DNA of 35,732 nt from a virus. The notes beneath the pieces were generated by a model. That model was not told where the DNA came from. It searched no databases and worked only from the letters and a program-made list of their open reading frames with translations. The position numbers and the translations under genes were made by a program. The stretch is from the IMG/VR virus record IMGVR_UViG_3300009163_000010, positions 1 to 35,732 of that record; one strand, written 5' to 3'. Positions 1 to 35,732 of this stretch are shown piece by piece (position 1 is the first letter of the stretch; every line of letters starts with the position of its first letter).

Positions 1-123
1 GAATCAATGTCTCTTGTTGTTACATAAGCTACATTAGTTGATCCTGTGCCATTAGTTACAATTAAAAATGCTTTCTTGCCTAATGTATAACTACCTGATG
101 CAAGTGCTGTAACGCCAATGGCA
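1..123. repeat. Terminal redundancy, left copy (circle join)
   Basis: These 123 bases are identical to the last 123 of the window. The adhesin reading frame continues in register from base 1 to the base just before the right-hand copy. This is the mark of a circular (or circularly permuted) genome opened at an arbitrary point by the assembler. It is not a biological repeat inside the gene. Confidence 0.95.
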
Positions 124-1712
124 CTAACTAATGTATATGGACTTGCTGCTCCTGATGCTATTGTTGGTCTATTAGGCAATAGATTATTTAAAGCAATGGG
201 TAATGCTGTTGATGTAGAACCTAGTACATATCCAGCAGCAGGAGCTGTTAATGTCCCTGCTGTAACAACTAATTGATTTGATGACGATGCAATACTTGCT
301 GTAACAGCTACGGCATCACTAGATTGAAGTACAGCTCTTGATGCTGCTGTTCCAATCATCGTAAGTACACCATTTACTGTATATGTGTTTCCTGCTTGTA
401 GCGTACAAGTAAATGCAGCTCCTGCGTGAGTGAAGTTAGTTGTTGCCCATCCTGATGTTCCAGCAAATATTGTAGTACCTGTTAATAATAAAGTGTCATT
501 TACAATTAATGGATTAGTGTTTATAGTATATGTTCCTGCTATAGGACTCCAATTATTTAAAGAGAATCCTGATGTAATAATATTAAATGTAACACCAGCT
601 TGTGTTATAAATGTTGATGTTCCTGGAGCAAATGTTCCTTTTGTATATGTTAGAACTGCAGTTGCTGAACCATAGGCAATATTTGCAGAGCTTAATGTAA
701 ATGTTCCGCTTGCCTTATCTATATTCATACTATTAGCTATTCTATTTACAGCATTTGGAGTTGTCCAAGTTTGATTTCCTGTTCCTATAATTTGAAAAAC
801 TGTTGTTCCTGTTACAATTGCCGAAGATGTTGAAATAAGATTTCCATTTATTCTAAGATTGCTTCCATTTATAACAACATTACTAAATGAATAAGTAAAA
901 TCATTAATAGTCATGTCATCTGTTAGAGTAGTGGTATTATTGAATAGATAAACATTACCCCAATTAACTCCATTTGATATGATTGATAAAGTGTTAGCAT
1001 TAGATGATAATGATAAATTTGTAGTTCCATTTACAAGAGTTCCTTGCGTATATTTTAATTCAAGCCCAGCATAAGCAGAGCCATTTGCCCCCCGTGTAAT
1101 TGTTCCTGTTGTATTTATATTTAACTTAGTTCTTACTTCTGAATTCGTACCGTTTTGTGCATTCCAAGTCCCTGTTCCAGTTAAATTAACTTGTGTAGAC
1201 CCTGCTATATGATTTAACATAGTTAGATCTCCAAGTATGTTTAATGTATTTGAATTTATTGTAATAACTCCACTACCATTAGTACTTGGTCTTAAATTTT
1301 GCACAGTAGTTATTAAACTTGCTAATGTTACAGTAATAGCTGTTGTAGGGAAAAATTGAATAGTACTACTCCATGTAACATTGTTTGAGGTATAAGTACA
1401 TGTTGCATTTATACTTAAAAACCCTGTTCCAGCTATTCCCATACTTACTCCTAATGTTACATTACCATTAACTGATAAACTATTAGTCATAGTAATTGTA
1501 CCTGCGTAAGTTGTAAAATCTAATGATGTGCAAATAGATGCTACATTTACAGTAACATTTGAAGAACTAGCATCAAATATAACGGGGTCTAATGTTGTAG
1601 AACTTGGAAATGTCCCTATATTAACGGCAGATATAGAACTAACAGTAGACCAACTTGTAGCTAGATTCCAATTTGTTGTCCCCGAAGTATCTCTTTTATA
1701 ATATGTTGGCAT
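1..1712 (-). CDS. Large fibre/adhesin-like protein, N-terminal 570 codons (continues at 35609-35471)
   Basis: An open frame starts with ATG at 1712-1710 (MPTYYKRDTSGTTNWN) and runs off the left edge without a stop. Through the circle join it continues to a TAA at 35473-35471, giving a protein of 616 residues. It is almost entirely Thr, Ser, Asn, Gly, Ala, Val and Ile in short alternating strands (motifs such as GTGTW, NGNLIS, LTYTKGTF). That is the composition of a beta-solenoid or beta-helix surface adhesin. I recognise no enzyme motif. It lies between two other fibre-type genes, so a receptor-binding or tail-spike role is inferred from composition and position. Codons are much more A/T-rich than in the capsid genes, as expected of an exchangeable host-range module. 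The start overlaps the 62-residue gene upstream by 17 bases. Confidence 0.85.
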   Translation of the reverse strand, partial: MPTYYKRDTSGTTNWNLATSWSTVSSISAVNIGTFPSSTTLDPVIFDASSSNVTVNVASICTSLDFTTYAGTITMTNSLSVNGNVTLGVSMGIAGTGFLSINATCTYTSNNVTWSSTIQFFPTTAITVTLASLITTVQNLRPSTNGSGVITINSNTLNILGDLTMLNHIAGSTQVNLTGTGTWNAQNGTNSEVRTKLNINTTGTITRGANGSAYAGLELKYTQGTLVNGTTNLSLSSNANTLSIISNGVNWGNVYLFNNTTTLTDDMTINDFTYSFSNVVINGSNLRINGNLISTSSAIVTGTTVFQIIGTGNQTWTTPNAVNRIANSMNIDKASGTFTLSSANIAYGSATAVLTYTKGTFAPGTSTFITQAGVTFNIITSGFSLNNWSPIAGTYTINTNPLIVNDTLLLTGTTIFAGTSGWATTNFTHAGAAFTCTLQAGNTYTVNGVLTMIGTAASRAVLQSSDAVAVTASIASSSNQLVVTAGTLTAPAAGYVLGSTSTALPIALNNLLPNRPTIASGAASPYTLVSAIGVTALASGSYTLGKKAFLIVTNGTGSTNVAYVTTRDID

Positions 1713-1884
1713 TGTCTAAATAGTTTTTAATTGCTATTACAAGTTCTTCAAGACTACCCACTTCAAAATCAATATCAAATTCAATAGGTTCATTGAACTC
1801 TTGATTATCATAATCCCTTGTTACAATCCTAATGCTTGTACCACGATTTATTATTTCACAAAATTGTATCATGTCTTTGTACAT
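1696..1884 (-). CDS. Small acidic hypothetical protein
   Basis: A 62-residue protein (MYKDMIQFCEII...) with an acidic middle (FNEPIEFDIDFEVGSLEEL) and a predicted C-terminal helix (LEELVIAIKNYL). No family recognised. It overlaps the fibre gene upstream by 16 bases and the adhesin downstream by 17 bases. This tight packing supports a real, translationally coupled gene. Its place between two surface proteins makes a small fibre-assembly chaperone conceivable, but nothing in the sequence proves that. Confidence 0.65.
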   Translation of the reverse strand: MYKDMIQFCEIINRGTSIRIVTRDYDNQEFNEPIEFDIDFEVGSLEELVIAIKNYLDNANIL

Positions 1885-4718
1885 CTAATTGTTAGTGTTG
1901 CATTCTTAACTGTTGAACTTACCGAATTTACATAGAATCCAAATACATCTCCTGCTGCAAATGTTGTAGTCCACCCTGTTAATGTTGTTGATGTAACAAA
2001 TTGAGCAGAAGTAAGTGTTGGTGGTGCTGATGCTACAATTGAATTTGCAACCGTTGGAATTGCTCCTGCTGCTTTCCACACACCAAATTGAATACTTCCT
2101 AAAGCATTGGTTGTGATGCTCCATCCTGTAATAGTACCAGCGTAAGGCATAACAACAAATCCTGTTTGACCTACTTGTAAAACTGCTGTAACACCATCTA
2201 CTGTAACACCAAATGAGCCTATTTTTAAATTGGCTTTTAATGTAGCTGCAACACTCTGTGATGGAGATGATGCAGGTCCTGCTGTAACATCACTTGTAAG
2301 TTCGCCAATGGAATTACCACCACCTGTTGGGTCTGCTTTCCATCCTTTAACTCCTGCTCCATCAGTGCCATATACTTTATTATTTCCAGGAGTTGCATTG
2401 TCACCATCAAGTTCAACATTGTTAGTTACAATCTTTACAGACTTTGTATCTGTAAGCGCAGTTTGCTTATCATTGAATGTATTGAAATTAGTATTACTAA
2501 TCAAACCTGCCGTTACACTTGCTGTACTTGCTAATGGAATGTTTAACGTATGATTAGGTGAAACAGAATTCCAATTAGGTGCTGTTCCCGATGTTCCAGG
2601 TGTTGCGAAGTATTGTACTTGGTCAGTTAGTCCATTTAACGCTGTTAAGCCAGTTGAGAATGTTGTAATGATTTCACAAAGGTGATTGTCTTCTGTGTGC
2701 AGTGTGATTGTCTTGCTGCTATGTATAACATACACTCTTATCGCAAGTCTATCGGCAGCAAGAAGCACTGTGCTTGGAACTGCAACAGCAGTCGTGTAAA
2801 GATCAATTGCTGTTCCATTAGTGATAAACTCAGGATTTGCAGAGCTTGATGCAAGCAATGTCAATGTTCCTGCGCTAAGCTTGTAAAGCTCAATATAGAA
2901 TCTTGGCGTACCTCCTGCACTTGATGAACTAAAGTACATCTCGAAGTTCCAATTTCCTGCCGGAATAGCTAACTGATTAGGTACACTCGCATCAGTGATA
3001 AAAGACTGAATATATCCATCGGCATTGATAGTAAAATCTGTTCCTGCTCCAATTACTGGAGTGCCGCTCATCTGCTTAAATGCCACACCGCCAAGTGTAC
3101 CTTGAGCAACCGATCCGTTGAGGTAGTAGCTAACACTTGAACCACCACCACTTGATGTCGGGAAGTTTGCAAGTTGTCCATCGCCTCTGATATATTGGCT
3201 GCTTAGCCCTGCCGCTGCAACCGCTAATGTTCCGCTGCTTGTTACAGGATTGCCAGTTACTGAGAATGCAGCAGGCATGGTAAGGTCTACCGATGTAACA
3301 GTGCCGGTTGGCAATGTCGGGAATGGTGTTGGTGCTCCGGTGCCATCAAGGTAATCAGCACTTGTTCCAGTGGGCACATCGAACTTGCCATCGAATGTGT
3401 TCCAATCTGTTGAGTTTAGATATCCGTCAGTGCTGCCATTTGCTTGAGTTATGCTTATATCTGGAGTTGCTCCACCGCTTGAAAATATTGGGGATGTCGC
3501 AGTTACATTGGTCACTCCTCCAGTGCTCACTACGCTCCAAACAGCTGCGCCGATTGTGGCATCGCTGCATTCATACACAGTGCCATCATCCAAACTCCAT
3601 CGAGAACCGACTACAAAGCCCTTGGTTGAGTCATCTGTGGGTTGAGGTACGAATGTAAAGTTGTGAGTAACATCGCGAATAGTGAAACCGTCTTGCTGCA
3701 TGTAGTACAACCGCCCTGCTTCCCACTTCAGCTCGTAACTTATTGAGCATATTTGCGCAGTACCTTTTGCTCCTCCATTGCCTGCATCGGTAGTTCCTTT
3801 TCGAATGAATGCGGCGTTGTCAAATGAAAGCCCTGCGCTTGCCGTGAATGCAATGTCATTGGTTGTGCTGTTGCCGAGATCAGTCACCTCCTGCAATGTT
3901 CCAACTGCACCGCCTCCGCCTGGCACATTTACCTCAACCACTCCAGGTGATGTCAGTGATGCTGTCACTCCTGCGCCTGTAAAGTTTAATGTCGTTGCAA
4001 CTGGAGTGACTTCATCCCCTTCATCTTGCACTACTATCGCACCGCCGCCTGCACCAATTGCGCTCAATGGGTCTGCCGCTGTTCCGTTGCCGATGATTGT
4101 CACTCCATCAACAGCAACCTCAGTCAGGCAAGGCACACATGGCTGCAAGTCGGGAAGCGGAATGTCTCCTGTTGCACAAATATCATAGCAGCCATCCTCA
4201 GTGGTTGTGATCACTTGCACATCGAAATCAATGGATACGCAAGCCCACTCATAGTGCGCTGTTAATGTCTTAATCTCGTTAGTATATCCGCTCGGGATAA
4301 CCTCATAATTGATGACAGCAATGCTCTGCTTAAATAGAGGGTCAGTGCCGCTTGTCAGCTTGTAGATTCTGGAAGCAAGCCAGTCCTGAGCATCATCAGC
4401 ATCGCATGGCAGATGGCTCTTGCGGACCACAGCATAAGCAGTCAAGGGAAAAGAGGTCACGTACAATTGTTTGCATCCGCTCATCTTGTAGGCATCAGTC
4501 TTGGCAACAGTTACCTTGCCTCGCTTAGCCCAGAACAATGTGCCCTGCTTAGCATCGAAATTGGTAACTACCTCTGCCTGACCATTGCCGATATAATGCA
4601 CCCAAGCCTTCTCGTTGCCGTTTGCATTAAGCTCGCAAAGTCCGAATTGCTTGTCGAAGATATTTGCTACCTCAACACGTTGATTGAGCCGCTCGATGAT
4701 GGTCTTAAGTAGATTCAT
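1869..4718 (-). CDS. Fusion of neck-like N-terminal domain and tail fibre
   Basis: 949 residues. The first 190 or so form a compact globular domain rich in Trp, Cys and aromatic residues (AWVHYIGNGQAEVV, LFWAKRGKVTVAKTD, HYEWACVSIDFDVQV) that ends at a Cys-Pro rich hinge (LPDLQPCVPCLTEV). This part resembles small neck or tail-completion proteins. The remaining 750 residues are Gly/Thr/Ser-rich fibre: glycine hinges (GAGGGAIVV, SSGGGSSVSYY), a fibre repeat motif GYLNSTDWNTFDGKF, and a C-terminal jelly-roll-like end (FGVWKAAGAIP). ATG at 4718 overlaps the upstream stop as ATGA. The last 230 residues have a more A/T-rich codon style than the first part, suggesting an exchanged tip. The protein probably anchors on the neck or tail and presents a receptor-binding tip. 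The fibre half is clear; the neck role is inference. Confidence 0.75.
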   Translation of the reverse strand: MNLLKTIIERLNQRVEVANIFDKQFGLCELNANGNEKAWVHYIGNGQAEVVTNFDAKQGTLFWAKRGKVTVAKTDAYKMSGCKQLYVTSFPLTAYAVVRKSHLPCDADDAQDWLASRIYKLTSGTDPLFKQSIAVINYEVIPSGYTNEIKTLTAHYEWACVSIDFDVQVITTTEDGCYDICATGDIPLPDLQPCVPCLTEVAVDGVTIIGNGTAADPLSAIGAGGGAIVVQDEGDEVTPVATTLNFTGAGVTASLTSPGVVEVNVPGGGGAVGTLQEVTDLGNSTTNDIAFTASAGLSFDNAAFIRKGTTDAGNGGAKGTAQICSISYELKWEAGRLYYMQQDGFTIRDVTHNFTFVPQPTDDSTKGFVVGSRWSLDDGTVYECSDATIGAAVWSVVSTGGVTNVTATSPIFSSGGATPDISITQANGSTDGYLNSTDWNTFDGKFDVPTGTSADYLDGTGAPTPFPTLPTGTVTSVDLTMPAAFSVTGNPVTSSGTLAVAAAGLSSQYIRGDGQLANFPTSSGGGSSVSYYLNGSVAQGTLGGVAFKQMSGTPVIGAGTDFTINADGYIQSFITDASVPNQLAIPAGNWNFEMYFSSSSAGGTPRFYIELYKLSAGTLTLLASSSANPEFITNGTAIDLYTTAVAVPSTVLLAADRLAIRVYVIHSSKTITLHTEDNHLCEIITTFSTGLTALNGLTDQVQYFATPGTSGTAPNWNSVSPNHTLNIPLASTASVTAGLISNTNFNTFNDKQTALTDTKSVKIVTNNVELDGDNATPGNNKVYGTDGAGVKGWKADPTGGGNSIGELTSDVTAGPASSPSQSVAATLKANLKIGSFGVTVDGVTAVLQVGQTGFVVMPYAGTITGWSITTNALGSIQFGVWKAAGAIPTVANSIVASAPPTLTSAQFVTSTTLTGWTTTFAAGDVFGFYVNSVSSTVKNATLTIRCTKT

Positions 4719-5176
4719 GGTTTGCTTATCTGATTTGATATTTGCTCAACTAACAAGTCAGCATGCAACTGAAGCATTGCTGCTTGCTCCTCCGCTGTTG
4801 GTTGAAATATTGGTCCATAAAGTTTTTGCAATCCTGCCGCTTTCCCTGATTCATCCGCTTGAATGTAAATTGCTGAGCCAAATCCTTCATTGAATACTGA
4901 TCCTTGATCTGTTGCGAATGATCTCTTGAGGAATCCTGTAAGCTCTAATGGAGGTCTACCGTTCTTTGCTTTTATTGCTGCGTATGCAGGAGTATATGGC
5001 TTAGTTGGTAGTGTTTGCCCTGCTGTATTAGTACCTCCGCTTGTGCCTGTTCCAAAGATTCTGATGTACATCTCTCTGCGCATATCCAAGACAGCGAAAA
5101 ACAAAGGAGTAAAGCCTCCGCTCCACTCAGAGAAGAGCGCATCAATCCTTCCACTTATCTCCTTTGGTGTAGCCAT
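4715..5176 (-). CDS. Putative neck/tail-completion protein (virion morphogenesis type)
   Basis: 153 residues from ATG 5176 (MATPKEISGRIDALF). The start overlaps the upstream stop as TAATG, which decides against longer upstream starts. Basic and helical at the N-terminus (MRREMYIRIFG), then a PPLELTGFLKRSF segment typical of phage morphogenesis and gp10-like neck proteins, where a LxxTGxLxxS stretch precedes a short beta sheet (AIYIQADESG). Its position immediately after a connector-like structural protein and before the fibre fits head-tail joining. Family assignment is from motif style and place, not from a catalytic signature. Confidence 0.55.
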   Translation of the reverse strand: MATPKEISGRIDALFSEWSGGFTPLFFAVLDMRREMYIRIFGTGTSGGTNTAGQTLPTKPYTPAYAAIKAKNGRPPLELTGFLKRSFATDQGSVFNEGFGSAIYIQADESGKAAGLQKLYGPIFQPTAEEQAAMLQLHADLLVEQISNQISKP

Positions 5177-6213
5177 TATGGAAGAGCAGTGACGTACTTC
5201 ATATTCTTGCGGCAATCAAAGCACGTATTATCATCAGGCAGTCTCATGTTTTGCAACATGGCTGAAAGTTCTTCGTTGTATCTCGTTGCTGCAATGTCTC
5301 GCCCTGCAATCATGCCGTCATTTGGATCAGATGTTGCAAAGCCAGTGTTTATGCTTACTGTTGTATTCACTCGCTGATTCGGACTGATTGTTAATCCATA
5401 GTTATAAATTTCAACCGCCGTTGCATAAGCAAGTGGCATCGCCATCAATCCACCTATCGAGCATAACCAAGCTTCTCTGTCGCAGTTCACATTATAAACC
5501 AACGACATTCCTTGAGTGTACTTCTTCGATTTGGAGGATAGCACATTGAAGCCGTCAGTGGTCAGCTCAATTCCGATGGCATCCACAAATGGACAAACGT
5601 GCACCGCTCTGAGTTTACCTCCGCAATCAGTACAACTACCCTTCTTAGGAATCATCTTGGTTGTATCGTACAGCGATTCATAAACAAAAGCTAAATCCAA
5701 CTTTCTGCGATTCGCTTTAAAGGTCTTGCCAATAAACTGCTCAACTGCTTCTGATTGATAGAAGAATGAATCAATCAGCTTCAAGGTGCTCATGTCGTAC
5801 ACAAAGATTTCAACAGGAGTTGCCATCGTGTAGATGTCAATCTTGAAACTTGATAGGTAGAAGTTCAGAAAGCTTGTTGTATTCGGATCAATTGTGACTC
5901 TGATGCCTGTGTACTTGCCTGCGCCAACCGCTGTGTCGATGTTGGCAGCATTGCTCACAACTTGCCCAATGCGCTTGCTCTCAACAACCGTATCCGCTTT
6001 CATCATTGGATTCAATCGGCTTAAGATATCAGTTGACATCTTGCGCCAAGCGAATGCTCGCTTCGCTTCAAAGAGTTCAACTCCGCTGTTGTATTGATCT
6101 GTGATTAGCTGCCCGAGTAATGTTTGATTGATGCCTAAGTCATCAATGTAAAGGCCAGTAGTTGGCTCTGGTCTATCGCAACCTTGAAGACCAAGAAGGG
6201 AATCGTAGCACAT
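5176..6213 (-). CDS. Structural protein next to the capsid, possible head-tail connector
   Basis: 346 residues from ATG 6213 (MCYDSLLGLQGCD). An in-frame ORF extends upstream to 6279, but that stretch crosses the intrinsic terminator and the promoter box, so 6213 is the better start. The protein has several Cys, including CTDCGGKLRAVHVC near residues 195-210, which could bind zinc. Size, place (directly after the major capsid protein, before the neck gene) and lack of enzyme motifs suggest a virion component, possibly a connector or second head protein. It appears to have its own promoter (6232-6239). The stop overlaps the next start (TAATG). Confidence 0.6.
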   Translation of the reverse strand: MCYDSLLGLQGCDRPEPTTGLYIDDLGINQTLLGQLITDQYNSGVELFEAKRAFAWRKMSTDILSRLNPMMKADTVVESKRIGQVVSNAANIDTAVGAGKYTGIRVTIDPNTTSFLNFYLSSFKIDIYTMATPVEIFVYDMSTLKLIDSFFYQSEAVEQFIGKTFKANRRKLDLAFVYESLYDTTKMIPKKGSCTDCGGKLRAVHVCPFVDAIGIELTTDGFNVLSSKSKKYTQGMSLVYNVNCDREAWLCSIGGLMAMPLAYATAVEIYNYGLTISPNQRVNTTVSINTGFATSDPNDGMIAGRDIAATRYNEELSAMLQNMRLPDDNTCFDCRKNMKYVTALP

Positions 6214-6231
6214 TGAGTTTGTTATTTGATA

Positions 6232-6239
6232 CAAAGATA
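6232..6239 (-). promoter_or_regulatory. Bacteroidota-type -7 box TATCTTTG
   Basis: Reading the minus strand, TATCTTTGT matches the Bacteroidota -7 consensus TANNTTTGY. It sits just after the terminator of the capsid gene and 18 bases before the ATG of the connector-like gene. I see no clear -33 TTG at normal spacing because that region is filled by the terminator hairpin. Confidence 0.55.
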
Positions 6240-6242
6240 AAT

Positions 6243-6268
6243 AAAAAAGGAGAGGCTTGCACCTCTCC
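6243..6268 (-). terminator. Intrinsic terminator after the major capsid gene
   Basis: On the minus strand GGAGAGG, a 6-base loop (TGCAAG) and CCTCTCC form a perfect 7-bp GC-rich stem followed by six T residues. It begins 27 bases after the capsid stop codon and is oriented to end the capsid transcript. Confidence 0.85.
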
Positions 6269-6294
6269 CCATTTTTCATTGTTGCACTTATCGA

Positions 6295-7338
6295 TTATGA
6301 GTTAACGATAGAAACACAGTTAACATAGTTAACTCCTGCATACTTATCGCCTGCCTCATAGATATCAGTTGGCAATGTTGCAACGATACCAGTTGTAGTC
6401 AATACAATTGATAAGTTACCGCAATCATCCTTCATCGTCAAATCAACAGGAACTCCTGCCGGTGTGTACACCAACGTCTTAGAGTAGTTGCTGCCTGCCG
6501 TTGGAGTGATGCCAGTGTTCCACTCTGCAAGGTTGAAAGACAACCATTGGATTGCTCCTGCTGTTGTTACCAATGCATGAGACTGATCACCTTGAGCAGT
6601 TGCCAAACGAGCATCGTAAGCAAAGCCGAAACCGTTTTGCTGAGTGATTGCAAGTAAGTCAATGCCATACTGAGTGCAGCATCCTGCTGCCATTGCGTTA
6701 GCATAACGCTGCATCGCAGCTCCACCGAATGCAATTGGTGCACCTGGGTAGTTAGCCATGCGAGTTGCTTGCTGAATGTCAGCGATAGCGAAAGCATTCG
6801 GCTCATTCTCAGAGATCATTGTTGGAACAACTAAGCAATCAGAAGACACTGTGTAGAAGTCTTCCACTTCAGTTCCCCAAGCACCAATTGCAGCAACAGC
6901 TTGAACAGCTGCGGCAGATGCAACTTTGCGATCAATAACATCCATTAAGCGCATGATTGACTCAAGCACATAGCGGCTATTTTCTTGGCAATGGCGAGCA
7001 ATCTCAGCTGCATTGATTAATTGAGAAGCAATGTAAGTGTCAGTCGTTTCAACTGTGTAAGTTGTTGTGCTATCTCCGTAAGTATTAGCAGAATTGCAAG
7101 TTAAGATGTCACCACCTTCTTCAACTTCCGTCTCAGGTAAGCGTTGCACCCAACGAGCTTGAACTGTCTTAAGTTTTCCATTACCTGGAGCAACTTCTGT
7201 ACGCACCATTTTTGCGTTCTCAGGAGATAATAAAAATTCAAGGAATGGAAGTTGTTCACGTTGACCAACCTCGATAAATAATTCGCCCAGTGACATTTGC
7301 ACATTAGGGCATTCTGAAAGTATTCTTGAAATAGACAT
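6295..7338 (-). CDS. Major capsid protein
   Basis: 347 residues (MSISRILSECPNVQMSLGELF). The length, the position after the scaffold gene, and the separate strong transcription unit point to the major head protein. The N-terminal third looks like the arm and E-loop of HK97-type coat proteins (VQARWVQRLPETEVEEGGD), then a helical spine (HCQENSRYVLESIMRLMDV) and an Ala/Gly-rich P-domain (AAAVQAVAAIGAW, IAFGGAAMQRYANAM). No Cys-based catalytic motif. Flanked on both sides by a terminator plus TANNTTTG promoter, with a leader of about 100 bases. Identification rests on place, length and expression signals; I cannot run a profile search. Confidence 0.8.
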   Translation of the reverse strand: MSISRILSECPNVQMSLGELFIEVGQREQLPFLEFLLSPENAKMVRTEVAPGNGKLKTVQARWVQRLPETEVEEGGDILTCNSANTYGDSTTTYTVETTDTYIASQLINAAEIARHCQENSRYVLESIMRLMDVIDRKVASAAAVQAVAAIGAWGTEVEDFYTVSSDCLVVPTMISENEPNAFAIADIQQATRMANYPGAPIAFGGAAMQRYANAMAAGCCTQYGIDLLAITQQNGFGFAYDARLATAQGDQSHALVTTAGAIQWLSFNLAEWNTGITPTAGSNYSKTLVYTPAGVPVDLTMKDDCGNLSIVLTTTGIVATLPTDIYEAGDKYAGVNYVNCVSIVNS

Positions 7339-7445
7339 GATGATAGTCGTTTGTAATTGTAGAATTGTTGCATCGTATTCTGAAGGCTGATGCGCTGATG
7401 CCTACGTTTGCAGCTGAAGTCCTGCCGACTACCATAGAGAGGTTA
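7339..7445 (-). promoter_or_regulatory. 5' leader of the major capsid gene
   Basis: About 100 bases between the promoter and the capsid ATG hold no gene. The 3' part on the minus strand contains AACAATTCTACAA and then an A/T-rich run into ATG, with no Shine-Dalgarno. Almost the same block (AACAATTTTACAA) lies at the same place before the tail tube gene at 13419. The middle holds GC-rich segments with two TGATGC/GCATCA copies that could fold. It may be a translation enhancer for highly expressed virion proteins (inference). Confidence 0.45.
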
Positions 7446-7453
7446 CAAAGGTA
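7446..7453 (-). promoter_or_regulatory. -7 box TACCTTTG driving the major capsid gene
   Basis: Minus strand TACCTTTGT fits TANNTTTGY exactly. It begins 2 bases beyond the T-run of the scaffold-gene terminator, so terminator and promoter are fused. A weak TTAG lies about 19 bases upstream, inside the hairpin loop, where the -33 element would be. Confidence 0.65.
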
Positions 7454-7454
7454 T

Positions 7455-7486
7455 AAAAAAAAAGCCATGCTCCTAACAGCATGGCT
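7455..7486 (-). terminator. Intrinsic terminator after the scaffold gene
   Basis: On the minus strand AGCCATGC, an 8-base loop and GCATGGCT form a perfect 8-bp stem followed by a run of nine T residues. It ends the transcript coming from portal, MuF and scaffold before the separate capsid promoter. Confidence 0.9.
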
Positions 7487-7518
7487 CTTAAAATAAAATC
7501 AACCCTTTACAAAGATAA

Positions 7519-8340
7519 TTATTTTTGGTAAAAGCGTGGATTAATTCCCTTTAATTTTTTTTCCGATGCTTGCTCCAATTGTGGTATCAATGGATTTCTT
7601 GCAGGAAACTTATTGCCGGCATGCGGATTCTTCTGGATGATGCCTGCCTCTGTCGCTTCTTTGATTAGTACATCTGACATGCTTAAGAATGAGCCTGCCT
7701 TTTCCTTGCTCTTCAATCGCTCTCCTGTTGCCTTATCTTTAACCACGAATGCGCCATCTTCCTCAAGGTCGATTGCATACTTATCAGTGACCGCTGACTT
7801 AAAGCCACGAATGGTGTACTCGTTTACACTTGGATCAAGCTTCAATGCGCTGAGCTCCTTCTCGAATGATGAATTAATCTTGCTTGTCTTCATATCGGTT
7901 GCAACTTGCACCTTGTAAGACTCGAACTGATTCATCACATCTTGGCGAGCAGAGTCGAGCTCGTTGCTCTTACGCTCAAGCGACTTATATTTTTTCTCCC
8001 ACTCTTGGAGCAATGCCTCTGAGCCGTTGCCAGATGCACGCTTTTCCCAGTCTTCCTTCTGCTTCTCAAATTCGCTCTTTGCTCTTTCTGATGCGTTGCG
8101 GATTACCTCCTCAACCTTCTGCCCTTTGAAGTCTTCATCGGTGAGCACGATGCCAAATGGCTCGAATGCTTTGCGTGTTACATTGGCGATTGTGCCTGTT
8201 AGCTTTCCAATCTTGCCGCTTACTTCTTCCTGCTTAATCCAGTTTTCCTGGAACTTTTCTTTTGCGGCTTCGAGATCCGCTGCTTCTTCGAGGTTGAGGA
8301 ACTTGATCAGCTCCAGTGCTTCCTCCTGTTTGATTGCCAT
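7519..8340 (-). CDS. Putative capsid scaffolding protein
   Basis: 273 residues, highly charged and helical (EEALELIKFLNLEEAADLEAA, EKQKEDWEKRASG, EWEKKYKSLERKSNELDSA), predicted coiled coil across roughly residues 80-150. A basic C-terminus ends in KKLKGINPRFYQK. This composition, and the position immediately before the major capsid gene, are classical for siphovirus scaffold proteins, which fill the procapsid and leave before DNA packaging. No protease motif is visible, so a self-cleaving protease-scaffold is unlikely. A strong terminator follows the gene. The start ATG lies in an A-rich context (AACAATAGACTATG). Confidence 0.75.
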   Translation of the reverse strand: MAIKQEEALELIKFLNLEEAADLEAAKEKFQENWIKQEEVSGKIGKLTGTIANVTRKAFEPFGIVLTDEDFKGQKVEEVIRNASERAKSEFEKQKEDWEKRASGNGSEALLQEWEKKYKSLERKSNELDSARQDVMNQFESYKVQVATDMKTSKINSSFEKELSALKLDPSVNEYTIRGFKSAVTDKYAIDLEEDGAFVVKDKATGERLKSKEKAGSFLSMSDVLIKEATEAGIIQKNPHAGNKFPARNPLIPQLEQASEKKLKGINPRFYQK

Positions 8341-8440
8341 AGTCTATTGTTATTGGTATTAGTTTCAATTCTCTTGCCCCTCGCTTGATAAGTTCTTTAG
8401 CGAGTACATCAGTGGCTTGCTTAATAGTGCCATCGTTCAT
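8234..8440 (-). CDS. Small protein ahead of and overlapping the scaffold gene
   Basis: 68 residues from ATG 8440 (MNDGTIKQATDVLAKELIKRG); ATG 8455 would add five residues but lies only 4 bases after the promoter box. The first 33 residues are unique and look like a real helical protein. The rest reads through the scaffold start in another frame, becoming very basic and Ser/Arg-rich (RRSSGSRSRKRK). Such a tail may be an accident of overlap. If translated, it may couple scaffold synthesis to its own. Function unknown. Confidence 0.45.
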   Translation of the reverse strand: MNDGTIKQATDVLAKELIKRGARELKLIPITIDYGNQTGGSTGADQVPQPRRSSGSRSRKRKVPGKLD

Positions 8441-8459
8441 GATGTAGTAAGTCATGAAG

Positions 8460-8467
8460 CAAAGATA
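8460..8467 (-). promoter_or_regulatory. -7 box TATCTTTG upstream of the scaffold gene
   Basis: Minus strand TATCTTTGC, a full match to TANNTTTGY, in the 25-base gap after the MuF-like gene. An A/T-rich stretch with TTTT about 19 bases upstream could serve as a weak -33 element. It would drive the small ORF and the scaffold gene. Confidence 0.5.
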
Positions 8468-8480
8468 TAAAACTTTTTGA

Positions 8481-9389
8481 TTATGTAAAACCTTCTGATT
8501 TGGCTCGAGCTTGAACTGTTGCAGGAACTTTCTGCTTGATCACTGGAACAAGGTAGTGCCTGCAATTCCATCCACCAACAAAGGTGAAAATGCTTCTTGA
8601 GTCAGTGCCTTCAATGCGACCATCCCAAGTGCCGTTGCGAATATCATTGATGCCTCCAGAGTTCTTGCCTTCTCCCCAAGCTTCAATCTCCTTGCGATGG
8701 AATATCTGCCCTTCACGATGTTCGCAGAAGCTTCTTGTAGTTGGTATCTCTCCGCCCAGATATTGGAAGTATTCAATGCCGAGTTCTTCATTTACCGCAG
8801 CTGCATAGCTTCTGTCTGCAATGGCTTGAGCAGTGTTTGCAGTGGTGCGCACATTGGCAAGCAATCGGCCGTCTGTTGAATCTGTTCCCTCGATGACTCC
8901 TTGCAATGCTTTCACTGCTTCGCGTAGTGGAGCTCTTGCTGCTACGTTAGCAGTCAGCTGCTCAAGAAATGGCTGAGTAACTCGCTCGCGAAGTCCTGAT
9001 CCGAAGAACGCATTAATAGCATTCTGCTTTGATATATTCAGCAATTGCTTTTGAACATTGTCTGGCTTGAAGCTATTGTCGATTTTCTTGGCGATATCAT
9101 CAGTCAGCTGAACACCCTCATCGATGGAAGCAAGAAAGGACTGGATAGCGCCTTTGTACTCTCCGCCTGCCAGTACCTTGTTGAGCTCTTCTGTTATTCC
9201 TCCAATTCGTCTGATATTGTCCTCGGTCTGTGCAATGTTTCCATCTGCATCAATATCCATCTCCGCGAGCATTGGAGCAATCTTTCTCCATGCCTCGCGT
9301 TGAGCCCTCTCCGCCGCAGTAGCAATCTCCTCGGGAACATTCTCAAGCAGCTTGATTTTTTGTTTAACAAGATCATCAAACGATGCCAT
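8481..9389 (-). CDS. MuF-like minor head protein
   Basis: 302 residues. The N-terminal half is helical and charged. The C-terminal third carries the pattern of the phage MuF/minor head domain: FQYLGGEIPTTRSFCEHREG, then HRKEIEAWGEG, a W..G stretch, and FVGGWNCRHYLVPV at the end. The conserved Cys (SFCEHR) and CRH triplet are the usual hallmarks. These proteins sit near the portal and some are injected with DNA or carry toxin domains; none is attached here. It overlaps the portal gene upstream by 14 bases. Confidence 0.85.
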   Translation of the reverse strand: MASFDDLVKQKIKLLENVPEEIATAAERAQREAWRKIAPMLAEMDIDADGNIAQTEDNIRRIGGITEELNKVLAGGEYKGAIQSFLASIDEGVQLTDDIAKKIDNSFKPDNVQKQLLNISKQNAINAFFGSGLRERVTQPFLEQLTANVAARAPLREAVKALQGVIEGTDSTDGRLLANVRTTANTAQAIADRSYAAAVNEELGIEYFQYLGGEIPTTRSFCEHREGQIFHRKEIEAWGEGKNSGGINDIRNGTWDGRIEGTDSRSIFTFVGGWNCRHYLVPVIKQKVPATVQARAKSEGFT

Positions 9390-11283
9390 TCAAAAGATTT
9401 TGCTGCGCTTGCGCAATTGGATCTAATGTGGTTGCAATCTTCTCAGCTGCCTTGGCTCTTAGTCTTGCTATCTGCTCATTCATCGGAAGGTCAAAGAACT
9501 TTGGTGCTTCCTCTGTTGCGATATAGTCACGCATCAGCTCCATCACAAGTTGAGGTGCTGAGTTATGGAGAACATCTTGCCACTTCTCAACCGTACCACT
9601 TGCAAGTCTTGCAAGCACATCAGCATTGCTCATAAGAAGCAATTCATCAGCATTCACAATCAGCTCGAATAAAGCACTACTCTCCTCGTCTGTGTAGTTA
9701 ATTGCACGAATGTAGTTGTAAACATTCGAGTAAGTAACCGCCGGAGGCACTCCTGCCTTCACTCCTTCGCTTATAATAGCAAGGTAATCGCTTGGAGTGC
9801 TGATGTCGAATGATGTTGGATAAACTAAGTTTACTCCTCCAAACAAATCGCCATATCGCATGCGCCCCATTGTCACCAAACAGAATTCATAGATGGTGAA
9901 TAGCTGATCGGAGATAGGCTTCACGAATGCGTATAATGCGCGGAGCTTATTTAAGCTTCCTGTTGCAGTCGATGCCTCGCCGATAGTTCCACTTTCATCA
10001 CTTGATGGAAGATGCAGGATACGTCTTGCCTTAGCCATCTGCTGCTCAATCTCTGAGCGCAGGAAGTTAAGTGTGTCCATTGGAGGACTCACGAACTTAA
10101 GGTACTCGCCGCTTAATCCGCTATCACCTTCACTGAGCGATGTCTTTGGCTTAATCAATAACATACCAGTTGGACTGAATCGGCTCTTTACTCCGCTGCC
10201 TGAGCATGAAGAGCAAGTGCGATATCCGCCGTTAACTGCATCGAATATCTGCCCATCATTACACTTGTTACCTTCACGATCTACAAACTCGCATATCTCC
10301 CCAAGTGCCACCATAAATGGAAACGCACTTGTTGCCTTGCTCATTTGCAAGTAAGACTCATCGAGTACAACCTGGTCTAATAGTGGAACGGCTGTGATGA
10401 ATGGTGATTGGAATGCAATCTCGTCTTGTATCAGTTGAGGTGCGCCCATCAGCTTGATGCAAGGAACATAGCCAAGATTATGCTGAAAGTAAAGCACTGG
10501 CTCACCGAATGTCATGTCTCCCTTTTTGCCTGTCTGCTCAATCCGATAGATGGCATTCTGGTCATAGAGCTCGAGCACGATGCCGCTCTCTTCCATCTTG
10601 CTTCCGTTTTTCACATGGCTATGGTCATCGCTGATCACCAAGTAATACTCCCCGAACTTCTGCCCTACAATGTTTTTGCAGTTGTAGTAGGTTGGCATTG
10701 GGCGAAGTAACTCGTTGCCAATGATTGGCTCCTCGATGCCGTCCACATCAAGATACGGAATGTCGTCTGGATAGATGGCAATAATACCATTGGCATCAAC
10801 AAGCTTAAGCGTTGGAAGCATATTCTTCACGAACATCTCCAATGAGCCAAACTTCTCAATTTCGGTATTGACATACCGCTGAAAAGTCTCCTCACCGAAA
10901 CGAGGATCAACCTCTGCGCTGTACTTGATGCTCCAGTTCTGATCCGCAAATGCTCTGCTTATCGTTGCTCTGAAGTCCTCAAACACGCTCAAGGTAGTTG
11001 CCTTGTAGTTCGCCTTGATATACATCGCCTGCGCATCCGTTTGATTCGGAGCACGCACCGAAAGCAAGTGCTCAGGATAAACATCGGAGCGGCTATGCGG
11101 CAAGATGCTATCATACATCTTGGCGGCAAAGTTGTAACCGCTCCAATATTCTGGATACATTCCACTGGCTCGCTGCTTAGTGATTGGGTTGAGCGGAGAC
11201 GATTGTGCCATCTGCTCCCATCCCTTTCGCTTTGCTGCGAATCGGTGAACAATCTTGTTAATCTCCTCAGAACTTAGTGCCAT
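9376..11283 (-). CDS. Portal protein with inserted Cys4 knuckle
   Basis: 635 residues, within the size range of siphovirus portals. It is followed directly by MuF, scaffold and capsid genes, the usual head cluster. An N-terminal wing region is followed by helical crown segments (DTLNFLRSEIEQQMAKARRIL, LNKLRALYAFVKPISDQLFTIYEF). Unusually, C331, C341, C357 and C360 (GEICEF, GNKCND, RTCSSCSGSG) form a zinc-knuckle-like insert with a DnaJ-like CxxCxGxG flavour. The portal forms the dodecameric DNA channel where terminase docks. The C-terminus is acidic then Ala/Gln-rich (DPIAQAQQNLLNGIV). Confidence 0.85.
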   Translation of the reverse strand: MALSSEEINKIVHRFAAKRKGWEQMAQSSPLNPITKQRASGMYPEYWSGYNFAAKMYDSILPHSRSDVYPEHLLSVRAPNQTDAQAMYIKANYKATTLSVFEDFRATISRAFADQNWSIKYSAEVDPRFGEETFQRYVNTEIEKFGSLEMFVKNMLPTLKLVDANGIIAIYPDDIPYLDVDGIEEPIIGNELLRPMPTYYNCKNIVGQKFGEYYLVISDDHSHVKNGSKMEESGIVLELYDQNAIYRIEQTGKKGDMTFGEPVLYFQHNLGYVPCIKLMGAPQLIQDEIAFQSPFITAVPLLDQVVLDESYLQMSKATSAFPFMVALGEICEFVDREGNKCNDGQIFDAVNGGYRTCSSCSGSGVKSRFSPTGMLLIKPKTSLSEGDSGLSGEYLKFVSPPMDTLNFLRSEIEQQMAKARRILHLPSSDESGTIGEASTATGSLNKLRALYAFVKPISDQLFTIYEFCLVTMGRMRYGDLFGGVNLVYPTSFDISTPSDYLAIISEGVKAGVPPAVTYSNVYNYIRAINYTDEESSALFELIVNADELLLMSNADVLARLASGTVEKWQDVLHNSAPQLVMELMRDYIATEEAPKFFDLPMNEQIARLRAKAAEKIATTLDPIAQAQQNLLNGIV

Positions 11284-11337
11284 TGGGTCTTTCCATTATG
11301 TTAGATCCGCATGATTTAGATCGACAGTAGTTTGGTT

Positions 11338-11940
11338 TCATCTGTGTAGTATTGAGAGCCCACGACCTTCAGTGGTGTTGAGCGTTACGTTCTTATAGTT
11401 ATAATGCGCTGCGTACTCGACAAGCTTCTTAGGTCCATCAAGATGAATGGTGTCATGGTAAACAATCACACCGCCTCTTGCAACAAGTTTCTCAACAAGC
11501 TTGAACTCGGGAAGGATAGCAGCCCAAGAGTGGTCCGCATCCACGAAGATAAGGTCGAAGTGATTCTTTGGCAGCTTGCCAAGTTCATCCAATGAATTGC
11601 CCAGGATGAAGTCAATCGACTTGCCGCCTGTGGTCATTGTTGCCTTGGTTAAGTCTGTGCGATAGTCATTGATGTCGATGCCGACATACTGCCCACCCTT
11701 TGGCAGAGCATTGATAAGATGCTGCGATGTCTCACCTTCAAATACTCCAATCTCAAGCAACGTCATGTACTTGCTCATCTTGATCATTGAAGCCATGAAT
11801 AGGCCGCACTCATCTTCAGAGTTCCAGTCGTGACGAGCAACCTCCTTGAATGTCTCAGTGGTTACAAGATCAGAAGAAGATGCTTCAAATTCTATTGCAA
11901 CTTTTTTAGGTCTGCCTTTTTTGGGCTTAGCGTTTTCCAT
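11338..11940 (-). CDS. SAM-dependent methyltransferase (Methyltransf_24 type)
   Basis: 200 residues, class I Rossmann methyltransferase. Motif I is LEIGVFEGE (62-70), the acidic residue after strand 2 is D89 (YVGIDIND), and DLIFVDADHSW (129-139) with GGVIVYHDTIH follows the pattern of the Methyltransf_24/O-methyltransferase group. The N-terminus has a basic KPKKGRPKK stretch resembling an AT-hook. The start overlaps the glycosyltransferase stop by 14 bases, so the two are coupled. Cephalosporin hydroxylase-like and sugar O-methyltransferases share these features. A likely role is methylation of the sugar added by its partner; DNA methylation is less likely because no target-recognition or DPPY/PC motif is present. 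Confidence 0.8.
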   Translation of the reverse strand: MENAKPKKGRPKKVAIEFEASSSDLVTTETFKEVARHDWNSEDECGLFMASMIKMSKYMTLLEIGVFEGETSQHLINALPKGGQYVGIDINDYRTDLTKATMTTGGKSIDFILGNSLDELGKLPKNHFDLIFVDADHSWAAILPEFKLVEKLVARGGVIVYHDTIHLDGPKKLVEYAAHYNYKNVTLNTTEGRGLSILHR

Positions 11941-12880
11941 CTGCGTATTTGTTTTCTGCTATTCGTGCTATTTGGTAGATATGTCTCGAGCCAATTTCCT
12001 TGAAAGCAATGTTGAGCAATCTATCAAGCCAATCGGTGTAAAATCTTGGAGTAAATCCTGCGCCACCGTAGTAGCTCTGGAAGTAGTAGTTCTCGGTAAC
12101 TTCTTTGAAGGTTAAGCTTCTGACCATCGCGAAGTGAATCATACCACCTTCGCTGCCTTTTATTTTCTCATACTTCTTAAGCGCAGGATCAATACCATGA
12201 ATCGCCAATGCGACATTCATGTACAATTCATCCGGCTGTCCACCTCCCCACTTCTGTCTCAAGTCCTTCACATCCATTGGATGGTTGAAGTACAAATCTT
12301 TAGCAGTGCGATATATCGCCTCTGTCTGTGAGCCCTTAACAATCCACTGCATCGAGCTATTGATGGCAGGCATCACGTAAGACTCAAGCAAATTGAAGTG
12401 CGCCCACATCTTATCGGCATAAGCCCATTGCATCTCCTTGAAGTCTCTACCCTTGTCGATGGTGTGATAACCAACGCAATGGCTTATATAATCTTTGCCG
12501 GATTGAGCAAGCTCGTCAATCATCGGCTGAATGTCTTTGAGTGCAATCGCATCTACATCGAGATAGAGGTTGCAATCGTATGGCAAGTAATTGTAAAGAT
12601 TCACTTTGACCTTGCCTGGATCAAGCTTCTTATTCGTGTACAAATCATCGGCAGCAATGTGACCAATGTGGTTGATGTACTTCATCAAGTCAGGGCAATT
12701 GCTTAAGCCCTTAATCGGATCATCGAACAGCACTGTTATGTTCACATTCGGGCTGTGCTTCCTTATGCTGAAAGCAAGGTTGTAAGCAGCCCAATAATAT
12801 TGAGGCTTACCGAATGCAAGAAGCACCACTCCAGTTGATGGAGTGATGCTCTTAGTGGTTTGTGATAATTCCTCAGTCAT
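11927..12880 (-). CDS. GT-A fold glycosyltransferase (GT8-like)
   Basis: 317 residues from ATG 12880, which overlaps the tail tube stop as TAATG; this favours it over an upstream in-frame start at 12937. The N-terminal strand GVVLLAFGKPQYYWAAYNLA with SIRKHSP resembles the nucleotide-sugar binding start of GT8-like enzymes. The metal-binding DxD motif is D108-V-D110 in NLYLDVDAIALKD. A later GGGQPDELYMNVAL segment corresponds to the acceptor or catalytic region. It sits in a virion structural operon with a methyltransferase after it. Decoration of a virion protein or a host surface glycan is inferred; the acceptor is unknown. Confidence 0.75.
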   Translation of the reverse strand: MTEELSQTTKSITPSTGVVLLAFGKPQYYWAAYNLAFSIRKHSPNVNITVLFDDPIKGLSNCPDLMKYINHIGHIAADDLYTNKKLDPGKVKVNLYNYLPYDCNLYLDVDAIALKDIQPMIDELAQSGKDYISHCVGYHTIDKGRDFKEMQWAYADKMWAHFNLLESYVMPAINSSMQWIVKGSQTEAIYRTAKDLYFNHPMDVKDLRQKWGGGQPDELYMNVALAIHGIDPALKKYEKIKGSEGGMIHFAMVRSLTFKEVTENYYFQSYYGGAGFTPRFYTDWLDRLLNIAFKEIGSRHIYQIARIAENKYADGKR

Positions 12881-13419
12881 TATGCGAACACTCCAGCAGG
12901 AGCATCGTATTGTGCAGGAATATTTTTGTTTCTCCAAGAGAATGTCACCTCATAACGCTGAAGCTCATTGTTCTGCTCAGGCAAGATGAAGTTAGCTGAT
13001 GTTGTAATACCAACAGGAGCATCGATGTAGATAACCTTTCCGCTATCGCACATGTACGCAAGTATCCAAGAGATACGGCGATTGTTCACATCGTTCCAGA
13101 AGGTATTGTTTTCGTCAGTCACATTAGCATCGTAAAGAGTCGCAGTACGATCTTCGTTGATACGGATTGATGTTCCGCATCCGATTGGTGAATCAACAGT
13201 GATAGGTGAGCCAGCAGGAAGAGCGAATCTGATGTCACTGATCAGCTTGGCAGTGCCTGCCGAAAGCAAAGCATCAACCTCAACTGAATCCGATGGATCA
13301 GCAAGCTCGGTGCCACAAGCACCTACGATAATAGCGGAAACTCCGCCAAGTTTATATTCATTGCAGTTGACCAAGTTGTGGTCAAGCAAGGATGTGTCGC
13401 AATATGATACACAGGCCAT
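12880..13419 (-). CDS. Putative major tail (tube) protein
   Basis: 179 residues (MACVSYCDTSLLDHNLVNC), all-beta in character with short alternating strands and a final strand-rich segment (RYEVTFSWRNKN). This length and style suit a siphovirus tail tube protein. It has its own promoter and leader, like the capsid gene, which fits a protein needed in hundreds of copies. Four of its Cys lie in the first 35 residues. It lies apart from the tail chaperone and tape measure block. Assignment is by size, expression signals and fold style. Confidence 0.6.
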   Translation of the reverse strand: MACVSYCDTSLLDHNLVNCNEYKLGGVSAIIVGACGTELADPSDSVEVDALLSAGTAKLISDIRFALPAGSPITVDSPIGCGTSIRINEDRTATLYDANVTDENNTFWNDVNNRRISWILAYMCDSGKVIYIDAPVGITTSANFILPEQNNELQRYEVTFSWRNKNIPAQYDAPAGVFA

Positions 13420-13495
13420 TGTAGTAAAGTGTTTGTAAAATTGTTTCGCTGTTGGATAGGTCGCGGCAATACACCTACTTGGTCTCTATGTTCAG
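13420..13495 (-). promoter_or_regulatory. 5' leader of the tail tube gene
   Basis: A gene-free leader of about 70 bases. It shares AACAATTTTACAA with the capsid leader (one mismatch in 13), placed 16 bases before the ATG. A GC-rich middle (GACCAAGTAGGTG, CGCGACCTATCC) can pair partly: AGGT with ACCT. No Shine-Dalgarno. Confidence 0.4.
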
Positions 13496-13503
13496 CAAAG
13501 TTA
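13496..13503 (-). promoter_or_regulatory. -7 box TAACTTTG upstream of the tail tube gene
   Basis: Minus strand TAACTTTGC fits TANNTTTGY. It overlaps the stop codon of the 549-residue tail gene. No TTG at normal -33 spacing, but a 16-bp palindrome lies 25-40 bases upstream (13528-13543). Confidence 0.55.
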
Positions 13504-15150
13504 CAAAATTATTTCTTGATATAGATTAACAGAATTTTCTGTTGTTAATCTTTGCTCATCCTGCGCCAATAAGAATGGCTCATCTGCATTGTCCAAAATA
13601 CTTGGCAAGCAGTCAGCATCAGTGTTGCTGCATATCGTCTTGCGTACCTTAGAAGACTTAAGTGCAAGGTCGATGCTCAATGCTCCAAGTTCGTCCGCAT
13701 CGTTGTATTCGATATCGGGAAACTCGCCATCGATTGGATAATACAAATCGCCATTGACATAGCAACTGTCATAATAGAAGATGGTGCTCAAGAAGTCAAG
13801 CACATACTCAGGCAATCTACCAAAGGCAAATGTCCACTTCTTCTCGCGATCAACATAGGTCGTTTGATATTTGCCCGAAGCAAAGCGGAAGTTGTTCACC
13901 TCTGTCTGATACTGCGCTCTGAATTTTCGCCCCTCCAATCGGATACCTGGCAAGAACGAAGATCCACCGAAAGCAAGGTTGAACTGGTCCTCTGCGTTGC
14001 AGCCTTCAATCTGAAAGTATTTGCACTCGTCATTGTAATCGCCAATGCTAAGCACATCGCTGTACTGATCCCATTGGATGGAATCATTCTCAATGCTTAT
14101 CTCAACAAGCTTGATGACCGCAGCGGCAGGAGCTCCGCCAAACTCAGCAACAAGTATCTCAAGCGGATTGTTGCCATCGGCAGTGATGAGCACCGTCTGA
14201 TATCCGGTGCCAGTGATTTGCACTTGGTTGCCTCCGATGACTGCATATATGCGCACATTGGTTCGGCTCTCGATAAATACGCTCACATAATACTGCAAGC
14301 CATCACATAGGTTGTTGCTTATATTTTGTGTGATAGTTCCATCTTCGCCTTCACCAAGATTAAACTCCGCACTTCCTTCAAGCAATGTCACTGTGCCTGT
14401 TCCTCCTGTGGTCCATCCACTCACTCCATTGGAATCTCTGAAGATGCCATTGTACAAATAGCTTTGCCCACATGTGTTCGTGCAGAAGTCGGTAATGGCT
14501 AATCGGTAACAGCCCTCGCCAAGTGCAAGGTCAACCAAGTCGAATGCAGCTGTGATCTTGTTGTCCTTCACCGTGTAAAGCGGAGCAACCAAGTCAACCG
14601 TCTCCAATGTCACTGCATCAACTATTCCCACCTTCATCTGATTAGCTGATGCAAGGCCATAGACAAATATGCCGTTGGTGCTCAAGCATCCAATCCAACC
14701 ATCGCCTGTGTCAGTAAAGAATCGCAATGTCACGCTGTCATTGGTCATCGTTGGATTGGCGAAGTACAAGGTGTAAGTACCAGGCAATGTGATTTGATAT
14801 GTGCTTGAGCCCTCCATCCTAACATTTAATGCACCTTCATCCAATGTCAGTATAGTGAATGTTGCTTGGTAAAGCTGATAGATGAAGTTAGTGCGCAAGT
14901 AAATAGCATAGATGCCGCCTGCTGTTACATCAGTGCTGCATGCTTCATTGTCAATAGGAACACCCCAACCATATTCAAAAGTGTCATACTTATACAGCAC
15001 TGACAAGTCGCAAGGTATTGACTCCATTTGGAAAAATATCTGATCGTTATAATCAACAAGCTGCTTATAATCGCCGCCGCATCCTGGGCAGTCAACAGCT
15101 GTGTTGCTCGTGAAGATAATAGGCTGATTCGGTATGGAAGTAAAGCTCAT
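13501..15150 (-). CDS. Large tail protein with carbohydrate-binding-like domain
   Basis: 549 residues (MSFTSIPNQPIIFTSNTA). Beta-rich with paired Cys (DCPGCGGDY near the start; FCTNTCGQSYLYNG in the middle). After the second Cys pair comes a stretch that reads like a carbohydrate-binding module: NGIFRDSNGVSGWTTGG, then a jelly-roll with GSAEFNLGEGEDG. Such modules with an N-G-x-F...W opening are common in Bacteroidota phage tail proteins. The C-terminal part has globular tail-tip features (LEGRKFRAQYQTEVNNF). It overlaps the 652-residue tail gene upstream. Probably part of the tail tip or baseplate that touches host glycans. Confidence 0.65.
   Translation of the reverse strand: MSFTSIPNQPIIFTSNTAVDCPGCGGDYKQLVDYNDQIFFQMESIPCDLSVLYKYDTFEYGWGVPIDNEACSTDVTAGGIYAIYLRTNFIYQLYQATFTILTLDEGALNVRMEGSSTYQITLPGTYTLYFANPTMTNDSVTLRFFTDTGDGWIGCLSTNGIFVYGLASANQMKVGIVDAVTLETVDLVAPLYTVKDNKITAAFDLVDLALGEGCYRLAITDFCTNTCGQSYLYNGIFRDSNGVSGWTTGGTGTVTLLEGSAEFNLGEGEDGTITQNISNNLCDGLQYYVSVFIESRTNVRIYAVIGGNQVQITGTGYQTVLITADGNNPLEILVAEFGGAPAAAVIKLVEISIENDSIQWDQYSDVLSIGDYNDECKYFQIEGCNAEDQFNLAFGGSSFLPGIRLEGRKFRAQYQTEVNNFRFASGKYQTTYVDREKKWTFAFGRLPEYVLDFLSTIFYYDSCYVNGDLYYPIDGEFPDIEYNDADELGALSIDLALKSSKVRKTICSNTDADCLPSILDNADEPFLLAQDEQRLTTENSVNLYQEIIL
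13528..13543. repeat. Palindrome AACAGAA-TT-TTCTGTT
   Basis: A perfect 7-bp inverted repeat with a 2-base centre, inside the last codons of the 549-residue gene. It sits where a regulator would touch the tail tube promoter. Chance is possible, since it also encodes ordinary residues (TENSVN). Confidence 0.35.
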
Positions 15151-17105
15151 CGAAGTATCTTGTTAGATTTAAGTGTAATGGAAGCATCTTGCTTGATGAT
15201 GCTCTTAATGTCAATCTTATTGATGTATCCTTCAATCACACGCAGCGGATCATCGTAGTTGCCAAACTTAATCGGCCTTGATGTGTTATCGAGTATTGCC
15301 TCAATCTCCTCCATGCGTAATGGTCGGTCGAAGGAGTAGATGAATCGCTTGATGCTGTTTGGGTCAACTGGCTGCAATACATTTGGGAACGGCTCACCGA
15401 TTGCATCGAACTGAGTCGTGTAGATGTCGTATGTGTTTTCAATGGTGGCAGTAACAGCAGGGAAGGTGTCATCCACTCGGGCCCAAACATTTGCTGTCAC
15501 CTGGTCACCTTCATTGCATACCACTATCCATGTGATGTTGCAAACGGCAATCATTGTGATAGGATCAGCAACTATTGCCAATTGTGTGTATTCTTGAATA
15601 TAAACTCCTGCGCCATCTGACCTTATCAATTGAGCATAAGCTTCATAAACATTACTTACAATGATAGTGGTTGTGAATGTATATGTTCCAGTATATGGTA
15701 CCGTGTACTTAAAGAAGTCAAAGTTGTTGCTCGGGTCTATTATCTCATTGCCAAACTTGACATAAGGACGGAAAGTCGCTAGGTAATAAGATGTGAACAC
15801 ATCGCTGATGCCCCATGATTGCAATGGGCTTGAGTTACTCGTTGCCTGCACTTGAGTGCTTCCAGGTACGAAGCCCTGAATATATGAATAGATTCCATTT
15901 GGATATCCACCAACCCAATTGAGCGCAGTGTTGTCATTGGTAAAGCCGCCATTGTATACCGTCTGCCCGATGCCGTATGGGTCGAACTGCCGAGCATAGC
16001 CTTGACCTTCACCGACAAACCAATAAGATTCGATTATGAATGTATCGTTGTTATAACTTTCATTGCTGTGCACATAGGTGTCTTCAATCACGTTTGTATC
16101 GAATATAACCTTATCACTGCTAAGATTAAGCACAGCCGTTGTGTTGCACTCACCAATCAATCCAAAGGTCTCATCTCGGAATCCTTTGAAAGAGTTCTGG
16201 AAGAACGTGCAAGCTGTCTCGCCATTATTGCACTCATGCTGCTCAAGATATGGATTCGAGCCAAAGTTAATTGATGCGAATTGCTGAGCAACATCGTACT
16301 TAAGCAATATGTTTGGCTGATCATAAAGATTTACCTGAGCACCTTGCTGATTGAAAAATGTTGCAGGCTCGATGCGAAGCAATGGACGGCCGTTAGATTG
16401 AGTTTCAATTACCATTCCAAGTCGAAGCTTCTTGTTGAGTGCTGTATATAACTCCTCAAATGAAATGATTGCAGGATCCTTTGACTCGTTGATAATCGAC
16501 AGACCAGTGCTCACAAGTATGAAATTGCCATCCGCTGTGAAGTCGAATGCAAAGTAGTTGCTATCGAAGTCGACAAGATTATCACTCATGCACCTAACAA
16601 GCTGCTTGAACGCATCGTACACTCCAACTCCATAGCAAGGATATTGATATGCTCCAGTGGCAGGATTAAACATTAGCACCTTGCGCTGCACTGGAGGCAC
16701 AACCGTCTGCAAGTTCTTTGTGATGCTTCCATTAAGTGGAAACGGAATGCTCTTATTATTGTTAATCTTACTGCTAAATGAGTTGTCGTATAGTTTTGTC
16801 GTTACTGCACATCTGTCTAAATCAAATGAGCATTCACTTATAATGATGTATCCAGTTGTTAATCGCTTCCAAATTCCTGCACATAAATATTGCACCTCAA
16901 CATTAATCAATGAGCATCCGCCTGTCTCAATAAGGTTGTTGTATAAGTATTCAAACATACCTCCGGTAAACTTCAATTCATTGTCATAGGATACGATACG
17001 AGTGTTGATATTTGTATCCTCGGTGATGTTTACGCTGAATTCATCAGCATTGTTTGGCTGTCCTCTGTCAGCTCCATCGATTAGAAACTTTATCTCTACT
17101 GCCAT
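15147..17105 (-). CDS. Tail tip / baseplate hub-like protein
   Basis: 652 residues starting MAVEIKFLIDGADRGQPNNA. The gene directly downstream of the tape measure is normally the distal tail or tail-associated protein. The N-terminal half looks like a hub with beta domains (YLCAGIWKRLTTGYIIISE). The middle holds a jelly-roll-like insert opening with YNGGFTNDNTALNWVGG and YTGTYTFTTTIIVSN, a form similar to the carbohydrate-binding section of the next gene. The C-terminus returns to a tail-tip style (RPIKFGNYDDPLRVIEGYINKID). It overlaps the tape measure stop by 10 bases. Role as hub is inferred. Confidence 0.65.
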   Translation of the reverse strand: MAVEIKFLIDGADRGQPNNADEFSVNITEDTNINTRIVSYDNELKFTGGMFEYLYNNLIETGGCSLINVEVQYLCAGIWKRLTTGYIIISECSFDLDRCAVTTKLYDNSFSSKINNNKSIPFPLNGSITKNLQTVVPPVQRKVLMFNPATGAYQYPCYGVGVYDAFKQLVRCMSDNLVDFDSNYFAFDFTADGNFILVSTGLSIINESKDPAIISFEELYTALNKKLRLGMVIETQSNGRPLLRIEPATFFNQQGAQVNLYDQPNILLKYDVAQQFASINFGSNPYLEQHECNNGETACTFFQNSFKGFRDETFGLIGECNTTAVLNLSSDKVIFDTNVIEDTYVHSNESYNNDTFIIESYWFVGEGQGYARQFDPYGIGQTVYNGGFTNDNTALNWVGGYPNGIYSYIQGFVPGSTQVQATSNSSPLQSWGISDVFTSYYLATFRPYVKFGNEIIDPSNNFDFFKYTVPYTGTYTFTTTIIVSNVYEAYAQLIRSDGAGVYIQEYTQLAIVADPITMIAVCNITWIVVCNEGDQVTANVWARVDDTFPAVTATIENTYDIYTTQFDAIGEPFPNVLQPVDPNSIKRFIYSFDRPLRMEEIEAILDNTSRPIKFGNYDDPLRVIEGYINKIDIKSIIKQDASITLKSNKILR

Positions 17106-20100
17106 GAGTATCTTAAATCTTGTTGGTTAATGTTCACCACTACATTGCGATTCTTTAGACTCTTGTTGATGGTATCCAGTTTCTTCTCCATGCTCTTGCT
17201 GTTTAGTGATGCGTTCACAACTACACCCTCCTTGCCTCGTCTTCCTGCCGAGTAGCTCATCAATGCAGGGCGCACATACTTCTCATCAATCATTCTGCGG
17301 AAGGCTTCAGTCGAGTGATTCATTGCATCCAGTTCTCTGCGATGCTTTGCGCTCTGCCGTCTGTTCACCATATACTCGCCTTGCTCAGCTTCAATCAATG
17401 TTCCACCTTGGCTGTGAAGCTTGCCGCCAATCAAACCGCCTCGCTCGAACTTAGGGATTGGCTTAGCTAATACTGCCGCTATTTGCGCTGCTCCCAATAT
17501 AGCTGCCAAAGCAGAGAATGGAAGTCCACCAGTCAATGGTGAAGCTGCTACCGCCTTTGATATTGCAACAGCTGTATTGATACCAATGTCGAAAATTGCA
17601 AGTGCTCTATCTGCCACTGCTTGCTTTCTTTTTTCATTGGCAATGGCAATAGATGCCTTTCGATTTGCATCGACTCTTGCCTTCTGTTTGTCGCGTTCAA
17701 GCATTGTGCTGTCATCAATAGCTTGCAATTCCTTTGATTGTGTTGCTTCAATATCTGCAATCCTATTCTCAGATGCAATCTTGCTTAGTTCATTGAGTGA
17801 TGCAAATGAAGATACAACAGCGTTAGCAAATTCAAATATCTTATCAGTTCTTGCCTGTTGCTCTGCATTAAGTTTTGCGGTAGTATCTGCATTGATTTTT
17901 AATACTGCTGCATTATATGCTTTTTCACCAAGCAATTTCTTATCAAGCAAATTGATTTGTTTCTGACCCTCGTCTTCAATCAACTTTACTCTTTGATCAT
18001 ATGTTGATCTTCCTAATGTTACTGCTGCTTGTGCTTCTGCATTATCAATATCAATAAGTTTGTTTGCTTCTTCTGCTCTTGCTTGAGTTATCTTAGATTG
18101 AGTATCAGCATCAATAGTTGCTAAATCAATACCTAACTTCTTTTGTGATTCAATATCAGTTTTAGCATTTAACTTCAATGCCTCTTTACGAGCATTAGCA
18201 TCTGCATTTATTATCTCTTCTGTAAGTTGTAATGATACTTCACCTTGTGCTTGTCTTAGTTGTAGTATCTGAACATTTAACTCTTTCTCTGCAATGATTG
18301 CTGCATTTGATAATGACTTCTTCTCTGCTATTGCATTAACATCAATATTATCTAATGCTGCTTGTAATTCTATTTTATCTTTAATAGATGCTTGTGATTC
18401 TTTCTTTGCAACTTCTGTTCTCTTATCAACTAATGCTAACTCATTGGCAAGTGATGTATCACCTTGTGCTTTTAGAGTCTCTAATCGTGTTAATTCAATT
18501 GATGCTAATCGTTTTGCCTCATCAAGTTTTACTTGTTGGATGTCTCTACTAAGTTCAGCATTAATTCTTGCAATGGTTGCTAACTTTAACTCTTCATTTT
18601 TAATTGATGCACTTGCTTCTTGTTTCTCAATGGCTGCATTATTTTTCAACTGAGAAATCTTATTCTTTAATGATTCGCCTTCTATTGCAGTTGTTTTTAA
18701 TATGCCTTGTTGTACAATCTTTAATCTTTCATTAGCAATAGTATTAGCATTTTCTTTTGCTCTGTTTTTACTATCTAATTCTGCTTGTACCTCAATGGTT
18801 TTTATTTGCTTTTGTGATAAAAGATTCAATGATAGTATTTGCTCATCTAAATTCTTTTGGTCATCAATTAATGATTGAGCAGTTAATGTACCTTCTTTCT
18901 TTCTTTCCTTCTGCAATTCTTGAAACTTATCATATAATTCAGTTTCAGATTTCTTTAGGTCTTCATTAGCCTTTGCAATGGCTGCACCTCTTTCATTGAA
19001 TGCAATAATATTATCAGCAGCAGATTGAGATAAATTACCATTTGCTACTAACAATTTAACCTGAGCATTTGCTAATTTAGTTTGTGCCTCAGCACCAGCA
19101 CTTGCTAAATCATTATAAGCATCTTGTAATGCCTTTGCATCTTCTGCTGCCTTCTTTGATTTCTCAGATGAATCACCGAAACTCTCAACTAATTTTGATA
19201 TAGCATAGATTGCTATTCCTATTCCAGTTCCAAGTAATGCTAACCTGAACAATTTTAATCTTGTTGTACCAGCATCAACCACGAAATTATATCCTTTCTG
19301 AGCCAATGCATATACACCAGTCTTCTTTGCTTGTTGCTCAAGTAAAACTGCTCTTGCTTGTTCTAATGCACCAGTAATAGCCATTATAGCATTGAGCCTT
19401 GTCAAGGTTTGAGTTAGTTCTTCATTCTGAGTTCCAAATGCTGCACTAACACCTTCTACTGCTTGGAATGCTGCACCTACCAATTGAACATTCTGAACTA
19501 CTGAATTGAATCCACGACCCTTTTCAACAAATGAGTCTACTTGTTGGTCAGTTTCAAAGATTGCTCTTTTTAATTTTGTTGTCTCAGCAATTAAGTCTTT
19601 AAACTCTTGAGTATCTTGTTGACCAGCAATAGCCAAATCATACAACTTATCCTCAAGAATACCTATCCTACTACTTGCAGCATCAGTTGATTTTGCATAT
19701 GCCTCAACTGCTCTGTCCGCAGTTGTTATGGCTGACTTGTAAGCACCAACAGCCTTTGCAATTTTATCAAATTCTGCTGTATTACTTTTGCCTGCAAGGG
19801 CAAGTTCTCTTAGTTGGTCTTCCAACTTAGCAACATCGTCAGCTGTATTAGCTAATACTTTAACTTCCTTTACAACCTTGTCTAAGCTTTTAACTAATGT
19901 TAAAGATTCAACATTAATGTTTTTTAATGCCTTCTTAACAGTCTCCCCTGCGAATGCGCTACTAAGTGACTCACCAACCTTCTTAAAAGCATCAGCAGAT
20001 TGTTTTGCTGCCTTTTGCGCTCCCTCTACTACCTTGTCGTTAATCTGATTAATCTCATTGACTGTTGCCTTGAGACTGGATGTTTCCGCTTCATAAGCGA

Positions 20101-20122
20101 CTTGAATAGTAGCTGTTGCCAT
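17096..20122 (-). CDS. Tape measure protein
   Basis: 1008 residues, mostly Ala/Lys/Glu/Gln-rich coiled coil, with hydrophobic segments at about 290-311 (LFRLALLGTGIGIAIYAI) and near 860-905 (LPFSALAAILGAAQIAAVLA). An internal tandem repeat of about 45 residues is visible: 100-144 (LEDQLRELALAGKSNTAEF) and 156-201 (LEDKLYDLAIAGQQDTQEF). The C-terminus is globular (FERGGLIGGKLHSQGG, GEYMVNRRQSAKHRREL), as in many tape measures. At about 1.5 angstrom per residue this predicts a tail of roughly 150 nm. The middle of the gene (about 17950-19900) is much more A/T-rich than its ends. ATG overlaps the upstream stop as TAATG. Confidence 0.95.
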   Translation of the reverse strand: MATATIQVAYEAETSSLKATVNEINQINDKVVEGAQKAAKQSADAFKKVGESLSSAFAGETVKKALKNINVESLTLVKSLDKVVKEVKVLANTADDVAKLEDQLRELALAGKSNTAEFDKIAKAVGAYKSAITTADRAVEAYAKSTDAASSRIGILEDKLYDLAIAGQQDTQEFKDLIAETTKLKRAIFETDQQVDSFVEKGRGFNSVVQNVQLVGAAFQAVEGVSAAFGTQNEELTQTLTRLNAIMAITGALEQARAVLLEQQAKKTGVYALAQKGYNFVVDAGTTRLKLFRLALLGTGIGIAIYAISKLVESFGDSSEKSKKAAEDAKALQDAYNDLASAGAEAQTKLANAQVKLLVANGNLSQSAADNIIAFNERGAAIAKANEDLKKSETELYDKFQELQKERKKEGTLTAQSLIDDQKNLDEQILSLNLLSQKQIKTIEVQAELDSKNRAKENANTIANERLKIVQQGILKTTAIEGESLKNKISQLKNNAAIEKQEASASIKNEELKLATIARINAELSRDIQQVKLDEAKRLASIELTRLETLKAQGDTSLANELALVDKRTEVAKKESQASIKDKIELQAALDNIDVNAIAEKKSLSNAAIIAEKELNVQILQLRQAQGEVSLQLTEEIINADANARKEALKLNAKTDIESQKKLGIDLATIDADTQSKITQARAEEANKLIDIDNAEAQAAVTLGRSTYDQRVKLIEDEGQKQINLLDKKLLGEKAYNAAVLKINADTTAKLNAEQQARTDKIFEFANAVVSSFASLNELSKIASENRIADIEATQSKELQAIDDSTMLERDKQKARVDANRKASIAIANEKRKQAVADRALAIFDIGINTAVAISKAVAASPLTGGLPFSALAAILGAAQIAAVLAKPIPKFERGGLIGGKLHSQGGTLIEAEQGEYMVNRRQSAKHRRELDAMNHSTEAFRRMIDEKYVRPALMSYSAGRRGKEGVVVNASLNSKSMEKKLDTINKSLKNRNVVVNINQQDLRYSWQ

Positions 20123-20337
20123 TACTTCTGAGCTTTGATGTTGGCCTCAAATTTACGCAAATAAAAGTCAACATCCGCATTCATCATCTCGTTATATTCA
20201 ACAGCACTGCCGCCGCTCAGAATCATCACTTGCTCCCTCATGTAGTCGCTTGCTTTCTGCGCCCTTGCTCTCGGTGAGAATTCAGACGGAACAAGGACTC
20301 TTTGAGATTTCTTTGCTGCACCAGGTTGTACTCCCAT
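20122..20337 (-). CDS. Small basic protein before the tape measure, possible tail assembly chaperone part 2
   Basis: 71 residues (MGVQPGAAKKSQRVLVPSEF), helical and charged at the C-terminus (NADVDFYLRKFEANIKAQK). It overlaps the 208-residue gene by 100 bases in the -1 frame relative to it and ends on the tape measure ATG. The spot is where the second tail assembly chaperone frame (like lambda T of G-T) is usually found. I found no canonical X XXY YYZ slippery heptamer in the overlap, so independent translation from its own ATG is more likely. Confidence 0.6.
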   Translation of the reverse strand: MGVQPGAAKKSQRVLVPSEFSPRARAQKASDYMREQVMILSGGSAVEYNEMMNADVDFYLRKFEANIKAQK

Positions 20338-20864
20338 AATGTCTGAAAGTCTTCTGGAGACATAGTTAACAAGGGCATCAGCGGATCGATACCCAAGCCG
20401 GAGAAAAAATCTTTCGCACCTCCCTTGCTCAGCTGCTCAAATAATTCAAGCTTATAGTTGTGGATGTCGCTGTTCACAATGTTCGGGTCTTCGTCATCGC
20501 GGACCAACCAAGTAGCCGCAATATTCAGCAAGATGTCTCGATGGATCACCGTATCCTGCCGCTCGCGAATAACGTGGATGTATGCGCCGATTAGTGCTGC
20601 GTTCTTTGGATTGCTCAACCCTGCGCCCAATGCCTTCTCCATCTCGGTAAGTATCAGCTCCATCTCCGCTCCGCTTACTCCAGAGCTCAGCCGCTCAAGC
20701 AGACTCATGCTCATGCTGAAGCGTTCCAGTGGTAGGTTGACTTCCTTTGGGAAGCGATAGTAAGTGTGGCCCTCATGAGTGAACACCTCAACGAGGTTGT
20801 GCGTTGTTTTCTTACTGCCCAATAAAGAGCGCAGTCGTCCTTTTAATCCTGTTATGTACTTCAT
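20238..20864 (-). CDS. Putative tail assembly chaperone
   Basis: 208 residues (MKYITGLKGRLRSLLGSK), mainly helical (LLERLSSGVSGAEMELILTEM, DTVIHRDILLNIAATWLV). It sits two genes ahead of the tape measure, where chaperones that coat the tape measure before tail tube assembly are encoded. C-terminal NLKESLFRLNSHREQGRRKQ is basic. Overlaps the preceding gene by 53 bases. Assigned by place and helical character only. Confidence 0.5.
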   Translation of the reverse strand: MKYITGLKGRLRSLLGSKKTTHNLVEVFTHEGHTYYRFPKEVNLPLERFSMSMSLLERLSSGVSGAEMELILTEMEKALGAGLSNPKNAALIGAYIHVIRERQDTVIHRDILLNIAATWLVRDDEDPNIVNSDIHNYKLELFEQLSKGGAKDFFSGLGIDPLMPLLTMSPEDFQTLWEYNLVQQRNLKESLFRLNSHREQGRRKQATT

Positions 20865-21069
20865 GTATTGATTCTTTTACTTCTAATTCGTTGGTATTCG
20901 ACATCTTGATTATTGTGCTATGCCCATCATCAAACACGTACATGATCTCATTGACATTAACAAGCAAGTCAGTCCATCCAATTTCCTCCGCTGTCAAATC
21001 CTTCAGCTGCTCGTCATCAGTATCCATAAACTGAATCAACTTCGTGCGTACATGGATGAAGCCTGCCAT
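20812..21069 (-). CDS. Small hypothetical protein, FlbD-like pattern
   Basis: 85 residues from ATG 21069 (MAGFIHVRTKLIQFMD). The order of elements, FIHVRTKL at the start, LLVNVNEIMYVFD in the middle, STIIKMSNTNELEVKESIHEV near the end, resembles small FlbD-like proteins, where a short beta barrel is followed by a helix. Phages often carry these small proteins without known role. It starts 1 base after the zinc-ribbon gene and overlaps the chaperone-like gene. Confidence 0.6.
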   Translation of the reverse strand: MAGFIHVRTKLIQFMDTDDEQLKDLTAEEIGWTDLLVNVNEIMYVFDDGHSTIIKMSNTNELEVKESIHEVHNRIKRTTALFIGQ

Positions 21070-21070
21070 T

Positions 21071-21271
21071 TCACCAGTAACCGAATGGGCACTCTGCATC
21101 TTCCACCCTGGTCTTCGCAGGCAAGAAGCAGCCGCACTCCTTGCAAGAGTTCAGTCGCTTGTCCTTATGTTGGCACAGCGCACAGATAGCTGTGCGTGGT
21201 TTGCTCAGCTCATTGTTCTTGCCTCTGATCATGAACCACCAACCTCTTATGATTGCGCCTACCTTACTCAT
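21071..21271 (-). CDS. Small zinc-ribbon protein
   Basis: 66 residues from ATG 21271 (MSKVGAIIRGWWFMIRG), chosen because it overlaps the upstream stop as ATGA. Six Cys at 30, 33, 43, 46, 48 and 61 (ICALCQHK, CKECGCFL, ECPFGYW) form a zinc-ribbon type array with the ending C-P-x-G-x-W. Similar short proteins are frequent in Bacteroidota phages close to terminase. Function unknown; a packaging or tail assembly cofactor is possible. Confidence 0.7.
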   Translation of the reverse strand: MSKVGAIIRGWWFMIRGKNNELSKPRTAICALCQHKDKRLNSCKECGCFLPAKTRVEDAECPFGYW

Positions 21272-21597
21272 GGTATTACCACAGGACTTTGCCCAACCGA
21301 AGCAGCCGAGAATGATAAGCACTTGTAAGTATCGCCATCTACGGTGATGTCTTGCTCTACGCCATCTATTGTCGCCCATATCGTATAACCTTGAAGTGGA
21401 TCTAACTGGATGCCTTCGATGTTAATGTAGCCATCGCCATCAGTTGTTGCAGTGAACTGCATTATCTTCTTGGTTGCATTGTGTTGCAGCCAAACAATGT
21501 ACTCTGTGTTATCGGCAGGCAATGTGCCGAAGCTGAACTCTGTTAGGCAGGCGTTCACATAACTGCCTGCGTCATAACATGGTGAACATACGCTCAT
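21268..21597 (-). CDS. Hypothetical beta-sandwich protein
   Basis: 109 residues (MSVCSPCYDAGSYVNACL). Three Cys fall within the first 17 residues, followed by a regular strand pattern (EYIVWLQHNATKKIMQFTATT, GYINIEGIQLDPLQGYTIWAT), suggesting an Ig-like or other beta-sandwich fold. Directly after the large terminase, overlapping it. Perhaps a minor virion protein. No family confidently recognised. Confidence 0.65.
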   Translation of the reverse strand: MSVCSPCYDAGSYVNACLTEFSFGTLPADNTEYIVWLQHNATKKIMQFTATTDGDGYINIEGIQLDPLQGYTIWATIDGVEQDITVDGDTYKCLSFSAASVGQSPVVIP

Positions 21598-22871
21598 AGG
21601 TATCTCTTAAGTATTGCGTTTACAAAGTAACGAAAACAATCCAAGAAGTCAGCACGCTCACTCAAGATTCTTCTGTTACTCTTGATGATGCTGCCGTTGG
21701 CATCGCACTGCACTTGCTTTGCATCGAACACGAAGCCCTTGCACTTGACAGAGTTCGCTCTGATGTCAAGCTTGCGCAATGCTGCGTTGCAATCGATTCT
21801 GCTGTTGTAGTGCGTTGGATTTGCCGGAATGATAATCTGCGAATCGCTTAGATGCAATCGCCGTTTAATCTGCGTGTAAGCACTGGAGTTGTCACGCTGT
21901 TGCACGGTGCCACCTTTGCCCATTGCATCGCCTGTAATCCTGAGCAAGCCCATTGGAATACCCATGCGCTCGATGTAATCGCAGAAAGCATCAACGCTGC
22001 CCTTCTCAATCTTTATCTCGTCTACCACCACGCAACCCCTTGGCAGCTGTTGGATGACCAGTGCGCAGAGTGGGTTGATGTTGAAATCGACTGAGATGAA
22101 TATCGGGATGTTTCGATTAAGTGCAACACTGTCATCGATGTGCTTCTCGTCCTTCCACTCGTAAAGGAATGGATTAGCAACATCGTCAAGGATATCCCAA
22201 TCGCCCTCCACGAAACGCTGATACTGGACAGGCGGCAACTCCTTCAATGACTCTAAGTATTCCTGTGGGATGTGCGGATTATCAGTGATCTTGCTCGGGA
22301 TGTAGGACCAACGCTCAGGCAGTGTCTTGTCTCGGTAGCGGTCGTATATGACCGTCTTCACCCAATTGTTCGCAGGGTTGCAAGTAGCAAGGCAAACGAT
22401 GGGCGGCTTGCCATGCGCTTTGTTCCATGATCCGATACGCTCCTGCACCTTGTAGAACGTTGGCTCTTGCAGCTCGTTGACCTCATCGAGCCCTGCTCCG
22501 TTCACCTCGAGACCACGGAAGCGGTTGAGGTCCTTATCCTCGTCGAAGCTTTCCGCCATGAAGATGAGCTCCGATCCATTGGTGAACGTCACAACATTGG
22601 TGTCTCGGTTCCAGGTCTTGATGTATGCGTTCAATCCATCACCAAGCAATCCATTGAAGCTTGGGAAGGTTGTCCGCTTTAGATCCGGTAAACTTTTGCG
22701 AATGATCACCCATCGGCTGCCTGCGTATTGCAATGCAAGTTGGCTGATGGTGATTAGCAGCCAATACGTCTTGCCGCCTCGAATCGCGCCTCCGAATACT
22801 ATAACCCGCTTTTCGCCGCTGATGGCTTGGTCGAAGGCAACTGTCTGTGTCTCGGTTAAGGTGTAACTCAT
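21594..22871 (-). CDS. terL: Terminase large subunit
   Basis: 425 residues. ATPase: Walker A GGAIRGGKT at 27-35, Walker B GAGLDE with D129-E130, and a coupling LATCNP near 161-166. Nuclease: RNase H-like acidic residues D262 (SVDFNINP), D315 (RITGDAMGK) and D408/D411 (RADFLDCFRY). Both halves are complete, so it should cut and translocate DNA into the prohead through the portal. The pattern fits the Terminase_6/PBSX-like group. The start overlaps the small terminase gene. Confidence 0.95.
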   Translation of the reverse strand: MSYTLTETQTVAFDQAISGEKRVIVFGGAIRGGKTYWLLITISQLALQYAGSRWVIIRKSLPDLKRTTFPSFNGLLGDGLNAYIKTWNRDTNVVTFTNGSELIFMAESFDEDKDLNRFRGLEVNGAGLDEVNELQEPTFYKVQERIGSWNKAHGKPPIVCLATCNPANNWVKTVIYDRYRDKTLPERWSYIPSKITDNPHIPQEYLESLKELPPVQYQRFVEGDWDILDDVANPFLYEWKDEKHIDDSVALNRNIPIFISVDFNINPLCALVIQQLPRGCVVVDEIKIEKGSVDAFCDYIERMGIPMGLLRITGDAMGKGGTVQQRDNSSAYTQIKRRLHLSDSQIIIPANPTHYNSRIDCNAALRKLDIRANSVKCKGFVFDAKQVQCDANGSIIKSNRRILSERADFLDCFRYFVNAILKRYL

Positions 22872-23170
22872 TCAGCCTTAGGCTCGGTGCGAATAATCAC
22901 AAGCGGCTCAGTGGTCGTGATGTTAGTGTCTGTTGTTTGCTTAGGCTTGCCGTATCCACGATCAAGCAGCATCTCTGCCGCCTTGATGTCACCCTTCAAT
23001 GCCTTGGCTTCAATTGCCTTGAGTATGCGCTCAGCTGCAGTCAATCCGTTCTTCTCATCACCAAGGATGTCGGCCATGATCTTGTTCAACTCTGGAAGCT
23101 TCTTAGGGCGGCCGTTAGGATTCAACGTCTCCCCCTTCTTCATCTTCTTGCCGTCATGTGGGAATGCCAT
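22868..23170 (-). CDS. Terminase small subunit-like protein
   Basis: 100 residues from ATG 23170 (MAFPHDGKKMKKGETLN). A TTG at 23194, overlapping the upstream stop as TTGA, would add eight residues and is a real alternative. It has the GETLNPNGRPKKLPEL motif seen in DUF5681-type small phage proteins that lie before large terminases, then helices (AAERILKAIEAKALKGDIKAA) with LLDRGYGKPKQ. The small subunit recognises the packaging site. Assigned by motif and adjacency to the large subunit. Confidence 0.75.
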   Translation of the reverse strand: MAFPHDGKKMKKGETLNPNGRPKKLPELNKIMADILGDEKNGLTAAERILKAIEAKALKGDIKAAEMLLDRGYGKPKQTTDTNITTTEPLVIIRTEPKAE

Positions 23171-23190
23171 ACGTCTGTTTTTTGTCTGTT

Positions 23191-23505
23191 TCAATCGTAG
23201 CTCACCAACTCCGCTCTGGAATCAGTGTTCTCCTTGATTTTTATTATCTGTTCCTCGTTATTATCATAGTGCACTTCAATACCCAAACGCTTAATCGTTT
23301 TCCACTTATCCTCTCCATTTGTGAAGTAAACTCGAAGCCTTGGGATGCCAAGCTCCTTTGCAATCTCATAAACTGCCGCCGCCATCCGTTCCTCGTTTCG
23401 AGCAGTGATGATATACACTCTATTCCCCTCAGTGATCTTCCTGCGAGCAAGTGCCATCCCTTGTGTAGTCGTAAGCACTCCGTCAACGTCGAAAGATATC
23501 TTCAT
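23191..23505 (-). CDS. HAD-superfamily phosphatase-like protein
   Basis: 104 residues. HAD motif I is FDVDGVL with D6 nucleophile and D8; motif II is T34 in YIITARN; motif III is K67 in NGEDKWKTI; motif IV is D81 in VEVHYDNN-like context (EVHYDNNEEQI). All four are present in a minimal, cap-less protein, so it is probably active on a small phosphorylated substrate such as a nucleotide or on DNA ends. The start overlaps the 43-residue gene as ATGA. Polynucleotide 3'-phosphatase and 5'-nucleotidase activities are both possible. Confidence 0.8.
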   Translation of the reverse strand: MKISFDVDGVLTTTQGMALARRKITEGNRVYIITARNEERMAAAVYEIAKELGIPRLRVYFTNGEDKWKTIKRLGIEVHYDNNEEQIIKIKENTDSRAELVSYD

Positions 23506-23633
23506 CGTTTCTTGAATTTAGCTGCTTCCGCGTTAGCAATTGCGACAGCTTGAAGCGGAGTGTATCCTTCGTCGATAAGCTTCTTGATGTTCATCTGAAT
23601 GATGGCAGGCGAGTCTCCTTGGAATAGTGGCAT
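23502..23633 (-). CDS. Small conserved-looking protein of 43 residues
   Basis: An ORF shorter than common cutoffs: MPLFQGDSPAIIQMNIKKLI, then DEGYTPLQAVAIANAEAAKF and KKR. The segment N-I-K-x-L-I-x-E-G-Y with Q-A-V-A-I-A resembles tiny phage proteins with the pattern NIxxLIxxGxxxxQAxAIA. It fills exactly the gap between the 23636 stop and the HAD gene, overlapping the latter as ATGA. It is read in the coding direction with normal composition for this phage. Role unknown. Confidence 0.7.
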   Translation of the reverse strand: MPLFQGDSPAIIQMNIKKLIDEGYTPLQAVAIANAEAAKFKKR

Positions 23634-23635
23634 GA

Positions 23636-23935
23636 TTACAAAGATAGTGTTTTGCTTCGTTTGATTTCGTCCTCTGTCAATTTCAATCTTACAACCTTGT
23701 TATAGATAATAACATCGGCAGTAAAGTAACCTTCATCATTCTGCCTCAGTGATCCGATTAGATATTCATTCGGCACTTCCATCTGAATGTCTTCCGATGC
23801 TTCCATTATCTTTTGCATGGCTTTAACCTTGAATGTCACCTCAACATCTTGCACTGATCCGATTGGAGTCAAGTATCCAGTGAAGGTATCATCTTGAATG
23901 CGCATATATCCGCTTCGCCATCTGTTAGCAGCCAT
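23636..23935 (-). CDS. Hypothetical protein
   Basis: 99 residues from ATG 23935 (MAANRWRSGYMRIQDD); ATG 23941 would add two residues. Beta strands in the first half (FTGYLTPIGSVQDVEVTFKV), then PNEYLIGSLRQNDEGYFTAD and a basic C-terminus (LKLTEDEIKRSKTLSL). No family recognised. It overlaps the small basic gene upstream by 11 bases. Confidence 0.6.
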   Translation of the reverse strand: MAANRWRSGYMRIQDDTFTGYLTPIGSVQDVEVTFKVKAMQKIMEASEDIQMEVPNEYLIGSLRQNDEGYFTADVIIYNKVVRLKLTEDEIKRSKTLSL

Positions 23936-24110
23936 AGTCATCTGTGCGTTTTGATTTGTATTGCTCAAGGAATGTGTAGATCATCTTCTTGATTTCGTCT
24001 TTTTTGCTTTTTGGCACGCGCAAAGTTATGTTGCAAGTGTCCTCGCCATAGATAAACTTAGGTCCAGCTCCGGCACGCTTACCTCCTCTGCGCTCAATCT
24101 TTTGTTCCAT
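23925..24110 (-). CDS. Small basic putative DNA-binding protein
   Basis: 61 residues from ATG 24110 (MEQKIERRGGKRAGAGPKF). The RGGKRAGAGPK motif followed by ITLRVPKSKKDEIKKMIYTF is the usual arrangement of short phage proteins with a ribbon-helix-helix type strand plus helix, the strand being NITLRVP. Such proteins bind DNA as dimers and may regulate transcription. The nearby palindromes at 24622-24638 and 24704-24716 are possible targets (speculative). Confidence 0.6.
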   Translation of the reverse strand: MEQKIERRGGKRAGAGPKFIYGEDTCNITLRVPKSKKDEIKKMIYTFLEQYKSKRTDDYGC

Positions 24111-24348
24111 TGGGCTCAAAGATAGGAATTAACTTTTGATTATGCAATTTTAAAATCTTAATCCATCGAGCGCAACGTGATAGGTAGTAAGAGTATACAA
24201 TGCTATCGGGATTAGCATTCATCAAGTGCTGCCTGAAGCTTTCATGCGTGCGCTGTGTTGAGTGATAGGTCACACAGCCATCGACAATCTTCCCCTCAAT
24301 CGGATAGTAGTCGTTCATCGTCTTGATTATCTTCTCCTCTGTCGTCAT
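24094..24348 (-). CDS. Hypothetical protein
   Basis: 84 residues (MTTEEKIIKTMNDYYPIEGK). Charged and mixed alpha/beta, with two Cys and a YSYYLSRCARW segment. It overlaps the VRR-NUC stop as ATGA. I do not recognise a family. Its place between a nuclease and a small DNA-binding protein hints at a role in DNA metabolism, without direct support. Confidence 0.65.
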   Translation of the reverse strand: MTTEEKIIKTMNDYYPIEGKIVDGCVTYHSTQRTHESFRQHLMNANPDSIVYSYYLSRCARWIKILKLHNQKLIPIFEPNGTKD

Positions 24349-24668
24349 GCGTTGATGATGTTTAAAAATTCTGCTTCACTTCTTACAATGTGATACTCAT
24401 GCCCCAGTGATCGGCATAGCTTCTCGAAAGTCACTTGCTGAGGTGACTGCTTGCCGATGTCTGTCTTCCATTCAATCCAACAAGTCTTGCCTTCTGGCTT
24501 CAAGTAGCACATATCAGCAACTCCTGCAATGACTCCCATTGCTTTATTCATTGCTCCTTTGATGCCGTTGATGGAGTTGTTATTGATGGCAAAAATGCGT
24601 CCTCTTAAGTCTGGGCGTGCGTTCCAAATGTTTTGGAATGCTCTCGCTTGGATTGCAACTTCGCTCAT
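24345..24668 (-). CDS. VRR-NUC domain nuclease
   Basis: 107 residues, a single-domain PD-(D/E)XK nuclease. The core is GVIAGVADMCYL (D52), followed by CWIEWK (E66, K68), then KQSPQQVTFEKLCRSLGHEY (Q77/Q78), and the last strand YHIVRS. That is the VRR-NUC order, in which E-x-K lies on the second strand and the Q helix follows. Phage members cut branched DNA such as Holliday junctions, to debranch DNA before packaging. It is the first gene downstream of the origin-like region and is likely to be co-transcribed with terminase. Confidence 0.85.
   Translation of the reverse strand: MSEVAIQARAFQNIWNARPDLRGRIFAINNNSINGIKGAMNKAMGVIAGVADMCYLKPEGKTCWIEWKTDIGKQSPQQVTFEKLCRSLGHEYHIVRSEAEFLNIINA
24622..24638. 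repeat. Inverted repeat TTCCAAA-tgt-TTTGGAA
   Basis: A perfect 7-bp inverted repeat with a 3-base centre, inside the 5' end of the VRR-NUC gene. A related palindrome, TCCAAA-C-TTTGGA, lies 65 bases away at 24704-24716, upstream of the same gene. Two copies of one dyad flanking a start codon look like operators, though this one also encodes ordinary residues. Confidence 0.4.
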
Positions 24669-24703
24669 GATTGCATCAGTGCATCAGGCGCATCATGCAA
24701 CAT

Positions 24704-24716
24704 TCCAAACTTTGGA
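24704..24716. repeat. Palindrome TCCAAA-C-TTTGGA
   Basis: A perfect 6-bp inverted repeat around one base, in the non-coding region 36 bases ahead of the VRR-NUC start. It shares its half-site with 24622-24638. Candidate operator, or a recognition element of the origin. Confidence 0.4.
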
Positions 24717-24722
24717 GGTATA

Positions 24723-24768
24723 ACGTGTGCGTGTGTGTGTGTGTGTGTGTGCATGTGTATATATATAT
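24723..24768. repeat. 46-bp alternating purine-pyrimidine tract (GT/AT)
   Basis: Every step from 24723 to 24768 alternates purine and pyrimidine: an initial ACGTGTGC, a long (GT) run to 24750, a short GCATGTGT, then (AT) to the end. Long (GT) tracts favour left-handed Z-DNA under negative supercoiling, and the adjoining (AT) part melts or extrudes easily. Such a microsatellite is unusual in a compact phage genome and its length may vary between copies. Confidence 0.9.
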
Positions 24769-24857
24769 CTGTTAATAATAGATTTTTTGACTGATGCATG
24801 ATGCAATCGTCTGTGGGCTTTGTGGCAGTAGCGACTCAGTGCATCAGGCACTTTTTT

Positions 24858-27014
24858 TTAGTGCATGATGCTGCCTGATGCATCATTTATGTTTCTTGAG
24901 ACGAAGTACATCATTATCAACTGATTACGTTTTCCTCTTCGTTCTTTAATAAATCCAAGCTTTGTCAGAATTTGCCCAATGCGATTTGTGTTGAGGTAAT
25001 TAAATTTTGTTTCGAGCATCAAGAATTGTTGAATATCGGTGAGTGACATCCATTCTCCGTATGAAGTTGAAGATCCTGGTTGAAGCTTTTGGTTGATTAA
25101 GTCATCTTCTGGTGTCGAAAGTTTGAACATCTCCGTTGCTTCATTGAGTTCAATTATTTCATCTCCGAGTATCTTATACTCAGCACCCATCTGATACATG
25201 CAATAAAGCTCGCGCCATAGTCCAATCTTATCGCATTTATTATATAACTCTTGATTAATACCAAGGATGTTGATACCTATGATTCGTCTGTTGCCTGTTG
25301 CATCACTAAGAATCTGAGTATCGTTTGATGTTCCGCAGAATACTGCGAGTCTTTTTAGATCCACAGAAACACGACCATAAGGCTCGCGCACGTTGATGTA
25401 TTCTTTTGATGTGAGCTCCTTTAGTCGCTTATCTTCCTTCTTTGATTTACCACCGTACTCGTCATCATTGATGATAAGCTTGCCGCACATAAGAATCTCG
25501 TCATCCTTTCCGGCATCCATCTTTGATTCAGCATATAGGTATCTAATTGGCTTAGGAAGTAAGTAACGAAACCAGTGTGTTTTTCCTGTTCCTTGCTGTG
25601 CTCCGCAGAAAACAAGTACGAGAGCTGAGTGATTTCCATAGGCTGATGCTATGATTGATAGCAGCCATCTCTGAATCCACTTGCTTGCATTAGGTGTGTC
25701 AGTGATTACGCTTTCAATCAACATGGTTAAGTTCGGCCAATTGTCTTCATTGGTTTGGTAAAGTTCCTCCTCGAAGAATTCATGCAATGGATTATAAGAC
25801 GGTATGCGATTCGAGAATATAATCGATGTCACCAGGTCCTTGTTCGATTCTTTAAATACTGCTTTTGAATCAAGATATATTGAATTCAAATCACTATCAT
25901 CTATTGCTCTGCCATTAAGTTCAATCTTTCGAGTGATTAGATTCTTCTTAAGGTCGAATGTTTTGATGTATGCGGCAATGTCCTCGCTTACGTTCTCCGA
26001 TTTAAATTTAATGTCCTTGCTTACTATCTGCTCAACGATTTCTTTCGAGTCGGCTGAGCTTATTCCGCCATGCTTTTCCAGTGTTTCGATGATCGCATCC
26101 GATGACAGCCCTGCCGCTCTTTGCGATGTAGCATGACGCATGATGCTCTTGGTATACTCGGAGTACACATCAATTGCGTTTTGCTTAGCATGAAAGTATA
26201 TTGTGCCGATTGATGACTTCTTTCTTTTCGACTCGCTGTGATTTTTGAGGCAAGCATCAAACTGGGCATCGCAGTCGACTGAATTGTACTTTGATGAATG
26301 CGATGATAGCGTGTGGAAATAGTCGCGCCCTTCTTCGCCAAATTCGGAAACAAGTGCATAGCAGATTCGGATCCACTCAGAGTAATCCTCGCAAAGGTTA
26401 AGTCCTTTCTTGTCCATCTGATCAATGATGGCATCGAAGTCAGATTTAATTACAACAACTTTGGCTTGCTTGTACTCCTTCTTTTTTGGCAGATACTTCT
26501 TGAATGTTGCTGACTTGGAGTTTTGGATTATAAATGGATCGTAGGAAATGAATCGGGCGCGAGATACGTTCTTGCCGGACTGATCCACGATAAGCTGATA
26601 CTCGTTGTATAAGTATGCAGCAATGCCATTGAACGCATCAAGGTGCCGAGTGCCGTCAATCTTTATGATTAAGCACAAACCTTTTCCGCTGATGGAAATA
26701 AATGCAGCATATAGATAGGAGTCACTACCTATGCGGTCCTTGGTGGCGGCTGCATCTTCGAGGTTGTCGATGTCGATTGCTATATAGTTTGAATGCTTAC
26801 GAAGAGCATCATCTTTGCGAGCTGAGAAGGAGCCGCTTATTGTTACCAGTGGAGCGGTCTTTTTCTTGAGCTCTTTTATTTCCTTGTTTGGAGCATTGCG
26901 AACTTCGAGAGCGATGTCTTGCCATCTGCCTGAGCGAACTCCTTCGAGGAAGTTGTCTATTTCGATGTCCTTGTCTTGAGAATCATGGATGTTCTTGTAT
27001 AGTGAAATCAGCAT
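24858..27014 (-). CDS. Primase-helicase: VirE_N (BT4734-like), PriCT_2 and VirE ATPase domains
   Basis: 718 residues. The N-terminal VirE_N/BT4734-like domain has TISGSFSARKDDAL then IAIDIDNLED, with D81 and D83 as candidate metal ligands of the primase. A PriCT_2-like helical segment lies at about 195-275 (YSEWIRICYALVSEFGEEGRD). The C-terminal VirE/SF3-like ATPase has Walker A GAQQGTGKT (471-479), Walker B IINDDEYGG (acidic 517-519) and a sensor ...VFCGTSND then TGNRRIIGI. The protein should make primers and unwind the fork, so the phage can initiate its own replication. The last codons run into the GCATCA cluster. The start overlaps the helicase gene by 32 bases. Confidence 0.9.
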   Translation of the reverse strand: MLISLYKNIHDSQDKDIEIDNFLEGVRSGRWQDIALEVRNAPNKEIKELKKKTAPLVTISGSFSARKDDALRKHSNYIAIDIDNLEDAAATKDRIGSDSYLYAAFISISGKGLCLIIKIDGTRHLDAFNGIAAYLYNEYQLIVDQSGKNVSRARFISYDPFIIQNSKSATFKKYLPKKKEYKQAKVVVIKSDFDAIIDQMDKKGLNLCEDYSEWIRICYALVSEFGEEGRDYFHTLSSHSSKYNSVDCDAQFDACLKNHSESKRKKSSIGTIYFHAKQNAIDVYSEYTKSIMRHATSQRAAGLSSDAIIETLEKHGGISSADSKEIVEQIVSKDIKFKSENVSEDIAAYIKTFDLKKNLITRKIELNGRAIDDSDLNSIYLDSKAVFKESNKDLVTSIIFSNRIPSYNPLHEFFEEELYQTNEDNWPNLTMLIESVITDTPNASKWIQRWLLSIIASAYGNHSALVLVFCGAQQGTGKTHWFRYLLPKPIRYLYAESKMDAGKDDEILMCGKLIINDDEYGGKSKKEDKRLKELTSKEYINVREPYGRVSVDLKRLAVFCGTSNDTQILSDATGNRRIIGINILGINQELYNKCDKIGLWRELYCMYQMGAEYKILGDEIIELNEATEMFKLSTPEDDLINQKLQPGSSTSYGEWMSLTDIQQFLMLETKFNYLNTNRIGQILTKLGFIKERRGKRNQLIMMYFVSRNINDASGSIMH

Positions 27015-28470
27015 TATATATGTTTTTTAGGGTTGATTTAAGTTTTTCGTCAACTAATTCCTTATGAAATCGGTTGAATCTTCTGTTGCGTTCACGACAC
27101 CAGAGCCTCGCAATTTCGTGATTCTTTTTTTCAATATGTATGTAGTTATCTGAATTAATTTTTTTGATGTTCTTTTTTGCAAGCAGGGCAAGGTGTTCAA
27201 CTGCTACGAATAAGGAACGGTATTCTTTGTGATGCTCATTCATCTTAATGAGCTTCTTGATGTCGACTGAATCGGTCATGAGGATGAAGTCTTGAATGCC
27301 TTGGTCAAGCACAATCTTCTTTGGGAATAGATGACCGCAGAAACATTCCATTTTGGAAGTATGAAGTAGTGCCGCACAGTTAGGGCATTCTTTGACTGGC
27401 GCAACTCCTGCGCCTGGCTTCTTCGGATTGTGGAAGATATCGTCCCAATTACGTGCAGCGGCCCATGAGCCGTGAGTGAGGCAATTGCCACCAAGGTCGA
27501 TGATGGTGAACGCGAGTTTGACTGGATGCGGACGAGCACCTCTGCCGCACATCTGAAGCCAAAGCGGCATCGATGCTGTTGCCTTGTTAACGATGACGGT
27601 CTCGATGTCGGGTTGGTCGAAGCCTGTTGTTGCAATACCGATGTTGTTTAGAATGGCATCTGGAGTGTTGGCGAACCACTTTAGAATCTCCTCGCGATCC
27701 GTTGAGGTTGCATCCAGATGCCGCGAGTTGAATCCTGCGGCAAGAAAAGCATCATTGACTGCGATCGAGTGCTCTACATTGCAATTGAAGATAATTGTCT
27801 TTCGCCCGAGTGAGTTCTTTTTATAGGCATTGATTGTGGTGTCGATGTACTTTGGCTCTTTGTACATGGCTCCCATCTGCGCCTGGTCGAAGTCGCCTGC
27901 TTTCATTTTGAGCTTGGCACGTTCCACAATGGATGATGCGGAATAGGTTTGCTCAGGGCACAAGAACCCTTGTTCGATTAAGTCGGGAATGTCGATTCCG
28001 CAAACTATGTCATCGAAGTAGTTGCGGAGCGGATTGGTCTTCTTGGCGGCAAGAGGTGTGGCAGTAAAGCCGATAATGTAGCTGTCAGTAAAGTGCTCGA
28101 TGACCTTGGTAAAGTTACCGATGTGGCACTCGTCAACTATCACCATGCCGATATTCTGGAATAGATGCAGCCGCTTGTGAGCTGACTCGACCATTGCGAC
28201 ATATACGCGAGCATGTGGAATGGTCTTCATTCCGGCAACAACTTTTTGCACTGGCAAGTTGATGGCTTTGGCTGCTTGTGTGAGCAGCTCTTCTCGGTGA
28301 ACTAGGATTAAGATGTCCTGCTCACTTCGAGCGCAGTAGCGGTCACATATCGCAGCGAAGCATACTGTCTTGCCTCCGCCTGTTGCGAGCTGAGCAACCA
28401 CCTTGCGATGGATGCGCAGCTTCGCAGATATGTTGTTGATGAATCTCTCTTGGTAGGGTCGAAGGATCAT
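26983..28470 (-). CDS. SF2 DEAD/DEAH-like helicase with Cys4 motif
   Basis: 495 residues from ATG 28470 (MILRPYQERFINNIS), which overlaps the upstream stop as ATGA. Motif I ATGGGKT (29-35), motif II DECH (113-116), motif III TATP (136-139) and motif VI QMCGRGARP (306-314) are complete. After the helicase core, C362-x2-C365 and C376-x-C378 (CPNCAALL, MECFCGH) form a small zinc-binding site. The Q-like N-terminus LRPYQ is typical of the RecG/ComFA/RadD-like SF2 group. Likely role is DNA unwinding or branch migration in phage replication-recombination. Its C-terminal 100 residues are Lys/Arg-rich and may bind DNA. Confidence 0.9.
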   Translation of the reverse strand: MILRPYQERFINNISAKLRIHRKVVAQLATGGGKTVCFAAICDRYCARSEQDILILVHREELLTQAAKAINLPVQKVVAGMKTIPHARVYVAMVESAHKRLHLFQNIGMVIVDECHIGNFTKVIEHFTDSYIIGFTATPLAAKKTNPLRNYFDDIVCGIDIPDLIEQGFLCPEQTYSASSIVERAKLKMKAGDFDQAQMGAMYKEPKYIDTTINAYKKNSLGRKTIIFNCNVEHSIAVNDAFLAAGFNSRHLDATSTDREEILKWFANTPDAILNNIGIATTGFDQPDIETVIVNKATASMPLWLQMCGRGARPHPVKLAFTIIDLGGNCLTHGSWAAARNWDDIFHNPKKPGAGVAPVKECPNCAALLHTSKMECFCGHLFPKKIVLDQGIQDFILMTDSVDIKKLIKMNEHHKEYRSLFVAVEHLALLAKKNIKKINSDNYIHIEKKNHEIARLWCRERNRRFNRFHKELVDEKLKSTLKNIYNADFTIQEHP

Positions 28471-28673
28471 GAGCCAAAGGTTTGGTTGTAGTATTGTTCT
28501 GCATCTTTCCAACTTCCAAAATCTGAACAACCATAATGAATTGCTCTAGTTATCTGCTCCTTTTCCATTGCGAGGGCTTGGTCAAATATCTCTGTCATAG
28601 TATATTTTGAATTATCCATTATCCTTTTATTGATTTCATCTTTGAACCACTGAACTGCTGTTTGCTTTTTCAT
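28467..28673 (-). CDS. Small hypothetical protein common in Bacteroidota phages
   Basis: 68 residues (MKKQTAVQWFKDEINKRI). The architecture T-A-V-x-W near the start, MEKEQITRAI in the middle and EQYYNQTFGS at the end is a pattern I recognise from small proteins repeatedly found in Bacteroidota phages and prophages, without known function. Overlaps both neighbours as ATGA, so it is translationally coupled to the helicase. Confidence 0.75.
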   Translation of the reverse strand: MKKQTAVQWFKDEINKRIMDNSKYTMTEIFDQALAMEKEQITRAIHYGCSDFGSWKDAEQYYNQTFGS

Positions 28674-28927
28674 TGATACTTCTTTTTAAAAATTTGCTCT
28701 CCTGCGGACTTTCCGAGGGCGATATTTCCGCGCATCATATCTTGAGCGCACTCATTGCAAATGTCAATCAGCATCTGCTTTTCATTTGGAAGCTCGGCTT
28801 CACAGAATGTTGCGATGTGCTCGAATACCATCGACATTGCGATAGCATATTTTTCTTTCGATTTGCGATATTCATAGGCTCTGGTATCACAGAGCTCTTT
28901 GATTCTTCTCAATGGTGTAGATGTCAT
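28670..28927 (-). CDS. Hypothetical helical protein
   Basis: 85 residues from ATG 28927 (MTSTPLRRIKELCDTRAYEY). Helical with several Met and Cys (LIDICNECAQDMMRGN) and a basic end (GEQIFKKKYQ). An in-frame extension to 29032 would overlap the previous gene too deeply, so 28927 is preferred. Unrecognised family. Confidence 0.55.
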   Translation of the reverse strand: MTSTPLRRIKELCDTRAYEYRKSKEKYAIAMSMVFEHIATFCEAELPNEKQMLIDICNECAQDMMRGNIALGKSAGEQIFKKKYQ

Positions 28928-29111
28928 GGATGTTGTAAGGGTTAAATGTTGTTTTAATTCTTCCAGGTCTACTCCATACGATCTCGACATACTTGGTATC
29001 TTCAGCAAGGCTGATGAATACTGTTGCATCATCGAAATGATTATACATCATCTTAAGATGCTTGAAATTTGTCTCTATATATATGAAGTCGCGATGCAGG
29101 AAGTAATACAT
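28887..29111 (-). CDS. Small hypothetical protein
   Basis: 74 residues from ATG 29111 (MYYFLHRDFIYIETNFKHLK), starting 22 bases after the exonuclease stop; a longer frame to 29222 lies inside the exonuclease gene. Aromatic, beta-rich (ATVFISLAEDTKYVEIVWSR) with a KTTFNPYNIHDIYTIEKN end. Size and fold style resemble small regulatory or inhibitor proteins, but no family is recognised. Confidence 0.5.
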   Translation of the reverse strand: MYYFLHRDFIYIETNFKHLKMMYNHFDDATVFISLAEDTKYVEIVWSRPGRIKTTFNPYNIHDIYTIEKNQRAL

Positions 29112-29133
29112 CACATTGGTAAAGGAATAATTT

Positions 29134-29697
29134 TCAAAGCCCTCTGTGGACCAGGTACTCTTTGATAAGGTTTTCTGCTGTATCAATTTCTTCGGTTGTA
29201 TGTCGGTAGATAAAAAGTTCACCTTTGAACTTGTTTGGCACTCCTATGTAGTAGAAGTTTGTTGGCGAATATCCAGTGAGGTACGAGTACCAAACAGCCT
29301 GTATGTGGTTGTAGTGCTTAGTCATGTCGGAGGCGAATGCTCGGAGGTTGGTGCAAGATGTTGTCTTGATATCTGCATTGATGGAGTACATTGGGCAGTG
29401 CAAATCGAGTATTCCTTTTGCTGCCACCTTGCGCCCATCAATCTCAATCTCCTTGATAAAGGTGATCTCTTTGGCGGACTTCTCGAATATTAAGCGGAGC
29501 ATTGGGTGCTTCATGATGGCATCGTAAATCAGCTTAGCATTGGGCGGCATTGCACTGGGCTCTGTTTCGAGTAAATTGCGATGGAACTCCGCGCCGCGCT
29601 CGAGAGCACCAGCAGCGTATTGGATGCTGCCAGTGAAATGCCTCTTGATGCTTGATGCGTTGATTGCTTCGATGCTGTTGTAGATGTCGCGGCTCAT
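29134..29697 (-). CDS. RecE-like PD-(D/E)XK exonuclease (DUF3799 type)
   Basis: 187 residues. The nuclease core reads AAKGILDLH (D98), NADIKTT (D109, K111), and HIQAVWYSYL (Q133, Y137), the G-x-x-D ... D-x-K-T-T ... Q-x-x-x-Y pattern of RecE/Cas4-like exonucleases. An upstream helix AEFHRNLLE (H39) matches the conserved His of that group. It likely degrades one strand of double-stranded DNA to make substrate for annealing. No RecT/Erf/Beta-type annealase is obvious in the window; the 218-residue coiled-coil protein or the SSB-like protein may fill that role. Overlaps upstream gene as ATGA. Confidence 0.85.
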   Translation of the reverse strand: MSRDIYNSIEAINASSIKRHFTGSIQYAAGALERGAEFHRNLLETEPSAMPPNAKLIYDAIMKHPMLRLIFEKSAKEITFIKEIEIDGRKVAAKGILDLHCPMYSINADIKTTSCTNLRAFASDMTKHYNHIQAVWYSYLTGYSPTNFYYIGVPNKFKGELFIYRHTTEEIDTAENLIKEYLVHRGL

Positions 29698-29909
29698 TGC
29701 TCAATTGCTCTTTTGTCCAAGGGAATAAATCCCGATCCGTTGCCATGTACTACCTTGATGAAGTCAACCTCAACCTTTGCTGAGTTGACAATCACCTGGG
29801 CGATGTCTGCGATTGCTTTTGCTTTGTCGAGCTCCATGTCGTTTTCTTTGAGCATCTCGATGATTTCGAATAAGTGATCTCTTAGATCTTCGATTTTATT
29901 TCTTGCCAT
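29694..29909 (-). CDS. Small helical phage protein
   Basis: 71 residues (MARNKIEDLRDHLFEIIEML). Almost entirely helical with AKAIADIAQVIVNSAKVEVD, a pattern I know from small phage proteins of unknown function next to recombination genes. Overlaps the HNH gene by 28 bases and the exonuclease as ATGA. Possibly a cofactor of replication proteins; not proven. Confidence 0.7.
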   Translation of the reverse strand: MARNKIEDLRDHLFEIIEMLKENDMELDKAKAIADIAQVIVNSAKVEVDFIKVVHGNGSGFIPLDKRAIEQ

Positions 29910-30484
29910 AATTTGTTCAGTGTTTTAATTGTGTCTCTAATTGGTTTGGGGTACTTGGTGATTGTATTGCGCTGCATGTTCTCCACTTTCGTGATTGCTT
30001 CGAGGTTTTCTATCTCAAAATTTGAGATGTTTTTATCTCGGAATGTGACTATCATGTGCGGCTCAAGCTTGCCGTGGTGCTGTTCGTAGATGTGCCGATG
30101 TTTAAGGACCCATCGTGTGTGCTCTGCAATCTTGATGTAGGTGTAGCCATCTTCATCGATGCGCTCTGATCCAACTTCTTTGTGGTTAGCAGGCACATTG
30201 CCTTTCTTAAACTGCGACTCTGTGCCTCCGATCTGAATGCCTTTAAGCCCTTTGTTCCAAGGCTCGTGACCTTTCGGGAACTGCGTACCGACATTGCCTT
30301 TTTGGAGTCTTCCGCTGAGCTCTGATGCCAAGTACTCTGGAGTCTTATGCAGTTGCAGTGCGTGAGCTTTGGCATAGCACTGAGCGATTGATTTCCCAGT
30401 GATGAATGCCACCTCTTTTGTGGACCGATGCGGATAGTACTCAATCAGCAACTCGGTCTCTTCCATCGTCCAGTTACAGCGCAT
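29882..30484 (-). CDS. HNH endonuclease with N-terminal helix-turn-helix
   Basis: 200 residues from ATG 30484 (MRCNWTMEETELLIEYYPHR), chosen because it overlaps the preceding stop by only 11 bases. A SANT/Myb-like segment (MEETELLIEYYPHRSTKEVA, SIAQCYAKAHAL) suggests DNA binding. A NUMOD3-like stretch (FPKGHEPWNKGLKG, SQFKKGNVPANHKEV) follows, then the HNH fold: KHRHIYEQHHGKL, VTFRDKN and ISNFEIENLEAIT. The order is that of phage homing-type HNH nucleases. A selfish insertion into the recombination operon is likely. Confidence 0.8.
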   Translation of the reverse strand: MRCNWTMEETELLIEYYPHRSTKEVAFITGKSIAQCYAKAHALQLHKTPEYLASELSGRLQKGNVGTQFPKGHEPWNKGLKGIQIGGTESQFKKGNVPANHKEVGSERIDEDGYTYIKIAEHTRWVLKHRHIYEQHHGKLEPHMIVTFRDKNISNFEIENLEAITKVENMQRNTITKYPKPIRDTIKTLNKLWQEIKSKI

Positions 30485-30710
30485 CATAATACTCGCGCCC
30501 TCCTTGATCGCCTCCACTTGCCATTGGCTTTGGCAGCCTATCAAATATTGCCTTCTGTCCATCGTGATAGCCATTTGAATAGGCTTGGATTATTGCTTCT
30601 TTTACCTTGGCTTGCATGCTGTCATCATCTGCTTCTCGCGGATCAATGATGGTGTCAAGGTAACGGTTGAATTGCGTGAATTCGTAGTGGATGTTGTCGA
30701 ATGGGCTCAT
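30474..30710 (-). CDS. Small hypothetical protein
   Basis: 78 residues (MSPFDNIHYEFTQFNRYLDT). Acidic N-terminal half, helical middle (MQAKVKEAIIQAYSNGYHDG), and a basic tail. Start overlaps the previous stop as ATGA, and its 3' end overlaps the HNH gene by 11 bases. No recognisable family. Confidence 0.6.
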   Translation of the reverse strand: MSPFDNIHYEFTQFNRYLDTIIDPREADDDSMQAKVKEAIIQAYSNGYHDGQKAIFDRLPKPMASGGDQGGREYYDAL

Positions 30711-31363
30711 CTTATTGCTTGTGTTTTATGTTCAACTATTTCGATTCCTTTAATCTCTGCGATGTTGGTGATCTCCATCGCTTTTGGAAGCTTGCGGAGT
30801 AACTCTGCCACATCAAACATCTCAGCTTGCATCAGTGTCCAGAGTAGTGTTACCCAATCAACCTCGCCAACAATTTCCGCTTTTTTGCTGATGCGGATGT
30901 TCTTAGTGTGGTCGAGCTCGAGCGTGGTTGTTGTGGTTGCATCGGTGAATGTGGCAAAGATATCACTGACATTGCTGCTGTCTGCCGTCTTAAGCGCATC
31001 GGCTGCTTCCTGTGCAATCTTTGCATCGGCTTCCGCCTTCTTACGCTCGAGCTCGTTTGAGTAGTCTATCATCATTGCTTTGCGCTGATCGATGTAAGCC
31101 TTAAGCGGAGCAGTGGCATCGCGCTCAACATCCATCAATGACTTCTTGTAAGCATCAAGCGGTAGTGTTACAAGCTTGCGATTGATCTCGATTTGCTTTA
31201 TTGCATCGTTTGCCGCTTTGATGGACTCAGCACTCATGTCGTATGAGAGCTTGTCTTCGATTGCTTGTGGTGCGCCTTCAATCATGCTCTGAGCACGAAG
31301 CACCTCTGTGGAGTTTAGTGCCTTGTAAAACTCCGAAATGTTTTCTATATTAGCTGCGTTCAT
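30707..31363 (-). CDS. Coiled-coil protein, DUF1351-like
   Basis: 218 residues. Long N-terminal helices, then PLKAYIDQRKAMMIDYSNEL and KKAEADAKIAQEAADAL as a coiled coil, followed by a Thr-rich linker (ATFTDATTTTTLEL) and a small globular end (WVTLLWTLMQAEMFDVAELL). This coiled coil plus small C-terminal domain, with a neighbouring exonuclease and SSB-like gene, is the arrangement of DUF1351-type proteins often found in recombination operons of siphophages. A role in annealing or as a RecT-like substitute is speculative. Confidence 0.6.
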   Translation of the reverse strand: MNAANIENISEFYKALNSTEVLRAQSMIEGAPQAIEDKLSYDMSAESIKAANDAIKQIEINRKLVTLPLDAYKKSLMDVERDATAPLKAYIDQRKAMMIDYSNELERKKAEADAKIAQEAADALKTADSSNVSDIFATFTDATTTTTLELDHTKNIRISKKAEIVGEVDWVTLLWTLMQAEMFDVAELLRKLPKAMEITNIAEIKGIEIVEHKTQAIR

Positions 31364-31393
31364 AGTGTATTGATTTAATGTATGTTTTTAATG

Positions 31394-31416
31394 AAGGGCG
31401 GCTGATTACCGCCCTT
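31394..31416. terminator. Hairpin AAGGGCGG-loop-CCGCCCTT after the SSB-like gene
   Basis: A perfect 8-bp stem with a 7-base loop between the SSB-like gene and the next gene. On the minus strand it is followed by CATTAAAAAC, not a clean T-run, so it is at best a partial terminator or mRNA stabiliser. It could raise the SSB dose over downstream genes. Confidence 0.5.
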
Positions 31417-31425
31417 TGTTATTTA

Positions 31426-32064
31426 TTAGAACGGAAAACCGTCATCTTCTGTTTCTGCTTCAGACTCGGCAACAAATGCCGCCGCTCGCTCCACTGGAAT
31501 TGGCTTGCTGATTCTCGCAATCCACTCATCAGACATTTTAATCTTATCTTGGATGAACTCGGGCAGCTGATTGAATACATCCTCATCATGCTCCTCCGTG
31601 TTGTAACATAGTGCGCTGTTAAATGCAGGAGGGCAAACTAAACCTTTCGGCACTGGAGACATGCCGATGATGTTGGCATAAGTTGCATCTCCTTTGGTTA
31701 CATGCGTAATATTAACCATGCAAGGCTTTCCAAGTAGCGTGAAGATGTCGAAGTTCTCCGCGATCTCATTGCTCATCTTTTTTCCTGCCCAAGATTCGAT
31801 GTCTCTGCGAAGCACTGCCTTCTCGTTCATGCTGAGATTGTAAATACTGCGAGCATAGAACGGCTTAAGGCCATCACCACGTTCAAATTCGTGCAGCTCT
31901 GTTGGCAGTTCAAAGATAAACTGCACTTTTCTTTTTTTGCCAGGGAACTGTCCTGTTTGCATTGTAGTTCCGAGGTCAACGATTTGGTAACATCTTGCAA
32001 CAAATGCCCCTTCCGGTGCGATTGCTCGGGAGGTGTTATTCCCGCTTGGTGCTTTTAGGCCCAT
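31426..32064 (-). CDS. Putative single-stranded DNA-binding protein
   Basis: 212 residues (MGLKAPSGNNTSRAIAPEGA). The body looks like an OB-type protein (VARCYQIVDLGTTMQ, KKRKVQFIFELPTE). The last residues, SEAETEDDGFPF, copy the acidic DDxxPF tail by which bacterial SSBs recruit partner enzymes. First in the replication block after a 95-residue gene. SSB-like function is inferred from tail and neighbourhood; the fold is not confirmed. ATG context TTTAACTATG is A/T-rich. Confidence 0.7.
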   Translation of the reverse strand: MGLKAPSGNNTSRAIAPEGAFVARCYQIVDLGTTMQTGQFPGKKRKVQFIFELPTELHEFERGDGLKPFYARSIYNLSMNEKAVLRRDIESWAGKKMSNEIAENFDIFTLLGKPCMVNITHVTKGDATYANIIGMSPVPKGLVCPPAFNSALCYNTEEHDEDVFNQLPEFIQDKIKMSDEWIARISKPIPVERAAAFVAESEAETEDDGFPF

Positions 32065-32075
32065 AGTTAAATTGA

Positions 32076-32363
32076 TTAGAATTGATTTATTAATTGTTTA
32101 AATGATACTTGAGTATTGTGCAATGTCTTCTGATACATCTTGAAGAACTCGCCAACATCGGAAGGATGATAAGTGCGAACCGATTCGTGTAAGCCTTGAG
32201 TCATCTCCTTGGAGTACTGGCGAACAAGTACAAGTGATGTCTTGTCGCATCTTTGGAATAGCCCTTGGTGGCAACCGTCTTGAACGATTGTGAGCATGAT
32301 GCCGCTAAGATGATCGTAGTTGAAGAACTGCGTTGAGTCGTGTGATTTAAAAAATGTGTTCAT
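32076..32363 (-). CDS. Hypothetical early protein
   Basis: 95 residues (MNTFFKSHDSTQFFNYDHLS), rich in aromatic residues, His and Gln. No recognisable family. It is the first gene after the promoter at 32405 and so leads the replication operon; genes in this position often act early against the host or as regulators, but that is only position. Confidence 0.6.
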   Translation of the reverse strand: MNTFFKSHDSTQFFNYDHLSGIMLTIVQDGCHQGLFQRCDKTSLVLVRQYSKEMTQGLHESVRTYHPSDVGEFFKMYQKTLHNTQVSFKQLINQF

Positions 32364-32404
32364 AGATTAAAGAGTAAATGATTTATGAGTGAATGATTGA
32401 TAGG

Positions 32405-32412
32405 CAAATGTA
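32405..32412 (-). promoter_or_regulatory. Putative early promoter, -7 box TACATTTG
   Basis: Minus strand TACATTTGC fits TANNTTTGY, in a strongly A/T-rich gap of 126 bases (32364-32489) between the lysis and replication blocks. A TTTG lies 29 bases upstream, longer than the usual 17-23 spacing. The predicted transcript would have a leader of about 40 bases before ATG 32363. The gap holds nothing else I can name. Confidence 0.5.
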
Positions 32413-32489
32413 TATATTTATTTTGATTATACACCACCTTTCAAAACTATTTACACGCAATTATCCTAACTCACACAATATCAGCGTGA

Positions 32490-33137
32490 TTATTTTGCAG
32501 TCACCCCGACGGCCACCCCAATGATCATCCCAACTCCCAACTTAAATGCCGTTGTCTGATGCCACTTCTTCTCTTGCTTTATGTAGATGTTTTCCATTCC
32601 GGTGATGGCCATATTGGGATTGTCGACTCTCAGGCGCACAACTGTATCACTCTTCTTCAGTAGTCGGTTGACGAAGCCAGTGCGCATGGTGTCTCCTACA
32701 GCATAGGTGAACTTTGCAGGGATTACCAAGCTATCAATCTGCAACCATCCGAGGCGATTGATCATGCCGCCGATTGTGTACCACTCGGTCTTCTTGAGGA
32801 AAGGTTTCGGCAGTTGGATGTATGGCTTCTTGTCAATCATCACCGTATCGCCAAGTTTAATCTGCGTTTTAATGACGGTCTTGGTCTCAATCTTAACCAC
32901 CTCCGATGCGTTCTTGACTTTCACTTCGAGCTCTGCGATTTGCTGTGCTTTTTTTGCTGCATCAGATGAGCTCTGTGCGATTATCTTCTTCTGTGAGGCG
33001 ATAAGTAAGCTGTCCTCATATATCGTGTGCTTAAGGCGATAATCGTTAGACACGTTTTCGCCGCAAGATTTAAGCAACAAAAATACAAGTACAATAATTG
33101 CAATGAGATAAATCGTTTCAGTTCGTACAGATGCCAT
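32490..33137 (-). CDS. Membrane-anchored coiled-coil protein, possible spanin
   Basis: 215 residues. N-terminal membrane helix at about 8-23 (TIYLIAIIVLVFLLLKSC), then a coiled coil (SSDAAKKAQQIAELEVKVK), a beta-rich periplasmic part (KLGDTVMIDKKPYIQLP), and a glycine-rich hydrophobic end (LGVGMIIGVAVGVTAK) that could be a second membrane segment. With lysozyme and holin-like genes in the same block, a u-spanin-like membrane-fusing role is possible. The first helix ends at a Cys (LKSCGEN), but no clear lipobox precedes it. Confidence 0.55.
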   Translation of the reverse strand: MASVRTETIYLIAIIVLVFLLLKSCGENVSNDYRLKHTIYEDSLLIASQKKIIAQSSSDAAKKAQQIAELEVKVKNASEVVKIETKTVIKTQIKLGDTVMIDKKPYIQLPKPFLKKTEWYTIGGMINRLGWLQIDSLVIPAKFTYAVGDTMRTGFVNRLLKKSDTVVRLRVDNPNMAITGMENIYIKQEKKWHQTTAFKLGVGMIIGVAVGVTAK

Positions 33138-33300
33138 CTTGAATGAGTTTTATAAGTTGTTTGGACGATTCCCAAAATAAACGCTTATCCTTCAGCTCCG
33201 CTTGCAGTATTTGCAGTGCCACGCATACAGGCATTCCTCTCTCTATCACATACCAAGCGGCAACATTAACCAGTCTCTTATCCGCTTCTTGCTCTGTCAT
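33118..33300 (-). CDS. Small hypothetical protein
   Basis: 60 residues (MTEQEADKRLVNVAAWYVIE), helical, two Cys, overlapping the PAS-HisKA stop as ATGA and the membrane protein by 20 bases. No membrane segment of full length. It is positioned to be made together with the kinase-like protein and could be its partner (inference only). Confidence 0.55.
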   Translation of the reverse strand: MTEQEADKRLVNVAAWYVIERGMPVCVALQILQAELKDKRLFWESSKQLIKLIQDGICTN

Positions 33301-33863
33301 AACTCGCGAGCTGCTTTCTTTACAAGTATCTTGATTGCAGCATCAAGCTTGTTGACTGATGTGTTAATCATCGAGAGCACATCCTTCTTATCGAGATCGC
33401 TTGCACCTTGGTGCTGCATGAGCATCTGAACAAGCCCTCCGATGTTGGTCAGCGGCTGCCGGATCTCATGGCTCAACATAAAGCGAAACTCCTCAAGGAG
33501 CAATCTTTGCCGCTCGTAATCGTGCGAGCTGATGGATGTCACATCGACAATCTGAATGCCTACAAAGTGAAGTGTCTCGCCAATGGCGAAGCAGTTCCAC
33601 ACGTTATATCTGTCGCTTGCATTCTTTTGCCGAGTGCGAGCATAAACACGCGATGGCTCAGGTGCATGCTTGCGAGCTGTATCAATTGCTTTTATGAAGT
33701 CCTCTTTGTCACCTTCGATGCTTATGATGTCGGTGATTTTGGTGGGCTGTAAATGGCTAACGTAATTCTTGAACAGCTCATTGTTGGTCACAATCTTGCC
33801 GTCTTGATTCGTCACCACATAGAAGAGGTCGATGGAGTTTTCTAAGATGAATAGCGAAGACAT
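33297..33863 (-). CDS. PAS-HisKA protein lacking an ATPase domain
   Basis: 188 residues. Residues 5-108 resemble a PAS sensor (LENSIDLFYVVTNQDGKIVT opening, ETLHFVGIQIVDVTS closing), followed by a linker and HisKA: FRFMLSHEIRQPLTNIGGLV with phospho-acceptor H132, then a second dimerisation helix ending KILVKKAAREL. The protein stops there, with no N, G1 or G2 box of a HATPase_c domain. It cannot phosphorylate itself but could dimerise with a host kinase, be phosphorylated in trans, or sequester its partner. It is cytoplasmic, with no membrane helix. It overlaps its neighbours in the lysis block. Histidine kinase fragments are uncommon in phages. Confidence 0.85.
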   Translation of the reverse strand: MSSLFILENSIDLFYVVTNQDGKIVTNNELFKNYVSHLQPTKITDIISIEGDKEDFIKAIDTARKHAPEPSRVYARTRQKNASDRYNVWNCFAIGETLHFVGIQIVDVTSISSHDYERQRLLLEEFRFMLSHEIRQPLTNIGGLVQMLMQHQGASDLDKKDVLSMINTSVNKLDAAIKILVKKAAREL

Positions 33864-34324
33864 TGCTTGAGTTCGCTACAAAGGTTTGACCAGGCACCCA
33901 TCGAGCTCCATGCCCATTGTGCTGTTAGGTATATTGTAAAAGTCAACAGCATGCCCATCACTGGTGCATCCATTGTCGGCTGATATTTGCGGAACTCAGT
34001 GCGAGGCTTGATGATAATCTTCTGCTCTACTTTTGGCTTAACCAAGAATGCAGAGTTGCTCGGTTGAATTGTATCGCTTGCGTAGGTATGTTGCATCGTA
34101 GGTCGCAGTGGCATTGGCTCATCGGCAGCAATCTCGAAAGTTTGCCCCCATTGGTTAGTGCAATATTCTTTGCCAAAGATAGTGAAATTATGCAAAGGTT
34201 GATAAATCACTTGCGGCTTTATCTCAATTCGATGGTGATGCGTATGGACCTTGCAGCCAATACCCACCACGCACCCCTCATCGAGGGTGGTGATTACTTG
34301 TACTGAGTCTATTCCGTCATCCAT
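33842..34324 (-). CDS. Hypothetical protein with C-terminal membrane segment
   Basis: 160 residues (MDDGIDSVQVITTLDEGCVV). The first half is beta-rich with a HTHHHRIEI cluster, and an aromatic segment NFTIFGKEYCTNQWGQTF. A hydrophobic segment lies near 119-138 (MGMLLTFTIYLTAQWAWSSM), followed by a Cys-containing tail. It lies between the holin-like and PAS-HisKA genes, overlapping the latter by 22 bases. Possibly a lysis-associated membrane protein. Confidence 0.5.
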   Translation of the reverse strand: MDDGIDSVQVITTLDEGCVVGIGCKVHTHHHRIEIKPQVIYQPLHNFTIFGKEYCTNQWGQTFEIAADEPMPLRPTMQHTYASDTIQPSNSAFLVKPKVEQKIIIKPRTEFRKYQPTMDAPVMGMLLTFTIYLTAQWAWSSMGAWSNLCSELKQCLRYSS

Positions 34325-34514
34325 TGCTATTGCTTTTTGGTATGTATCCTGCGGCTACCATTGCGGCCACAATCGCTGCAAGTGTCTCTGTTGTTATCTG
34401 CTTGAAGATAAGCGCAAACACACTCGACAGAATCACCAAGGAGCCAACAGTCGGCCTCCAGTACTTGAGAATGATGTCAAGCACTTGCCTCGGCTTACTG
34501 ACTTTCCTTGTCAT
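34317..34514 (-). CDS. Holin-like small membrane protein
   Basis: 65 residues from ATG 34514 (MTRKVSKPRQVLDIILKYWR). It has two hydrophobic helices, about 22-39 (VGSLVILSSVFALIFKQ) and 43-58 (LAAIVAAMVAAGYIPK), with a basic N-terminus and short polar tail. This class II-like holin form and its place directly after the lysozyme support membrane pore function that times lysis. A short overlap with the next gene. Longer frames upstream lie inside the lysozyme gene. Confidence 0.65.
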   Translation of the reverse strand: MTRKVSKPRQVLDIILKYWRPTVGSLVILSSVFALIFKQITTETLAAIVAAMVAAGYIPKSNSNG

Positions 34515-34519
34515 GATGG

Positions 34520-34975
34520 TTATACTATTGGAGTGAAATATAGTTGCGCCTCTTTTTTGCGCCTTCTTACAAGTCCAGTTGAAACCTCGCCTCCTGCCCT
34601 GTTCCACTTAATGAACTCCGCTGCAATCTTCGGGTCGTTTGGATTTGCTTTGATGAATCTAAGCAGCTGCGATTTAGCAAGGTTAGCTGGACCGAGGTTG
34701 AAGCAGAAACTTACAAGCGCATCGAACTGATTCTGGTTAACCTTGGTAGTGTTAAGCAATCCAATCACGCTGCCCTCGAATTCCTTAAGGTGATCCTTGA
34801 GCAATTGATTCGCCTGGTCTCGAGTAATGGTCTGCCCGAGCTTCACCTTGCTGCCGTCATGGTAGTAGGTTGCACCGTATCCAATAGTCGGCACTCCTGC
34901 GCTGCATAGGTATGAAGTCAGCCTCAAGCCTTCAAACTCCTGAATGAGTCGAATGCCGTTGTCAGATGTCTTCAT
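34520..34975 (-). CDS. GH24 lysozyme (endolysin)
   Basis: 151 residues (MKTSDNGIRLIQEFEGLRL). The catalytic region EFEGLRLTSYLCSAGVPTIG is the phage lysozyme signature. Glu15, residue 24 and Thr30 match the E-x8-(D/C)-x5-T spacing, and here residue 24 is Cys instead of Asp. Cleaves the N-acetylmuramic acid to N-acetylglucosamine bond of peptidoglycan. No signal peptide or SAR segment, so release by a holin is expected. Followed by the holin-like gene; overlaps the upstream gene by 14 bases. Confidence 0.95.
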   Translation of the reverse strand: MKTSDNGIRLIQEFEGLRLTSYLCSAGVPTIGYGATYYHDGSKVKLGQTITRDQANQLLKDHLKEFEGSVIGLLNTTKVNQNQFDALVSFCFNLGPANLAKSQLLRFIKANPNDPKIAAEFIKWNRAGGEVSTGLVRRRKKEAQLYFTPIV

Positions 34976-35456
34976 TGTACATAAACATAATATTCATTGT
35001 TAAACTAACAGATGTTGTACCAGTAACATTAACAATTATTTGATTAGTTCCAATTTCTGATTGTATATTATATTCAGTAAATTCATCTAAGGGAGTGTTA
35101 CAAGAAACTGCAAAATTAACTTGTTTACCACTTAAAAATACATTTGCAGTAGGGATAGGTAATTCAAAATTGTAACTTCCAGAAGCAGAACTTAATTCTA
35201 AAACAACAATAAAACTTCCGCTTATAATACTTCCAATTTTATAATAAATTCCATTATATGAATTAATTGATGTAATACCTGAAATATCTGTTGGTTTTGG
35301 ATCAAATGTTCCACTACTTACAATATTTCCAAGTTCAATCTGCTTGGATGTGCCTTGAGGGGATTGAGATGTATCGCTTACATCCACGATGTATAATAAG
35401 TCTGCATCAACCGCTGTGGTCAATGTTCCTAAGTCGGTAATTTTTACTCCTGCCAT
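34962..35456 (-). CDS. Fibre-type structural protein after the adhesin
   Basis: 164 residues from ATG 35456 (MAGVKITDLGTLTTAVDADL); a longer frame to 35525 lies in the adhesin and is rejected. The opening IVDVSDTSQSPQGTSKQIEL is a tail-fibre N-terminal pattern I know from Bacteroidota phages (D-A-D-L-x-Y-I-V-D...G-T-S-K-x-I). The rest is beta-rich and ends TSVSLTMNIMFMYNEDI. The first 45 codons use ordinary composition, then from about 35320 the sequence becomes strikingly A/T-rich, which suggests a joined segment. Probably a second fibre or a short cap. Confidence 0.65.
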   Translation of the reverse strand: MAGVKITDLGTLTTAVDADLLYIVDVSDTSQSPQGTSKQIELGNIVSSGTFDPKPTDISGITSINSYNGIYYKIGSIISGSFIVVLELSSASGSYNFELPIPTANVFLSGKQVNFAVSCNTPLDEFTEYNIQSEIGTNQIIVNVTGTTSVSLTMNIMFMYNEDI

Positions 35457-35470
35457 ATTTTTAAGATTTA

Positions 35471-35732
35471 TTAATTTACGAATGTGTAATATACAGAACC
35501 TGATGGTGCAATTAAAGGCCCCCAATTTAATGTTCTGAATATGTTTGCTGATGGCTGACCAATGGCATCGCTATAAGAACCAAAAGCAAGCACTGTAATA
35601 CCTCCACTAGAATCAATGTCTCTTGTTGTTACATAAGCTACATTAGTTGATCCTGTGCCATTAGTTACAATTAAAAATGCTTTCTTGCCTAATGTATAAC
35701 TACCTGATGCAAGTGCTGTAACGCCAATGGCA
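35471..35732 (-). CDS. Large fibre/adhesin-like protein, C-terminal part (other half of the gene at 1-1712)
   Basis: This is the end of the 616-residue adhesin. After the redundant 123 bases the frame reads DSSGGITVLAFGSYSDAIG and ends with VYYTFVN and TAA at 35473-35471. Trp and aromatic residues are enriched in the last 30 residues (LNWGPL, VYYTFVN), which would suit a compact C-terminal cap or trimerisation tip. The next fibre-type gene starts only 14 bases downstream, so the two are probably co-transcribed. Function is inferred. Confidence 0.85.
   Translation of the reverse strand, partial: AIGVTALASGSYTLGKKAFLIVTNGTGSTNVAYVTTRDIDSSGGITVLAFGSYSDAIGQPSANIFRTLNWGPLIAPSGSVYYTFVN
35610..35732. 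repeat. Terminal redundancy, right copy (circle join)
   Basis: Exact copy of bases 1-123. Removing one copy gives a unique genome of 35,609 bp. The copy lies wholly inside the adhesin gene and keeps its reading frame. An overlap of this size is typical of a graph-assembler join. True short terminal repeats of the packaged DNA are not excluded, but the in-frame gene across the join argues against a physical end here. Confidence 0.95.

Follow-up and report, generated by a model that had tools for sequence, protein, structure and literature searches.

Iterons Around an Alternating Tract Mark the Predicted Replication Origin of a Phage, and Their Word Follows the Wing of Its Primase-Helicase

Introduction

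What is the role of nine copies of one hexamer within 213 bp, directly behind a phage primase-helicase gene, and which protein reads them? The question is posed by a 35,732-base stretch of viral DNA, hereafter the window, a 35.7-kb record whose gene families include terminase, portal, and endolysin, for which an initial annotation had proposed an iteron-type origin at this place. Iteron origins and VapE-type initiators are known; to our knowledge, how such an initiator tells its own origin from foreign ones is little resolved. For comparison, four IMG/VR scans provided 83 distinct primase-plus-downstream loci.

Organization of the Repeat Region

All nine copies of TGATGC/GCATCA that had been counted are found where they were claimed (24673-24885), and the layout is as follows. 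By sequence and layout comparison, three far-side iterons lie on the minus strand at 24673-24678, 24681-24686, and 24690-24695 (span 24673-24695) and stop just short of the next gene's start codon. An alternating purine-pyrimidine tract of 46 nt, (TG/CA)n plus (AT)n, extends from 24723 to 24768, and the A/T-rich segment beside it (24769-24788) is, with the tract, a candidate melting site; in the relatives, too, the segment adjoining the tract is A/T-rich. On the primase side of the tract, counts and layout comparison place two proximal iterons on the plus strand (24792-24797 and 24799-24804; span 24792-24804). An inverted iteron pair with an A/T-rich loop, capable of forming a hairpin, occupies 24838-24871, copy 24841-24846 standing opposite 24866-24871. 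The last three copies, the distal iterons at 24866-24871, 24876-24881, and 24880-24885 (span 24866-24885), were assigned from sequence and counts and fall within the 3′ end of the primase-helicase gene, in its last codons (stop codon 24858-24860). The tract, the A/T-rich segment, and their place directly behind that gene had all been described correctly.

The gene next after the origin, on the minus strand at 24345-24668, encodes a VRR-NUC-like or Holliday-junction-resolvase-like nuclease (phrog_824, phrog_5702), its VRR_NUC match being weak (E 0.0044, under Pfam's cut-off). An HNH endonuclease gene is located in the replication region at window positions 29882-30574 (phrog_1891, HNH_3). In three other loci, the gene behind the origin is not VRR-NUC-like: L084 and L218 share another one (its product starts MIPKICRFSGCSN), and L179 has a methylase-like gene.

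The chance expectation first given for the cluster, near 0.1, was set too low, because the window as a whole holds 85 copies of TGATGC/GCATCA against 43.7 expected. A chance cluster is ruled out by a window-wide comparison of hexamers and by Markov surrogates of the window (n = 200). The nine copies in 213 bp form the densest cluster of any non-simple hexamer in the window, the next unrelated hexamer reaching six, and the surrogates never exceeded four copies. An equally dense cluster elsewhere, named at the outset as an observation that would speak against an origin, is thus absent from the window. The window-wide excess of TGATGC was also considered as a part of the origin system. It is background, since the counts beyond the origin are similar in relatives that use another iteron word (mean 56 vs 67).

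Evidence for a Probable Replication Origin

Detrended cumulative GC skew was followed in 21 near-full-length records, namely the window and 20 of its relatives. None of the 21 has its skew minimum further than 2.2 kb from the tract; the distance is at most 260 bp in 14 of them (189 bp in the window) and 1.2-2.1 kb in the other seven. The maximum is far removed, by a median of 38% of the genome. A far-off minimum, which the initial annotation had regarded as the adverse outcome, is therefore found in none of the records. Since genes run in the same direction on both sides of the origin, the turn in skew is not due to a change of coding strand. A minimum at this place is what bidirectional replication from here would be expected to leave, and this evidence is correlational.

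The second line of evidence is the layout. Whatever the iteron word, the iteron sets of the 83 loci occupy near-fixed positions on both sides of the tract, at about −113, −103, −80, and −40/−33 on one side and +73, +82, and +91 on the other, with 9-10 bp as the commonest spacing. The nearest iterons on both sides point toward the tract in 64 of the 83 loci, and the array is directly behind the primase-helicase gene in every one. The absence of the cluster from related phages had been named as a further adverse outcome; as it turns out, the layout is present in them, and the word itself differs in most. A second dense cluster of a record's own word was sought in the 21 records, and none was found (at most four copies per 250 bp).

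GC skew, two-sided layout, and the covariation of the iteron word with a winged helix, described below, together strongly support the proposal of an iteron-type origin. We conclude that the repeat region is very probably the phage's replication origin, and that the adjoining primase-helicase gene encodes the predicted initiator.

Could the repeats instead be operators, through which the nuclease gene is controlled or the primase-helicase regulates its own expression? Three iteron copies do stop only a few bases from the start codon of the gene that follows, so near that a bound protein would probably affect the nuclease gene too. Transcription control in place of an origin, however, predicts neither the GC-skew minimum at the site, nor two opposed iteron sets at fixed distances round an unwinding-prone core, nor covariation with a fused primase-helicase, and the array stays in loci where the gene after the origin differs. 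We consider the operator explanation very unlikely.

In ungapped pattern searches, every array with a long alternating tract adjoins this primase-helicase, and the other matches are lone word pairs or short arrays without a tract, near which initiators were sought and none found. No named phage matched the window region when searched at the DNA level. Four unrelated viral contigs (L290, L310, L274, and L275) have short arrays of the same words (GTTGCAACTT, GGACAACTT, GTTGCCACTT), the GTTGCCACTT array being near a tRNA-like sequence; no related initiator was found on the fetched stretches of these contigs. Contig IMGVR_UViG_3300008259_000070 (40001 bp) carries two primase-helicase copies near its two ends (L043 and L069), with slightly different wings; this may reflect a double origin, two phages joined together, or an artefact of assembly.

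Outside the group with the tract, distant relatives have iterons round an A/T-rich core, namely Flavobacterium phages mumin6-1 (GGTTACC) and lotta8-1 (TGGAACA) and locus L221 (GGTTGCAAC). The more distant loci L219, L323, and L324-L330 have arrays of the words GGAACAGAT, GGGTACAA, and TGTAGTCA/TGTATTCA downstream of the primase-helicase gene, round an A/T-rich core and without a CA tract. No cluster was found behind the primase gene in the marine relatives phi46:1 and P12024L, and no 7-mer cluster at that place in the proteobacterial VapE phages Jilinvirus, FoX2, Mano, and Mica. In mumin6-1 (L225), a nuclease gene at 4738-5301 (PF10544, T5orf172) splits the origin region, separating most of the iterons from the primase-helicase gene. 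T5orf172 is also a domain of ICP1's origin-directed nuclease Odn.

The Alternating Tract and the Inverted Pair

The alternating tract is present in the same place in all 83 loci, with a length of 19-53 nt (median 44). Interruptions in its CA core keep the alternation 176 times and break it 6 times, which suggests selection on purine-pyrimidine alternation, although transition bias may contribute. A role in Z-DNA formation or unwinding, as first proposed, is plausible for this candidate element. The tract could also be a neutral (CA)n microsatellite that came to lie between the iterons by chance, a possibility that bears on the tract alone and does not conflict with an origin here. Its length does vary as in a slipping repeat, and mumin, lotta8-1, L221, and L323 have iteron arrays without it, so that the tract is a group feature and not needed by every such origin. 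Against neutrality stand its constant place in the 83 loci and the excess of kept over broken alternation, for part of which transition bias may account. We regard neutrality as possible, though the less likely of the two accounts of the tract.

A plus-strand hairpin with a T-run at 24838-24859 had been taken as the possible end of a short primer-like RNA. The hairpin exists, but its T-run is not conserved in the loops of the relatives, and the RNA end is left unsupported. Read on the same strand in 82 loci, the loop shows a run of T in 15 and of A in 25, with neither run in the other 42. What is kept, in 82 of 83 loci, is the inverted iteron pair, while the letters of the loop vary. On these counts, a conserved intrinsic terminator, in which a stem would lead into a T-run always on one strand, is not supported.

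A C-Terminal Winged Helix as the Predicted Iteron Reader

The primase-helicase, the predicted origin-binding initiator, is a protein of 718 amino acid residues encoded on the minus strand (24858-27014; Pfam, PHROGs). Its Pfam domains are a BT4734-like N-terminal domain, PriCT-2, and a VapE-like helicase, and besides these there is a predicted C-terminal winged helix; the PDB match to a VapE-like protein, 7pds, is weak. The nearest named relatives are Cellulophaga phage phi46:1, Nonlabens phage P12024L, and Flavobacterium phage mumin, phages of Flavobacteriia with 31-36% identity. Since, in addition, a Chitinophagaceae genome encodes a related C-terminus, the host is likely in Bacteroidota.

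The winged helix comprises residues about 650-707 (24894-25067, minus strand). An AlphaFold2 model built on 75 aligned C-termini has a mean pLDDT of 80 and reaches about 90 or higher over most of the domain. In fold it comes closest to the DNA-binding domains of RFX5 (Z 7.5) and of RFX1 in complex with DNA (Z 6.5), and the Foldseek match has an E value of 0.02. The phage P4 origin-binding domain, 1ka8, is also among the fold matches at Z 5.2, which is below RFX and in a range that common folds reach. Since the RFX values are themselves moderate and within the common-fold range, the structural agreement supports the assignment but does not prove it. When PDB sequences were searched with a profile of the C-terminal domain, the matches were at chance level only.

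The initial annotation had pointed to the N-terminal domain of the primase as the part to footprint on this DNA. That choice finds no support, as the iteron word covaries with the C-terminal winged helix, which should be the DNA reader, to judge from the covariation and the predicted fold.

Wing Residues and Iteron Words

The word changes as a set, all copies in a locus switching together. The window and its nearest kin have TGCATCA, other loci have TGCACCA, TGGACA[A/G], TGGACCA, or TGGACTA, and further words elsewhere are TGTTGCCA, TGTTGCA[A/G], TGTATCAA, GGTTGCAGG, and GTGTAGGGGTT. In some loci (L041, L046-L049, L051, L053, and L057), one iteron set deviates from the other, with TGGACAG beside TGGACAA. 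A tree from which the C-terminus was left out has at least 24 changes of word.

Three wing residues follow the word; in the window, they are Gly694, Leu699, and Met701, encoded within 24912-24935 on the minus strand. Residues are numbered here from Met, and the columns of the covariation scan are at +4, as the frame used there begins before Met. In the AlphaFold2 model, the three are at the tip and in the third strand of the wing. The correspondence is as follows. For base 3 of the word, Arg or Lys at residue 694 goes with T, Gly with C, and a small or aliphatic residue with G. For bases 4-5, Lys699 goes with AC, Leu699 with AT, and Ile, Val, or Thr with TG. For the base after the core, Arg701 goes with C, Ala with T, and Thr or Met with A, wings of the TGTTGCAA type having Thr701. 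The second base after the core tracks residue 701 loosely.

In a scan of all columns of the protein, residues 699 and 694 come out on top for the word's left part, and residue 701 does so for the base after the core, with a normalised mutual information of 1.0. Among close pairs, residue 699 differs in all 51 whose words are unlike and in none of the 69 whose words agree. Independent pairs were taken on the tree made without the C-terminus. Lys699 accompanies AC in 13 of 13 such pairs (p 0.0002) and Arg/Lys694 accompanies T in 12 of 12 (p 0.0005); Leu699 goes with AT in 8 of 8, and Ile/Val/Thr699 with TG in 9 of 9. Gly694 with C (5/5) and Arg701 with C (3/4) have too few pairs for significance, the fourth Arg701 pair being without a difference of residue 701 in that sense. 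At the level of single copies, the Arg701 loci have C in 66 of 66 iterons.

The residue-word rule was fixed in writing before the second, third, and fourth IMG/VR scans. Seven of seven new loci under the rule (L100, L105, L184, L102, L103, L218, and L220) fit it in both the left part and the next base, and they amount to about four independent cases. Locus L161, with residues outside the rule, has a new word, GTGTAGGGGTT, and is not decoded; nor is phage lotta8-1 (TGGAACA) decoded by the three residues. Both word groups with C after the core have Gln in place of Lys at residue 690, alongside Arg701 (L063, L178, and L180, and the TGTTGCCA loci L072, L073, L094, L165, and L166), and residue 690 is possibly a fourth specificity residue.

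Exchange of the Wing and the Iterons as One Cassette

A piece of about 350 bp with the wing codons and the iterons is exchanged between genomes that are 92-100% identical beside it. Between loci L100 and L102, for example, a stretch of more than 1 kb at 100% identity is followed by a fall to 82% in the gene's final 60 bases and to 56% in the 60 bases just beyond the gene. In the pairs L100/L103, L173/L176, L066/L089, and L073/L083, identity is back to 92-98% from about +300. The middle of the exchanged piece, with the tract, is more alike (72-92%). Since wing codons and iterons adjoin, phages can swap lock and key together.

That the cassette moves as one piece would alone be enough to correlate neighbouring sequences, and it might be argued that recombination simply carries wing and iterons along as a unit, with no direct recognition between them. 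Against linkage alone stands the recurrence of residue-base pairings in more than one word background: Lys699 goes with AC in TGGAC as well as in TGCAC words, Leu699 with AT in TGCAT as well as in TGTAT words, and Arg701 with C in TGGACC as well as in TGTTGCC words. L029 and L019-L023 have the loop GPRGQ in common, and they differ in having Leu699 with TGCATCA and Lys699 with TGCACCA, respectively. The remaining columns have lower scores, and among them are linked columns close to the wing. Mere co-travel is thus an unlikely explanation of the word swaps.

The nuclease directly next to the array, and the terminase further on, raise the thought of a packaging (pac/cos) or recombination site read by one of these proteins, and the region is in fact a recombination breakpoint. 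But the nuclease region keeps 92-98% identity across complete changes of the word, so that the neighbouring nuclease cannot be the reader, and the word tracks the wing of the primase-helicase, not the nuclease. We hold a packaging or recombination site to be extremely improbable.

It is likely, with less confidence than for the origin itself, that three wing residues of an RFX-like winged helix constitute a readable code for three parts of the iteron, and that lock and key are exchanged together in the piece of about 350 bp, probably under diversifying pressure. Such pressure on the cassettes would probably come from competitors, satellites, or origin-targeting nucleases.

Proposed Mechanism and Relation to Known Systems

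We suggest the following course of initiation. The C-terminal winged helix would bind each iteron via its wing, and initiator subunits would form rings on the two oppositely oriented iteron sets. The tract and the A/T-rich segment between the sets would then melt, two helicases would leave in opposite directions, and the fused primase domain would start strands, giving bidirectional replication.

The closest parallel is with the PICI/SaPI replicons (SaPI5, SaPIbov1, and E. coli PICIs), in which there are a primase and a VapE-like/self-loading helicase initiator, the origin is directly behind the gene with two iteron sets round an A/T-rich region, and the C-terminal domain of Rep recognises the origin (PMC7581432, PMC6092414). 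The window's origin is likewise directly 3′ of a primase/VapE-like initiator gene, and two iteron sets flank an A/T-rich region in the 83 loci. The carrier is different, being a complete-looking phage of about 35 kb with its own terminase and portal, not an island, and related to phages of Bacteroidota. In addition, the core contains an alternating (CA)n tract, and a residue-to-base correspondence and natural cassette exchange are visible. As far as sequence can tell, the replicon is of the same kind as the PICI/SaPI pri-rep-ori, but its carrier is not a PICI.

The SCCmec protein Cch2 is a D5-type helicase, and its isolated C-terminal domain binds short direct repeats behind the gene, at a putative origin (PMC7581432). 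This resembles the predicted reader and the place of the repeats here, but the SCCmec system has separate polymerase/primase proteins and three iterons only, and belongs to a Staphylococcus mobile element. The α protein of phage P4 is similar in its fused primase-helicase and in the C-terminal winged-helix origin-binding domain, which is predicted here. P4 replication uses ori plus a distant crr region; the present phages differ in having a single cluster in the 21 records examined.

RFX1 is a known winged helix whose wing reads the DNA major groove (PMC4333399). RFX1 and RFX5 are the best fold match, and the wing is the element whose residues track the word here; both are eukaryotic transcription factors, and the likeness is of fold only. 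The C-terminal Tail of ASFV C962R has been compared with the P4 origin-binding domain and RFX1 (PMC10516667).

Changing iterons have precedents. In the PLE/ICP1 system, origin iterons change under pressure, including by exchange of the replication module, and PLE iterons escape ICP1 Odn, a nuclease that mimics the initiator RepA (PMC8263062). The likeness lies in the changing iterons of a mobile element and in module exchange, whereas RepA is a RepA_N initiator of unrelated fold. In geminiviruses, close relatives are reported to have different iterons and matching Rep residues (e.g., PMC12548392); the Rep there is a rolling-circle protein of ssDNA viruses. Against the open PubMed Central literature that was searched, three features appear to be new: that word and wing correspond, that the two are exchanged as a cassette, and that a (CA)n tract is conserved.

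Implications

The word swaps on the tree, at least 24 and all natural, yield a wing-to-base correspondence that is compact and testable, and they provide a clear case of a specificity cassette. Arrays of the same kind are present in named Flavobacterium phages that are in culture (mumin and lotta). The correspondence would open origin specificity, incompatibility in co-infection, and origin-directed defence to tests with short DNA and one domain.
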